Assembly: GCA_943329845.2 (NCBI GenBank)
Contig: CALQFM020000032.1
Span: forward strand, 1-43,884
From: Candidatus Kuenenia stuttgartensis
Lineage (GTDB): Bacteria > Pseudomonadota > Alphaproteobacteria > SMXS01
Direction: 5' to 3'
Length of the DNA stretch: 43,884 bases
Shown: piece after piece, positions 1 to 43,884 of the stretch
Position numbering within the stretch: the first letter of the stretch is position 1
How the letters are laid out: every line of letters starts with the position of its first letter
Translations under genes and position numbers: made by a program
Notes under the pieces: generated by a model
What the model saw: the letters and a program-made list of their open reading frames with translations, nothing else
The model's database searches: none
What the model was told of the DNA's origin: nothing

Positions 1-148
1 CCGCGACCGCCTGGTCAACCTCGTCCTTGTTGCGCGCGCAGATGCCCACATTCACGCCTTCCGACGCCAGCAGGTCAACAACCCGACGCCCAATGCCCTT
101 CGTCGAACCCGTCACGATGGCATTCTTGCCCTTCAAACCCAGATCCAT
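1..148 (-). CDS. Short-chain dehydrogenase/reductase, N-terminal part (cut by window start)
   Basis: The first 49 codons of an SDR oxidoreductase are visible; the rest lies outside the window. The ATG at 148 is followed by a beta-strand and the nucleotide-binding glycine motif TGSTKGIG (residues 13-20), the classical TGxxxGxG of NAD(P)-dependent SDRs, and then ICARN, where cofactor specificity is usually set. A purine stretch (GGGAATACGGA) precedes the start. The substrate cannot be told from this fragment. The gene lies 127 bp downstream of a TetR regulator on the same strand, with a perfect TATAAT box and a near-palindrome between them, so it is probably transcribed from its own promoter under that regulator (inference). 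Confidence 0.88.
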   Translation of the reverse strand, partial: MDLGLKGKNAIVTGSTKGIGRRVVDLLASEGVNVGICARNKDEVDQAVA

Positions 149-252
149 GTCCGTATTCCCGTTTGTGAGTGGTGATGAGGAGCCCGCGCTTTCCCGTCGC
201 CGGCCAAAATCGCGCAGGAACTCTACGCGCGGGCAGGCGCAAGCCGCAACCG

Positions 253-281
253 ATTATACCGCGATATAGTAAAGATCAGTT
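253..281 (-). promoter_or_regulatory. Promoter of the SDR gene with overlapping near-palindrome
   Basis: On the minus strand a perfect TATAAT lies at 258-253, with a weak -35 (AACTGA, 281-276) 17 bp upstream. The -10 is embedded in a 14-bp near-palindrome at 255-268 (TATACCGCGATATA, two mismatches between halves). This is a plausible operator for the adjacent TetR protein. The promoter overlaps the last codons of the TetR gene. Confidence 0.4.
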
Positions 282-1010
282 CTTGCGCCGGCGGGCAAGC
301 TGGGGGTGCAACTCCTGGATCAGCTTGAACGCGCGCTCGCGGCTGGGACCGGTCAGGAACGGGAACACGGCCTTGGCGGCGGAGTATTTCTGCGCTTTCG
401 CTAGGTCTTCATCGGCGATGACGTCGTTGGCCCAGTAAAGCCGGACGGCGCCCGACGCCAGCATCACGTCGTGCAGCAGGTAGTCGATGTTGGCGCTGTC
501 GATCAGGTCGCCCTGGCGCTTGATGTCCATCAGCGCCTCGCGATGGAATTTCTGCATGTTCTCGCCGATCGAGAACTTGGCGGGGGCGCCCGCCAGGATC
601 GGCTCCAGCGCCCGCGCCAAGTTGGGGATTTCCAGTGTGTGGGCAGAGGTGCGCTCGATGATGTCCATCAGCCGTTCGAAGCCGCTGGTCGTCACCGCGC
701 GATCGATGGATTCGAATACCAGCCGCAGCCGTTCCTCGATGGCCTTGCCCAGCAGGTTATCCTTGCTGCCATAGAGGTCGTACAGGCTCTTGTACGCGAC
801 GCCGCTCTTCTCGGCGAGCTCGCGCATGGTGACCCCGGAGTAGCCTTTTTCAGCGATCAGTTGGCGCGCAACCGAGAGAATGTTCGAGCGGCGGCGCAGT
901 TGCCGTTCAGTCAGCCGTTTCAGTATGGCTGGTCTCCCTTCCCTGGCCCTGAAAATATCGTGGTTTCGTTCAGCGGGCGTTGGTGAAGGATGGCGAACGG
1001 GGCGGCGCAA
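276..1010 (-). CDS. TetR/AcrR-family transcriptional regulator
   Basis: One-component repressor with an N-terminal TetR helix-turn-helix. After a basic stretch (LTERQLRRRSN), the segment GYSGVTMRELAEKSG, then VAYKSLYDLYGSKDNLL, is the canonical TetR DNA-binding fold; the remaining ~150 residues are a variable helical ligand domain. The start is unclear. The only common start codon upstream is a TTG at 1010 with no Shine-Dalgarno sequence, whereas a strong purine tract (AGGGAAGGGAG) sits just upstream of in-frame ATA (926) and CTG (923) codons; a start there gives about 215 residues, usual for TetR. The likely target is the SDR gene downstream, whose promoter carries a near-palindrome. The ligand is unknown. 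Confidence 0.88.
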   Translation of the reverse strand: MRRPVRHPSPTPAERNHDIFRAREGRPAILKRLTERQLRRRSNILSVARQLIAEKGYSGVTMRELAEKSGVAYKSLYDLYGSKDNLLGKAIEERLRLVFESIDRAVTTSGFERLMDIIERTSAHTLEIPNLARALEPILAGAPAKFSIGENMQKFHREALMDIKRQGDLIDSANIDYLLHDVMLASGAVRLYWANDVIADEDLAKAQKYSAAKAVFPFLTGPSRERAFKLIQELHPQLARRRKN

Positions 1011-1045
1011 GTCGAGCCTGAATAATCAGGCCGGAGATGCCGCAC

Positions 1046-1076
1046 AAAAAGAATGCCGGGCTCTTTCGAGCCCGGC
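1046..1076 (-). terminator. Rho-independent terminator of the AbcR-like RNA
   Basis: A perfect 9-bp stem, GCCGGGCTC (1055-1063) with GAGCCCGGC (1068-1076), has a 4-nt loop. Read on the minus strand it is followed by ATTCTTTTTG. The T-tract is only on the minus-strand side, so it ends a leftward transcript. It lies about 450 bp beyond the LysR stop codon, with no coding gene between. Confidence 0.8.
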
Positions 1077-1160
1077 AGTATAGGGAAGACTTCACGTCTT
1101 GGGGAGACGATGAATGGGAGGGCTCTAGAAACGGGGAGGAAATAGAGCCAGCTCCCACGA
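1046..1160 (-). ncRNA. abcR: AbcR-like (alpha-r15 family) trans-acting sRNA
   Basis: Seen in sequence, minus strand: about 115 nt folding into three hairpins. The first pairs 1143-1156 with 1116-1127 (12 bp, 2-nt bulge) and exposes a C/U-rich loop, TTTCCTCCCCGTTTC, able to pair with Shine-Dalgarno sequences. The second is GTCTT-free AAGAC/GTCTT (1086-1100). The third is a perfect 9-bp GC-rich terminator hairpin followed by TTCTTTTT. Known: AbcR1/AbcR2 (alpha-r15) of Rhizobiales are ~110-120-nt, three-hairpin, anti-SD sRNAs that repress many ABC-transporter mRNAs; in Sinorhizobium and Brucella copies sit beside the LysR gene lsrB/vtlR, next to trxB. The same order (TetR, RNA, LysR, trxB) is present here. 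Family assignment rests on structure and synteny, not on an alignment. The 5' end is estimated from a CATATT -10 box. Confidence 0.6.
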
Positions 1161-1167
1161 AAACCTC

Positions 1168-1217
1168 AATATGAGGAGGCTTTCGGATCACCACGCTGAA
1201 CCGTTGCTTCGTGGTGA
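1168..1217 (-). promoter_or_regulatory. Probable sRNA promoter with 8-bp inverted repeat (activator site candidate)
   Basis: On the minus strand CATATT (1173-1168) fits a -10 box placed 7-8 nt before the first sRNA hairpin. No recognisable -35 lies 15-18 bp upstream. Instead that position is covered by a perfect 8-bp inverted repeat, TCACCACG (1188-1195) and CGTGGTGA (1210-1217), separated by 14 bp. A weak -35 under an inverted repeat suits a LysR-type activator; VtlR is known to activate abcR2 in Brucella. Alternatively the repeat is a 5' hairpin of a longer transcript. Confidence 0.4.
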
Positions 1218-1529
1218 CAAGTTGGAATTTAGTTATGCGCCGCAGCGTGGTCCAGCAGGTTCGCGGCAAATCAGGCATGCATCTGACGCATATCCAGAAA
1301 ACAATCCATTTTTAATCAGTAACTTACGATCAGGTGTCCAGGCTTTCCGGATATTTTGCAGCGCAATATCGCGGATACGGCCGGTTTTCCATGGTGTTGG
1401 CAGAACCGACGTCCAGGCGCGCTGCGCTGCCCACGCATCAAAAACCGTCCGTAGGGCTGGAATGGCATGGAGGCGCCTGGCGCTCCGTCAAGAGCGCGGC
1501 ATACCGTTTTGGGCGGTGGAATCCGGCGG
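1218..1529. other. Intergenic stretch between sRNA region and LysR gene
   Basis: About 310 bp downstream of the LysR stop with no convincing gene on either strand. Short open frames here lack ribosome sites and recognisable content. No second tandem sRNA with a terminator hairpin is evident, although AbcR RNAs often occur as pairs elsewhere. Confidence 0.5.
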
Positions 1530-2417
1530 TCAGAACTTGGCGGTGCGGACCTGGTCCACCAGGAAGTCGCGGAACACCGTGATCCGAGTCACGTTGCGCA
1601 GCTCCTCCGGATAGACGAAGTACACCTTGAAGGTGGGCCCTTCCAGGTCCGGCAGCACCTGCACCAGGTTGGTGCCGGGCGTGGCGATGTAGTCGGGCAG
1701 GGCGGCGAGGCCCAGGCCGCTCTCGACCGCCTTGAGGATGCCGTAGATGTTGTTCACCGCCAGCACGGGCTCGCGCACCCGGTCGCCCGCGCCCGCGTGG
1801 ATGATCCAGTTCAGATCCTGCAGCGGCCGCGGCGCCTCGGGGCCATAGGAAATGATCGCGTGGTTGTCCAGGTCGGCCGTCGAGCTGGGCGCGCCGCGGG
1901 CGGCCACATATTCAGGCGAGGCGTAGATGTGGTAGTGCACCGTCATCAGCTGGCGCTGGATCAGGTCCGGCTGGTGCGGCGGATGAAAGCGGATCGCCGC
2001 GTCGGATTCGCGCATGGCGATATCGATCTCGGAATCAGACAGCAGCAGATTGATCCCGATGTCGGGATAGGCGAGCCTGAAATCCCTGAGATGCGGCACC
2101 AGCCAGGTCGAGCCGAAGCCGACGGTGGTGGTGACGTTGAGCCGTCCTCGCGCCGCGGTCCGGCTGTCGCGCAGGATAGCCTCGGTTCGCTCCAGCTTGA
2201 CGAACACCTCGCTGACGGTCTCGAACAGCGTCTCGCCCTGCTCGGTCAGGATCAGGCCGCGCGGATGGCGGTGGAACAGCGAAAAGCCCAGGCTTTCCTC
2301 GAGGCCGGAGATTTGCCGGCTGATCGCCGACTGGCTGAGATTCAGCTCGTCGCTGGCGTGCGTGAAGCTGCCCGCCTTCGCGACCGAGTAGAATGTACGC
2401 AGCTTGTCCCAGTCCAT
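1530..2417 (-). CDS. lsrB: LysR-family regulator, LsrB/VtlR type
   Basis: LysR-type transcriptional regulator of 295 residues, the usual length. The N-terminal winged helix-turn-helix reads MDWDKLRTFYSVAKAGSFT, then NLSQSAISRQISGLE, then LFHRHPRGLILTEQG. The WDKLRTF start, HRHPRGL wing and position next to trxB match the LsrB (Sinorhizobium)/VtlR (Brucella) group, conserved in Alphaproteobacteria, where it governs redox response, envelope functions and AbcR sRNA expression. A co-inducer domain follows (residues ~90-295). The ATG at 2417 has a strong GGGGGAAAG site. It lies 61 bp downstream of trxB on the same strand, so read-through from the trxB unit is possible. LsrB senses oxidants through cysteines in rhizobia; I see no cysteine in this protein, so redox sensing by thiols is unlikely here. 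Confidence 0.82.
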   Translation of the reverse strand: MDWDKLRTFYSVAKAGSFTHASDELNLSQSAISRQISGLEESLGFSLFHRHPRGLILTEQGETLFETVSEVFVKLERTEAILRDSRTAARGRLNVTTTVGFGSTWLVPHLRDFRLAYPDIGINLLLSDSEIDIAMRESDAAIRFHPPHQPDLIQRQLMTVHYHIYASPEYVAARGAPSSTADLDNHAIISYGPEAPRPLQDLNWIIHAGAGDRVREPVLAVNNIYGILKAVESGLGLAALPDYIATPGTNLVQVLPDLEGPTFKVYFVYPEELRNVTRITVFRDFLVDQVRTAKF

Positions 2418-2478
2418 TGGGCTTTCCCCCGATAATCCGACGCGCCGGGACGATCCCTCGCTCCGGCGCGTCGTTACT

Positions 2479-3447
2479 TTATTCCGCCGCCTGCTTTTCG
2501 TGAACTTCGTGGGCGGCGATGAATTTCTCTGCTTCCAATGCCGCCATGCAACCCATGCCGGCGGCGGTCACGGCCTGACGATACACCTTATCGGTCACGT
2601 CGCCCGCCGCAAATACACCCGGGACCGCGGTAGACGTGCTGTCCGGGTTCTTCAGGATGTAGCCGCCGTCGTCCAGCGGCAGCTGGCCGACGAACAATTC
2701 GGTCGACGGCGTGTGGCCGATGGCGATGAAAACGCCGTGGGCTGGCACTTCGGAAACGGCGCCGGTTTTCGTGTTGTAGAGGCGCACGCCGGTCACTCCC
2801 ATGGGATCGGTACCGCCGATGATGTCCTCGACCACGCTGTCCCAGATCACCCGGATCTTGTCGTGGTTGAACAGCCGCTGCTGCAGCACCTTCTCGGCGC
2901 GCAGCTCGTCGCGGCGGTGGATCAGCGTCACCTTGGTGGCGAAGTTGGTCAGGAACAGCGCTTCCTCGACCGCGGTGTTGCCGCCACCGATCACGATCAC
3001 TTCCTTGCCGCGGTAGAAGAAACCGTCGCATGTGGCGCAGGCCGACACGCCGAAGCCCTGGAACTTCTGCTCGCCGGGCAGGCCCAGCCAGCGGGCCTGG
3101 GCGCCGGTGGCGATGATCAGCGTCTCGCCGACATACTCCGTGCCGCTGTCGCCGACGGCGACGAACGGGCGCCTCGACAGGTCGACCGACACGATGACGT
3201 CGGAAATCAGCGTGGTGCCCACATGCTCGGCCTGGGCGCGCATCTGATCCATCAGCCATGGGCCCTGGATCACGTCGGCGAAGCCCGGGTAATTTTCCAC
3301 GTCCGTGGTGATGGTCAGCTGGCCGCCGGGCTGGATGCCCTGTACCATGACCGGATTGAGCGCCGCGCGGGCGGCGTAGATCGCGGCCGTATAGCCGGCG
3401 GGTCCTGATCCGATGATCAGCACCTTGGTTTCGATGCGGTCTGCCAT
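2479..3447 (-). CDS. trxB: Thioredoxin-disulfide reductase
   Basis: Cytoplasmic flavoenzyme that reduces thioredoxin with NADPH. From the ATG at 3447 it has 322 residues, close to E. coli TrxB (321). The FAD-binding motif GSGPAG is at residues 13-18, the redox-active CATC at 137-140 (context SACATCDGFF), the NADPH-binding motif GGGNTAVEEA from ~154, and the second FAD motif GVFAAGDVTD near the C terminus. I prefer this start to an in-frame start at 3513 because GGAGAGAAGC sits just before it and homologues begin here. It lies downstream of a peroxiredoxin gene on the same strand (gap 180 bp), which makes functional sense: reduced thioredoxin regenerates 2-Cys peroxiredoxins. Confidence 0.96.
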   Translation of the reverse strand: MADRIETKVLIIGSGPAGYTAAIYAARAALNPVMVQGIQPGGQLTITTDVENYPGFADVIQGPWLMDQMRAQAEHVGTTLISDVIVSVDLSRRPFVAVGDSGTEYVGETLIIATGAQARWLGLPGEQKFQGFGVSACATCDGFFYRGKEVIVIGGGNTAVEEALFLTNFATKVTLIHRRDELRAEKVLQQRLFNHDKIRVIWDSVVEDIIGGTDPMGVTGVRLYNTKTGAVSEVPAHGVFIAIGHTPSTELFVGQLPLDDGGYILKNPDSTSTAVPGVFAAGDVTDKVYRQAVTAAGMGCMAALEAEKFIAAHEVHEKQAAE

Positions 3448-3627
3448 GCTTCTCTCCGCTGGCGGCTGCCGGTGTCCCTCAGGTAAGACCGGCGCCTTAT
3501 TTCGCAAGTGCACTCTAGAACGGTTCTGGAGTCGAGGGAATCGCAGAACACGCTTGTGAAGAAAGTATTTAAAGCGGTTTGCGGCGAAGCGGAACCGCCT
3601 CGCCGCTCATTTCCGCGCGCCGGCGCC

Positions 3628-4230
3628 TTACAGGGCTTCGGCGTGCTGGGTGAGGTAGTCCGACACGCCCTGCCTGGTCGGCGCCATTCCGGCGTCGCCC
3701 TTCTGCCACCCGGCGGGACACACCTCGCCATGCTCCTCGTGGAAGCGCAGCGCCTCGACGATCCGCACCGCCTCGTCCGCGTTCCGGCCCAGCGGCAGGT
3801 CGTTGACGATCGCCTGGCGGACGGTGCCGCGGCGGTCAATCAGGAAGGTGCCACGCAGCGCGACCGCGTCATCGATCAGCACGCCATAGCTCCGGGCGAT
3901 CTGCTTGGTGATGTCGGCGACCATGGGGAACTTCACCGGGCCCAGGCCGCCCTCGTTCACCGGCGTGTTGCGCCAGGCGTAATGGCTGTACTGGGAGTCG
4001 ACGCTCACCGACACCAGCCTGGTGTCGAGCGCCGCGAGCGCGTCGGCCCGGTTGCTGTAGGCGAGGATTTCCGAGGGGCACACGAAGGTGAAGTCCAGCG
4101 GATAGAAAAACAGGATGCCGTAGCCGCCATCGAGATAGTGCATCAGGTTGAAGTTTTCCCGGATGTCGCCGTCGGGCATCACGGCCGCGGCGGTGAAATC
4201 GGGTGCCTGGCGGCCAACGAGGCTGGTCAT
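3628..4230 (-). CDS. Typical 2-Cys peroxiredoxin (AhpC/TSA family)
   Basis: Thiol peroxidase of 200 residues that reduces hydrogen peroxide and organic hydroperoxides. The peroxidatic cysteine is Cys51 in FTFVCPSE and the resolving cysteine Cys171 in GEVCPAGW, the layout of typical 2-Cys (Prx1/AhpC) enzymes that work as dimers and decamers and are recycled by thioredoxin or AhpF. No ahpF is nearby; trxB is the next gene downstream, so the thioredoxin system is the likely reductant. The upstream 250 bp are AT-rich and shared with a divergent Lrp-family gene. No OxyR or Fur site can be asserted. Confidence 0.93.
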   Translation of the reverse strand: MTSLVGRQAPDFTAAAVMPDGDIRENFNLMHYLDGGYGILFFYPLDFTFVCPSEILAYSNRADALAALDTRLVSVSVDSQYSHYAWRNTPVNEGGLGPVKFPMVADITKQIARSYGVLIDDAVALRGTFLIDRRGTVRQAIVNDLPLGRNADEAVRIVEALRFHEEHGEVCPAGWQKGDAGMAPTRQGVSDYLTQHAEAL

Positions 4231-4401
4231 ATTTGAAGACTCCTGTTCTGGATCATGGGACAGAAGTAGTAATTAGAATTATTAAAAATTAAACAAGCGG
4301 CCCAGGACGACTCATTCCCGAAAATCCGGGAAGGGCAGGAATGCCTTTGGCGCATGGATCGCGGCCGCGGGACGGCGCTGGAAATCTTCCGTCAATGTTC
4401 T

Positions 4402-4429
4402 TTGCAAATGTTCCCAAACTTTGTAATTT
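4402..4429 (+). promoter_or_regulatory. Possible promoter for the Lrp/AsnC gene
   Basis: TTGCAA (4402-4407) and TAATTT (4424-4429) are separated by 16 bp in an AT-rich patch about 50 bp before the start codon. The match to sigma-70 boxes is modest, and this is a weak assignment. Confidence 0.3.
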
Positions 4430-4481
4430 AATTGCCGAGCCGCGTGAGCGGCGACGCCTTTCCTTCCATGGACCACGCCTC

Positions 4482-4958
4482 ATGAAGCTTGATGAAATCG
4501 ACCGCAAGATCCTCAGGCTGCTGCAGGAAAACGGCCGGATGACCAATGTGGATCTGTCACGCCAGGTCGGTATCTCGGCGCCTCCCTGCCTCCGCCGCGT
4601 CCGTGCGCTGGAGGAGAATGGCTACATCCAGGGCTATCACGCCCGGCTGAACGCCGCCGAACTGGGTTTCGGCCTTACAGTGTTCGCCATGGTCGGCCTG
4701 CATTCCCAGGCCGAGGCGGATCTCAAGGCGTTCGAGGAGCTGGTACGCGGCTGGCCGATGGTGCGTGAATGCCACATGCTCAACGGCGAGATCGACTTCA
4801 TGCTGAAGATCGTCGCCCGCGACCTCAACGAGTTCCAGACCTTCCTGACCTCGCAGGTGACACCGGCTCCCAACGTGGCCAGCGTCAAGACCGCGCTGAC
4901 CATCCGCAGCGCCAAGAACGAGCCGGGCGTGCCGTTCGGGTTGCCGGAAAAGCGATAG
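4482..4958 (+). CDS. Lrp/AsnC-family transcriptional regulator
   Basis: Feast/famine regulator of 158 residues. The N-terminal helix-turn-helix is MKLDEIDRKILRLLQENGR, then NVDLSRQVGISAPPCLRRV; the SAPPCLRRVRALE recognition helix is typical of alphaproteobacterial Lrp proteins. An RAM ligand-binding/oligomerisation domain follows (residues ~65-145, with ECHMLNGEIDFMLK). The ATG at 4482 is chosen because homologues begin with MKLD; the open frame extends 47 codons further upstream but contains no domain. It is divergent from the peroxiredoxin gene and converges on greA with only 10 bp between stop codons. The effector is probably an amino acid, as in the family, and the target genes are unknown. 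Confidence 0.93.
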   Translation: MKLDEIDRKILRLLQENGRMTNVDLSRQVGISAPPCLRRVRALEENGYIQGYHARLNAAELGFGLTVFAMVGLHSQAEADLKAFEELVRGWPMVRECHMLNGEIDFMLKIVARDLNEFQTFLTSQVTPAPNVASVKTALTIRSAKNEPGVPFGLPEKR

Positions 4959-4968
4959 GCCTGAAGCC

Positions 4969-5442
4969 TCAGATAAACTTCACCTTGAGGATTTCATACG
5001 CACGCTGTCCGCCGGGCGCGGCGAAATCGACTTCGTCGCCTTCCGACTTGCCGATCAGGGCGCGGGCAAGCGGCGAGTTGATGGACAGCAGGCCCGACTT
5101 GATGTCGGCCTCGACCTCGCCGACGATCTGATAGGTGCGCTCCTCGTCGGTTTCGATGTCGACGACGGTCACGGTCGCGCCGAACTTCACGGTCTTGCCC
5201 GACAGCTTGGAGACGTCGATGACCTCGGCGCGCGAGATCATGTCCTCGAGCTCGAGGATCTGGCCCTCGATGAAGGCCTGGCGCTCCTTGGCGGCGTGGT
5301 ACTCGGCGTTCTCCGACAGGTCGCCATGCTCGCGCGCCTCGGAGATCGCACGGATCACCGCCGGACGTTCGTCGAGCTTGTAGCGGCGCAGATCGCCCTC
5401 GATGCGATCGAGGCCCTTCGCCGTCATCGGAATCTTTTCCAT
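4969..5442 (-). CDS. greA: Transcription elongation factor GreA
   Basis: 157 residues, the standard length. It rescues backtracked RNA polymerase by stimulating transcript cleavage through the secondary channel. The N-terminal antiparallel coiled coil carries the tip motif [17 protein letters not shown], with the acidic residues that hold catalytic Mg in the polymerase. The C-terminal FKBP-like domain ends [11 protein letters not shown] then YEILKV. The ATG is at 5442, preceded by AGGAACGGCG. It lies downstream of carB on the same strand, a neighbourhood common in Alphaproteobacteria, but a hairpin between the two suggests it is at least partly transcribed separately. Confidence 0.97.
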
Positions 5443-5483
5443 CGCCGTTCCTTCTTATTCTTCGTGCCGCAAAGCAATCACGA

Positions 5484-5505
5484 CCGGGCGGCGTATTCCG
5501 CCCGG
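5484..5505 (-). terminator. GC-rich hairpin between carB and greA
   Basis: A perfect 8-bp stem, CCGGGCGG (5484-5491) with CCGCCCGG (5498-5505), has a 6-nt loop and sits 16 bp after the carB stop codon. No T-run follows on the minus strand, so termination would be weak or factor-assisted; partial read-through into greA is plausible. Confidence 0.45.
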
Positions 5506-5521
5506 CGTGACGCCTTCAGGA

Positions 5522-8756
<3,235 letters not shown>

Positions 8757-8764
<8 letters not shown>

Positions 8765-9932
8765 GCTTGGTCACCATGTTCATGAACTGGGCGAACAGGT
8801 AGTGGCTGTCCTGGGGGCCGGGTGAGGCTTCCGGATGGTGCTGCACCGAGAAAACAGGCTTGCCCTTGAAGGCGAGGCCGCAGACGGTGCCGTCGAACAG
8901 CGACACGTGGGTCACCTCGACGCTGTCGGGCAGGCTGTCCGCGTCCACGGTGAAGCCGTGGTTCATGGAGGTGATCTCGACCTTGCCGGTGCGCAGATCC
9001 TTCACCGGATGGTTCGCCCCGCGGTGGCCCTGGTGCATCTTCAGCGTCTTGCCGCCGGCGGCCAGCGCCAGCATCTGGTGGCCGAGGCAGATGCCGAAGA
9101 TCGGCAGGCCGCTGCCGATCAGATCGCGGATCACCGGCACCGCGTATTCGCCGGTCGCTGCCGGATCGCCCGGGCCGTTCGACAGGAACACGCCGTCCGG
9201 CTTGTGGGCCATGATCTCCTGGATCGTCGCGGTCGCCGGCACCACGGTCACCCGCGCGCCCTCGGTGGCCAGCGACCGGGCGATGTTGTTCTTCAGGCCG
9301 TAGTCTACCGCGACGATGTGCGCGATGGGATTGTCCTGCCGGCCATAGCCGTTCTCCAGCGACCAGCGGGTCTGGTTCCAGCCATAGGTCTGGGTGCAGC
9401 TCACGTCCCTGGCCAGATCCATGCCCTCGAGGCCGGGCCACGCCTTCGCCTGCGCGTAGAGCGCGGGGATGTCGAAATTGCCGTCGGGCGCGTGGCAGAT
9501 CACGCCGTTGGGCGGGCCGCCCAAGCGGATGCGGCGGGTCAGCCGCCTCGTGTCGACACCGGTGATGGCGATCAGGTTGTGGCTCGCCAGCCAGTCGTTC
9601 AGGTGGCTGACGGCGCGGAAGTTGGACGGCTCGGTGATCCGCTCGCGCAGCACCAGCCCGCGCGCGGCGGCGTTCTTCGCCTCGACGTCGTCGAAGTTGG
9701 CGCCGACATTGCCGATATGCGGGAAGGTGAAGGTGATGATCTGGGCTGCATAGGACGGATCGGTCAGGATTTCCTGGTAGCCGGTCATCGCCGTATTGAA
9801 GCAGACTTCGCCCACGGCGCTGCCGGACGCCCCTGCGCCATAACCCCAGTAGACGGTGCCATCGTGGAGGACCAGAGCGCCCGTGATCCCGCGATGGGGC
9901 GGCGCGTCCGGTAAGGTGACGTTTTCGGGCAT
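8757..9932 (-). CDS. carA: Carbamoyl-phosphate synthase, small (glutaminase) subunit
   Basis: 391 residues; the glutamine amidotransferase subunit that hydrolyses glutamine and channels ammonia to CarB. The N-terminal CPSase domain ([26 protein letters not shown]) is followed by a class I amidotransferase domain with nucleophile Cys282 in FGICLGHQ and the His366/Glu368 pair in [10 protein letters not shown]. The ATG at 9932 is preceded by GGAGACCTGA. It is the first gene of the carAB operon and is divergent from yqeY. The 250-bp upstream region is AT-rich (AAAATATAAGCATTTTC near 10038) and likely holds the promoter; no arginine or pyrimidine leader structure is obvious. Confidence 0.98.
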
Positions 9933-10080
9933 TCAGGTCTCCGGCTGGGCCTGCGCGAGCGGCGGCGTGGCGGGCGGCGCGCAAGTTTGCGGGAACATAA
10001 GCGCTGCCCGCGGGCTGGTCAAGTGAAACGCTGGCGATAAAATATAAGCATTTTCAACAACTTAGTTTGAGGGCCGTGGT

Positions 10081-10107
10081 TTGCCATCCGGACGCTGTTA
10101 TTATACA
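10081..10107 (+). promoter_or_regulatory. Possible promoter of the yqeY-dnaG unit
   Basis: TTGCCA (10081-10086) and TATACA (10102-10107) are spaced by 15 bp, about 75 bp upstream of the yqeY start. The spacing is short and the match modest, so this is only a candidate. Confidence 0.3.
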
Positions 10108-10182
10108 GTCCCTCGGTGGCGCCAACCTGTGGAGGTTTGGGGACGACTCCCCGTCAGCGCCGACAGGCTAACGAGGTATGAC

Positions 10183-10638
10183 ATGATCCGCGAACAGCTC
10201 ACCGAGGCGCTCAAGGACGCCATGCGCGGCCAGGACAAGCGCCGCACCACCACGCTGCGGCTGATTCTCGCCGCCATCAAGGACCGCGACATCGCCGGCC
10301 GCGCGGACGGCAGCCGCGACCTGGTGGGGGACGACGAGGTGCTGCAGCTGCTGCAGAAAATGGTGCGCCAGCGCCGGGAATCGATCGAGACGTTCGAGAA
10401 GGGCGGCCGCATCGACCTGGCCGACCAGGAGCGCGACGAGATCGTCATCATCGAGGGCTTCCTGCCCCAGCAGATGGGCGACGCCGAGATCGCCGCTGCC
10501 GTCGAGGCCGTCGCCGCCGAGATGGGCGCGGTGGGCCTCAAGGACATGGGACGGGTGATGGCGGCGCTGCGTGAGCGCTATCCCGGCACCATGGATTTCG
10601 GCAAGGCGTCGGCCGCTGCCAAAGCGCGGCTTTCCTGA
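10183..10638 (+). CDS. yqeY: GatB/YqeY domain protein
   Basis: 151 residues, all one GatB/YqeY domain (MIREQLTEALKDAMRGQDKR, then TTLRLILAAIKDRD at the start; GLKDMGRVMAALRERYPG and DFGKASAAAKARL at the end). The domain resembles the tail of the amidotransferase subunit GatB that grips tRNA, and free-standing copies are thought to act with aminoacyl-tRNAs, but the precise role is not established. The ATG at 10183 is preceded by ACGAGG at good distance. The gene sits between carAB and dnaG-rpoD, a conserved alphaproteobacterial order, and is 56 bp upstream of dnaG on the same strand. Confidence 0.92.
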   Translation: MIREQLTEALKDAMRGQDKRRTTTLRLILAAIKDRDIAGRADGSRDLVGDDEVLQLLQKMVRQRRESIETFEKGGRIDLADQERDEIVIIEGFLPQQMGDAEIAAAVEAVAAEMGAVGLKDMGRVMAALRERYPGTMDFGKASAAAKARLS

Positions 10639-10694
10639 ATTCCTCCCGCCCGATCCGCTTCCCAGCGCGGCGGCGGACGAGATAAAGTGGCGGC

Positions 10695-12581
10695 ATGCGC
10701 TTCACCCCCGAATTTCTCGACGAGCTGCGCCTCAGGGTCCGGCTGACCGATGTCGTCGGCCGCAAGGTGAAACTCGTGCGCAAGGGCCGTGAATCCGGCG
10801 GCCTGTGCCCGTTCCACAACGAGAAGACGCCGTCGTTCACCGTCAACGACGACAAGGGCTTCTATCATTGCTTCGGCTGCGGCGCCCACGGCAACGTCAT
10901 CGACTTCGTCATGCATACGGAAGGCCTGGCGTTCCCCGAGGCCGTCGAGCGGCTGGTGGGCGAGGCCGGCATGACCATGCCCGCGTTCTCGGACGGCGAC
11001 CGCGCCCAGGACGACAGGCGCAAGGGCCAGCACGAGGTGATGGAGATCGCCGCCGCCTGGTATCAGGCCCAGCTCGCCGCCGGCATCGGGCGCAATGCCC
11101 GCGACTACATCCAGAAGCGCGGCCTGACCGCCGAGACCATCAAGACCTTCCGGCTGGGCTTCGCGCCCGAGCCCCGGACGGCGTTCAAGGACGCCATGCT
11201 CGCCCGCAAGATCGACGAGCAGGCGCTGGTCGACACCGGCATGCTGATCAAGCCGGAGGATGGCGGCGCGACCTATGACCGGTTCCGCGACCGGGTGATG
11301 TTCCCGATCACCGACCCGCAGGGCCGCATCGTCGGCTTCGGCGGCCGGACGCTCGGCGACGCGCCGGCCAAATATCTGAACTCGCCGGAAACCGCCCTCT
11401 TCCACAAGGGCAGGCTGCTCTACAACCACGCCATGGCGCGCACCGCGGCCCGCGCCGCCGACCGGGTCGTGGTCGCCGAAGGCTACATGGACGTGCTCGC
11501 CATGGCCCAGGCCGGGCTGAAGGAAGGCGTGGCGCCGCTGGGCACGGCGGTCACCGAGGACCAGCTCGCCCTGTTGTGGCGCATGACTCCCGAACCGATC
11601 TTCTGCTTCGACGGCGACTCCGCCGGCCTCAGGGCGGCGGAGCGGGTTGCGCTTCGGGCGCTGCCGCTGCTCAAGGCGGGCCAGTCGCTGCGGTTCGCCA
11701 CCCTGGCCAAAGGCGAAGACCCGGACACGCTGATCAGAAATCAGGGCGCAGACGCCATGCGCGACGTGCTGGAGCGGGCCAGGCCGCTGACCGATGTGCT
11801 CTGGGAGGTGGAGCTGGCGCGCCAGCCGGTCGATACGCCGGAGCGCCGGGCGGGATTCAAGGCGAGGCTGCGCGAGCGGTTGGGCGAGATCGCCGATCCC
11901 GACGTGCGCGGCTTCTACCGCGACGAGTTCGATGCCCGCACCCAGGCCATGTGGGCGACCCGGCGCGACCGGGGAAGTGATGGGCGGCAGGGCGGACGGC
12001 AGCCATTCCGCGGCAAGGGCAAGGGCCGGTTCGATGCGCCCGTGCCGGTCAGCCGCGAACTGCTGGCGACGCCGCTGGCGCGCGGCGCGAGTTTCACCAA
12101 CCATCGGCGGGAAAGCCTGATTCTGCTGACCGTCCTCAATCATCCGGACCTGATCGAGATGCACCACGAGGAGTTGATGGCGGTCGATCTCGACAGCGAC
12201 GAACTTGACAAGTTGCGTGCCGCGATCATACGAATTGCCGCAAGCTGCCATCAGTCTGATGACAAACTTGAAAGTTCAACCATCCGGAACCACCTGTACG
12301 GTGAAGGTTTCGGCCGGGCGGTGCAACGTTTGGAGGGGGACAAAGGGTTGGTGGGCGACGTGTTCGCTAAGCCCGACGCGACGACCGACTCCGCCGAACA
12401 GGGCTTGCGTTCGCTGCTGCGGGCAAGTCAGTTGCAGCTTTTGCAGCATGAGCTGGAAGCGGCAGAGGTTGACGCGATGTCCGATGATAGCGACGAAGCG
12501 GAGAGGGCGACTCACAGGGCGCGCGACATTCGCGCGCAGATCGAGGCGCTGGTCGAGAGTTTGTCTGGAATAGACCGCTAG
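10695..12581 (+). CDS. dnaG: DNA primase
   Basis: 628 residues. It synthesises RNA primers at the replication fork with DnaB helicase. The CHC2 zinc finger is intact (Cys38, His41, Cys59, Cys62 in LCPFHNEKTPSF and YHCFGCGAHGN). The catalytic core has FGGRTLG, and the TOPRIM domain carries VVAEGYMDVLAMAQAG (~residue 260) and FCFDGDSAG (~residue 308) with the metal-binding acidic residues. The C-terminal ~150 residues are the less conserved helicase-binding region; their DNA is visibly less GC-rich than the core. The ATG at 10695 fits homologues. It is directly upstream of rpoD, as in the classical macromolecular-synthesis operon. Confidence 0.97.
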   Translation: MRFTPEFLDELRLRVRLTDVVGRKVKLVRKGRESGGLCPFHNEKTPSFTVNDDKGFYHCFGCGAHGNVIDFVMHTEGLAFPEAVERLVGEAGMTMPAFSDGDRAQDDRRKGQHEVMEIAAAWYQAQLAAGIGRNARDYIQKRGLTAETIKTFRLGFAPEPRTAFKDAMLARKIDEQALVDTGMLIKPEDGGATYDRFRDRVMFPITDPQGRIVGFGGRTLGDAPAKYLNSPETALFHKGRLLYNHAMARTAARAADRVVVAEGYMDVLAMAQAGLKEGVAPLGTAVTEDQLALLWRMTPEPIFCFDGDSAGLRAAERVALRALPLLKAGQSLRFATLAKGEDPDTLIRNQGADAMRDVLERARPLTDVLWEVELARQPVDTPERRAGFKARLRERLGEIADPDVRGFYRDEFDARTQAMWATRRDRGSDGRQGGRQPFRGKGKGRFDAPVPVSRELLATPLARGASFTNHRRESLILLTVLNHPDLIEMHHEELMAVDLDSDELDKLRAAIIRIAASCHQSDDKLESSTIRNHLYGEGFGRAVQRLEGDKGLVGDVFAKPDATTDSAEQGLRSLLRASQLQLLQHELEAAEVDAMSDDSDEAERATHRARDIRAQIEALVESLSGIDR

Positions 12582-12737
12582 AAGCGGCTGCAACCGGGGG
12601 TATACCCGATTGCGACCACAACGAGGAAACAGTCAGGCGCCCCAAGCGTTCTGACATTCAGATAGAGACAGGCATTTCAGGCGAGCGCTACCGGAGGTAA
12701 TCCGGGCGGCGCCAGCCTTACAGGAGCAGAGACGTTC

Positions 12738-14732
<1,995 letters not shown>

Positions 14733-14754
14733 GCGCGCTTCGCATGGTTTTCTC

Positions 14755-14780
14755 AAACGGCTCCTTCGGGAGCCGTTTTT
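14755..14780 (+). terminator. Rho-independent terminator of rpoD
   Basis: A perfect stem, AAACGGCTCC (14755-14764) with GGAGCCGTTT (14769-14778), has a stable TTCG tetraloop and runs into a T-tract (14776-14780). It lies 22 bp after the rpoD stop codon. Confidence 0.92.
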
Positions 14781-14829
14781 GTCAACGTCGGCCAAATTTT
14801 CAGGCAGCTTGGCCTGAACAACACGACTC

Positions 14830-14864
14830 CTGACGCACGCAGGTCGGCCTGCGCGATGCGTCAG
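14830..14864. other. Strong hairpin in the rpoD / LLM convergent region
   Basis: A 14-bp stem (CTGACGCACGCAGG, 14830-14843, paired with 14848-14864, one 3-nt bulge CGA) has a TCGG loop. There is no T-run on either side. It lies in the 238-bp space between rpoD and a convergent oxidoreductase gene. It could be a transcription-end structure or a fossil repeat. Confidence 0.45.
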
Positions 14865-14915
14865 TCGAAACGGTCACCCATGTCCCCGAACACGCGGCTC
14901 TTGTAGCCGGACCAG

Positions 14916-14953
14916 ACACGGCGAGAGGGCCAGGTCATGGCGCCTCGCCGTGT
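14916..14953. other. 10-bp inverted repeat after the LLM gene
   Basis: ACACGGCGAG (14916-14925) is perfectly repeated in inverse at 14944-14953, with an 18-nt loop, 17 bp beyond the stop codon of the leftward LLM gene. No T-run follows. It is a possible transcript-end stabiliser for that gene. Confidence 0.4.
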
Positions 14954-14970
14954 GATCGTCCCTCGCCGGG

Positions 14971-16041
14971 CTATTCGGCGGCGATGTTTTCCTTGCTGCC
15001 GGCGATGTCGGCCATCAGGTGGATCGCCTCGGTCTGGCGGGCGCCGATGGAGATGCCGGTGCAGCCCGAATCCGCCCATGCCGCCCAGTTCTGGCGGATG
15101 CGCTTCTCCGGGCCGACCAGGTTCTGCTCGTCGACATATTCGTCGGGCACCGCGGCGGCGGCTTCTTCCTTCCGGCCGGCGAGGTACAGCTCCTGGATGC
15201 GGTTGGCGGCGTCGCCATAGCCGAACTTCACCATCCGGTCCTTGTGGAAATTCTTGTCCTTATGGCCCATGCCGCCCGCGTAGAGTGCGATGGTCGGTTT
15301 CAGCACGGCCAGGCCCGCCTTGACGTCGTCGGTGATGTGGACGCCGACGCCGGCCTGGATCTCGAAATTGTCCATGCTCTTGCCGTTGCCGGCCTTGGCG
15401 AAGCCCTCCTTCAGCCAATCGCCGTACAGTTCCATGCCGCGTGGGGTCCAGCCCAGCGGCAGCCAGCCGTCGGCGAGCTGGGCGGTCAGCTTCACCATGG
15501 TCTCGGTGCCGGAACCGGTCCAGATCGGGATGTTGGGGTTGGTGTGCAGGATCGATTTCAGCGGCTTGCCGATGCCCATGGCGCCCGGACGGTCGCCCGG
15601 CAGCGGCAGCGGCAGTTGCTGGCCGTCATGGGTCACCGGCTCCTCGCGCGCGAACACCTTGCGCATGATGGTGATGTAGTCCTTCATCCAGTGGTACGGC
15701 TTGCCCCAGGGCTGGCCGTACCATCCCTCGACGATCTGCGGGCCCGACATGCCGATGCCGGCGATGAAGCGGTTGCCGCCGGCCAGCGCATCGACGGTGG
15801 CGGCCTGCATGGCGGCCATGGTCGGCGAGCGGCCGGCCATCTGCATGATCGCCGTGCCCAGCCGGATGCGCTTGGTGTGGGCGGCGATGAAGGCGAGAGG
15901 CGTTACCGCGTCGGAGCCATAGGCCTCGGCGGTCCAGACCGAGTCGTAACCGAGTTCCTCTGCCAGCTTGATCTTGTCCAGGGGCAGGTTCATCTGTGCC
16001 CCGGAATAGCCGATCATCAGCCCCAGCTTGATCTTCTTCAT
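14971..16041 (-). CDS. LLM-class flavin-dependent oxidoreductase (luciferase-like)
   Basis: 356 residues in a luciferase-like TIM-barrel fold. Visible family features are the N-terminal IKLGLMIGYSGAQM strand, ELGYDSVWTAEAYGSD, RIRLGTAIMQMAGRSP and RFIAGIGMSGPQIVEGWYG, the pattern of F420- or FMN-dependent LLM enzymes. Actinobacterial relatives are usually called F420-dependent; the cofactor in this organism is not decided by sequence alone. The ATG at 16041 has a strong site (GAGGGAGAGC). It is monocistronic, facing rpoD, and upstream of it lies a 316-bp space shared with a broken TonB-receptor gene. The reaction is unknown; a second LLM enzyme occurs in the catabolic operon at 33154. Confidence 0.88.
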   Translation of the reverse strand: MKKIKLGLMIGYSGAQMNLPLDKIKLAEELGYDSVWTAEAYGSDAVTPLAFIAAHTKRIRLGTAIMQMAGRSPTMAAMQAATVDALAGGNRFIAGIGMSGPQIVEGWYGQPWGKPYHWMKDYITIMRKVFAREEPVTHDGQQLPLPLPGDRPGAMGIGKPLKSILHTNPNIPIWTGSGTETMVKLTAQLADGWLPLGWTPRGMELYGDWLKEGFAKAGNGKSMDNFEIQAGVGVHITDDVKAGLAVLKPTIALYAGGMGHKDKNFHKDRMVKFGYGDAANRIQELYLAGRKEEAAAAVPDEYVDEQNLVGPEKRIRQNWAAWADSGCTGISIGARQTEAIHLMADIAGSKENIAAE

Positions 16042-16357
16042 CGTCGCTCTCCCTCGGTTCTTTGGGCGTCCGCCGCCCGATGCCGCACGCTAGCGCGCCA
16101 TCGCGCGAGGCGCAATATGTGTTACCAAGGAGTAAGATCATGCGTGATTGCAGACATTGCTCGAATCAAAGATGGGAGTGAATAATCAATTCAATATTCA
16201 CCAAGATGATTGAGTTGGCTGGTTTAGATTCAGCCACATTTTTACGGATGATGCCATTTTCGAGAGGTTGTGGTGGCGCTGCGGGTATGCAAGAGTATAG
16301 CGACTACTTGCGCGTGCAGCGCGAAGCCGACGAAGCACTGCTTTTCTGGGGAGAGAA
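16042..16357. other. Intergenic stretch with one possible 25-codon frame
   Basis: It holds the divergent upstream regions of the LLM gene and the TonB-receptor remnant. It is AT-richer than its surroundings. A small frame at 16287-16364 (starts MQEYSDYLRV, ends WGEKW) overlaps the receptor start codon as ATGGTGA, but it has no clear ribosome site. It may be a leader peptide or chance. An imperfect palindrome ATCATGCGTGAT lies at about 16137-16148. Confidence 0.35.
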
Positions 16358-16890
16358 ATGGTGAAGAATCGTCTCGGAGTATCCTTGTATTCCCGTCTTG
16401 GACTCACCGTGGCCGGCGGCCTGCTGCTGGCGGCATTGGGTGCGTCGCCGGCCATTGCCCAGATCGAGCAGGTCGTGGTCCAGGCGCGAGGCACGACGGA
16501 GGAAGTCCGCGAGATCCCGGTCGCGATCACCGCCGTCGGGCAGGAAGAGCTCAACAAATACAGCAGCCATTCGGCGACGGGCTGAAGTTCGGTATATCGG
16601 CCAACGTCGTCTACAAGAGCAAGTACCGGCTTGGCGGCTTCAACAACCCCTACGACGTCCAGAGCGGTTTCGCGACGTTCGATGCCGCGGCGCGCTTCGG
16701 CAACGAGGACGACAACTGGACGATCGCCGTCATCGGCAAGAACCTGACCAACAAATACGCCTTGCTCGGCTCAGGCGACACCCCGTCGACTGGCGGTAAC
16801 ACCGGCACGGCCGCAGGGTTCTCGGCCGACCGCACCGGCACACCCATCCAGCCGCGGACCATCGAAATCCAGCTGACGTGGCGCTACTAG
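16358..16890 (+). pseudogene. TonB-dependent receptor reduced to its two ends
   Basis: An outer-membrane receptor gene with its middle missing. Residues 1-75 from the ATG at 16358 (good GGGGAGAGAA site) give a signal peptide (LGLTVAGGLLLAALGASPAIAQ) and the start of the plug (IEQVVVQARGTTEEVREIP, then VAITAVGQEELNKYS), ending at a stop codon at 16583. From about 16565 the +1 frame resumes as the last ~105 residues of a barrel (GISANVVYKSKYRLGG, WTIAVIGKNLTNKYALLG) and ends IEIQLTWRY, with the C-terminal aromatic residue that outer-membrane proteins need. Receptors of this type are ~750-800 residues, so roughly 600 residues were lost and the frame broken at the join. It is non-functional. Confidence 0.88.
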
Positions 16891-16998
16891 GTCCGGAAAC
16901 GGACGAATGCCGGGGCTTTGATACGGCTCCGGCATGCGTCGTTTCAGGGGCTTTGGCATCGCCCGCAATAATGCTATCAGAGGCCGTCCTCGCCTCGG

Positions 16999-17075
16999 GG
17001 GCCTGTAGCTCAATTGGTTAGAGCCGACCGCTCATAACGGTCTGGTTGCAGGTTCGAGTCCTGCCGGGCCCACCA
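16999..17075 (+). tRNA. tRNA with CAU anticodon, probably tRNA-Ile2 (lysidine-modified)
   Basis: 77 nt with encoded CCA. Acceptor GGGCCTG pairs with CGGGCCC (one T-G pair). D arm GCTC/GAGC, anticodon stem GACCG/CGGTC with loop CTCATAA, T arm GCAGG-TTCGAGT-CCTGC. A normal G1-C72 pair rules out initiator tRNA. C4-G69 and C5-G68 are the pairs that TilS favours in tRNA-Ile2 over elongator tRNA-Met, so I favour Ile2; elongator Met is the alternative. Confidence 0.93.
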
Positions 17076-17102
17076 GCCTTCGCTCGCGAAGCGAGAGAAG
17101 GC
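17076..17102 (+). terminator. Hairpin directly after the tRNA
   Basis: It begins at the base after CCA. GCCTTC (17076-17081) pairs with GAAGGC (17097-17102) and CTCGC (17083-17087) with GCGAG (17091-17095), with a single G-A mismatch and a GAA loop. There is no T-run, so it may aid tRNA 3' processing or Rho-type termination rather than act as an intrinsic terminator. Confidence 0.4.
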
Positions 17103-17225
17103 TGCCACGCCGAAGCCCATAGGGCGAAGGCGGGCCATTGCGTCCGCGCGCTACGGCTTGGCAAGCCGCTGTCGCGGAGCGGAAGCGGAGATGGTCTGCC
17201 TCATCAAGGAACAGGTCGGCGCCAG

Positions 17226-17822
17226 ATGGTGACAGCGACAAACCGAACGAATTCACACCCGGCGCGGCGCCTCATACTGTTCAACAAGCCCTTTGGCGTG
17301 CTGTCCCAGTTCACCCAGGGGACGGCGGGCGAGGGAGCTGCGACGCTCTCGGCCTTCGTGACGGTGCCTGGCGTCTACCCTGCCGGACGGCTCGACAAGG
17401 ACAGTGAAGGCTTGCTCGTCCTGACCAATGACGGCCGGCTGCAGGCCAGAATCGCCGATCCCAGGTTCAAGCAGCCGAAAACCTACCTCGTGCAGATCGA
17501 GGGCGAACCCGACGAGGCGAGCCTGGACCGGCTGCGGCAGGGAATCCTAATAGACGACGCCGTCACCAAGCCTGCCGAAGTGGCGTGGATCGACCCCCCG
17601 GACATCTGGCCGCGCCACCCTCCCGTCCGTTTCCGCAAGACGGTGCCCGACTGCTGGCTGAGGATGACGATCCGGGAAGGGCGCAACCGCCAGGTCCGCA
17701 GGATGACAGCGGCGATCGGTCATCCCACGTTGCGGCTTGTCCGGTGGAGCGTCGGTGACTGGAGCGTCGCCGGCATCGCGCCGGGAGACTGGCGCGACGT
17801 GACGCTCAATCCACCGGCTTGA
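17226..17822 (+). CDS. rluE: 23S rRNA pseudouridine synthase, RluE type
   Basis: 198 residues; isomerises a uridine in ribosomal RNA (U2457 of 23S rRNA for E. coli RluE). The RsuA/RluB/E/F-group catalytic motif is AGRLDKDSEGLLVLTNDG with catalytic Asp57, preceded by LILFNKPFGVLSQF and followed by KTYLVQIEG and the signature GRNRQVRRMTAAIGHPT. There is no S4 domain, which fits RluE rather than RluB or RluF. The ATG at 17226 is chosen because the open frame upstream runs through the tRNA. The last 17 bp overlap tail-to-tail with the DUF4142 gene, so any terminator would have to lie inside a gene. Confidence 0.92.
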   Translation: MVTATNRTNSHPARRLILFNKPFGVLSQFTQGTAGEGAATLSAFVTVPGVYPAGRLDKDSEGLLVLTNDGRLQARIADPRFKQPKTYLVQIEGEPDEASLDRLRQGILIDDAVTKPAEVAWIDPPDIWPRHPPVRFRKTVPDCWLRMTIREGRNRQVRRMTAAIGHPTLRLVRWSVGDWSVAGIAPGDWRDVTLNPPA

Positions 17823-18327
17823 CCGGCTTCGGCGTCTTTTCCTCGTTGCCCATCAGTTTCGCGATCTGGTCGTGGTGCTGCTTCAGTGTCGGCAGCATGT
17901 CGCCGGCCAGCGCCTTCAACTGCTTGTTGTCGCCGTCCTTGGCGTATGCCTCGAAGGTGGCGATGCTCTCGGCGTGGGCGCTTTTCTGGACCGCGAGGAA
18001 CTTCGCGTCGAAGCCTGTCCTGGTGGCCTCCAGGTCCTTGAGCTTGGCGGCGTGCGGGCTGTCCAACGTCGTTGGGACTGTCAGCGTCTCGCCCTTGGCC
18101 ACCTCGGCAAGGCGGACATTCGCCTTGCGGTGGTCCTGTTCGATCATCATGGCGAGCGCCCTCAGGTCCGGGCTCTCGCTCCGGGTCCGGGCCAGCTTGC
18201 CGGATTCTACCTCGAACATACCGCCGACTGCCGCCTTGTCGACGAATTCCTGGCCGGAGTCTGCGGCCATGGCGGCGGGGGCCAGCAGCAGGGAGCCAGC
18301 CAGTGCGATGATGAAGGTCGTCTTCAT
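17806..18327 (-). CDS. Secreted DUF4142 protein
   Basis: 173 residues with a clear Sec signal peptide (MKTTFIIALAGSLLLAPAAMA, cleavage after AMA). The mature part is a DUF4142 four-helix, ferritin-like domain: FVDKAAVGGMFEVESGKLA at the start, MMIEQDHRKAN in the middle and LPTLKQHHDQIAKLMG at the end, the typical pattern of paired helices with His/Glu/Asp. The function of DUF4142 proteins is not established; many are periplasmic and stress-associated. The ATG at 18327 has GGGAGGATCG before it. It converges on and overlaps rluE. Confidence 0.9.
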   Translation of the reverse strand: MKTTFIIALAGSLLLAPAAMAADSGQEFVDKAAVGGMFEVESGKLARTRSESPDLRALAMMIEQDHRKANVRLAEVAKGETLTVPTTLDSPHAAKLKDLEATRTGFDAKFLAVQKSAHAESIATFEAYAKDGDNKQLKALAGDMLPTLKQHHDQIAKLMGNEEKTPKPVKPVD

Positions 18328-18624
18328 GGGGCGATCCTCCCGATGCTAGGCGCCACGCCGCACACAGCACCGCGCCGCCCAGCAGGGATCCCTCGAAGAC
18401 ATAGAGCACGCCGTTGCCAATTTGCCGGCTTGTTTGGACTGTGTTCGTCGCTAATTCATTGATCCACAACGACTGTGTGACCCTACGTACGGGTTTTTTA
18501 CGAAGCGGAATTTCCGAAATAGCGTAGCAGGCATTTTCGCTCGTAGTCTTCCAGTCGTGGGAGAAGGTGCGAGGGCAACAAATGGCAAAGACCTCCTTGG
18601 CACCTTGGAAACGGGAGACGTCGC
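18328..18624. other. Intergenic region with hairpins
   Basis: Almost 300 bp without a firm gene. A leftward frame beginning at 18469 (MWINELATNTVQ) contains one hydrophobic stretch but has no ribosome site and runs on as the shadow of the DUF4142 gene. CCCTACGTACGGG followed by TTTTTT near 18481-18499 is a weak rightward terminator-like structure. A 7-bp inverted repeat AAGGTGC (18564-18570) / GCACCTT (18600-18606) lies in the leader of the next gene. Confidence 0.4.
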
Positions 18625-18930
18625 TTGTCGAGTGAGATCAACCTCAACTGTGACCTGCGCATCGGCCGTCTCGGCCAGGAAGACCGCGCGCAGCGTCATC
18701 ACGCCGTGGTCACTTTGAACGACGAACAGCTTGCAGCTGTCGAAGGATGGCGGACCGCACATGGCATCGCCGCCCAGTCGGATGCGCTGGGTGAACTCGT
18801 GCGTCTGGGCCTGCTGAGCGAAATCGCCAAGATCTTCCGCCTGATCTCGGACAATCGCGCCCCGACGACCGCGCAGACGTGCAAACCCTCGGACAGCCAG
18901 TCCGGCAGGGACGGCGGGATGAAATTGTAG
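18625..18930 (+). CDS. Small protein of unknown function (101 aa)
   Basis: I do not recognise it with certainty. It starts at a TTG (18625) preceded by ACGGGAGACG; a later in-frame GTG at 18706 is the alternative. The central part VVTLNDEQLAAVEGWRTAHG followed by QSDALGELVRLGLLSEIAK reads like an N-terminal strand plus two helices, as in ribbon-helix-helix DNA-binding proteins or small regulators; the C-terminal 25 residues are polar and look disordered. It has no signal peptide. It lies alone between convergent neighbours. Role unknown; DNA binding is only a guess from pattern. Confidence 0.5.
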   Translation: MSSEINLNCDLRIGRLGQEDRAQRHHAVVTLNDEQLAAVEGWRTAHGIAAQSDALGELVRLGLLSEIAKIFRLISDNRAPTTAQTCKPSDSQSGRDGGMKL

Positions 18931-18999
18931 ACGCTGCGGCGCTTCTTGCGAGCGCCGGCCGAGGAGACGCGGACGCGGCCTCCTTTTTAATGGGGCGAC

Positions 19000-19521
19000 C
19001 TACGTGCCTGGCTTGCGTGCGCGGAAAGCGTTCCGCTTGTCTATCCAGTCCCGCACGTCGTCGGCGAACGCCGGCGGCGCTTTGCCGCCTACCGCCCTGG
19101 CGATATCCGCCAGCGATTGCGCGGCCAGCGTTTTCCGCATCGCCTCCTCGGCACGCAGCATGACCGCATGGATCGAACAGGTCCCCGCGGTCGCCCAGGC
19201 CGGCGCCTGGTCCCCGAACAGGGCGCAGCGGCCACGGACCTCCTGGCAATCGAACAGGGGCTTTTTACCCTCGATCGCGTCCACGACATCGAGGACGCTG
19301 ATGTCCCGGGGGCTCAGGGCCAGGCCGTAACCGCCACGCACCCCTTCTGTCGCCTGTACGATCCCGGCCTTCTCGAGTTTGGTGAAGATTTTGGCCAGGA
19401 AGGTGGGGGAGATTCCCTGGAGCACTGCAAGGTCGCGGCAACTCAGCGGGGTATCGCCCGCATCGACCAGCCAAAGCAGGCAGTGCATGCCATATTCCAC
19501 GCTTGCTGTAAGATGGGCCAT
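19000..19521 (-). CDS. Rrf2-family transcriptional regulator with possible Fe-S site
   Basis: 173 residues. A winged helix-turn-helix begins MAHLTASVEYGMHCLLWLV, with GISPTFLAKIFTKLEKAGI and the wing GVRGGYGLALSP typical of IscR/NsrR relatives. Three cysteines lie in the usual place after the dimerisation helix: Cys92 (FDCQE), Cys99 (GRCALF) and Cys115 (GTCSIH). The spacing C-x6-C-x15-C is wider at the third cysteine than in NsrR or IscR, so Fe-S, other redox sensing or neither is possible. The ATG at 19521 fits family N-termini; the frame upstream adds no domain. It is divergent from the glycosyltransferase gene. GACN7GTC near its promoter might be an autoregulatory site. Confidence 0.9.
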   Translation of the reverse strand: MAHLTASVEYGMHCLLWLVDAGDTPLSCRDLAVLQGISPTFLAKIFTKLEKAGIVQATEGVRGGYGLALSPRDISVLDVVDAIEGKKPLFDCQEVRGRCALFGDQAPAWATAGTCSIHAVMLRAEEAMRKTLAAQSLADIARAVGGKAPPAFADDVRDWIDKRNAFRARKPGT

Positions 19522-19669
19522 AACGCGGACTGTATCGGTCTTTGTTGAGGCCCGCAATCGCACGGCAGGCTGTTGCGACGCCGCGTACCGTCCCGGCATA
19601 TGGGCTTTCGTTTCGCGCGTTCCTCACGCATAACTATCGGGATGGGGACGATTTTCGCCGGAGGCCGCC

Positions 19670-20806
19670 ATGGATGACCAGATTGCGGTCCTCGCGCCGC
19701 CGCCTGCCGCCCGCGCAGCGCCCGAGCTGACCATCGTCGTCCCAACATTCAACGAACGAGACAACATCCGGCCCCTGCTCGACCTGATCGCCAAGGCGCT
19801 GGACGGCGACAGTTACGAGGTCGTCTTTGTCGACGATGACAGCCGGGACGGCACGCTGCCGGAACTGCAGGCCGTGGCGCGCACCGATCCCAAGGTGCGC
19901 TACATCCACCGCATCGGACGCCGCGGCCTGTCGTCGGCTGTGGTCGAGGGCATGCTCAGCAGCTCGGCGCCCTATCTGGCGGTGATCGACGCCGACCTGC
20001 AGCACGACGAGACGTTGCTGCCGGACATGCTCGCCGTGCTGCGCGGCGGCGAGGCGGATGTGGTCGTCGGTTCGCGCTACGTGGAAGGCGGCGGCATGGG
20101 CGAGTGGGACGCGTCGCGCCAGCTCATCAGCCGCACCGCCACCCGGATCGCCAAGCTGATCATCCGCGCCGACCTGACCGATCCGATGAGCGGCTTCTTC
20201 ATGCTGACCCGCGAGGCCTTCGCCGGGTCGATGCGCAACCTGTCGGGGCAGGGATACAAGATCCTGCTCGACATCTTCGCCTCCCATCCCGAGACCCTGC
20301 GGCTGCGCGAACTGCCCTACGAGTTCCGTACCCGGCAGCACGGCGAGAGCAAGCTCGACGCCCTGGTGACCTGGGAATATCTGATGCTCGTCGCCGACAA
20401 GCTGTTCGGGCGCTTCGTGCCCGTGCGCTTCCTGATGTTCCTGATCGTCGGCGGTATTGGCGTGTTCGTCCATTTCGGCGTGCTGTCGGCGCTCCTCAAA
20501 GGCGCCGGCATGGGCTTCCGCCCCGCCACCATCGCGGCGACGCTGCTGGCGATGACGTTCAACTTCTTCGTCAACAATCTGCTGACCTACCGGGACCGCC
20601 GACTCAAGGGGCTGTGGCCGATCCTGAAGGGCCTCCTGAGTTTCTACCTGGTCTGTGCGCTGGGCGCGATCGCGAACGTGGGTGTCGCCACGGCGCTTTT
20701 CGAGCGCGACTATGTCTGGTGGGGCGCGGGACTCGCCGGCGTGCTGGTCGGCTCGGTTTGGAACTACGCCGCCACCAGCCTCTTCACCTGGAAGCAGAAG
20801 AAGTAG
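19670..20806 (+). CDS. Glycosyltransferase family 2 - GtrA membrane protein fusion
   Basis: 378 residues. Residues ~19-240 form a GT-A glycosyltransferase of the dolichyl/polyprenyl-phosphate mannose synthase type: LTIVVPTFNERDNIRPLL, VVFVDDDSRDGT, and the metal-binding DADLQHDE. Residues ~249-378 form a GtrA domain with four predicted membrane segments (FLMFLIVGGIGVFVHFGVL, ATLLAMTFNFFVNNLLTY and two more). Such fusions make or flip polyprenyl-phosphate-linked sugars at the inner membrane for surface glycan modification; the exact sugar is unknown. The ATG at 19670 follows CGGAGGCCGCC. It stands alone, followed by the catabolic region. Confidence 0.92.
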   Translation: MDDQIAVLAPPPAARAAPELTIVVPTFNERDNIRPLLDLIAKALDGDSYEVVFVDDDSRDGTLPELQAVARTDPKVRYIHRIGRRGLSSAVVEGMLSSSAPYLAVIDADLQHDETLLPDMLAVLRGGEADVVVGSRYVEGGGMGEWDASRQLISRTATRIAKLIIRADLTDPMSGFFMLTREAFAGSMRNLSGQGYKILLDIFASHPETLRLRELPYEFRTRQHGESKLDALVTWEYLMLVADKLFGRFVPVRFLMFLIVGGIGVFVHFGVLSALLKGAGMGFRPATIAATLLAMTFNFFVNNLLTYRDRRLKGLWPILKGLLSFYLVCALGAIANVGVATALFERDYVWWGAGLAGVLVGSVWNYAATSLFTWKQKK

Positions 20807-20825
20807 CGTCGTCCCGCCGACGCTC

Positions 20826-20853
20826 TTGACGAATTCATGATCATAATTATGAT
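20826..20853 (+). promoter_or_regulatory. Promoter with 14-bp palindromic operator (regulon site 1)
   Basis: TTGACG (20826-20831) and TATGAT (20848-20853) are spaced by 16 bp, a good sigma-70 promoter 25 bp before the amidohydrolase start. The perfect palindrome ATCATAATTATGAT (20840-20853) overlaps spacer and -10. The same motif, ATCATNATNATGAW, recurs at 27991, 28915 and 40300, in each case on or beside a promoter of this region. Confidence 0.65.
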
Positions 20854-20877
20854 GGTCGGACAACGGGGAGCACGACC

Positions 20878-22053
20878 ATGAACAAAGCCGCGCACGATTT
20901 CCGCGTCATCGACACGGACACCCACGTCATCGAGCCTTACGACCTGTGGACGTCGCGGGTCTCGGTCAAGAAGTGGGGCGACAAGGTGCCCCATGTGAAG
21001 TGGGACCCGACGATGAACGAGGACGCCTGGTTCTTCGGTGGCGACCGGACGGGCGCCGCCGCGGGCGCGGCGATGGCCGGCTGGCACGTATATCCGCCGA
21101 AGCGTCCGCAACGCCTCGATCAGGTCGATCCGTCGCTCTACGAGGCCAATGCCCGGTTGGCGAAAATGGATGACTACGGCATTTACGCCCAGATCCTCTA
21201 TCCCAACGTTGCCGGCTTCGGCGCCGGCAAGTATCTGGGGCTGCAGGATCCCGAACTGATGCTGGCCTGCGTGCAGGCCTACAATGACTGGCTGACGGAA
21301 TGGTCCAGCGCCAATCCCAAGCGGCTGGTCGCCCAGATGGCGGTGCCGTTCTGGGACATCGCGCTCAGCGTCAAGGAGATGGAGCGCGCGGCGAAGATGG
21401 GCCACAAGGGCATCGTCATGTGCGGCGAGCCGACCCATTTCGGCCTGCCCAAGCTGACCGACCCGCAATGGGAGCCGTTCTGGGCCGCCGCCCAGGAAAT
21501 GGGCCTGCCGATCAACTTCCACATCGGCACCGGCGACATGTTCTACTTCACCATGATGCACGAGCGGGTGAAACCCCACGCACAGTTCGCCTCCATGGGC
21601 GCGCTGTTCTCGCTCGACAATGCGGCGGTGATCTCGCAGCTGGTGTGCGGCGGAGTCTGCCACCGCTTTCCCAACCTGAACTTCGTGTCGGTGGAAAGCG
21701 GCGTCGGCTGGCTGCCTTACGTGCTCGCCAGCCTGGACTATCAGTGGCTGAACTGCGGCGCGCACAAGGAAAACCCGGAATACAAGCTGCTGCCCAGCGA
21801 ATTCTTCAAGCGCCAGATCTATGGCTGCTTCTGGTTCGAGCGCGGCACGCTGAAGCCTTCCGTGGACCTGTTGGGCGCCGACAATATCCTCTACGAGACC
21901 GACTATCCGCACCCGACCAGCATGAGCCCCGGACCGGCCACCTCGGCGATCCGGCCGGACGACTATATCGAGCAGGCATTCGTCGGCATCGATGACGTCT
22001 CCAAGGCGAAGATTTTGCACGGGAACGCCGCGCGCATCTATCATCTCGACTAG
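20878..22053 (+). CDS. Amidohydrolase family 2 (metal-dependent TIM-barrel hydrolase/decarboxylase)
   Basis: 391 residues of the ACMSD-like amidohydrolase superfamily. The N-terminal metal-binding strand reads VIDTDTHVIEP, with Asp14/His16 and Glu19 as in the group that has DxDxHVxEP. Further active-site segments are INFHIGTGD (~residue 215), NFVSVESGVGWLPY (~270) and ETDYPHPTS (~340), supplying His, Glu/Ser and the conserved Asp. Members are hydrolases or non-oxidative decarboxylases of aromatic or CoA-linked acids; the substrate cannot be told. The ATG at 20878 has GGGGAGCACGACC before it. It is the first gene after regulon site 1, with an SDR gene 59 bp downstream, so it probably belongs to the catabolic regulon. 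Confidence 0.88.
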   Translation: MNKAAHDFRVIDTDTHVIEPYDLWTSRVSVKKWGDKVPHVKWDPTMNEDAWFFGGDRTGAAAGAAMAGWHVYPPKRPQRLDQVDPSLYEANARLAKMDDYGIYAQILYPNVAGFGAGKYLGLQDPELMLACVQAYNDWLTEWSSANPKRLVAQMAVPFWDIALSVKEMERAAKMGHKGIVMCGEPTHFGLPKLTDPQWEPFWAAAQEMGLPINFHIGTGDMFYFTMMHERVKPHAQFASMGALFSLDNAAVISQLVCGGVCHRFPNLNFVSVESGVGWLPYVLASLDYQWLNCGAHKENPEYKLLPSEFFKRQIYGCFWFERGTLKPSVDLLGADNILYETDYPHPTSMSPGPATSAIRPDDYIEQAFVGIDDVSKAKILHGNAARIYHLD

Positions 22054-22112
22054 CCCGGCTTCGCGGCTAGGATAGGGTGATTGAGGCGCGAGGCCGCGCC
22101 AGGGGAGACATC

Positions 22113-22859
22113 ATGTCCATCGACTATTTCGACATGACCGGCAAGGTCGTGCTGATCACCGGCGGCAGCCGCGGCCTGGGCCGCGAAATGGCGTTGGCCT
22201 TCGCCAACCAGGGCGCCGACATCATCGTCGCCAGCCGCAAGATCGAGGATTGCGAAAAGGCTTGCGGCGAGATCGAGGCTCTGGGCCGGCGCGCGATGGC
22301 GCAGGCCTGCAACGTCAGCAGCTGGGACGATCTGCAGCGGCTGACCGACGCCGCCTACGGCGCTTTCGGCAAGGTCGACGTGCTGATCAACAATGCAGGC
22401 ATCTCGCCGGTGGCGCCGTCGTCGCTGGAGACCACCGAGGCGCTGATCGACAAGATCATGGCGGTGAACTTCAAGGGTCCGTTCCGGCTGACGTCGCTGG
22501 TCGGCACGCGGATGGTCGAGGCGGGCGGCGGTTCGATCATCAACATCAGCAGCATCGGCGCCATCCGGCCCACGCCGCACATCGCGCCCTATGCCGGCGC
22601 CAAGGCGGGCCTCAACGCCATCACCAAGGCGTTCGCCCAGGAATACGGGCCGACGGTGCGGGTCAACTGCATCATGGCCGGGCCGTTCTGGACCGACATT
22701 TCCAAGTCCTGGCGCGAGGAGGCGGACAAGAACGCCACCAATCCGGCGAAGCGCATCGGCCGGCCGCAGGAGATCGTCACCGCGGCACTCTATTTCGGCA
22801 GCGACGCGTCCTCGTTCACCACCGGTTCGGTGATCGCGGTCGACGGCGGCATCACCTGA
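22113..22859 (+). CDS. SDR-family oxidoreductase
   Basis: 248 residues, a classical SDR. The NAD(P) motif is LITGGSRGLG (TGxxxGxG), the structural motif NNAG is present in LINNAGISP, the catalytic Ser in INISSIG, the Tyr-x3-Lys in PYAGAKAGL, and the C-terminal TGSVIAVDGGIT closes the fold. I choose the ATG at 22113 because GGGGAG precedes it and homologues begin there; a GTG further upstream is not needed. It lies 59 bp after the amidohydrolase in the same direction. It probably oxidises or reduces a hydroxyl/keto group of the same pathway. The cofactor preference is not decided (ASRKIE after the second strand leans to NADP). Confidence 0.92.
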   Translation: MSIDYFDMTGKVVLITGGSRGLGREMALAFANQGADIIVASRKIEDCEKACGEIEALGRRAMAQACNVSSWDDLQRLTDAAYGAFGKVDVLINNAGISPVAPSSLETTEALIDKIMAVNFKGPFRLTSLVGTRMVEAGGGSIINISSIGAIRPTPHIAPYAGAKAGLNAITKAFAQEYGPTVRVNCIMAGPFWTDISKSWREEADKNATNPAKRIGRPQEIVTAALYFGSDASSFTTGSVIAVDGGIT

Positions 22860-22930
22860 GGCAAAAAAGGGCGATTTCCCCTTCGCTGCACCGTGGTACG
22901 GTTTCGTATCCGTAACGGCTGGAGGGGCTC

Positions 22931-23356
22931 GTGACGACATATCTGTCCGCGACATTTCTGATGCTGGCGCTGGGCGCCGGCGCGGCTCAGGCCGAAACCA
23001 TCGATTTCACCGCCAAGCCCGATCCGGCGGCGGGCAAGCTCGCCGAGAAGGCGTATGGCGCGGAGATCGCCGACGCCAAGGCGGCGGGCGCGTCCACCAC
23101 GTTCTGGGCCGGCAAGCTGGATCTCAACGGCGACGGCAAGCCCGAGATCGTCGGCCAGTTGGACAGTGCCTATATCTGCGGCGGCATGGGGCCGTGCTTC
23201 TTCGTGGTGTCGCCTGACGGCAAGCTGATGTTCAGCGTGCCCGGCGTCGATACCGCCGAGGCTCTGGACACCAGGTCCAATGGCTGGCGCGACCTGCGAT
23301 TCAACGGCCAGTCGGTCTGGAAATACAATGGCAAGGAGTACGTTATCGGGAAGTAA
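22931..23356 (+). CDS. Secreted small protein with Asp-rich (FG-GAP/EF-like) loop, copy 1
   Basis: 141 residues, GTG start at 22931 after GGAGGGGCTC. A signal peptide (LSATFLMLALGAGAAQAE) is followed by IDFTAKPDP. The centre has KLDLNGDGKPEIVGQ, an Asp/Asn-rich loop like EF-hand or FG-GAP calcium sites, and a cysteine pair in YICGGMGPCFF. The C-terminal part WRDLRFNGQSVWKYNGKEY suggests a beta-sheet. I do not recognise a named family. The next gene, 120 bp on, is a paralogue of the same length, so they arose by tandem duplication. Probably periplasmic; the role is unknown, and a link with the catabolic genes is only positional. Confidence 0.85.
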   Translation: MTTYLSATFLMLALGAGAAQAETIDFTAKPDPAAGKLAEKAYGAEIADAKAAGASTTFWAGKLDLNGDGKPEIVGQLDSAYICGGMGPCFFVVSPDGKLMFSVPGVDTAEALDTRSNGWRDLRFNGQSVWKYNGKEYVIGK

Positions 23357-23476
23357 CCCGAGCGCGGCATTGCGGATTTTTCAACGCTGTGTACGTCATG
23401 GAACATTCATATCCGCAGGAAAAATCCTTGCAGCTGTGGTACGATTCGATGGTCGTTTGAGACTCGGGGGAGGAAC

Positions 23477-23902
23477 ATGAAGACACGTCTTTTGCTCGTG
23501 CTCGCGGGCATTCTTGCAGGCTCGGCGTCCGCCTATGCCGCACAGATCGATTTTGCCGCCAAGAGCGAGCCGGACGCCGTCGAGGCGGCACGGAAGTCCT
23601 GGGCGGATTCGATCCAGGAGGCACAGACCGAAGCGGGCACGTCTACCGACATCGCCGCATTCAAGGTGGACCTGAACGGCGACGGCAAGCTCGAGATCGT
23701 CGGCCAGATCAAGAACACCTACATCTGCGGCAACGCCGGTCCGTGCGTCTTTGCGATGACCAGCGGCGGCGACGTCCTGATGAGCGTGCCTGGCACCGAG
23801 AACGCCGAGATCCTCGACAGCAAGACCGGCGGCTGGCTGGACATCCAGATCAACGACGACAAGAAGTACCGCTACAGCGGCGGCATGTACCGCAACCAGT
23901 AA
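23477..23902 (+). CDS. Secreted small protein with Asp-rich loop, copy 2
   Basis: 141 residues, ATG at 23477 with GGGGGAGGAAC before it. The signal peptide is MKTRLLLVLAGILAG then SASAYAAQ. It shares with its upstream neighbour IDFAAKSEP, the loop KVDLNGDGKLEIVGQ, the cysteine pair YICGNAGPCVF and the tail GGWLDIQINDDKKYRYSGG, roughly half of all positions. A conserved upstream block GTGGTACG (23436-23443, also at 22893-22900) indicates that the promoter region was duplicated too. Its stop codon is 3 bp from that of the convergent acyl-CoA dehydrogenase. Function unknown. Confidence 0.87.
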   Translation: MKTRLLLVLAGILAGSASAYAAQIDFAAKSEPDAVEAARKSWADSIQEAQTEAGTSTDIAAFKVDLNGDGKLEIVGQIKNTYICGNAGPCVFAMTSGGDVLMSVPGTENAEILDSKTGGWLDIQINDDKKYRYSGGMYRNQ

Positions 23903-23905
23903 CGC

Positions 23906-25120
<1,215 letters not shown>

Positions 25121-25122
25121 GG

Positions 25123-26409
25123 TCAGTCTCCTTCAGCTTTGGCGAGGGCGCCGTCTCCGGGCAGGAAGCGCGCGGCAAGGATATAGCAGATGCAGGACAG
25201 GACGTTCGCGACCAGGGTGAACATGATCGCGTAGCGCAGGCCGTCGGCGCCGTGGGCCTCGCGCAGGTGGTCGCTCAGCACGCCAGTGATCAGCGGGCCG
25301 CAGGACATGCCGATGACAGCGGTGACGACCACCAGCACGGCCGAGGTGATCGCGCGCATGCCCGAACCCACGAGCGACTGGGCGGTGCCGGTGACCGGTC
25401 CAAGATACATCTGGGACAGCAAGGCGACGCCCATGCCGCCAGCCAGCGACAGCGTCAGCGTGTGAGGCATGAACTGCAGCAGCGCGAAGGGGATCGTAAG
25501 CGTGGTGGCGATGGCCGGGATGGCCATGTACCAGCGCATGTTTTTCCTGCCCAGCCGGTCGCCGAGCATGCCGCCCATCACCGTGCCTAGGCCGCCCCCG
25601 ATGCCAATCATGATCGCGAGATAAAGGCCCGCCTCGGTCATGGAGAGACCGTAGGAGCGGTGGTAGAACGACGCGGCCCAGCCGTGGATCGTGGTCAGTG
25701 ACAGGGCATGCAGGCCGGTGCCGATGCACAGGAAACGGAACGAGCGCAATTTCCAAAGGGTGCGAAGGGCGGTGATGACCGGCGGGGGCGGTGCTGCGTC
25801 CTTGTCGTCGAACACGCCGCGCTGCGGCTCGGGCAGCGTCAGCAGCACCAGAGGCACGACCAACGCGCCGGCCAGCCCCATCAGCACGAAGGTTTCGCGC
25901 CAGCCGAGATGGTCGTGCAGCAGGCCGCCGAGGCCGAAGCCGATCATCGGCCCGAGCGACAGGGTCATGCCCCAGATCGACAGGACGGTGGCACGGCGGT
26001 GCTGCGGGAAGTAGTCCGAGATCAGGGCGTGTGTGGTCGGTGCGCTGCCGGCTTCGCCGACCGCCACGCCGATCCGGCACAGCAGCAGCATGGCGAAGCC
26101 CATGGCGAAACCCGAGCCGACCGTCATCAGGCTCCAGGCGCCCAGCGCGAGGGCGATCACGTATTTGCGCACCCACATGTCGGCGAGGCGCGCGACGGGA
26201 AACGCGAACATAACGTAGAACAGCCCGAAGCCTAGGCCGGTCAGCACGCCGATCTGGGTGTCGGACAGCCCCAGGTCGCGCTTGATGCCCTCCTGCAGCA
26301 CCGAGATGATCACCCGGTCCACATAGGCGAACACAGCGACGAGGATGAGTACGAATACCGCGTAGTTGGCGCGCGGATGCTGTGTGGGCTGTGCGGGCGC
26401 GACGTCCAT
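25123..26409 (-). CDS. MFS transporter
   Basis: 428 residues with about 12 membrane segments. The first reads [20 protein letters not shown]; the family A-like motif between segments 2 and 3 is [14 protein letters not shown], and [15 protein letters not shown] is its copy in the second half. [21 protein letters not shown] is typical of the Spns/organic-acid group of MFS proteins. Being between a CoA ligase and an acyl-CoA dehydrogenase, with gaps of 4 and 2 bp, it most likely imports the carboxylic acid that the operon degrades. The ATG at 26409 is accepted; no signal peptide. Confidence 0.92.
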
Positions 26410-26413
26410 GGCT

Positions 26414-27937
26414 TCAGATTGCCCGGCCGAGGGCGCGCCAGAACTCGTCGCGCAGGTGGCGCTTGAAGATCTTGCCGGTGGCCTCGCGCGGCAGGTCGTC
26501 GCGGAACTCGATGCGGCGCGGGATCATGTAGCCGGCCACCTGTCCCTTGAGGTACGCGCGCACGCTGTCGGCGGTGATCGTGCTGGCCTCCGGCTGGATG
26601 ACGGCGCAGACGCTCTCGCCGAATTCGTCGTCCGGGATACCGAACACGGCGCAGTCCCTTACACCTGGGCAGCCGGCCAATGCCGCCTCGATCTGCGCCG
26701 GATAGATGTTCACGCCGCCCGAGATGATCATGTCCTTCTTGCGATCGCTCAGATAGAGGAAGCCATCCTCGTCCATGATGCCGATGTCCCCGGCGGTGAT
26801 CAGGCCGTCGCGGTCGCAGGCGTCGCGCTTGGCCGGGTCGCCCTGATAGGTGAAGTCGGACACCATGCCGTTGCGGGCATAGACCTCGCCCGGTGTGCCG
26901 CGCGGCACCTCCATGCCGTTCTCGTCCAGCACCTTGACGGTGGCGCGCTTCAGCGCCTTGCCGACGGTGCCGGGATGGGCGACGTACTCGTCCGCCGAAC
27001 AGAACGTCACCGCGCCGGTCTCGGTCGATCCGTAATATTCGCCGATGATCGGTCCCCACCACTCGATCATCGCCAGCTTGGCCGGTCGCGGGCAAGGCGC
27101 CGCGCCGTGGGTGACGAAGCGCAGCGACGACAGGTCGTACCGGTTGCGGACATCCTCGGGCAGCTTCAGCAGCCGGATGAACATCACCGGCACCACGTGC
27201 AGATGGGTGATGCGGTGTTTCTCGATCAGCGCCAGCAGGTCCTCGGCCTCGAACTTCGCCTGCAGCACGATGTCCGCCCCGAAGGCCAGCGCCATCACCG
27301 CATGCGCGCCCGGCGCCGAATGATACATCGGCCCGGTCAGCGCCACCTTCATGGGCTTGTCGTCGAAGCCAAACACGGTGGACAGCATCTCGGTCAGCCC
27401 GGCCCGCTCGGTATCCGAGCGGACGATGCGGCGCACGCCCTTGGGCCGTCCGGTCGTGCCCGACGTGTACATCATCGAACCGCCGGGCTGGGCGGGCGGC
27501 GGTAGGGTGCCGGCCTCGTGGCTGTCGCGGAAGGTGTTCCAGGCCAGGTCGCCGGGCCGCAGCGCGGCATCGTCGGGCGATACGTTGTAGGCGGCGGCAA
27601 TCTCGGGTGGCGTTTCCACCAGGCAGACCTTGACGCCTTCGGGGATCGACGCCGCCAACGGCCGGTACAGGTCGGCGTGGGCCACCAGCAGCCGCGCGCC
27701 GCTGTCCTGCAGGATGTAGGCGACGTCCGGGCCCACCGAATGCCAGTTGATCGGCACCACCAGCGCGCCGAGCTGGCCTGCGGCGTTGAGCAGCTCGAAG
27801 CTGGGGAAATCGTTGCGCAGCAGGGTGGCGACCGTGTCGCCGGCACCGATGCCAAGTGCCTGCAGCGCCGCCGCCGCGCGGCCCGCGCGTCCGGCCAGTT
27901 CCCCGGCCTCGATGGTCCGGTCGCCGCTGATGATCAC
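26414..27937 (-). CDS. AMP-dependent acyl-CoA synthetase/ligase (1)
   Basis: 507 residues of the ANL adenylating family; activates a carboxylic acid to its CoA thioester with ATP. P-loop MYTSGTTGRPKG, adenine-binding GEYYGSTETG, hinge region YLSDRKKDMIISGGVNIYP and the catalytic lysine in PREATGKIFKRHLRD are all present. The start is GTG at 27937; an in-frame CTG at 27946 is better placed relative to GGGGAGG, so three more residues are possible. It heads the operon with the MFS transporter and acyl-CoA dehydrogenase. The promoter with regulon site 2 lies about 40 bp upstream. The acid is not identified; the neighbourhood suggests a bulky or branched hydrophobic acid. Confidence 0.93.
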   Translation of the reverse strand: MIISGDRTIEAGELAGRAGRAAAALQALGIGAGDTVATLLRNDFPSFELLNAAGQLGALVVPINWHSVGPDVAYILQDSGARLLVAHADLYRPLAASIPEGVKVCLVETPPEIAAAYNVSPDDAALRPGDLAWNTFRDSHEAGTLPPPAQPGGSMMYTSGTTGRPKGVRRIVRSDTERAGLTEMLSTVFGFDDKPMKVALTGPMYHSAPGAHAVMALAFGADIVLQAKFEAEDLLALIEKHRITHLHVVPVMFIRLLKLPEDVRNRYDLSSLRFVTHGAAPCPRPAKLAMIEWWGPIIGEYYGSTETGAVTFCSADEYVAHPGTVGKALKRATVKVLDENGMEVPRGTPGEVYARNGMVSDFTYQGDPAKRDACDRDGLITAGDIGIMDEDGFLYLSDRKKDMIISGGVNIYPAQIEAALAGCPGVRDCAVFGIPDDEFGESVCAVIQPEASTITADSVRAYLKGQVAGYMIPRRIEFRDDLPREATGKIFKRHLRDEFWRALGRAI

Positions 27938-27976
27938 CTGCGCCAGTTTCCGCCTCCCCGCGCGTTCGATGGCCGA

Positions 27977-28005
27977 TTTATAGCATCGTAATCATTATCA
28001 CGAAA
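27977..28005 (-). promoter_or_regulatory. Promoter with palindromic operator (regulon site 2)
   Basis: On the minus strand TATAAA (27982-27977) is a good -10, with a poor -35 (TTTCGT, 28005-28000) 17 bp upstream. The regulon motif ATCATTATCACGAA (27991-28004, plus-strand reading) covers the -35 and spacer. It sits between the CoA-ligase gene and the GntR stop codon. Confidence 0.5.
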
Positions 28006-28021
28006 AGGCAGGTTCGGGCGC

Positions 28022-28843
28022 TCAGCCCAGCGCCACCTTGGCGCCGATGGTGTGCGGCAGGAATTCCTCGAAATGGCTGATGATGTGCTCGACATGCTCC
28101 TTCATCAGCTTGCGCGCCTTGTCCGCCTTGCCGTCGACGATGGCCCGGGCGATCTCGACGTGGTCGTGGATCACCTCGTCGTCGAAGTTCTGCTGGCGCA
28201 CCGCGGCGACGATGGGCGCCTCCATGCAGGTGGTCAGCGCCCGGAATATCAGCGCCAGCACCTCGTTGCCGGCCAGCTCGGCCACGGCGATGTGGAATTC
28301 GGCGCCCTCGCGCTCCACGTCGGCGCCCTGGTCCGGCTTCAGGTACGGCGCCATGGTGCGCTTCACCAGCGCGCGGTCCGGGTTCTCGGCGGCAAGCTGG
28401 GCCAGCACCGGGTCGGTCACCAGCCAGGCCTTCAGCAGTTCCTCGTAATCCGTGCCCATGAAATGCAGGTAGAGCCGCAGCGTGCGCGACAGGCTGCGGT
28501 CGTCGGCCGCGCCGACCACCGGTCCCCCGCCCGGGCCGGGCCGGATCTTGATCAGGCCCTGCACCTCCAGCAGCCGCAGCGCCTCGCGCAGCGACGAGCG
28601 GCTGATGCCGTACTGCACCAGCATGTCGGCCTCGCGCGGCAGGCGGTCGCCGGTGGACAGGCCCTGGTCGACGATGTCGCGCAGAATTTCGTGGGCGATG
28701 GATTCGGAAATCTTCAGCGGCCGGCGTCCTGCCGAGTCGGGATCGCCGCGCTTGCGCGCGGGGCGTTCGCCACCCGGCTCGATGCCATCCAGCTTAAGCC
28801 GGCTGCCGCCCTTCGCCATTCGTGCCCTTTCCGGTTTCGTCAT
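28022..28843 (-). CDS. GntR-family regulator, FadR/FCD subfamily
   Basis: 273 residues. A winged helix-turn-helix (IAHEILRDIVDQGLSTGDRLP, shown up to 21 positions in halves: ISRSSLREALRLLEVQGL, KIRPGPGGG) is followed by an all-helical FCD ligand domain (residues ~110-260) with the metal-ligand pattern Asp/His...His...His seen in FHIAVAELAGN and HDHVEIARAI. FCD proteins usually repress catabolic genes and release DNA on binding an acid or its CoA ester. The start may be the second Met (28819), which has GGAAAGGGCACGA before it; the first ATG (28843) has no good site. It lies between the two catabolic operons; a motif copy sits in the divergent promoter region upstream, so it is the obvious candidate for the ATCATNATNATGAW regulon. 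Confidence 0.92.
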   Translation of the reverse strand: MTKPERARMAKGGSRLKLDGIEPGGERPARKRGDPDSAGRRPLKISESIAHEILRDIVDQGLSTGDRLPREADMLVQYGISRSSLREALRLLEVQGLIKIRPGPGGGPVVGAADDRSLSRTLRLYLHFMGTDYEELLKAWLVTDPVLAQLAAENPDRALVKRTMAPYLKPDQGADVEREGAEFHIAVAELAGNEVLALIFRALTTCMEAPIVAAVRQQNFDDEVIHDHVEIARAIVDGKADKARKLMKEHVEHIISHFEEFLPHTIGAKVALG

Positions 28844-28907
28844 GAGGAATTTACCTGAACCCGCAGGCGATACCAGCGATTTGGGATGCCGGCCACGCCG
28901 TGCGCGC

Positions 28908-28936
28908 TTGTCAATTCATCATGATGATAATACTAA
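28908..28936 (+). promoter_or_regulatory. Divergent promoter region with palindromic operator (regulon site 3)
   Basis: TTGTCA (28908-28913) and TACTAA (28931-28936) are spaced by 17 bp for the rightward operon. The motif TTCATCATGATGAT (28915-28928, core TCATCATGATGA perfectly palindromic) lies in the spacer. On the minus strand a perfect TTGACA (28914-28909) overlaps, pointing to the GntR gene. This is a classical layout for autoregulation and control of the divergent operon by one protein. Confidence 0.6.
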
Positions 28937-28947
28937 TACAGCCTGTG

Positions 28948-28965
28948 ATCGACGGGGAGGTCGAT
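28948..28965 (+). other. Small hairpin in the operon leader
   Basis: ATCGAC (28948-28953) and GTCGAT (28960-28965) form a perfect 6-bp stem with loop GGGGAG, downstream of regulon site 3 and 44 bp before the start codon. A similar hairpin with loop GGGGAAG occurs at 40359-40379. It may be chance. Confidence 0.3.
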
Positions 28966-29008
28966 TCACGGTCCGGCAAGGGCTAGGATTGGCGAAGGGG
29001 AGCGGTGC

Positions 29009-30313
29009 ATGAACTCCATCGGCGCATTGAACAGCGAGTCACGGGCGCCCGGCAAGCGGCGCGGGCCGCTGGCGGGAATCCGTGTGGCGGACTTCTGCTG
29101 GATGGGCGTCGGCTCCATGGCGACGCGCTTCCTCGCCGACTTCGGCGCCGAGGTGATCAAGATTGAAAACCGGTTGCGCCTCGACACGCCGCGACGGCTG
29201 CCGATCTACAAGGGCGTCGTCCGCGCCTATGGCCACGAGGACGCCAATCCCGACCCGAACAAGGGCGGCCTGCACAACAATTACAGCCGCAACAAGCTGG
29301 GTATCACCGTCAACATGAAGACGGCGAAGGGCCGTGAGATCATCGACCGGCTGATCGGCGCCTCCAGCATCGTCACCGAGAATTTCGCGCCGGGCGTCAT
29401 GGAACGCTGGGGCCTGACCTACGACAAGCTGCAGGCGCTGTCACCCAACGTGATCTTCGCCCGCATGAGCGGCTTCGGCCATTCCGGACCCTACGAGGAA
29501 TACCGTTCCTACGGCCCGGTGGTCCAGGCTGCCTGCGGCATGTCGTTCATCAGCGGCCTGCCCGGCCGCGAGCCGTCGGGCTGGGGCCTGTCCTACATGG
29601 ACAACCAGGCCGCCTACACCAACTCGTCGGCGCTGCTGATGGCGATCTACCAGCGCAACCGCACCGGCAAGGGCACCGAGATCGATGTGTCGGCGGTCGA
29701 GGCGGGCATCCACATGATGGGTCCGGTGATGCTCGACGTGTCGGTCAACGGCCGCGTCACCCGCGGCGATCAGTATCCGACCGGCAACCGGCTGGAGCAT
29801 CCGCACGCGGCACCGCACGGGGTCTATCCGTCGAAAGGCGAGGACCGCTGGGTCGCCATCGCGGTGTTCGACGATGCCGAATGGAAAGCGCTGGCCGGCG
29901 CCATGGGCAATCCGGCCTGGGCCGCGGACACGAAGTTCGCAACCCAGGACGCCCGCTTCGCCAACCAGGATGCGCTCGACGCCCACATCTCCGACTGGAC
30001 GCGCGGGCAGGACTGCCACGACGTGATGCACGCGCTTCAGATGCTGGGCGTGCCGGCCGGCGCGGTGCAGAACGCCCAGGACCTGAACGAAGTGGATCCG
30101 CAGATTGCCCATCGCGGCCTGTTCTTCGAGATGGACCACCCGGTGATCGGCGAGGCCCGCTTCGAGGGCGAGGCCATGAAGTTCTCGCGCACCGGCCCGG
30201 ATAACTGGCGCTCGGCCCCGCTCCTCGGCGAGGACAACCGCTACGTCTATCGCGACATTCTCGGCTACACGGACGCCGAGATCGACACGCTGGAAGCGGA
30301 GGGCGTGATCTGA
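29009..30313 (+). CDS. CaiB/BaiF family III CoA-transferase, catalytic-type subunit
   Basis: 434 residues. Family III CoA-transferases move CoA between carboxylic acids through an aspartyl-CoA anhydride. The Rossmann-like opening is PLAGIRVADFCWMGVG, then FLADFGAEVIKIEN; NYSRNKLGITVNMK and FGHSGPYEEY are family segments; the presumed catalytic Asp198 lies in GLSYMDNQAAY. The ATG at 29009 has AAGGGGAGCGG before it. It is the first gene of the long rightward operon. Its stop codon overlaps the next CoA-transferase start by one base (TGATG), suggesting a two-subunit enzyme like BbsEF of benzylsuccinate degradation. Confidence 0.93.
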   Translation: MNSIGALNSESRAPGKRRGPLAGIRVADFCWMGVGSMATRFLADFGAEVIKIENRLRLDTPRRLPIYKGVVRAYGHEDANPDPNKGGLHNNYSRNKLGITVNMKTAKGREIIDRLIGASSIVTENFAPGVMERWGLTYDKLQALSPNVIFARMSGFGHSGPYEEYRSYGPVVQAACGMSFISGLPGREPSGWGLSYMDNQAAYTNSSALLMAIYQRNRTGKGTEIDVSAVEAGIHMMGPVMLDVSVNGRVTRGDQYPTGNRLEHPHAAPHGVYPSKGEDRWVAIAVFDDAEWKALAGAMGNPAWAADTKFATQDARFANQDALDAHISDWTRGQDCHDVMHALQMLGVPAGAVQNAQDLNEVDPQIAHRGLFFEMDHPVIGEARFEGEAMKFSRTGPDNWRSAPLLGEDNRYVYRDILGYTDAEIDTLEAEGVI

Positions 30314-31527
30314 TGTCGAACCCCTTCGAACGTCCCTATGCCGACCTCAAGGTCATCGAACTGGCCGGCGATCCCGCCGGCGAGATGACGGGCTACCTGC
30401 TTTCCCAGATGGGCGCCGAGGTGATCAAGGTCGAGCCGCCGGAAGGCTCGCCGACCCGCGCCATCGGCCCATGGCTGCATGGCGAAACGGGACCCGACAG
30501 CAGCCTGACCTACTGGTATTACAACTCCAACAAGCGCAGCGCCGTGCTCGATTATCGGAGCGCTGCGGGGCTGAAGACGCTGGAGGCGCTGCTCGCGGAC
30601 GCCGACATCTTTATCTGCACCCTGCAGCCAAAGGCGTTGAAAGCGGCCGGCATCGACCATGCCGCGCTGAGCGCCCGGTTCCCCGACCTGATCATCGTTT
30701 CGGTCACCGCTTTCGGCCTGACAGGGCCGTGGGCCGACTACAAGTCGTCGGAGCTGGTCGCGCTCGCCGCCGGCGGGCCGCTGCACATGTGCGGCTATGA
30801 CGACCACGCCATCCCGCCGATCCTGCCGGGCGGCAACCAGGCCTCGCACATAGCCGCCAGCTTCGCGCACAAGGCGCTGCTGGTCGCGCTGATCGACCGG
30901 CAGATGACCGGCAAGGGCCAACTGGTCGACGTGGCCATGCACGAGGCCTGCGCCGTCACGGTGGAGCTGGCCAATCCGTACTGGTTCTATCCCAAGGCCA
31001 TCGTCCAGCGGCAGACCTGCCGCCACGCCCAGCCGGTGCGCACCCAGCCGGCGTTGTTCGAATCCGCCGACGGCAAGTACCTGTATTTCGTGCTGGTGGT
31101 CGCCGAGGCGAAGCCGTGGGCGAACCTGGTCGCGTGGATGGAAAGCCACGGCATGGCCGCCGACCTGACCGACGAGGCGTTCAAGGATTTCGCCTATCGG
31201 CAGGCCAACTACGCCCATGTGCAGGAAATGGTCGAGTGCTTCTTCCTGGTGAACGACGCCGAGACCATGTTCCACGAGGGCCAGGCGCGCGAGCTGCCGA
31301 TCGCCATCATCAACGCGCCGGAGGAGCTGTTCACCGACAGGCACAACATCGAGCGCAAGTTCTTCGTCGATGTGGCGCACGAGGGCGTCGGCACTTTCCC
31401 GTATCCGGGCGCGCCCTATTCCTTCTCGGCGTTTTCGCCGGTCGCGCGCCGCCGGGCGCCCAAGCTGGGCGAGCATACCGACGAGGTGCTGGGCGCGCTG
31501 GCGGCGCAGGCCGTCGCGGCGAAATAG
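30313..31527 (+). CDS. CaiB/BaiF CoA-transferase, partner subunit lacking the catalytic Asp
   Basis: 404 residues, same fold as its upstream neighbour (DLKVIELAGDPAGEMTGYLL, MGAEVIKVEPPEGSPTR, VSVTAFGLTGPWADYKS). In the segment where the catalytic Asp is expected (LPGGNQASHIAASFAHKAL, residues 171-189) there is none; Ser178 is at the aligned position when the downstream TGKG motifs are superposed. Heteromeric family III enzymes with one active and one degenerate subunit are known, so this is probably the structural partner of the preceding gene. Start codons overlap by one base. The alternative is an independent enzyme with a shifted active site. Confidence 0.9.
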   Translation: MSNPFERPYADLKVIELAGDPAGEMTGYLLSQMGAEVIKVEPPEGSPTRAIGPWLHGETGPDSSLTYWYYNSNKRSAVLDYRSAAGLKTLEALLADADIFICTLQPKALKAAGIDHAALSARFPDLIIVSVTAFGLTGPWADYKSSELVALAAGGPLHMCGYDDHAIPPILPGGNQASHIAASFAHKALLVALIDRQMTGKGQLVDVAMHEACAVTVELANPYWFYPKAIVQRQTCRHAQPVRTQPALFESADGKYLYFVLVVAEAKPWANLVAWMESHGMAADLTDEAFKDFAYRQANYAHVQEMVECFFLVNDAETMFHEGQARELPIAIINAPEELFTDRHNIERKFFVDVAHEGVGTFPYPGAPYSFSAFSPVARRRAPKLGEHTDEVLGALAAQAVAAK

Positions 31528-31537
31528 GGAGCGGACC

Positions 31538-32734
31538 ATGGACGAACTGGCCATCGCGGCGCGCGACAAATGCGCCATCGCCGGCATCGGCGTCACCGAG
31601 TTCATGAAGGATTCGCGCCGTTCGGTGCTGTCGCTGGCGACCGAGGCGTCGCTGGCCGCGCTGGAAGACGCAGGGCTCCGTCCCGAGGACGTGGACGGCA
31701 TCGTCCGCTGTCCCCACGACCAGATCACCCATAACGACCTGGCGTCGTCGCTCGGCATCCCGGACCTGACCTATTGGGGCGAGGTCGGCCCCGGCGGCGT
31801 TGGCCCCTGCGCCCAGGTCGGCCAGGCCATGGCGGCGATCATGGGCGGGCTGGCGACCACGGTGCTGGTGTTCCGATCGCTCAACGGCCGCTCCGAGGAC
31901 CGGTTTGGCCAGGGCGGGCACATGACCAAGAGCGCGCCGGTGGTCGGCGGCCGCGCCACCTATGACGAATACTTCCTGCCGTTCGGGCTGATGACCGCGG
32001 GCCAGACCTTCGCGCTGATGACCCAGTCGCATATGAACAAGTTCGGCACCACGTCCGAGCAGCTCGGCCATATCGCCATCGTCTGCCGGGAATACGCCAA
32101 CCACAACCCGCGCGCCCAGATGGGCGACCGTACGCTGACCATGGAAGACTATCTGTCGTCGCGGATGATCTCGTCGCCGCTCCGGCTGTTCGACTTCTGC
32201 CTGGAGACCGACGGCGCCGCCGCGGTGATCGTCACCACCACCGAGCGGGCGAAGAACCTGCGCCAGAAGCCGGTGCTGATCCGCGCCCAGGCCGGCGGCT
32301 GCCCGCCCGACATGCGCGGCGGCATGATGTTCCCCATCGTGATGCGCGACGACCCGACCGAGATCGGCGGCAAGAAGGCCGGCGAGACGCTCTACCGCAA
32401 GGCCGGCATCGGCCCAGACGAGATCGACGTGGCGCAGATCTACGACTGCTTCACCATCTCGATCCTGCTGCAGCTCGAGGCCTATGGCTTCTGCAAGAAG
32501 GGCGAGGGCGGCCCGTTCGCCGCCTCCGGCGCGCTGCGCCCGGGCGGCTCGCTGCCGATCAACACCGGCGGCGGCCACCTGTCCGAGGGCTACATCCACG
32601 GCATGGGCCATGTGGTCGAGGCGGCGCGCCAGATGCGCGGCGAGTCCAGCTACCAGATCGAGGGCGCCGAAACCTGCCTGGTCACCGGCGGCCCGCTGCC
32701 GACGGGCAGCGCCCTGATGCTGAGGAGGGCGTGA
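31538..32734 (+). CDS. Thiolase-like protein (SCP-x / lipid-transfer thiolase group)
   Basis: 398 residues in a thiolase fold: KCAIAGIGVTEFMKDSRRS, ALEDAGLRPEDVDGIV, GPCAQVGQAMAAI (Cys91 is a candidate nucleophile), DGAAAVIVTTTERAK, IDVAQIYDCFTISILLQLE and NTGGGHLSEGYIHGMGH. The usual His-Asp-Cys-Phe is Tyr-Asp-Cys-Phe here. Members of this group act either as 3-ketoacyl-CoA thiolases or, with a DUF35 partner, as retro-aldolases (Ltp2 in steroid side-chain loss). The next gene, overlapping by one base, encodes exactly such a DUF35 protein. The ATG at 31538 has AGGGAGCGGACC before it. It performs a chain-shortening step in this pathway (inference). Confidence 0.9.
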   Translation: MDELAIAARDKCAIAGIGVTEFMKDSRRSVLSLATEASLAALEDAGLRPEDVDGIVRCPHDQITHNDLASSLGIPDLTYWGEVGPGGVGPCAQVGQAMAAIMGGLATTVLVFRSLNGRSEDRFGQGGHMTKSAPVVGGRATYDEYFLPFGLMTAGQTFALMTQSHMNKFGTTSEQLGHIAIVCREYANHNPRAQMGDRTLTMEDYLSSRMISSPLRLFDFCLETDGAAAVIVTTTERAKNLRQKPVLIRAQAGGCPPDMRGGMMFPIVMRDDPTEIGGKKAGETLYRKAGIGPDEIDVAQIYDCFTISILLQLEAYGFCKKGEGGPFAASGALRPGGSLPINTGGGHLSEGYIHGMGHVVEAARQMRGESSYQIEGAETCLVTGGPLPTGSALMLRRA

Positions 32735-33141
32735 TGGCCGACCGGGTCCTGCCGCGCAAGGGCGACCGCGATACCGGCGCGTTCTTCGAGGCCGCGGACC
32801 GGCGCGAGCTGGTCTACAAGGCCTGCGACGACTGCGGCACCGTCATCAACCCGCCGCGCGCCAGATGCGCCAAATGCGGCGGCTGGAACACGTCCTGGAA
32901 GCAATCGGCGGGGAAGGCCCGGCTCAACACCTGGAGCGTGGTCCACCAGCAGGTCCATCCCCTGTTCCCGGCGCCCTACACCATCGTCGTGGTCGAGCTC
33001 GATGATGCGCCCGGCATCCGCTATGTGGGCTACATGGACGGCGCGCACGACCTGCATGAGGGTATGGCCATGCGGGTGCGGTTCGAGCCGACCGAGGATG
33101 GCGGCGCGCTGCCGCAATGGATGCCCGACAACGCCGAATAG
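32734..33141 (+). CDS. DUF35 zinc-ribbon / OB-fold protein
   Basis: 135 residues. An N-terminal rubredoxin-like zinc ribbon has CDDCG and CAKCGG (four cysteines within ~21 residues), followed by an OB-fold (LNTWSVVHQQVHPLF, YTIVVVELDD, GIRYVGYMDG). Such proteins bind acyl-CoA and pair with thiolase-like or Ltp2-type enzymes encoded next to them. The start ATG overlaps the stop of the thiolase-like gene (TGATG), which favours a stoichiometric complex. All four zinc ligands are intact. Confidence 0.93.
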   Translation: MADRVLPRKGDRDTGAFFEAADRRELVYKACDDCGTVINPPRARCAKCGGWNTSWKQSAGKARLNTWSVVHQQVHPLFPAPYTIVVVELDDAPGIRYVGYMDGAHDLHEGMAMRVRFEPTEDGGALPQWMPDNAE

Positions 33142-33153
33142 GGGAGGACGCCT

Positions 33154-34062
33154 ATGGGCACGCGCGTGAACTACAGCTTCACGGTCTACGACTATCCGGC
33201 GAACGAGGTCGTCCCCATGGCTGTCGCCGCCGAGCAGGCCGGCTTCGACGCCATCTGGATCGGCGAGCATTATGTGTGCCCGCGGGAGTTCACCAGCGAG
33301 CATCCCTCGACCGATGGCAAGAAGGGCGACCATCCGGCCAAGTGGATCGTCGGTCCCGATGCGCGGCTGCACGACCCGTGGTTCTTCATGGGCGCCATGG
33401 CCGGCGCGACGACGCGGCTGAAGGTGGGCACCGCCATCGTCCTCGCGCCGCTCAACCATCCGCTTTTACTGGCGCGGGCGACGCTGACGGCGCAGGAGAT
33501 TTCCGGCGGGCGGCTGCTGTTCGGCACCGGCGTCGGCTGGCTCAAGGAAGAGTTCGACGCGCTGCAGATCCCGTTCGAGAGCCGGGGTAGCCGCTATGAC
33601 GAAACCCTCGATATCCTGCGCCGGGCGTGGGCAGGCGGCTATTTCGCCCACGACGGCCGGCATTTCCAGTTCGACGCCATGCAGCTCACGCCGCACCCGG
33701 TGCATGTGCCACTGATCATCGGCGGCAATAGCGAGAAGGCGCTGCGGCGGGTGGCGGCCAAGGCCGACGGCTGGCTGAACTCGGCCAGGATCGCGCTGGC
33801 CGACGCGGTACGGCTGCGCGACCGGCTGGAGGCGCTGCGGGCCGAATACGGCACCGACAAACGGCCGTTCCAGTATTACGTGCGCCCCAACGAGACGAAC
33901 CGCTCCGAGATCGCGCGCTTCGTCGCCGAGGGCTTCGACAATATCGCCCTGTGGGGACCGGACGTATGGCCCAACCGCGATACCGGCACCATCAGGGAAA
34001 AGACCGAGCGCTTCCGCCGCAAGGCCGAGGAACTCGACATCGCGCCGCTCGAAGCGGTCTGA
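33154..34062 (+). CDS. LLM-class flavin-dependent oxidoreductase (2)
   Basis: 302 residues, luciferase-like TIM barrel: AEQAGFDAIWIGEHYVCPRE, RLKVGTAIVLAPLNHPLLLA, ISGGRLLFGTGVGWLKEEFD and PLIIGGNSEKALRRVAAKADGW are typical of TIGR03619-like F420-dependent enzymes. The first and last quoted segments carry the flavin-binding positions of the family. Strong site GGGGAGGACG before the ATG at 33154, 12 bp after the DUF35 gene. It could be a monooxygenase or dehydrogenase step of the pathway. It is only distantly similar to the LLM protein at 14971. Confidence 0.92.
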   Translation: MGTRVNYSFTVYDYPANEVVPMAVAAEQAGFDAIWIGEHYVCPREFTSEHPSTDGKKGDHPAKWIVGPDARLHDPWFFMGAMAGATTRLKVGTAIVLAPLNHPLLLARATLTAQEISGGRLLFGTGVGWLKEEFDALQIPFESRGSRYDETLDILRRAWAGGYFAHDGRHFQFDAMQLTPHPVHVPLIIGGNSEKALRRVAAKADGWLNSARIALADAVRLRDRLEALRAEYGTDKRPFQYYVRPNETNRSEIARFVAEGFDNIALWGPDVWPNRDTGTIREKTERFRRKAEELDIAPLEAV

Positions 34063-34074
34063 ACGGAGAATTCA

Positions 34075-34368
34075 ATGAAGCTGACACCGGGCCTCAGACT
34101 GAAGAGCGCCGTCTGCGACACCGAAGTGGTGATCGTGCGACCGCCGAAGGAGCCGGTGACGCTGGAATGCGGCGGTGCGCCCATGGGCGGCGAGGCGGGC
34201 GGCGCGGTGTCGTCCGACCACGCAGGCGGCACGCTGCTCGGCAAGCGCTACGAGCACGCGCCCGCCGGGCTCGAGGTGCTGTGCGTCAAGCCGGGCGCCG
34301 GTTCGCTGTCGGTGGGTGGCGTCGAGTTGACGCTCAAGGGAGCCAAGCAGCTTCCGTCTTCGGATTGA
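34075..34368 (+). CDS. Small conserved protein of unknown function (97 aa)
   Basis: I cannot name its family. It begins MKLTPGLRLKSAVCDTEVVI and contains CGGAPM and a Gly-rich centre (MGGEAGGAVSSDHAGG); the two Cys-Gly positions and short strands suggest a small beta-barrel. It has no signal peptide or membrane segment. It lies 12 bp after the LLM gene and 16 bp before a CoA ligase, in the same operon, so it probably assists one of these enzymes. Similar short proteins accompany acyl-CoA ligase genes in actinobacteria, from memory. GGAG precedes the ATG at 34075. Confidence 0.75.
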   Translation: MKLTPGLRLKSAVCDTEVVIVRPPKEPVTLECGGAPMGGEAGGAVSSDHAGGTLLGKRYEHAPAGLEVLCVKPGAGSLSVGGVELTLKGAKQLPSSD

Positions 34369-34384
34369 TCTGGGGACTAACACA

Positions 34385-35875
34385 GTGAATATCGCGCTGC
34401 TCCTCGAAATGGCGGCCCAGGGCGCGGAGGACCGTGTCGCCCTGCGCTGGGACGGCGGCAGCCTGACCTATGCGGCGCTGCAGGACCGCGCGCGGCGCGC
34501 GGCGACATGGGCACTGGCCCAGCCTGGCGACAAGGTGGTCTATCTGGGGCCGAACCATCCGGCCTTTCCCATCGCCCTGTTCGGCGCGGCAAACGCGGCC
34601 AAGCCGTTCGTGCCGGTCAATTACCGCCTGAAGGATGAGGATCTGCGCCGCATCCTGGCGCGCACCGCGCCGTCGGTGCTGGTCGCCGATGACGCCGAAA
34701 TGGCGCGCGTGCAGCGGATCGACGGCGTGACGCCGGTCGCGACCTCGGCGTTCATGGCCGCGCTCGATAACGCCGAGCCGCTGGAGGAAGCGGTCGAGGG
34801 CGAGGACGACATTGCCGTGCTGCTGTTCACCAGCGGCACCACGGGCGAACCGAAGGCGGCGATCCTGCGCCACCGCAACCTCAGCGGCTATGTGATCTCC
34901 ACCGTGGAGTTCATGGGCTCGGAAGCGGGCGAGACCAGTCTGGTCAGCGTGCCGCCCTATCACATCGCCGGCGTTTCGGCGGTACTGACCGCCGCCTATG
35001 GCGGCCGCGCCATCGCCCAGCTCCCAGCCTTCGACCCGGAGGATTGGATCGGTTTGGCCCGCAACGCCAAGGTCACCCATGCCATGGTGGTGCCGACGAT
35101 GCTGAAGCGCCTGAACCAGGTGCTGGAGGAGCAGGGCGGCGGGTTGCCGGATTTGCGGCTGATCTCCTATGGCGGCGGGCGTATGCCGCTGGCCGTCATC
35201 GAGAAGGCCATGGCGCTGCTGCCGCATGTGGATTTCGTCAACGCCTACGGGTTGACCGAAACAAGTTCGACGATCGCGATGCTGGGGCCGGACGATCACC
35301 GCGAGGCCTTCTCGAGCGGTGACAGTTTGGTCCGGCGTCGGCTGGAGTCCGTTGGAAGACCCCTGCCGACGCTGGAACTGGATATACGCGACGAAACCGG
35401 AAATCCCGTACCACAGGGGGAGCCGGGCGAAATCTGGGTCCGGGGTGAACAGGTTTCGGGCGAGTATGTCGGCAGGAGAACGCTACGTGACGACGGTTGG
35501 TTCCCCACAAATGATGCGGGCTGGATGGACCAAGACGGATTTTTGTACGTTCAGGGCCGATTGGACGACGTGATCGTACGCGGCGGCGAGAATATCGCCC
35601 CCGGTGAGATCGAGGACGTGCTACGCGCCCATCCCGCCGTCACCGACGCGGCTGTGTTCGGCGCACCCGACGAGGAATGGGGCGAGAAGATCGTCGCCGT
35701 GCTGGTGCCGCGCGGTACGCCCGACGTCGCCGGGCTGCAGGGCTGGGTGCGCGAGCGGCTGCGGTCCACCAAGGTACCGCAGGAGATTCGCTTCGCCGAT
35801 CAGCTGCCCTACAACGAGACGGGCAAGCTGCTGCGACGCCAGCTCAAGGCCGAATTCCTCGCGGCCTTGTCCTAG
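34385..35875 (+). CDS. AMP-dependent acyl-CoA synthetase/ligase (2)
   Basis: 496 residues of the ANL family: P-loop LLFTSGTTGEPKAAILRH, GLTETSSTIAML, hinge VQGRLDDVIVRGGENIAP and catalytic Lys in LPYNETGKLLRRQLK. The start is GTG at 34385 with GGGGAC upstream. It is shorter at the N terminus than most fatty-acyl ligases. The stretch 35230-35580 uses less GC-rich codons than the rest of the gene. Two different CoA ligases in one regulon suggest that either substrate and a later acid intermediate are both activated, or two related acids are used. Confidence 0.93.
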   Translation: MNIALLLEMAAQGAEDRVALRWDGGSLTYAALQDRARRAATWALAQPGDKVVYLGPNHPAFPIALFGAANAAKPFVPVNYRLKDEDLRRILARTAPSVLVADDAEMARVQRIDGVTPVATSAFMAALDNAEPLEEAVEGEDDIAVLLFTSGTTGEPKAAILRHRNLSGYVISTVEFMGSEAGETSLVSVPPYHIAGVSAVLTAAYGGRAIAQLPAFDPEDWIGLARNAKVTHAMVVPTMLKRLNQVLEEQGGGLPDLRLISYGGGRMPLAVIEKAMALLPHVDFVNAYGLTETSSTIAMLGPDDHREAFSSGDSLVRRRLESVGRPLPTLELDIRDETGNPVPQGEPGEIWVRGEQVSGEYVGRRTLRDDGWFPTNDAGWMDQDGFLYVQGRLDDVIVRGGENIAPGEIEDVLRAHPAVTDAAVFGAPDEEWGEKIVAVLVPRGTPDVAGLQGWVRERLRSTKVPQEIRFADQLPYNETGKLLRRQLKAEFLAALS

Positions 35876-35884
35876 GATTTTCCC

Positions 35885-36949
35885 ATGACGCCCACCGCCG
35901 GTCAGCGCGAGGACGGAAAGGACCAGGCCCTGGTCTCCCTCGCAGCCGATCCGGCCGCATCGGAAATCTTCTCGCCGGTAGGCGAAAGGCCGGTGACCAT
36001 CCTGGACCTGGATGATGTGACGGTCGGCGCGCTGCGGGCGGCCGGCGCGCCATCCCCCCGGTCGGGCGTGATGATCGGCATCGACCGGCGCGGCGCGGTG
36101 CCTGACGGGGTCGCCGGACTGTTCGACGTGCTGCTCACCACGGGCCAGGCCTGCGGCAGGGAATGGGTCTGCGTCGCGCCCGACGCGCTGGACGTCGAGG
36201 TCGATCGGCTGAACGAGCGGGCGGCCGCCACGCCGTTCGCGGCGTCCGTGTTCGCCCAGGTGCTGCGCATGGGTGCCAGCCTGTCCTTCGACGAAGGCTT
36301 GATCCTGGAATCCTTCGCCTATTCCACCCTGCTGGCGGGCGGCGAGTTCCGTGCCTGGCGCGCCGCCAACCCGGCCCGCCTCCGTGGCGATGAAGCGGAG
36401 CGACTCATCATCGTCGAGCGTGAGCGCGCCTTGCTGCGCATCAGCCTCAATCGACCCGCCGCGCACAATGGTCTCAACGCCCGTATGCGTGACCAGCTTG
36501 CCGAGGCGCTACGGGTCGCCGTCGCCGATCCCATGATCGGCCGCATCCTGCTGAAGGGCGAGGGACCGTCGTTCTGCAGCGGCGGCGACCTGGACGAATT
36601 CGGCAGCGCCACCGACCAGGCGCTCGCCCATGCGGTGCGTATCGCCCGCTCGGTCGCCTCGCTGGTCCACCGCTGCACCGACCGGGTCTCCGTGCGCCTC
36701 CACGGTGCGTGCCTGGGCGCGGGCATCGAAATACCGGCCGCCGCCGGCAGCATCACCGTTCACCGCGAAACGCGAATTGGGCTGCCTGAAGTGGGCATGG
36801 GCCTGATCCCGGGCGCCGGCGGCACCGTGACGGTGCGTCGCCGCATCGGTCGCCACCGCACCTGCTATCTGGGCCTGTCCGGCCGCCGCCTGACCGCCGG
36901 GGAGGCGCTGGCCTGGGGACTGGTCGACGGCCTGGAGGACATGGCGTGA
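35885..36949 (+). CDS. Enoyl-CoA hydratase/isomerase with an N-terminal extension
   Basis: 354 residues, about 100 more than usual. Residues ~176-354 form a crotonase core: ISLNRPAAHNGLNARMRDQL, oxyanion segment SFCSGGDLDEFG, HGACLGAGIEIPAAAGS with Glu282, and LPEVGMGLIPGAGGT with Glu302, so both catalytic glutamates are present. The first ~175 residues are not a standard crotonase N terminus; residues ~115-158 (FAQVLRMGASLSFDEGLILE, SFAYSTLLAGGEFRAWRA) resemble the C-terminal helices of crotonases, so the chain may be rearranged. AGGA precedes the ATG at 35885. The stop overlaps the GTG start of the next gene (GTGA). It hydrates or isomerises an enoyl-CoA in the pathway. Confidence 0.88.
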   Translation: MTPTAGQREDGKDQALVSLAADPAASEIFSPVGERPVTILDLDDVTVGALRAAGAPSPRSGVMIGIDRRGAVPDGVAGLFDVLLTTGQACGREWVCVAPDALDVEVDRLNERAAATPFAASVFAQVLRMGASLSFDEGLILESFAYSTLLAGGEFRAWRAANPARLRGDEAERLIIVERERALLRISLNRPAAHNGLNARMRDQLAEALRVAVADPMIGRILLKGEGPSFCSGGDLDEFGSATDQALAHAVRIARSVASLVHRCTDRVSVRLHGACLGAGIEIPAAAGSITVHRETRIGLPEVGMGLIPGAGGTVTVRRRIGRHRTCYLGLSGRRLTAGEALAWGLVDGLEDMA

Positions 36950-38082
36950 ACCGGCCGGTGTTCATGGATTTCGAACGGCGCTGGGCCATATCGGGACTGG
37001 AGGACTTGACCGGCCATGCGGGCGAGGCGGTGCTGCCGAAGCGGGATTTTCTGGCACGACTGGATGAATTGTCAGGACGCGTGGAGGAACTGGGCGAGCG
37101 GTTCGGCGTCGCCCTTGGCCTCGACCATTCGGTATTCATGGGCCGAGCCGCCATTCTGGGGCTGACCCGCCGCGGCCAGACCTCGTGCAACGGTACGTGC
37201 CGCCTGATCGAAAGCGGTGACGGTTGGCTGGCGGTTAATCTTGCCCGGCCCGAGGATGTGGACCTGGTGCCCGCGTGGCTCTGCCGGAAGGGGGACGATC
37301 CGTGGAAGGCCATTGGCAAAACGGCAAGGCGGTGCTCGACAGCCGATCTCATCGAGCGCGCGGCAATGTTGGGTATGCCTGTCGCAGCCATCCCCTTCAG
37401 CCGTCATCCTGGCGAAGGCCGGGATCCAGACTTGTCGAGTCAGACGCGTCGATTGTCCAGACTGGATCCCGGCCTTCGCCAGGATGACGGCTTGGAGGGG
37501 GGGCGAAGGCCTGTTGTCGTCGACCTGTCGTCGCTTTGGGCTGGCCCGTTGTGCGGCCACCTGCTGACCCGCATCGGCTGCCGGGTCATCAAGGTCGAAA
37601 GCACGACCCGCCCGGACGGTGCGCGGTTCGGGCCGGCCACTTTCTTCGAAGAACTTCACAACGGCCAGGAATTCGTCACCGTGGATTTCGCAACGCCAGA
37701 CCGGCTGCGCGACCTGATCCTCTCCGCCGACGTGGTGATCGAAGGCTCGCGCCCGCGCGCGCTGCGCCAGCTCGGCATCGACCGCGATGAGGTCATGAGC
37801 CAGCGGCCGTCGATGACCTGGGTCAGCATCACCGCCCATGGCCGCGACGACGCCCGCGTCGGCTTCGGCGACGATGCCGCCGCCGCCGCCGGCCTGCTGG
37901 CGTGGGACCGCGCAGGACGGCCGGTCTTCGTCGGCGACGCCATCGCCGATCCGATCGCGGGGCTGACCGCCGCCGAGGGCGCCATGGCGTCACTGCTGGA
38001 AGGCGGCGGCCATACCATCGACGTTTCGCTGAGCGGCGCGGCCGCCTGGGTGGCCGACGCCCCGGAGATCGCTTCATGGTGA
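36946..38082 (+). CDS. CaiB/BaiF CoA-transferase-like protein with an in-frame palindromic insertion
   Basis: 378 residues, GTG start at 36946 after GGAGGACATGGC. The order looks rearranged: an N-terminal part (CRLIESGDGWLAVNLARPED, LGMPVAA) resembles the C-terminal domain of ordinary CaiB proteins, and residues ~189-378 hold the Rossmann half (VVDLSSLWAGPLCG, RVIKVES, VDFATPDRLRDLI, WVSITAHGR) with probable catalytic Asp336 in DAIADPIAGL. Between them residues 152-182 are encoded by a perfect 90-bp palindromic repeat (37401-37490) that keeps the frame. Without it the two halves would be joined by a short linker, so the protein may still fold. It overlaps its neighbours on both sides (GTGA; ATGGTGA). 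Confidence 0.87.
   Translation: MNRPVFMDFERRWAISGLEDLTGHAGEAVLPKRDFLARLDELSGRVEELGERFGVALGLDHSVFMGRAAILGLTRRGQTSCNGTCRLIESGDGWLAVNLARPEDVDLVPAWLCRKGDDPWKAIGKTARRCSTADLIERAAMLGMPVAAIPFSRHPGEGRDPDLSSQTRRLSRLDPGLRQDDGLEGGRRPVVVDLSSLWAGPLCGHLLTRIGCRVIKVESTTRPDGARFGPATFFEELHNGQEFVTVDFATPDRLRDLILSADVVIEGSRPRALRQLGIDRDEVMSQRPSMTWVSITAHGRDDARVGFGDDAAAAAGLLAWDRAGRPVFVGDAIADPIAGLTAAEGAMASLLEGGGHTIDVSLSGAAAWVADAPEIASW
37401..37490. repeat. 90-bp palindromic repeat inserted in a coding sequence
   Basis: A 29-bp arm at 37401-37429 (begins CCGTCATCCTGGCGAAGGCC) is repeated exactly in inverse at 37462-37490, with a 32-bp centre. The arm resembles the dispersed GTCATCCTGGCGAAGGCCGGGATCC family of intergenic palindromes found in many alphaproteobacterial genomes. 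The total of 90 bp is 30 codons, so the host gene frame is preserved. No other copy is seen in this window. Confidence 0.93.
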
Positions 38083-39482
38083 TCATCGCCGACGCCGAGG
38101 TAGCCGGCCACAGGGTCGACGTTCGCATCGACGGCGGACGGATCACCGAAATCGGCCGCCGCCTGTGTGGTGCGCCCGTCGTCGGCGCGGCCGGCGGCGC
38201 GCTGATCCCGGGACTGCATGACCATCACCTGCACCTGCTGGCGCTGGCCGCGTCGATGACCTCGGTCGCCGTCTCGCCTGAAGCGGCCGGCAACGGCGCC
38301 GGTCTGCGCGCGGCGCTCAATGCGGCGTCCGGATCGTGGATACGCGCAACCGGCTATCACGACAGCGTTGCCGGACCGCTGGACCGCGATGTGCTCGACC
38401 GGCTGGAGCCGCGCCGGCCGGTGCGCGTCCAATATGCGACCGGTTCCCTGTGGGTGCTGAACTCCGCAGCGTTGCGGCTGGTATTGCCGCCAGGCGACCT
38501 GCCGCCTTGCGTCGAGCGTGATGCCGTTGGGGCGCCGACAGGCCGCATCTGGCGGGGCGACGACTGGCTGCGTGGACGCCTTCCGGCTGATCCGCCGGAC
38601 CTGGGCGCCGTCGGCGCGCTGCTCGCGCGGCATGGCGTGACCGGCGTCACCGACACCAGCGCGACCACCGGAACGGCGCAGGCCTCCCTGTTTGCGGCGG
38701 CGGTGCAATCCGGAAACCTGCCGCAGCGCCTGACGCTGATGAGCGGCGGACGGCTGACGGCGGCGCCCGAATACGCGGTCGGCTCGGTCAAGATCCTGCT
38801 CGACGACCATGATCTGCCCGACATCGACGACCTTGTCGGACGTATCCGGCAGGCGCGGGCATGGGGCAGGCCGGTCGCGGTTCATTGTGTCACCGCCGGA
38901 GAGTTGGCGATCATCCTGGCTGCGTTCGATGTGGAAGCTACACGGCCCGGCGACCGGATCGAGCATGGCGGTGTCATTCCGGTCGAAGCGATCCCGGAAC
39001 TGCGGCGTCTCGGCCTGACCGTCGTCACCCAGCCGGGCTTCATCGCCGAACGCGGCGACCGCTATGTTCGCGAGGTCGATCCGGTGGACCTGCCGGACCT
39101 CTACCGCTGCGCCAGCCTGATTCGGGCCGGCGTTGCCGTGGCGGGCAGTACCGACGCGCCTTACTCCGCGCCCGATCCGTGGTCTGCCGTCGCGGCCGCG
39201 ATCTCCCGGCGGACAAGGTCCGGCCGGACGATCGGTTGGGACGAGGCGTTGCCGCCGGAAGCCGCGCTCGACCTGTTTCTCGGTTCGGCGGAACATCCCG
39301 CCATACCACGCCGGATCGCCGTCGGCATGCCAGCCGACCTTTGCCTGCTGCGCCTGCCGCTGTGCGAGGCGCTGGCCGCGCCCCACGCGCACAACGTCGC
39401 TGCGACGCTGATCGGCGGACGCGCGGTCTACCAGGCCGAACCCCTCTTCGAACCGCAAGAAACCGCAGGAGTCCTGCCATGA
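38076..39482 (+). CDS. Amidohydrolase (YtcJ-like, metal-dependent)
   Basis: 468 residues of the amidohydrolase superfamily. An N-terminal small beta domain (IADAEVAGHRVDVRIDGGRI) is followed by the metal-binding GLHDHHLHLLAL (His51 and His53 as HxH), then VAVHCVTAGEL, DRIEHGGVIP and GSTDAPYSAPDPW, the usual histidine and aspartate ligands of a TIM-barrel hydrolase. The end of the chain returns to the beta domain (GMPADLCLLRLPL, IGGRAVYQ). The ATG at 38076 overlaps the stop of the CoA-transferase gene (ATGGTGA). The substrate is unknown; amide, ester or ring hydrolysis are options. It is followed by an SDR with ATGA overlap. Confidence 0.88.
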   Translation: MVIIADAEVAGHRVDVRIDGGRITEIGRRLCGAPVVGAAGGALIPGLHDHHLHLLALAASMTSVAVSPEAAGNGAGLRAALNAASGSWIRATGYHDSVAGPLDRDVLDRLEPRRPVRVQYATGSLWVLNSAALRLVLPPGDLPPCVERDAVGAPTGRIWRGDDWLRGRLPADPPDLGAVGALLARHGVTGVTDTSATTGTAQASLFAAAVQSGNLPQRLTLMSGGRLTAAPEYAVGSVKILLDDHDLPDIDDLVGRIRQARAWGRPVAVHCVTAGELAIILAAFDVEATRPGDRIEHGGVIPVEAIPELRRLGLTVVTQPGFIAERGDRYVREVDPVDLPDLYRCASLIRAGVAVAGSTDAPYSAPDPWSAVAAAISRRTRSGRTIGWDEALPPEAALDLFLGSAEHPAIPRRIAVGMPADLCLLRLPLCEALAAPHAHNVAATLIGGRAVYQAEPLFEPQETAGVLP

Positions 39483-40291
39483 GTTCCTTTCCCGGCTTCC
39501 CGACGCACGAGAAACTTTTCCGGCTGGACGGGCGCACCGCCTTCGTCAGCGGCGCCGCCGGGCATCTCGGGCGGCCCATGGCGCTGGCGCTTGCCCAGGC
39601 CGGCGCCCATGTGATTCTCAACGGCCGCACCGAATCCAGGCTGGAGGAGTTGCGCGGCGAGATGGCGGCGGCCGGCCTGTCGGCATCCGTCTCGGCCTTC
39701 GACGTCATGGACCGGGAGGCGTTCGGCGCGTTCTTCGTCGGCCTGAAGCGCCTGGATGTGCTGGTCAACAACGCCTTCACAGGCCTGCCGCGCAAGAACG
39801 ATCCCGATCCCAGCGCCGCGTTCCGTACCGGCCTGGACAGCGGCATCACCGTCGCCTACGAGCACACCATGGCGGCGCTTCCCGCGTTGGAAACGGCTGT
39901 CGCGGCGGTCGGGCATGCGTCGGTGATCAACATCACCTCGATCTACGGCCACGTTGCGCCGACGTTCTCGATCTATCCGAACCCGGCCATGCGCGCGGCG
40001 CCCTATTACAGCGCGGCCAAGGGCGGCCTGCTGCAGCTCACCCGCTACATGGCCTGCGACCTGGCGGCGAAGCGCATCCGGGTGAATTCGCTCAGCCCCG
40101 GCATTTTCCCGTGGGACAACATCCTCACCGAGTTCCCGGAGTTCGTCGCCCGCGCCGCCGAGGCGACGCCCATGGGCCGTACGGGCCTGGCCCAGGAGAT
40201 CGGCGGCCCGGCGGTGTTTCTTGCCTCGGACGCGGCGTCCTACATGACCGGCGCGGATTTGCGCATCGACGGCGGCTGGGTGGCGCGATAA
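39479..40291 (+). CDS. SDR-family oxidoreductase, last gene of the long operon
   Basis: 270 residues. The cofactor motif is VSGAAGHLGRPM (SGxxGxLG instead of TGxxxGIG), NNAF replaces the usual NNAG, ITSIYG holds the catalytic Ser, YYSAAKGGLLQL the Tyr-x3-Lys, and TGADLRIDGGWVAR the C terminus. All catalytic residues are therefore present despite the altered glycine motifs. NGRTESR after the second strand suggests NADP(H). The start ATG overlaps the preceding stop codon (ATGA), so it is translationally coupled to the amidohydrolase. It ends the block of overlapping genes that begins at 29009; regulon site 4 follows 9 bp after its stop. Confidence 0.92.
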   Translation: MSSFPGFPTHEKLFRLDGRTAFVSGAAGHLGRPMALALAQAGAHVILNGRTESRLEELRGEMAAAGLSASVSAFDVMDREAFGAFFVGLKRLDVLVNNAFTGLPRKNDPDPSAAFRTGLDSGITVAYEHTMAALPALETAVAAVGHASVINITSIYGHVAPTFSIYPNPAMRAAPYYSAAKGGLLQLTRYMACDLAAKRIRVNSLSPGIFPWDNILTEFPEFVARAAEATPMGRTGLAQEIGGPAVFLASDAASYMTGADLRIDGGWVAR

Positions 40292-40299
40292 CCAGCGTA

Positions 40300-40343
40300 A
40301 TCATCATCATGAACTTGACCGAACGCAGGACGTGCGCTCTAGT
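40300..40343 (+). promoter_or_regulatory. Promoter with palindromic operator upstream (regulon site 4)
   Basis: TTGACC (40315-40320) and TCTAGT (40338-40343) are spaced by 17 bp. The motif ATCATCATCATGAA (40300-40313) ends one base before the -35. It would drive the SnoaL-like gene and the genes after it. Confidence 0.5.
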
Positions 40344-40358
40344 TTGCAACAGGCGTCA

Positions 40359-40379
40359 GGTGGACGGGGAAGGTCCACC
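40359..40379 (+). other. Leader hairpin before the SnoaL-like gene
   Basis: GGTGGAC (40359-40365) and GTCCACC (40373-40379) form a perfect 7-bp stem with loop GGGGAAG, 15-35 nt after the predicted -10 and 23 bp before the start codon. The loop resembles a ribosome-binding sequence, and the true one (ACGGGGAATAACG) follows. Confidence 0.35.
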
Positions 40380-40402
40380 GGCCACGATAACGGGGAATAA
40401 CG

Positions 40403-40930
40403 ATGGACGTTGAACAGCAACTCGCCGGCCTGCTCGCGCGCGAGGAAATCCGTGAACTGGTGACCTCGAAGTTCTCCTCGGCCGTCGACTGGCTCGACCA
40501 TGCGGCTATGACCGCATGCTATACCGACGATGCCACTGTCGCGTTCGGCACCTTCTCCATGAGCGCCAGGGATTTCGTCGACTTCTGGTGCAAGATGGGC
40601 GCGACCTTCCGCACCCGCTACCACCTCATCACCTGCGCCAGCATCGCCGTCGACGGCGACCGGGCGCGGACCGAGGCGCGCGGCATCGTGGTCGGCGTCG
40701 CGCCCGACGCCAACAATGACGGCAAGCTGCGGGACGCCATCGAGGGCTCGCGCTACTACTGCGACCTGGTGCGCCAGACCTACACCTGGAAGATCGCGAA
40801 GATGCAGATTGTGTTCGACTGGTCGCTGCTCCAGCCGTCGCCTGCCGCCACGGCAGCCGGAGCGCCGTTCGAGGAAGGCATGACCACCGATCACTGGCTC
40901 TACAAGCACATGAAGACCGGGTCGGCCTGA
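40403..40930 (+). CDS. SnoaL-like (nuclear transport factor 2 fold) protein
   Basis: 175 residues. The NTF2-like cone is indicated by LLAREEIRELVTSKFSSAVD, HAAMTACYTDDATVAFG, YHLITCASIAVDGDRARTEA and YTWKIAKMQIVFDWSLLQ. The family includes polyketide cyclases, ketosteroid-isomerase-like enzymes, dehydratases and small subunits of Rieske dioxygenases; without a clear catalytic dyad I cannot choose. A Rieske alpha subunit lies 2.2 kb downstream, and this protein could in principle be its beta subunit, though it is not adjacent. Start ATG at 40403 after GGGGAATAACG. Confidence 0.85.
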   Translation: MDVEQQLAGLLAREEIRELVTSKFSSAVDWLDHAAMTACYTDDATVAFGTFSMSARDFVDFWCKMGATFRTRYHLITCASIAVDGDRARTEARGIVVGVAPDANNDGKLRDAIEGSRYYCDLVRQTYTWKIAKMQIVFDWSLLQPSPAATAAGAPFEEGMTTDHWLYKHMKTGSA

Positions 40931-40931
40931 C

Positions 40932-41009
40932 ATGGGCGCCCTCGACGGCAAGGTCGCCTTCATCACCGGCGTCGCGCTACCGGTCGATGGCGGCTACCTG
41001 GCCGCCTAG
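40932..41009 (+). pseudogene. SDR gene collapsed to 25 codons by an in-frame deletion
   Basis: The frame starts like a classical SDR (MGALDGKVAFITG) and continues directly into the typical SDR C terminus (VALPVDGGYLAA) before TAG. About 230-250 central residues, including the catalytic Ser-Tyr-Lys, are missing. The junction is ATCACCGGC (40962-40970), coding Ile-Thr-Gly, a tripeptide normally present at both places in SDRs (N-terminal ITGAxxGIG and C-terminal ITGVxLPVDGG), so recombination between these short repeats explains the loss. The stop codon overlaps the ribosome site of the P450 gene (TAGGAG), so translating the stub may still help P450 expression. Confidence 0.85.
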
Positions 41010-41019
41010 GAGAACGGGC

Positions 41020-42255
<1,236 letters not shown>

Positions 42256-42299
42256 TAGACTGACGCTCCAAACGGGGAGCCAAGAACGGAGTCGATGCC

Positions 42300-43025
42300 A
42301 TGGCCGGGGAACTGCAGGGCTCGAAGGTCCACGAGGTCATGTACGCATCGCTGCTGGGCGAGTACGGGCCGCGCACGATGGCCGGATACCGGCGGCTCCG
42401 CGACGTGGTCGACGAGGACCGGGCGCTGCCGGCCTGGTTCAAGAGCCTGGCCGTCGCCTGCGCCGCGGCCTCGAAGGGCTATTCCGACCTGGTCAAGTTC
42501 CAGATCCGCACCGGCCATGTGCGCGGGCTGACGCTGGAGCAGTGCATGGGCGGCGTTATCACCCTGACCAGCGCGCGCGGCGCCGGCGCCGCCATGATGC
42601 TGCTCGACGTGGTCGCCGACATCTACAACGCCCGCAACGAGCACCTCGACGTGGTCCCATCCATCGAGGTGGCGCCCGGCGAGGCCGAAGCCAATTTCCG
42701 CAGCTACATGGGCGGCGAGCTGCACCCCAACTTCGCCGCGCTGCTGGAGGCGAGCCAGGAGCTGGCCGACGCGTACTATCTGCTGCGCACCGGCACGCTG
42801 AATCACAACCGGCTGGACTCGAAGCTGGCCGAGCTGCTGCTCGTCGCCGTGCTGGCGGCCGACTATCAGGCGGCCGTGTCGATCCACATGGGCGGCGCGC
42901 GCCGGGCCGGCGCATCCGACGCCGAGATCATCGAAGCCATCGCCTGCGCCTTTCCGGTCAGCGGCCTCGCCGGCCTGGTCACCGGCGTCTCGGCGCTGGT
43001 CGAGATGAACAAGGCGCAGGGATAA
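42300..43025 (+). CDS. Carboxymuconolactone decarboxylase (CMD)-like protein
   Basis: 241 residues, likely two AhpD/CMD-type helical repeats: LPAWFKSLAVACAAASKGYSD to TLEQCMGGVITLTSARG, and LAELLLVAVLAADYQAAVSI to ASDAEIIEAIACAFP. The redox CxxC of AhpD is absent, so a peroxidase role is unlikely; decarboxylation or ring-opened lactone chemistry is the family alternative, but the function is unproven. The first 20 residues begin MAGELQGSKVHEVMYASLLG. The ATG at 42300 follows ACGGAGTCGATGCC. It is 44 bp after the P450 gene and 77 bp before the Rieske oxygenase gene, all in the same direction. Confidence 0.85.
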   Translation: MAGELQGSKVHEVMYASLLGEYGPRTMAGYRRLRDVVDEDRALPAWFKSLAVACAAASKGYSDLVKFQIRTGHVRGLTLEQCMGGVITLTSARGAGAAMMLLDVVADIYNARNEHLDVVPSIEVAPGEAEANFRSYMGGELHPNFAALLEASQELADAYYLLRTGTLNHNRLDSKLAELLLVAVLAADYQAAVSIHMGGARRAGASDAEIIEAIACAFPVSGLAGLVTGVSALVEMNKAQG

Positions 43026-43048
43026 CGATTGTCGGGAGCGTCATTCCT

Positions 43049-43072
43049 ATACTGTGATATATAAATAGCAGT
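43049..43072 (+). promoter_or_regulatory. AT-rich patch before the Rieske gene, possible promoter/operator
   Basis: A short AT island (ACTGTGATATATAAATAG, from 43051) flanked by ACTG and CAGT lies 30-50 bp upstream of the oxygenase start, against a GC-rich background. No well-spaced -35/-10 pair can be fixed. It does not match the ATCATNATNATGAW motif. Confidence 0.3.
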
Positions 43073-43102
43073 GACGGGAAGCGAAGTCGGGGAGATCGAG
43101 CA

Positions 43103-43884
43103 ATGAACGCCATTCCGAGGGTTACGAAGGACGTCTGGACGCCTGTGGCGAAAGCGCCCGAGCCCGATCTCGGCACGGAACTCATTCCGGCCGCCCGCTA
43201 CACCTCGAAGGAGTTCATGCAGCTCGAATGGGAGCGGATGTGGACCAAGGTCTGGCTGATGGGCTGCCGCGAGGAGGAAATCCCCGAAACCGGCGACTAC
43301 ATCACCACCGACATCGGCACGGAATCGCTGCTGATCGTGCGCGGCGATGACGGCAAGGCGCGGGCGTTCTACAACGTCTGCAACCACCGCGGAAACCAGG
43401 TCAAGTTCGACAAGACCGGCAACTCCCGCACGCTGCAGTGCGCGTATCACTTCTGGGAATACGACCTGACCGGCAAGTTGGTGAGCGTGCCCGACGAGCA
43501 GGATTTCACCCAGGGCTGTCCGAAGGACCAGCTCAGCCTGAAAACCATCCACACCGATACCTGGGGCGGCTTCGTCTGGTTCAACCTGAACCCGGACGCC
43601 GAGCCGCTGCTGGATTTCCTCGGCATCATCCCGGGGCACCTGGACGCCTATCATTTCGACAAGATGGCGATGACGTCGAACTGGACTGTCGAGTGGGACT
43701 GCAACTGGAAGGCGTCGGTGGATGCGTTCAACGAGGTCTACCACGTCCAGTGCATCCACCCGGAACTGCTCTACAACAACGACGACGTGAACATCCAGAT
43801 CGACCTGTACGACAAGCACAGCCGCTATCTGATCCCGTATCAGGCCTGCAGCCCGCGCCTCGGCTATCTGCCCGAGGAGGTGCC
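43103..43884 (+). CDS. Rieske-type ring-hydroxylating oxygenase, alpha subunit (cut by window end)
   Basis: 260 codons are visible and the frame is open to the end. The Rieske cluster ligands are present: Cys93 and His95 in YNVCNHRGNQ and Cys113 and His116 in LQCAYHFWEY. The mononuclear iron site begins NWKASVDAFNEVYHVQCIHPE (split here as NWKASVDAFN and EVYHVQCIHPE), with His214 and His219; the bridging acid is Glu211 rather than Asp, as in several other members of the family. It hydroxylates or demethylates a substrate with O2 and electrons from a reductase not in the window. The ATG at 43103 has GGGGAGATCGAGCA before it. This gene is probably co-regulated with the P450 and CMD genes. Confidence 0.95.
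   Translation, partial: MNAIPRVTKDVWTPVAKAPEPDLGTELIPAARYTSKEFMQLEWERMWTKVWLMGCREEEIPETGDYITTDIGTESLLIVRGDDGKARAFYNVCNHRGNQVKFDKTGNSRTLQCAYHFWEYDLTGKLVSVPDEQDFTQGCPKDQLSLKTIHTDTWGGFVWFNLNPDAEPLLDFLGIIPGHLDAYHFDKMAMTSNWTVEWDCNWKASVDAFNEVYHVQCIHPELLYNNDDVNIQIDLYDKHSRYLIPYQACSPRLGYLPEEV

Follow-up and report, generated by a model that had tools for sequence, protein, structure and literature searches.

A predicted AbcR-like small RNA downstream of trxB-lsrB that appears to belong to a widespread alphaproteobacterial RNA family distinct from alpha-r15

Introduction

In the AbcR system, the LysR-family regulator LsrB/VtlR activates abcR1, and CUCCC-type seeds in the AbcR RNAs repress transporter mRNAs at the Shine-Dalgarno (SD) region (PMC8844928, PMC7486931, PMC5461406). 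The VtlR/LsrB box has the consensus GCAT-N3-TG-N3-T (PMC7486931); upstream of Sinorhizobium meliloti abcR1 the box is located at −61 to −49 and is followed by CTTGAC-N17-CTATAT (PMC8844928). Two AbcR sequence motifs have been defined: M1 (CUCCCA), located in loop 1, and M2 (GUUCCC), located in the linker (PMC5461406). Work on AbcR and LsrB in rhizobia and Brucella has treated them as a circuit for host interaction. LsrB of Agrobacterium tumefaciens contains the redox-sensing cysteines C144 and C273, a cysteine switch is also reported for S. meliloti, and a 2025 paper, using a few-species tree, describes LsrB as unique to Rhizobiales (PMC11975290).

Here, we analyse a window of 43,884 nucleotides (contig CALQFM020000032.1 of assembly GCA_943329845.2, labelled Candidatus Kuenenia stuttgartensis and assigned by GTDB lineage to the Alphaproteobacteria), in which a preliminary description, made from the sequence alone, had proposed an AbcR-like small RNA (sRNA) beside an LsrB/VtlR gene. 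That interpretation, taken as a whole, is partly supported: the slot, the LsrB box, and the anti-SD loop are AbcR-like, but membership in alpha-r15/AbcR, the single copy, and the length of 110–120 nt are not supported.

Results

A structured RNA gene with an intrinsic terminator

The window contains a conserved structured RNA gene that has an intrinsic terminator and lies downstream of trxB-lsrB, on the same strand. Its parts are as follows:

1046..1219, minus strand: sRNA gene, predicted transcript of ~174 nt, with a predicted start at ~1219 and a 3′ end in the U-tract at ~1046
1188..1217, minus strand: SL1, 5′ hairpin present in the window's genus; relatives show paired changes in an alignment of both paralogues
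1158..1185, minus strand: SL2, hairpin around UCCUCAUAUUGA, which is invariant in 16 family sequences
1115..1157, minus strand: SL3, anti-SD hairpin with loop UUUCCUCCCCGUUUC at 1142-1128 (fold and covariation)
1091..1114, minus strand: SL4, hairpin with a CUCCCCA loop, the counterpart of the class-wide ACGUCUCCCAGACGU hairpin (R2 alignment, see below)
1078..1090, minus strand: single-stranded pyrimidine linker GUCUUCCCUAUAC, the counterpart of the class-wide GCCUCCCUGUU
1046..1077, minus strand: intrinsic terminator, with a 10-bp stem at 1077-1054 and the U-tract UUCUUUUU at 1053-1046

The minus strand from 1219 to 1046 thus carries five hairpins: SL1, SL2, SL3, SL4, and the terminator. The gene call is based on retention of the element in nine related genomes and in a second paralogue, and on matches to two covariance models, R1 and R2. 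The minimum free energy is −75.4, as compared to −44.4 (sd 3.8) in dinucleotide shuffles (z −8.2), and the fold without the terminator still has a z of −6.1. The opposite strand is nearly as stable in folding, and the strand was therefore assigned from the terminator, the promoter, and conservation and gene company. In an alignment fitted to the structure, and hence leaning towards it, both partners change in 38 of 41 pairs, with a covariation of 0.507, as compared to 0.118 in shuffled and at most 0.109 in slid alignments; SL2 corresponds to helix 1 of this alignment, with 91.8% of cells paired. The SL3 loop is close to that of Rhizobium leguminosarum AbcR1, UUUUCCUCCCAGUUCC. At gathering thresholds, Rfam models matched a tRNA alone in the whole window.

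The leftward structured RNA of the preliminary description is therefore present, as are its hairpin with a C/U-rich loop complementary to SD sequences (SL3), its small second hairpin (SL4), and its terminator with a T-tract, although the terminator stem comprises 10 bp rather than 9 bp. The two 5′ hairpins, at 1217-1188 and 1185-1158, had been missed, and the transcript is probably ~174 nt rather than ~110–120 nt long.

A second copy in the same genome

Sixty relatives were searched at the DNA level. The element is present in the window's genome and in all nine further genomes from its genus (six) or family (three). The 'a' copies are all located downstream of trxB-lsrB, on the same strand. 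A second copy, having 84% identity to the window copy, is located on another contig of the window's genome (C30:14430-14597; 5433-5598 of locus L017), between two genes that, from their translations, are of VOC/glyoxalase type, and carries its own GCATACC box at −61. The earlier suggestion of a single copy was thus wrong. Both copies are present in four of the six other same-genus genomes, and the two genomes with one copy are the least complete.

The paralogues and relatives bear on two further readings of the element. It could act in cis on the TetR gene (276-1010), the frame of which starts 36 bp past the terminator, as its leader or attenuator, or it could be a small ORF, since a 102-codon frame (970-1278) crosses it. 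We reject a coding frame because the paralogues carry stops and single-base indels, and we reject a TetR leader because the RNA is present in three relatives (G007-G009) in which the TetR gene is not adjacent; the second copy also has no TetR gene beside it. The probability that we assign to these readings is practically negligible.

The adjacent regulator is an LsrB orthologue that contains no cysteine

Upstream of the RNA are two genes:

1530..2417, minus strand: lsrB/vtlR orthologue, LysR family, 295 aa (Pfam HTH_1 and LysR_substrate)
2479..3450, minus strand: trxB, thioredoxin reductase (TIGR01292 above cut-off)

The LysR-family protein has 49% identity to S. meliloti LsrB and is its reciprocal best match: S. 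meliloti LsrB, searched against the window's genome, scores 310 bits with this protein and 108 bits with the next LysR protein. Together with the trxB neighbour, this establishes the gene as the LsrB/VtlR type that had been proposed, but the rhizobial order that had been cited, lsrB-abcR-trxB, is actually trxB-lsrB-abcR1-abcR2 (PMC7486931). The window's genome also encodes hfq. A 1-Cys peroxiredoxin gene (3628-4230) stands behind trxB in the window. Some relatives share this variable redox neighbour, whereas others (L020, L028, L029, L031) lack it. Record CP090106.1 (L091, 3.7 Mb), labelled S. meliloti pSymB, carries trxB-lsrB-abcR; it is far oversize and is probably a mislabelled chromosome.

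The window LsrB contains no cysteine and hence neither C144 nor C273, and 31 of 56 orthologues likewise contain none. The redox cysteines therefore define the rhizobial proteins and not the LsrB orthologue group as a whole. The present data also contradict the view that LsrB is unique to Rhizobiales (PMC11975290).

An LsrB/VtlR box at AbcR1-like spacing

The region upstream of the predicted start contains three elements:

1268..1280, minus strand: LsrB/VtlR box GCATGCCTGATTT (GCAT-N3-TG-N3-T), centred near −55 and fitting the published consensus exactly (PMC7486931, PMC8844928)
1250..1255, minus strand: −35-like CTGGAC, 5/6 to CTTGAC, N17 to the −10 element, TGGA-like bases partly kept in relatives
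1227..1232, minus strand: −10-like CTAAAT, 5/6 to CTATAT, TA of the −10 element kept in relatives

In particular, GCATGCCTGATTT (1280-1268) is followed by 12 nt, CTGGAC, exactly 17 nt, and CTAAAT. Counting from the box as −61 gives a predicted start at 1219, two bases ahead of SL1; this start is predicted from the box/−10 spacing and from the conserved start of SL1, and relative to it the box occupies −61 to −49, as it does in S. meliloti abcR1. In four rhizobial records (S. meliloti, Shinella, and Rhizobium AbcR1), the box is exactly at −61 of the ar15 match of the first copy, and in the window's family the same box spacing is present upstream of both paralogues. Two copies deviate from GCATRNC: one same-genus copy has GCACGCC, and one has ACATGCC. 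A scan with a generic sigma-70 consensus found no promoter; the alphaproteobacterial −35 and −10 hexamers were picked by eye and checked by spacing. A perfect candidate LsrB box at AbcR1-like spacing, kept before both paralogues, is the best evidence for the term 'AbcR-like'.

An RNA cut from the 3′ UTR of the lsrB mRNA, having no promoter of its own, would likewise lie downstream of lsrB on the same strand, as the RNA does in most genomes, and has a precedent in SorX, which is cut from ompR mRNA (PMC6238624). The box, the −35 and −10 elements, and their spacing are, however, conserved, and are conserved also before paralogues that are not behind lsrB. Because the second copies are not behind lsrB, we read the upstream block as the putative promoter of the RNA itself and consider a 3′-UTR origin unlikely.

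An lsrB-linked RNA family across Alphaproteobacteria

Covariance model R1 was trained on 13 sequences, all from the family of the window, including paralogues not linked to lsrB. Since R1 was not trained on lsrB linkage, the linkage of its matches is an independent test. At E ≤ 0.1, 120 of 385 alphaproteobacterial genomes gave an R1 match. Among 133 out-of-family matches, 69 are located 87–431 bp downstream of lsrB, on the same strand; 14 further matches are located 0.9–12 kb downstream, on the same strand; ~0.01 would be expected by chance (distances are from an LsrB search of the same genomes; for four genomes, the place of lsrB is from another search). GCATRNC is found in 51 of the 69 intergenic stretches between lsrB and the RNA; shuffles gave 9.8 (sd 2.7, maximum 19). 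Its occurrences peak between −58 and −69 relative to the model start. Class-wide linkage and the perfect LsrB box at the AbcR1 position both strengthen the earlier proposal of a conserved regulator–sRNA pair.

The matched RNAs share a core, ACGUCUCCCAGACGUGAAGCCUCCCUGUU, followed by a terminator, that is near-invariant over many families, and have variable hairpins before the core; the core version of the window's family is CAUCGUCUCCCCAAGACGUGAAGUCUUCCCUAUAC. Covariance model R2 was built from the class-wide core and matched 183 of 385 alphaproteobacterial genomes. The window RNA scores 59.7 bits with R2, as compared to up to 91 bits for the highest match and 35 bits for the best non-alphaproteobacterial match in a 150-genome phylum sample; it contains CGUCUCCC-AGACGUGAAG, CUCCCUGUU, and the terminator that mark the lsrB-linked CUCCC-core family. 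Because the window's family contributed 3 of the 36 training rows of R2, R1 rather than R2 provides the independent link of the window to the wider family. Similarly, 83 of the 118 listed R2 matches in genomes with a known place of lsrB are 148–494 bp downstream of lsrB, a count that is not independent since the training rows were picked from lsrB-linked matches. In 34 lsrB loci, including the window, R2 gave 21 matches, all on the lsrB strand and 20 of them downstream. The remaining match, between trxB and lsrB and thus upstream of lsrB, at L036 4863-4932, scores 12.4 bits and is probably due to chance. The lsrB loci of Azospirillum and Methylobacterium gave no R2 match. In some genomes the RNA is located away from lsrB, and in others 0.6–12 kb downstream.

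Two other arrangements were observed. Tandem or near-tandem pairs of R2-type RNAs (G310:C1:4057345-4059675, G253:C4:38420-38856, and G286:C90:43579-46175) recall tandem abcR1-abcR2, and the 1.1-Mb plasmid pTM3 of Tistrella mobilis (L182) carries lsrB (8001-8873) and an R2-type RNA (13745-13812) on the same strand, ~5 kb apart.

No Rfam family covers the lsrB-linked RNAs, for which, except in Rhodobacterales, the best matches are sub-threshold matches to SorX, suhB, and SorY. In the open-access literature, the core string returned unrelated human-cell work only and no description of a class-wide lsrB sRNA was found; an earlier account in a subscription journal is possible. By these comparisons, the window RNA is a putative member of an lsrB-linked family across Alphaproteobacteria that is distinct from ar15/AbcR and has no Rfam entry.

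Relation to AbcR

The slot (downstream of lsrB/vtlR, on the same strand, with trxB beyond), the LsrB box at −61, and the near-identical anti-SD loop of one hairpin would all suit a true but diverged member of alpha-r15/AbcR (RF02345). The covariance-model check that the preliminary description had called for came out negative: in 641 bases of the window, the ar15 model (gathering score 40 bits) found nothing at E values of up to 10, and in the whole genome, all 102 candidates scored, it again found no match, yet the AbcR1 and AbcR2 loci of Sinorhizobium, Shinella, and Rhizobium score 97–127 bits with it. The model is also above its cut-off in six of seven genomes of family f174, taken as Rhizobiaceae. 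Conversely, R1 and R2 gave nothing beyond background on AbcR loci. In place of the three hairpins, ~110–120 nt, and M1 and M2 motifs of AbcR, the window RNA has five hairpins, ~174 nt, other linkers, and CUCCCC twice, and has no GUUCCC. Because neither model matches across and because length, hairpin number, and second seed differ, we do not file the RNA under AbcR, and consider true membership very unlikely.

Relation to SorX, SorY, and alpha-R8

The window RNA matches SorX weakly (18.8 bits), as it does suhB (16.9 bits); with SorX, class-wide relatives score up to 42.6 bits, and lsrB-linked RNAs of Rhodobacterales pass the gathering score. These matches would suit membership in SorX or in alpha-R8/mmgR (suhB). 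Specifically, the lsrB-linked RNAs of Paracoccus, Pseudorhodobacter, and Octadecabacter score 49–54 bits with SorX and 44–58 bits with SorY. Four Rhodobacterales RNAs (L098 3539-3626, L179 3521-3596, L180 3528-3616, and L181 3537-3625) are above the SorX gathering score and match SorY over its full length. The window RNA itself, however, is far below the gathering scores of SorX (46.6 bits, RF02784) and suhB (41 bits, RF00519), and a separate suhB gene of the genome lies at C1:88657-88735 (63.6 bits). The exact alpha-R8 10-mer UUUCCUCCCU was not found in the window RNA, alpha-R8 is usually linked to the FGase gene (PMC12559287), and SorX is linked to ompR. Membership in either family is thus very unlikely indeed.

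Discussion

We propose that lsrB and the downstream, same-strand, independently transcribed, non-coding RNA of ~174 nt form a regulator–sRNA pair. LsrB would bind the GCAT-type box at about −61 and activate the sRNA promoter; the RNA, probably with Hfq, would expose three pyrimidine seeds, UUUCCUCCCCGUUUC, CUCCCCA, and CUUCCCU; and, by pairing with SD regions, the seeds would repress many mRNAs in trans in the manner of AbcR. In Rhizobiaceae, the corresponding position, behind a box of this kind, is taken by AbcR. By this analogy, an AbcR-like mode of action is the likeliest mechanism, and we consider it highly probable that the pair as a whole comprises an AbcR-like anti-SD RNA of a separate lsrB-linked family, activated by LsrB.

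The trxB-lsrB-sRNA order and the LsrB-type box are present in scores of alphaproteobacterial families, and the circuit therefore looks older than host association. LsrB together with a directly activated anti-SD sRNA may form a previously undescribed circuit that is ancestral in Alphaproteobacteria and occurs in many of their orders; the rhizobial LsrB-AbcR pair would then have arisen late, through replacement or remodelling of the RNA and acquisition of redox cysteines by the regulator, and the SorX/SorY-like RNAs beside lsrB in Rhodobacterales would be another branch. On this evolutionary reading we are evenly divided. Any tractable alphaproteobacterium outside the rhizobia would serve for testing the circuit, and R2, with matches in 183 of the 385 sampled genomes, supplies the missing Rfam family. 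Since the window protein and 31 of 56 orthologues contain no cysteine, cysteine-based redox sensing cannot be the general input of LsrB.

Among known RNAs, SorX (RF02784) and SorY (RF02651) of Rhodobacter resemble the window RNA in having a CCUCCCUGUU-N2-ACUU pyrimidine seed ahead of a terminator, but SorX is processed from the ompR (RSP_0847) mRNA, and the window RNA scores 18.8 bits with SorX and has extra hairpins. The alpha-R8/mmgR/SisA-D RNAs (RF00519) resemble it in having a pyrimidine anti-SD seed before the terminator and in occurring in many Alphaproteobacteria, and SisA represses mRNAs through such a seed (PMC12559287); alpha-R8 differs in having its own genomic link, the FGase gene, and its own 10-mer. 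AbcR1 and AbcR2 share with the window RNA the position downstream of trxB-lsrB on the same strand, an LsrB box with its 5′ end at −61, the anti-SD hairpin loop UUUCCUCCC-GUU-C, an intrinsic terminator, and paralogous copies. They differ from it in length (~112 nt, as compared to ~174 nt), in lacking the two extra 5′ hairpins, in their linkers, in having as second seed the GUUCCC linker instead of a CUCCCCA hairpin loop, and in the absence of a covariance-model match in either direction. In addition, abcR1 and abcR2 are in tandem, whereas the second copy of the window RNA is elsewhere in the genome and keeps an LsrB-type box, unlike S. meliloti abcR2, which is without such a box.

Follow-up and report, generated by a model that had tools for sequence, protein, structure and literature searches.

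The window, i.e., the whole stretch of DNA that was analyzed (43,884 nucleotides), contains at 36946-38082 a gene for a class III CoA-transferase-like protein, in the middle of which lies a 94-bp inverted repeat. The surrounding cluster (29009-42255) encodes two ordinary CoA-transferases, a thiolase-like protein, a luciferase-like monooxygenase, an AMP ligase, an enoyl-CoA hydratase, an amidohydrolase, a short-chain dehydrogenase, and a P450, and is likely an acyl-CoA catabolic cluster. The features of the gene and of the repeat are as follows:

36946..38082, + strand: class III CoA-transferase-like gene, 378 aa; its GTG start overlaps the stop of the upstream gene
36946..37398, + strand: N-terminal half, residues 1-151; residues 1-146 are 60% identical to L052, the orthologue in the congeneric genome G002
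37399..37492, no strand: 94-bp inverted REP dimer, encoding residues 152-182 and the first base of codon 183
37402..37428, + strand: left REP unit with a CGTC tag, an 8-bp stem ATCCTGGC/GCCGGGAT (one T-G pair), a 4-nt loop GAAG, and a CCA tail, by comparison of the sequence with the excerpts of PMC3733652
37433..37458, no strand: spacer of 26 nt between the arms; 4 of 26 positions unlike the nearest sibling
37463..37489, - strand: right REP unit, inverted; the tags of both units lie at the outer ends
37493..38082, + strand: C-terminal half, corresponding in fold to the N-terminal part of class III CoA-transferases

The repeat is composed of two 34-nt arms (37399-37432 and 37459-37492) that lie 26 nt apart and are 97% complementary, the lone mismatch being at arm position 32, so that the outer 31 nt are exact. 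The original prediction, a perfect palindrome of 90 bp at 37401-37490 with 29-bp arms, was thus right about the palindrome and slightly short in its extent. Chance is ruled out for the arm pattern, since it was matched twice in the window (up to three mismatches) and not at all in 100 dinucleotide shuffles. As RNA, positions 37380-37510 are predicted to fold with -99.5 kcal/mol (z = -12.2), a stability reached by none of 200 shuffles. Within the gene, the element fills codons 152 to 182 and the opening base of codon 183, its length not being divisible by three. The ORF is open throughout, element included, without a stop, which agrees with the predicted in-frame reading inside a CoA-transferase gene.

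With regard to the encoded protein, the Pfam family CoA_transf_3 was matched by residues 191-371 (E = 1.4e-31), only over profile positions 6-204 of 366. The protein is therefore not a canonical class III enzyme with a full-length CoA_transf_3 domain in the canonical order, since another half precedes the matched one. The assignment of the C half (residues 183-375) is also seen in structure: residues 183-373 of the predicted model were superimposed by VIA-align on residues 7-216 of YfdE (Z 18.1, rmsd 2.6, 187 aligned). For the N-terminal half, the best 45 Foldseek matches of a low-confidence model (pLDDT 62.6) were all class III CoA-transferases, weak ones (E 0.019 to 1.6), and no PDB match fell under E 0.001. 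No CoA-transferase was found by phmmer with this half, and its hhalign comparison with paralogues was weak (E 0.071). In the homologue L083, the N half matches CoA_transf_3 profile positions 137-185 (whole-protein E 6.5e-7), while the four other scanned members gave no such match in their N half. It appears that the domain order is changed in this protein and in L081-L089, with an N half resembling the middle-to-C-terminal part of class III enzymes, a C half resembling their N-terminal part, and the element at the junction, although the N-half evidence is weak in the focal protein itself. It was also observed that a C-terminal tail some 50 residues long is absent here (focal end 38040-38082) and from L088 and L089, and present in L052, L082, L086, and L087.

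A near-full-length orthologue was found in two of the ten genomes of the order, namely the own genome (G000) and G002. The G002 orthologue is 59-62% identical and syntenic, the neighboring genes aligning in the same order, and its protein is identical to L081, a named record from Alphaproteobacteria bacterium isolate RI_34. A contig profile scan with the single focal protein returned no loci and an alignment-based scan returned five, of which L085 (26% identity) was left out; the distant homologues used were L082, L083, and L084 from the latter scan and L086, L087, L088, and L089 from a class-wide search, in which 4 of 385 genomes, own genome included, matched at E 1e-40. The original prediction had named the presence of the same stretch in all orthologues as the mark of ordinary coding sequence; the 94 bp are absent from all eight distinct homologues (L052 = L081, L082-L084, and L086-L089), and so from the congeneric orthologue, which is without the focal hairpin.

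The element lies, as had been proposed, between two protein halves, which are 60% (N half) and 69% (C half) identical to L052, as compared with 19% for the linker. However, the claim that it adds 30 codons is not borne out. The junction, counted between the conserved LG and VDLSS motifs, has a length of 48 residues in the focal protein as against 42 in L052 (and in L081, its identical copy); with 33-41 residues for the remaining seven homologues, the excess over the eight amounts to only 6-15 residues. When the 31 element residues are subtracted, 17 remain, fewer than in any homologue (33-42); the element thus added no simple 30 residues, and native linker was lost. Judging from these alignments, the loss must have occurred, by deletion or replacement, before, during, or after insertion. 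In an AlphaFold model from a 5-sequence alignment (mean pLDDT 66), residues 154-185 have a pLDDT under 50 (about 28 for 161-180) and sit between predicted strands at 146-150 and 190-193. The 31 encoded residues are thus predicted to form an unstructured part of a poorly conserved junction.

The linker of the congeneric orthologue was considered as well. Over 38-48 nt, its DNA is 79-82% identical to a different repeat, of which several copies in G003, G000, and G002 were matched (best E 5.3e-5), and L052:2081-2119 (-) resembles a degenerate copy of that other family, CCCCTC...GGGGAGAGGG.CAGGGTGAGGG. A profile built from copies found via this linker scored it at 20.8 bits, which is circular, and a profile from five copies in independently fetched loci gave a weak 13.6 bits (E 0.043 in 0.8 Mb), as compared with 12.3 bits for the best match unlike a family member. 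None of 2000 dinucleotide shuffles reached either score. In a random-window control, made useless by true homologues in the database, 152 of 597 windows equaled or exceeded the linker's score. No other match to the linker's core pattern was found in G002 with up to three mismatches. Taken together, these comparisons are only suggestive of a second repeat family in the linker of the G002 orthologue.

In the own genome, a search for the REP unit gave 49 matches with the focal arm as the query and 65 when the commonest form was used (both with up to three mismatches), the reversed pattern giving none. After merging, these matches correspond to about 39 places, 36 of which are inverted pairs; the copy count and mapping that had been suggested as a check thus reveal a multicopy family of dimers. 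All 38 places other than the focal one lie outside called CDSs, in line with the expectation of a palindrome otherwise confined to intergenic DNA of Alphaproteobacteria. Among the 35 places with genes called on both sides, 11 have convergent, 23 unidirectional, and one divergent neighbors. In the relatives, 41 distinct places from the fetched loci were counted, and none overlaps a called gene. Two long members (171-172 bp), at C11:25698 (L045) and C40:18695 (L041), have a further palindrome inside the spacer, made up of CCCTGAGCTTGTCGAAGGG and its complement.

The gene calls were made by a home-made codon-model caller trained on about 0.3 Mb, which missed the focal gene's N half (start put at 37549), so that the intergenic status of the other 38 places also rests on a spanning-frame test. 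At seven places, an open frame extends beyond the element by 150 nt or more in both directions, and the focal place is the only one of them with homology to one gene on both flanks. Its flanking coding scores in the focal frame are -5.9 on the left, over 613 nt of which a part precedes the start codon, and +4.8 on the right; none of the other six has a better pair. Scores at these six are negative on both sides, down to -30, with the exception of C16:40714 (-28.2 / +11.0), and the mildest negative pair is one frame of C15:61672 (-9.3 / -6.9).

It has been reported that CGTC-tagged REPs occur mostly in Alphaproteobacteria (Di Nocera, De Gregorio, Rocco 2013, PMC3733652). In the available excerpts of that paper, a CGTC-1 REP has an unpaired CGTC (or TGTC/CCTC) tag, an 8-bp stem opening with complementary A and T, a 4-nt loop, and a CCA tail, and CGTC REPs are described as mostly head-to-head dimers, mostly intergenic, and without a dedicated transposase. 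Some are intragenic, and over half of these are dimers or groups coding for 20-30 residues (PMC3733652). In the focal element, the tag is found at 37402-37405 and mirrored at 37486-37489, and the stem (one T-G pair), loop, and tail are all of the CGTC-1 form. The 39 places with 36 dimers, the 38 of 38 others outside CDSs, mostly between convergent or unidirectional genes, and the lack of Y1_Tnp matches in the own genome agree with that description as well. In the relatives, no REP unit (up to six mismatches) was found within about 1.5 kb on either side of seven Y1_Tnp loci. By its sequence, which agrees in every feature compared, the element is a member of the CGTC-1 REP family.

The nearest match to the focal element is C59:14547-14640 of the own genome, 91% identical over 94 bp, gapless and in the opposite orientation, followed by G003:C14:80452-80545 (89%). 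These two copies represent a single intergenic locus that is conserved between the own species and a sister species, G003 (3.1 kb aligned at 88%). The gapless 94-bp match to this sibling locus indicates that the gene carries a copy of an intergenic element in its full length, with the spacer. Out of 94 positions, 8 separate the focal copy from C59 and 10 separate it from G003, the two siblings differing at 7, and one arm-matched difference, at positions 12 and 83, distinguishes the focal copy from both siblings. The exact arms had been taken as a sign of recent insertion or selection, a view that was dropped because identical 25-nt arm units are common, being shared within 13 of the 36 dimers of G000, and because 8 of 94 bases differ from the nearest known sibling. 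Judging from these few copies, the source may be unsampled, and the age of the focal insertion is not firm.

Ten orthologous element pairs were compiled from the 36 G000 dimers and 31 dimers in loci fetched from G003 (28 loci) and G006 (12 loci, part of its matches listed). The seven intergenic pairs of equal length show one paired change and seven single-arm changes, and the three of unequal length show two paired, nine single, and two other changes. Strict co-evolution of the arms as a rule was thus abandoned, as single-arm changes outnumber paired ones. Arms differ less within a dimer than between dimers (mean 1.92 vs 2.75 differences, 0 of 5000 permutations), a likeness that can be explained if dimers descend as whole units. 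At three orthologous intergenic places, dimer lengths differ between G000 and G003 (C15:61672, 67 vs 172; C17:41321, 103 vs 84; C65:14461, 67 vs 102), as if spacers had been swapped or elements replaced in place.

On this evidence, the locus is very probably best explained by a non-autonomous REP dimer of the CGTC-1 type that was inserted into a CoA-transferase-like gene where its two halves meet and was retained since this junction tolerates almost any in-frame sequence. The insertion event would be reconstructed from sequence comparison, the sole congeneric orthologue being 59-62% identical. The element would have been moved or copied from an intergenic site by some trans-acting enzyme and would have landed in a junction that accepts nearly any in-frame sequence. 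It can be read through because four of its six reading frames are open, and at least one frame is open across the element at 38 of the 39 family places. If the protein is made, as is presumed, the translation product SRHPGEGRDPDLSSQTRRLSRLDPGLRQDDG would serve as a disordered linker that replaces most of the native one, probably with a near-neutral effect. The points that speak against this explanation are the 17-residue remainder, the length of 94 not being a multiple of three, the coding signal, weak just upstream and negative over the element, the caller's start at 37549, and the missing C-terminal tail.

The last three of these, the tail being present in L052, L082, L086, and L087, would fit a dying gene, effectively split by the element and yielding no full-length protein or an inactive one. 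Ahead of the element, frame 0 is the best frame in each of three stretches and scores +2.4, +0.3, and -3.8 per 100 nt, the last being 37251-37398, just upstream; the element scores -15.3 and the next 56 nt -10.1, so that coding signal is weak over 37251-37548 and negative over the element, and the N half was skipped by the automatic caller. On the other hand, the ORF is open throughout, the tail is also absent from two other homologues, and the dN/dS (NG86) against L052 is 0.28 for the N half (dN 0.38, dS 1.37) and 0.35 for the C half (dN 0.25, dS 0.72), though this is one pairwise comparison over a long branch and is compatible with recent decay. Some decay is thus possible in view of the tail and the coding signal, and a dying gene is considered unlikely. 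A hairpin kept for regulation, by slowing ribosomes, by being cut in the mRNA, or by lowering the expression of the downstream half and later cluster genes, draws on the folding energy and on the arm-matched difference from both siblings. Yet hairpins of a comparable kind are the rule among intergenic family members, the congeneric orthologue lacks the focal one, and the one paired against seven single-arm changes in the equal-length pairs indicates that pairing is not strictly maintained, which leaves this role improbable.

Two further readings were rejected. That the palindrome arose by chance in ordinary coding sequence accords with its being open and in frame, but hardly any probability can be given to it, as intergenic copies match the full 94 bp almost identically and the homologues lack it. 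An assembly chimera at the repeat might be suspected in a draft genome of which the window is one of 107 contigs; it is nevertheless very improbable, because both flanks belong to one orthologous gene of G002, as its two halves in the right order, and none of the other matches listed shows the CCTGG arm variant of the focal copy.

If an insertion of the CGTC-1 dimer is accepted, the locus provides, outside Rickettsia, a clear case of intergenic repeat DNA becoming protein sequence, and two species share an intergenic sibling at one conserved site. The locus also illustrates that such an insertion need not lengthen a protein much, since the element can replace the old linker. A broader, rather unlikely proposal is that the junction is renewed by palindromic repeats, the CGTC-1 dimer here and an unrelated family (CCCCTC...AGGGTGAGGG) partly behind the linker of the sole congeneric orthologue, so that interdomain linkers would be recurrent sinks in which lineage repeats are turned into protein. 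If the second repeat holds, it would offer a concrete test of linkers as recurrent landing sites. Flexible linkers have been suggested to tolerate REP insertions, and the recB genes of two Xanthomonas species, which carry different REPs at about the same site, are the one parallel reported for such sites in the available text of PMC3733652.

Among known systems, that of the CGTC-1 REPs as excerpted in PMC3733652 is closest to the focal element, which shares their tag, stem, loop, tail, head-to-head homodimer, mainly convergent or unidirectional sites, and lack of a dedicated transposase, as well as the occasional in-frame intragenic dimers coding for 20-30 residues. It differs in genus and host gene, a CoA-transferase-like one, and in filling an interdomain junction where it largely replaces the native linker. 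With regard to REPINs and RAYTs, an inverted REP pair is likewise the unit (excerpts of PMC3116915), whereas the REPs there are GTAG-tagged (PMC3733652). A RAYT gene flanked by the same repeat was not found here, and a RAYT-driven REPIN was rejected since the own 107-contig assembly, in which a gene could have been missed, gave no Y1_Tnp match. The comparison with Rickettsia palindromic elements made in the original prediction proved apt, as RPE-4 (CGTC-4) and RPE-6 (CGTC-1) of R. conorii have been placed in the CGTC superfamily (PMC3733652, in part). As in the sections available of PMC2229807 and PMC10969869, a palindromic repeat lies in frame within a conserved protein gene, and a guanylate kinase of Rickettsia that contains an RPE is reported to be both translated and active (Delihas 2007, PMC2229807). 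In contrast, RPEs occur in many genes and measure 105-146 bp (PMC2229807), while the focal family is in a gene at one of 39 places and its element there measures 94 bp. The focal case is therefore a clean new example of a phenomenon already described in related bacteria.
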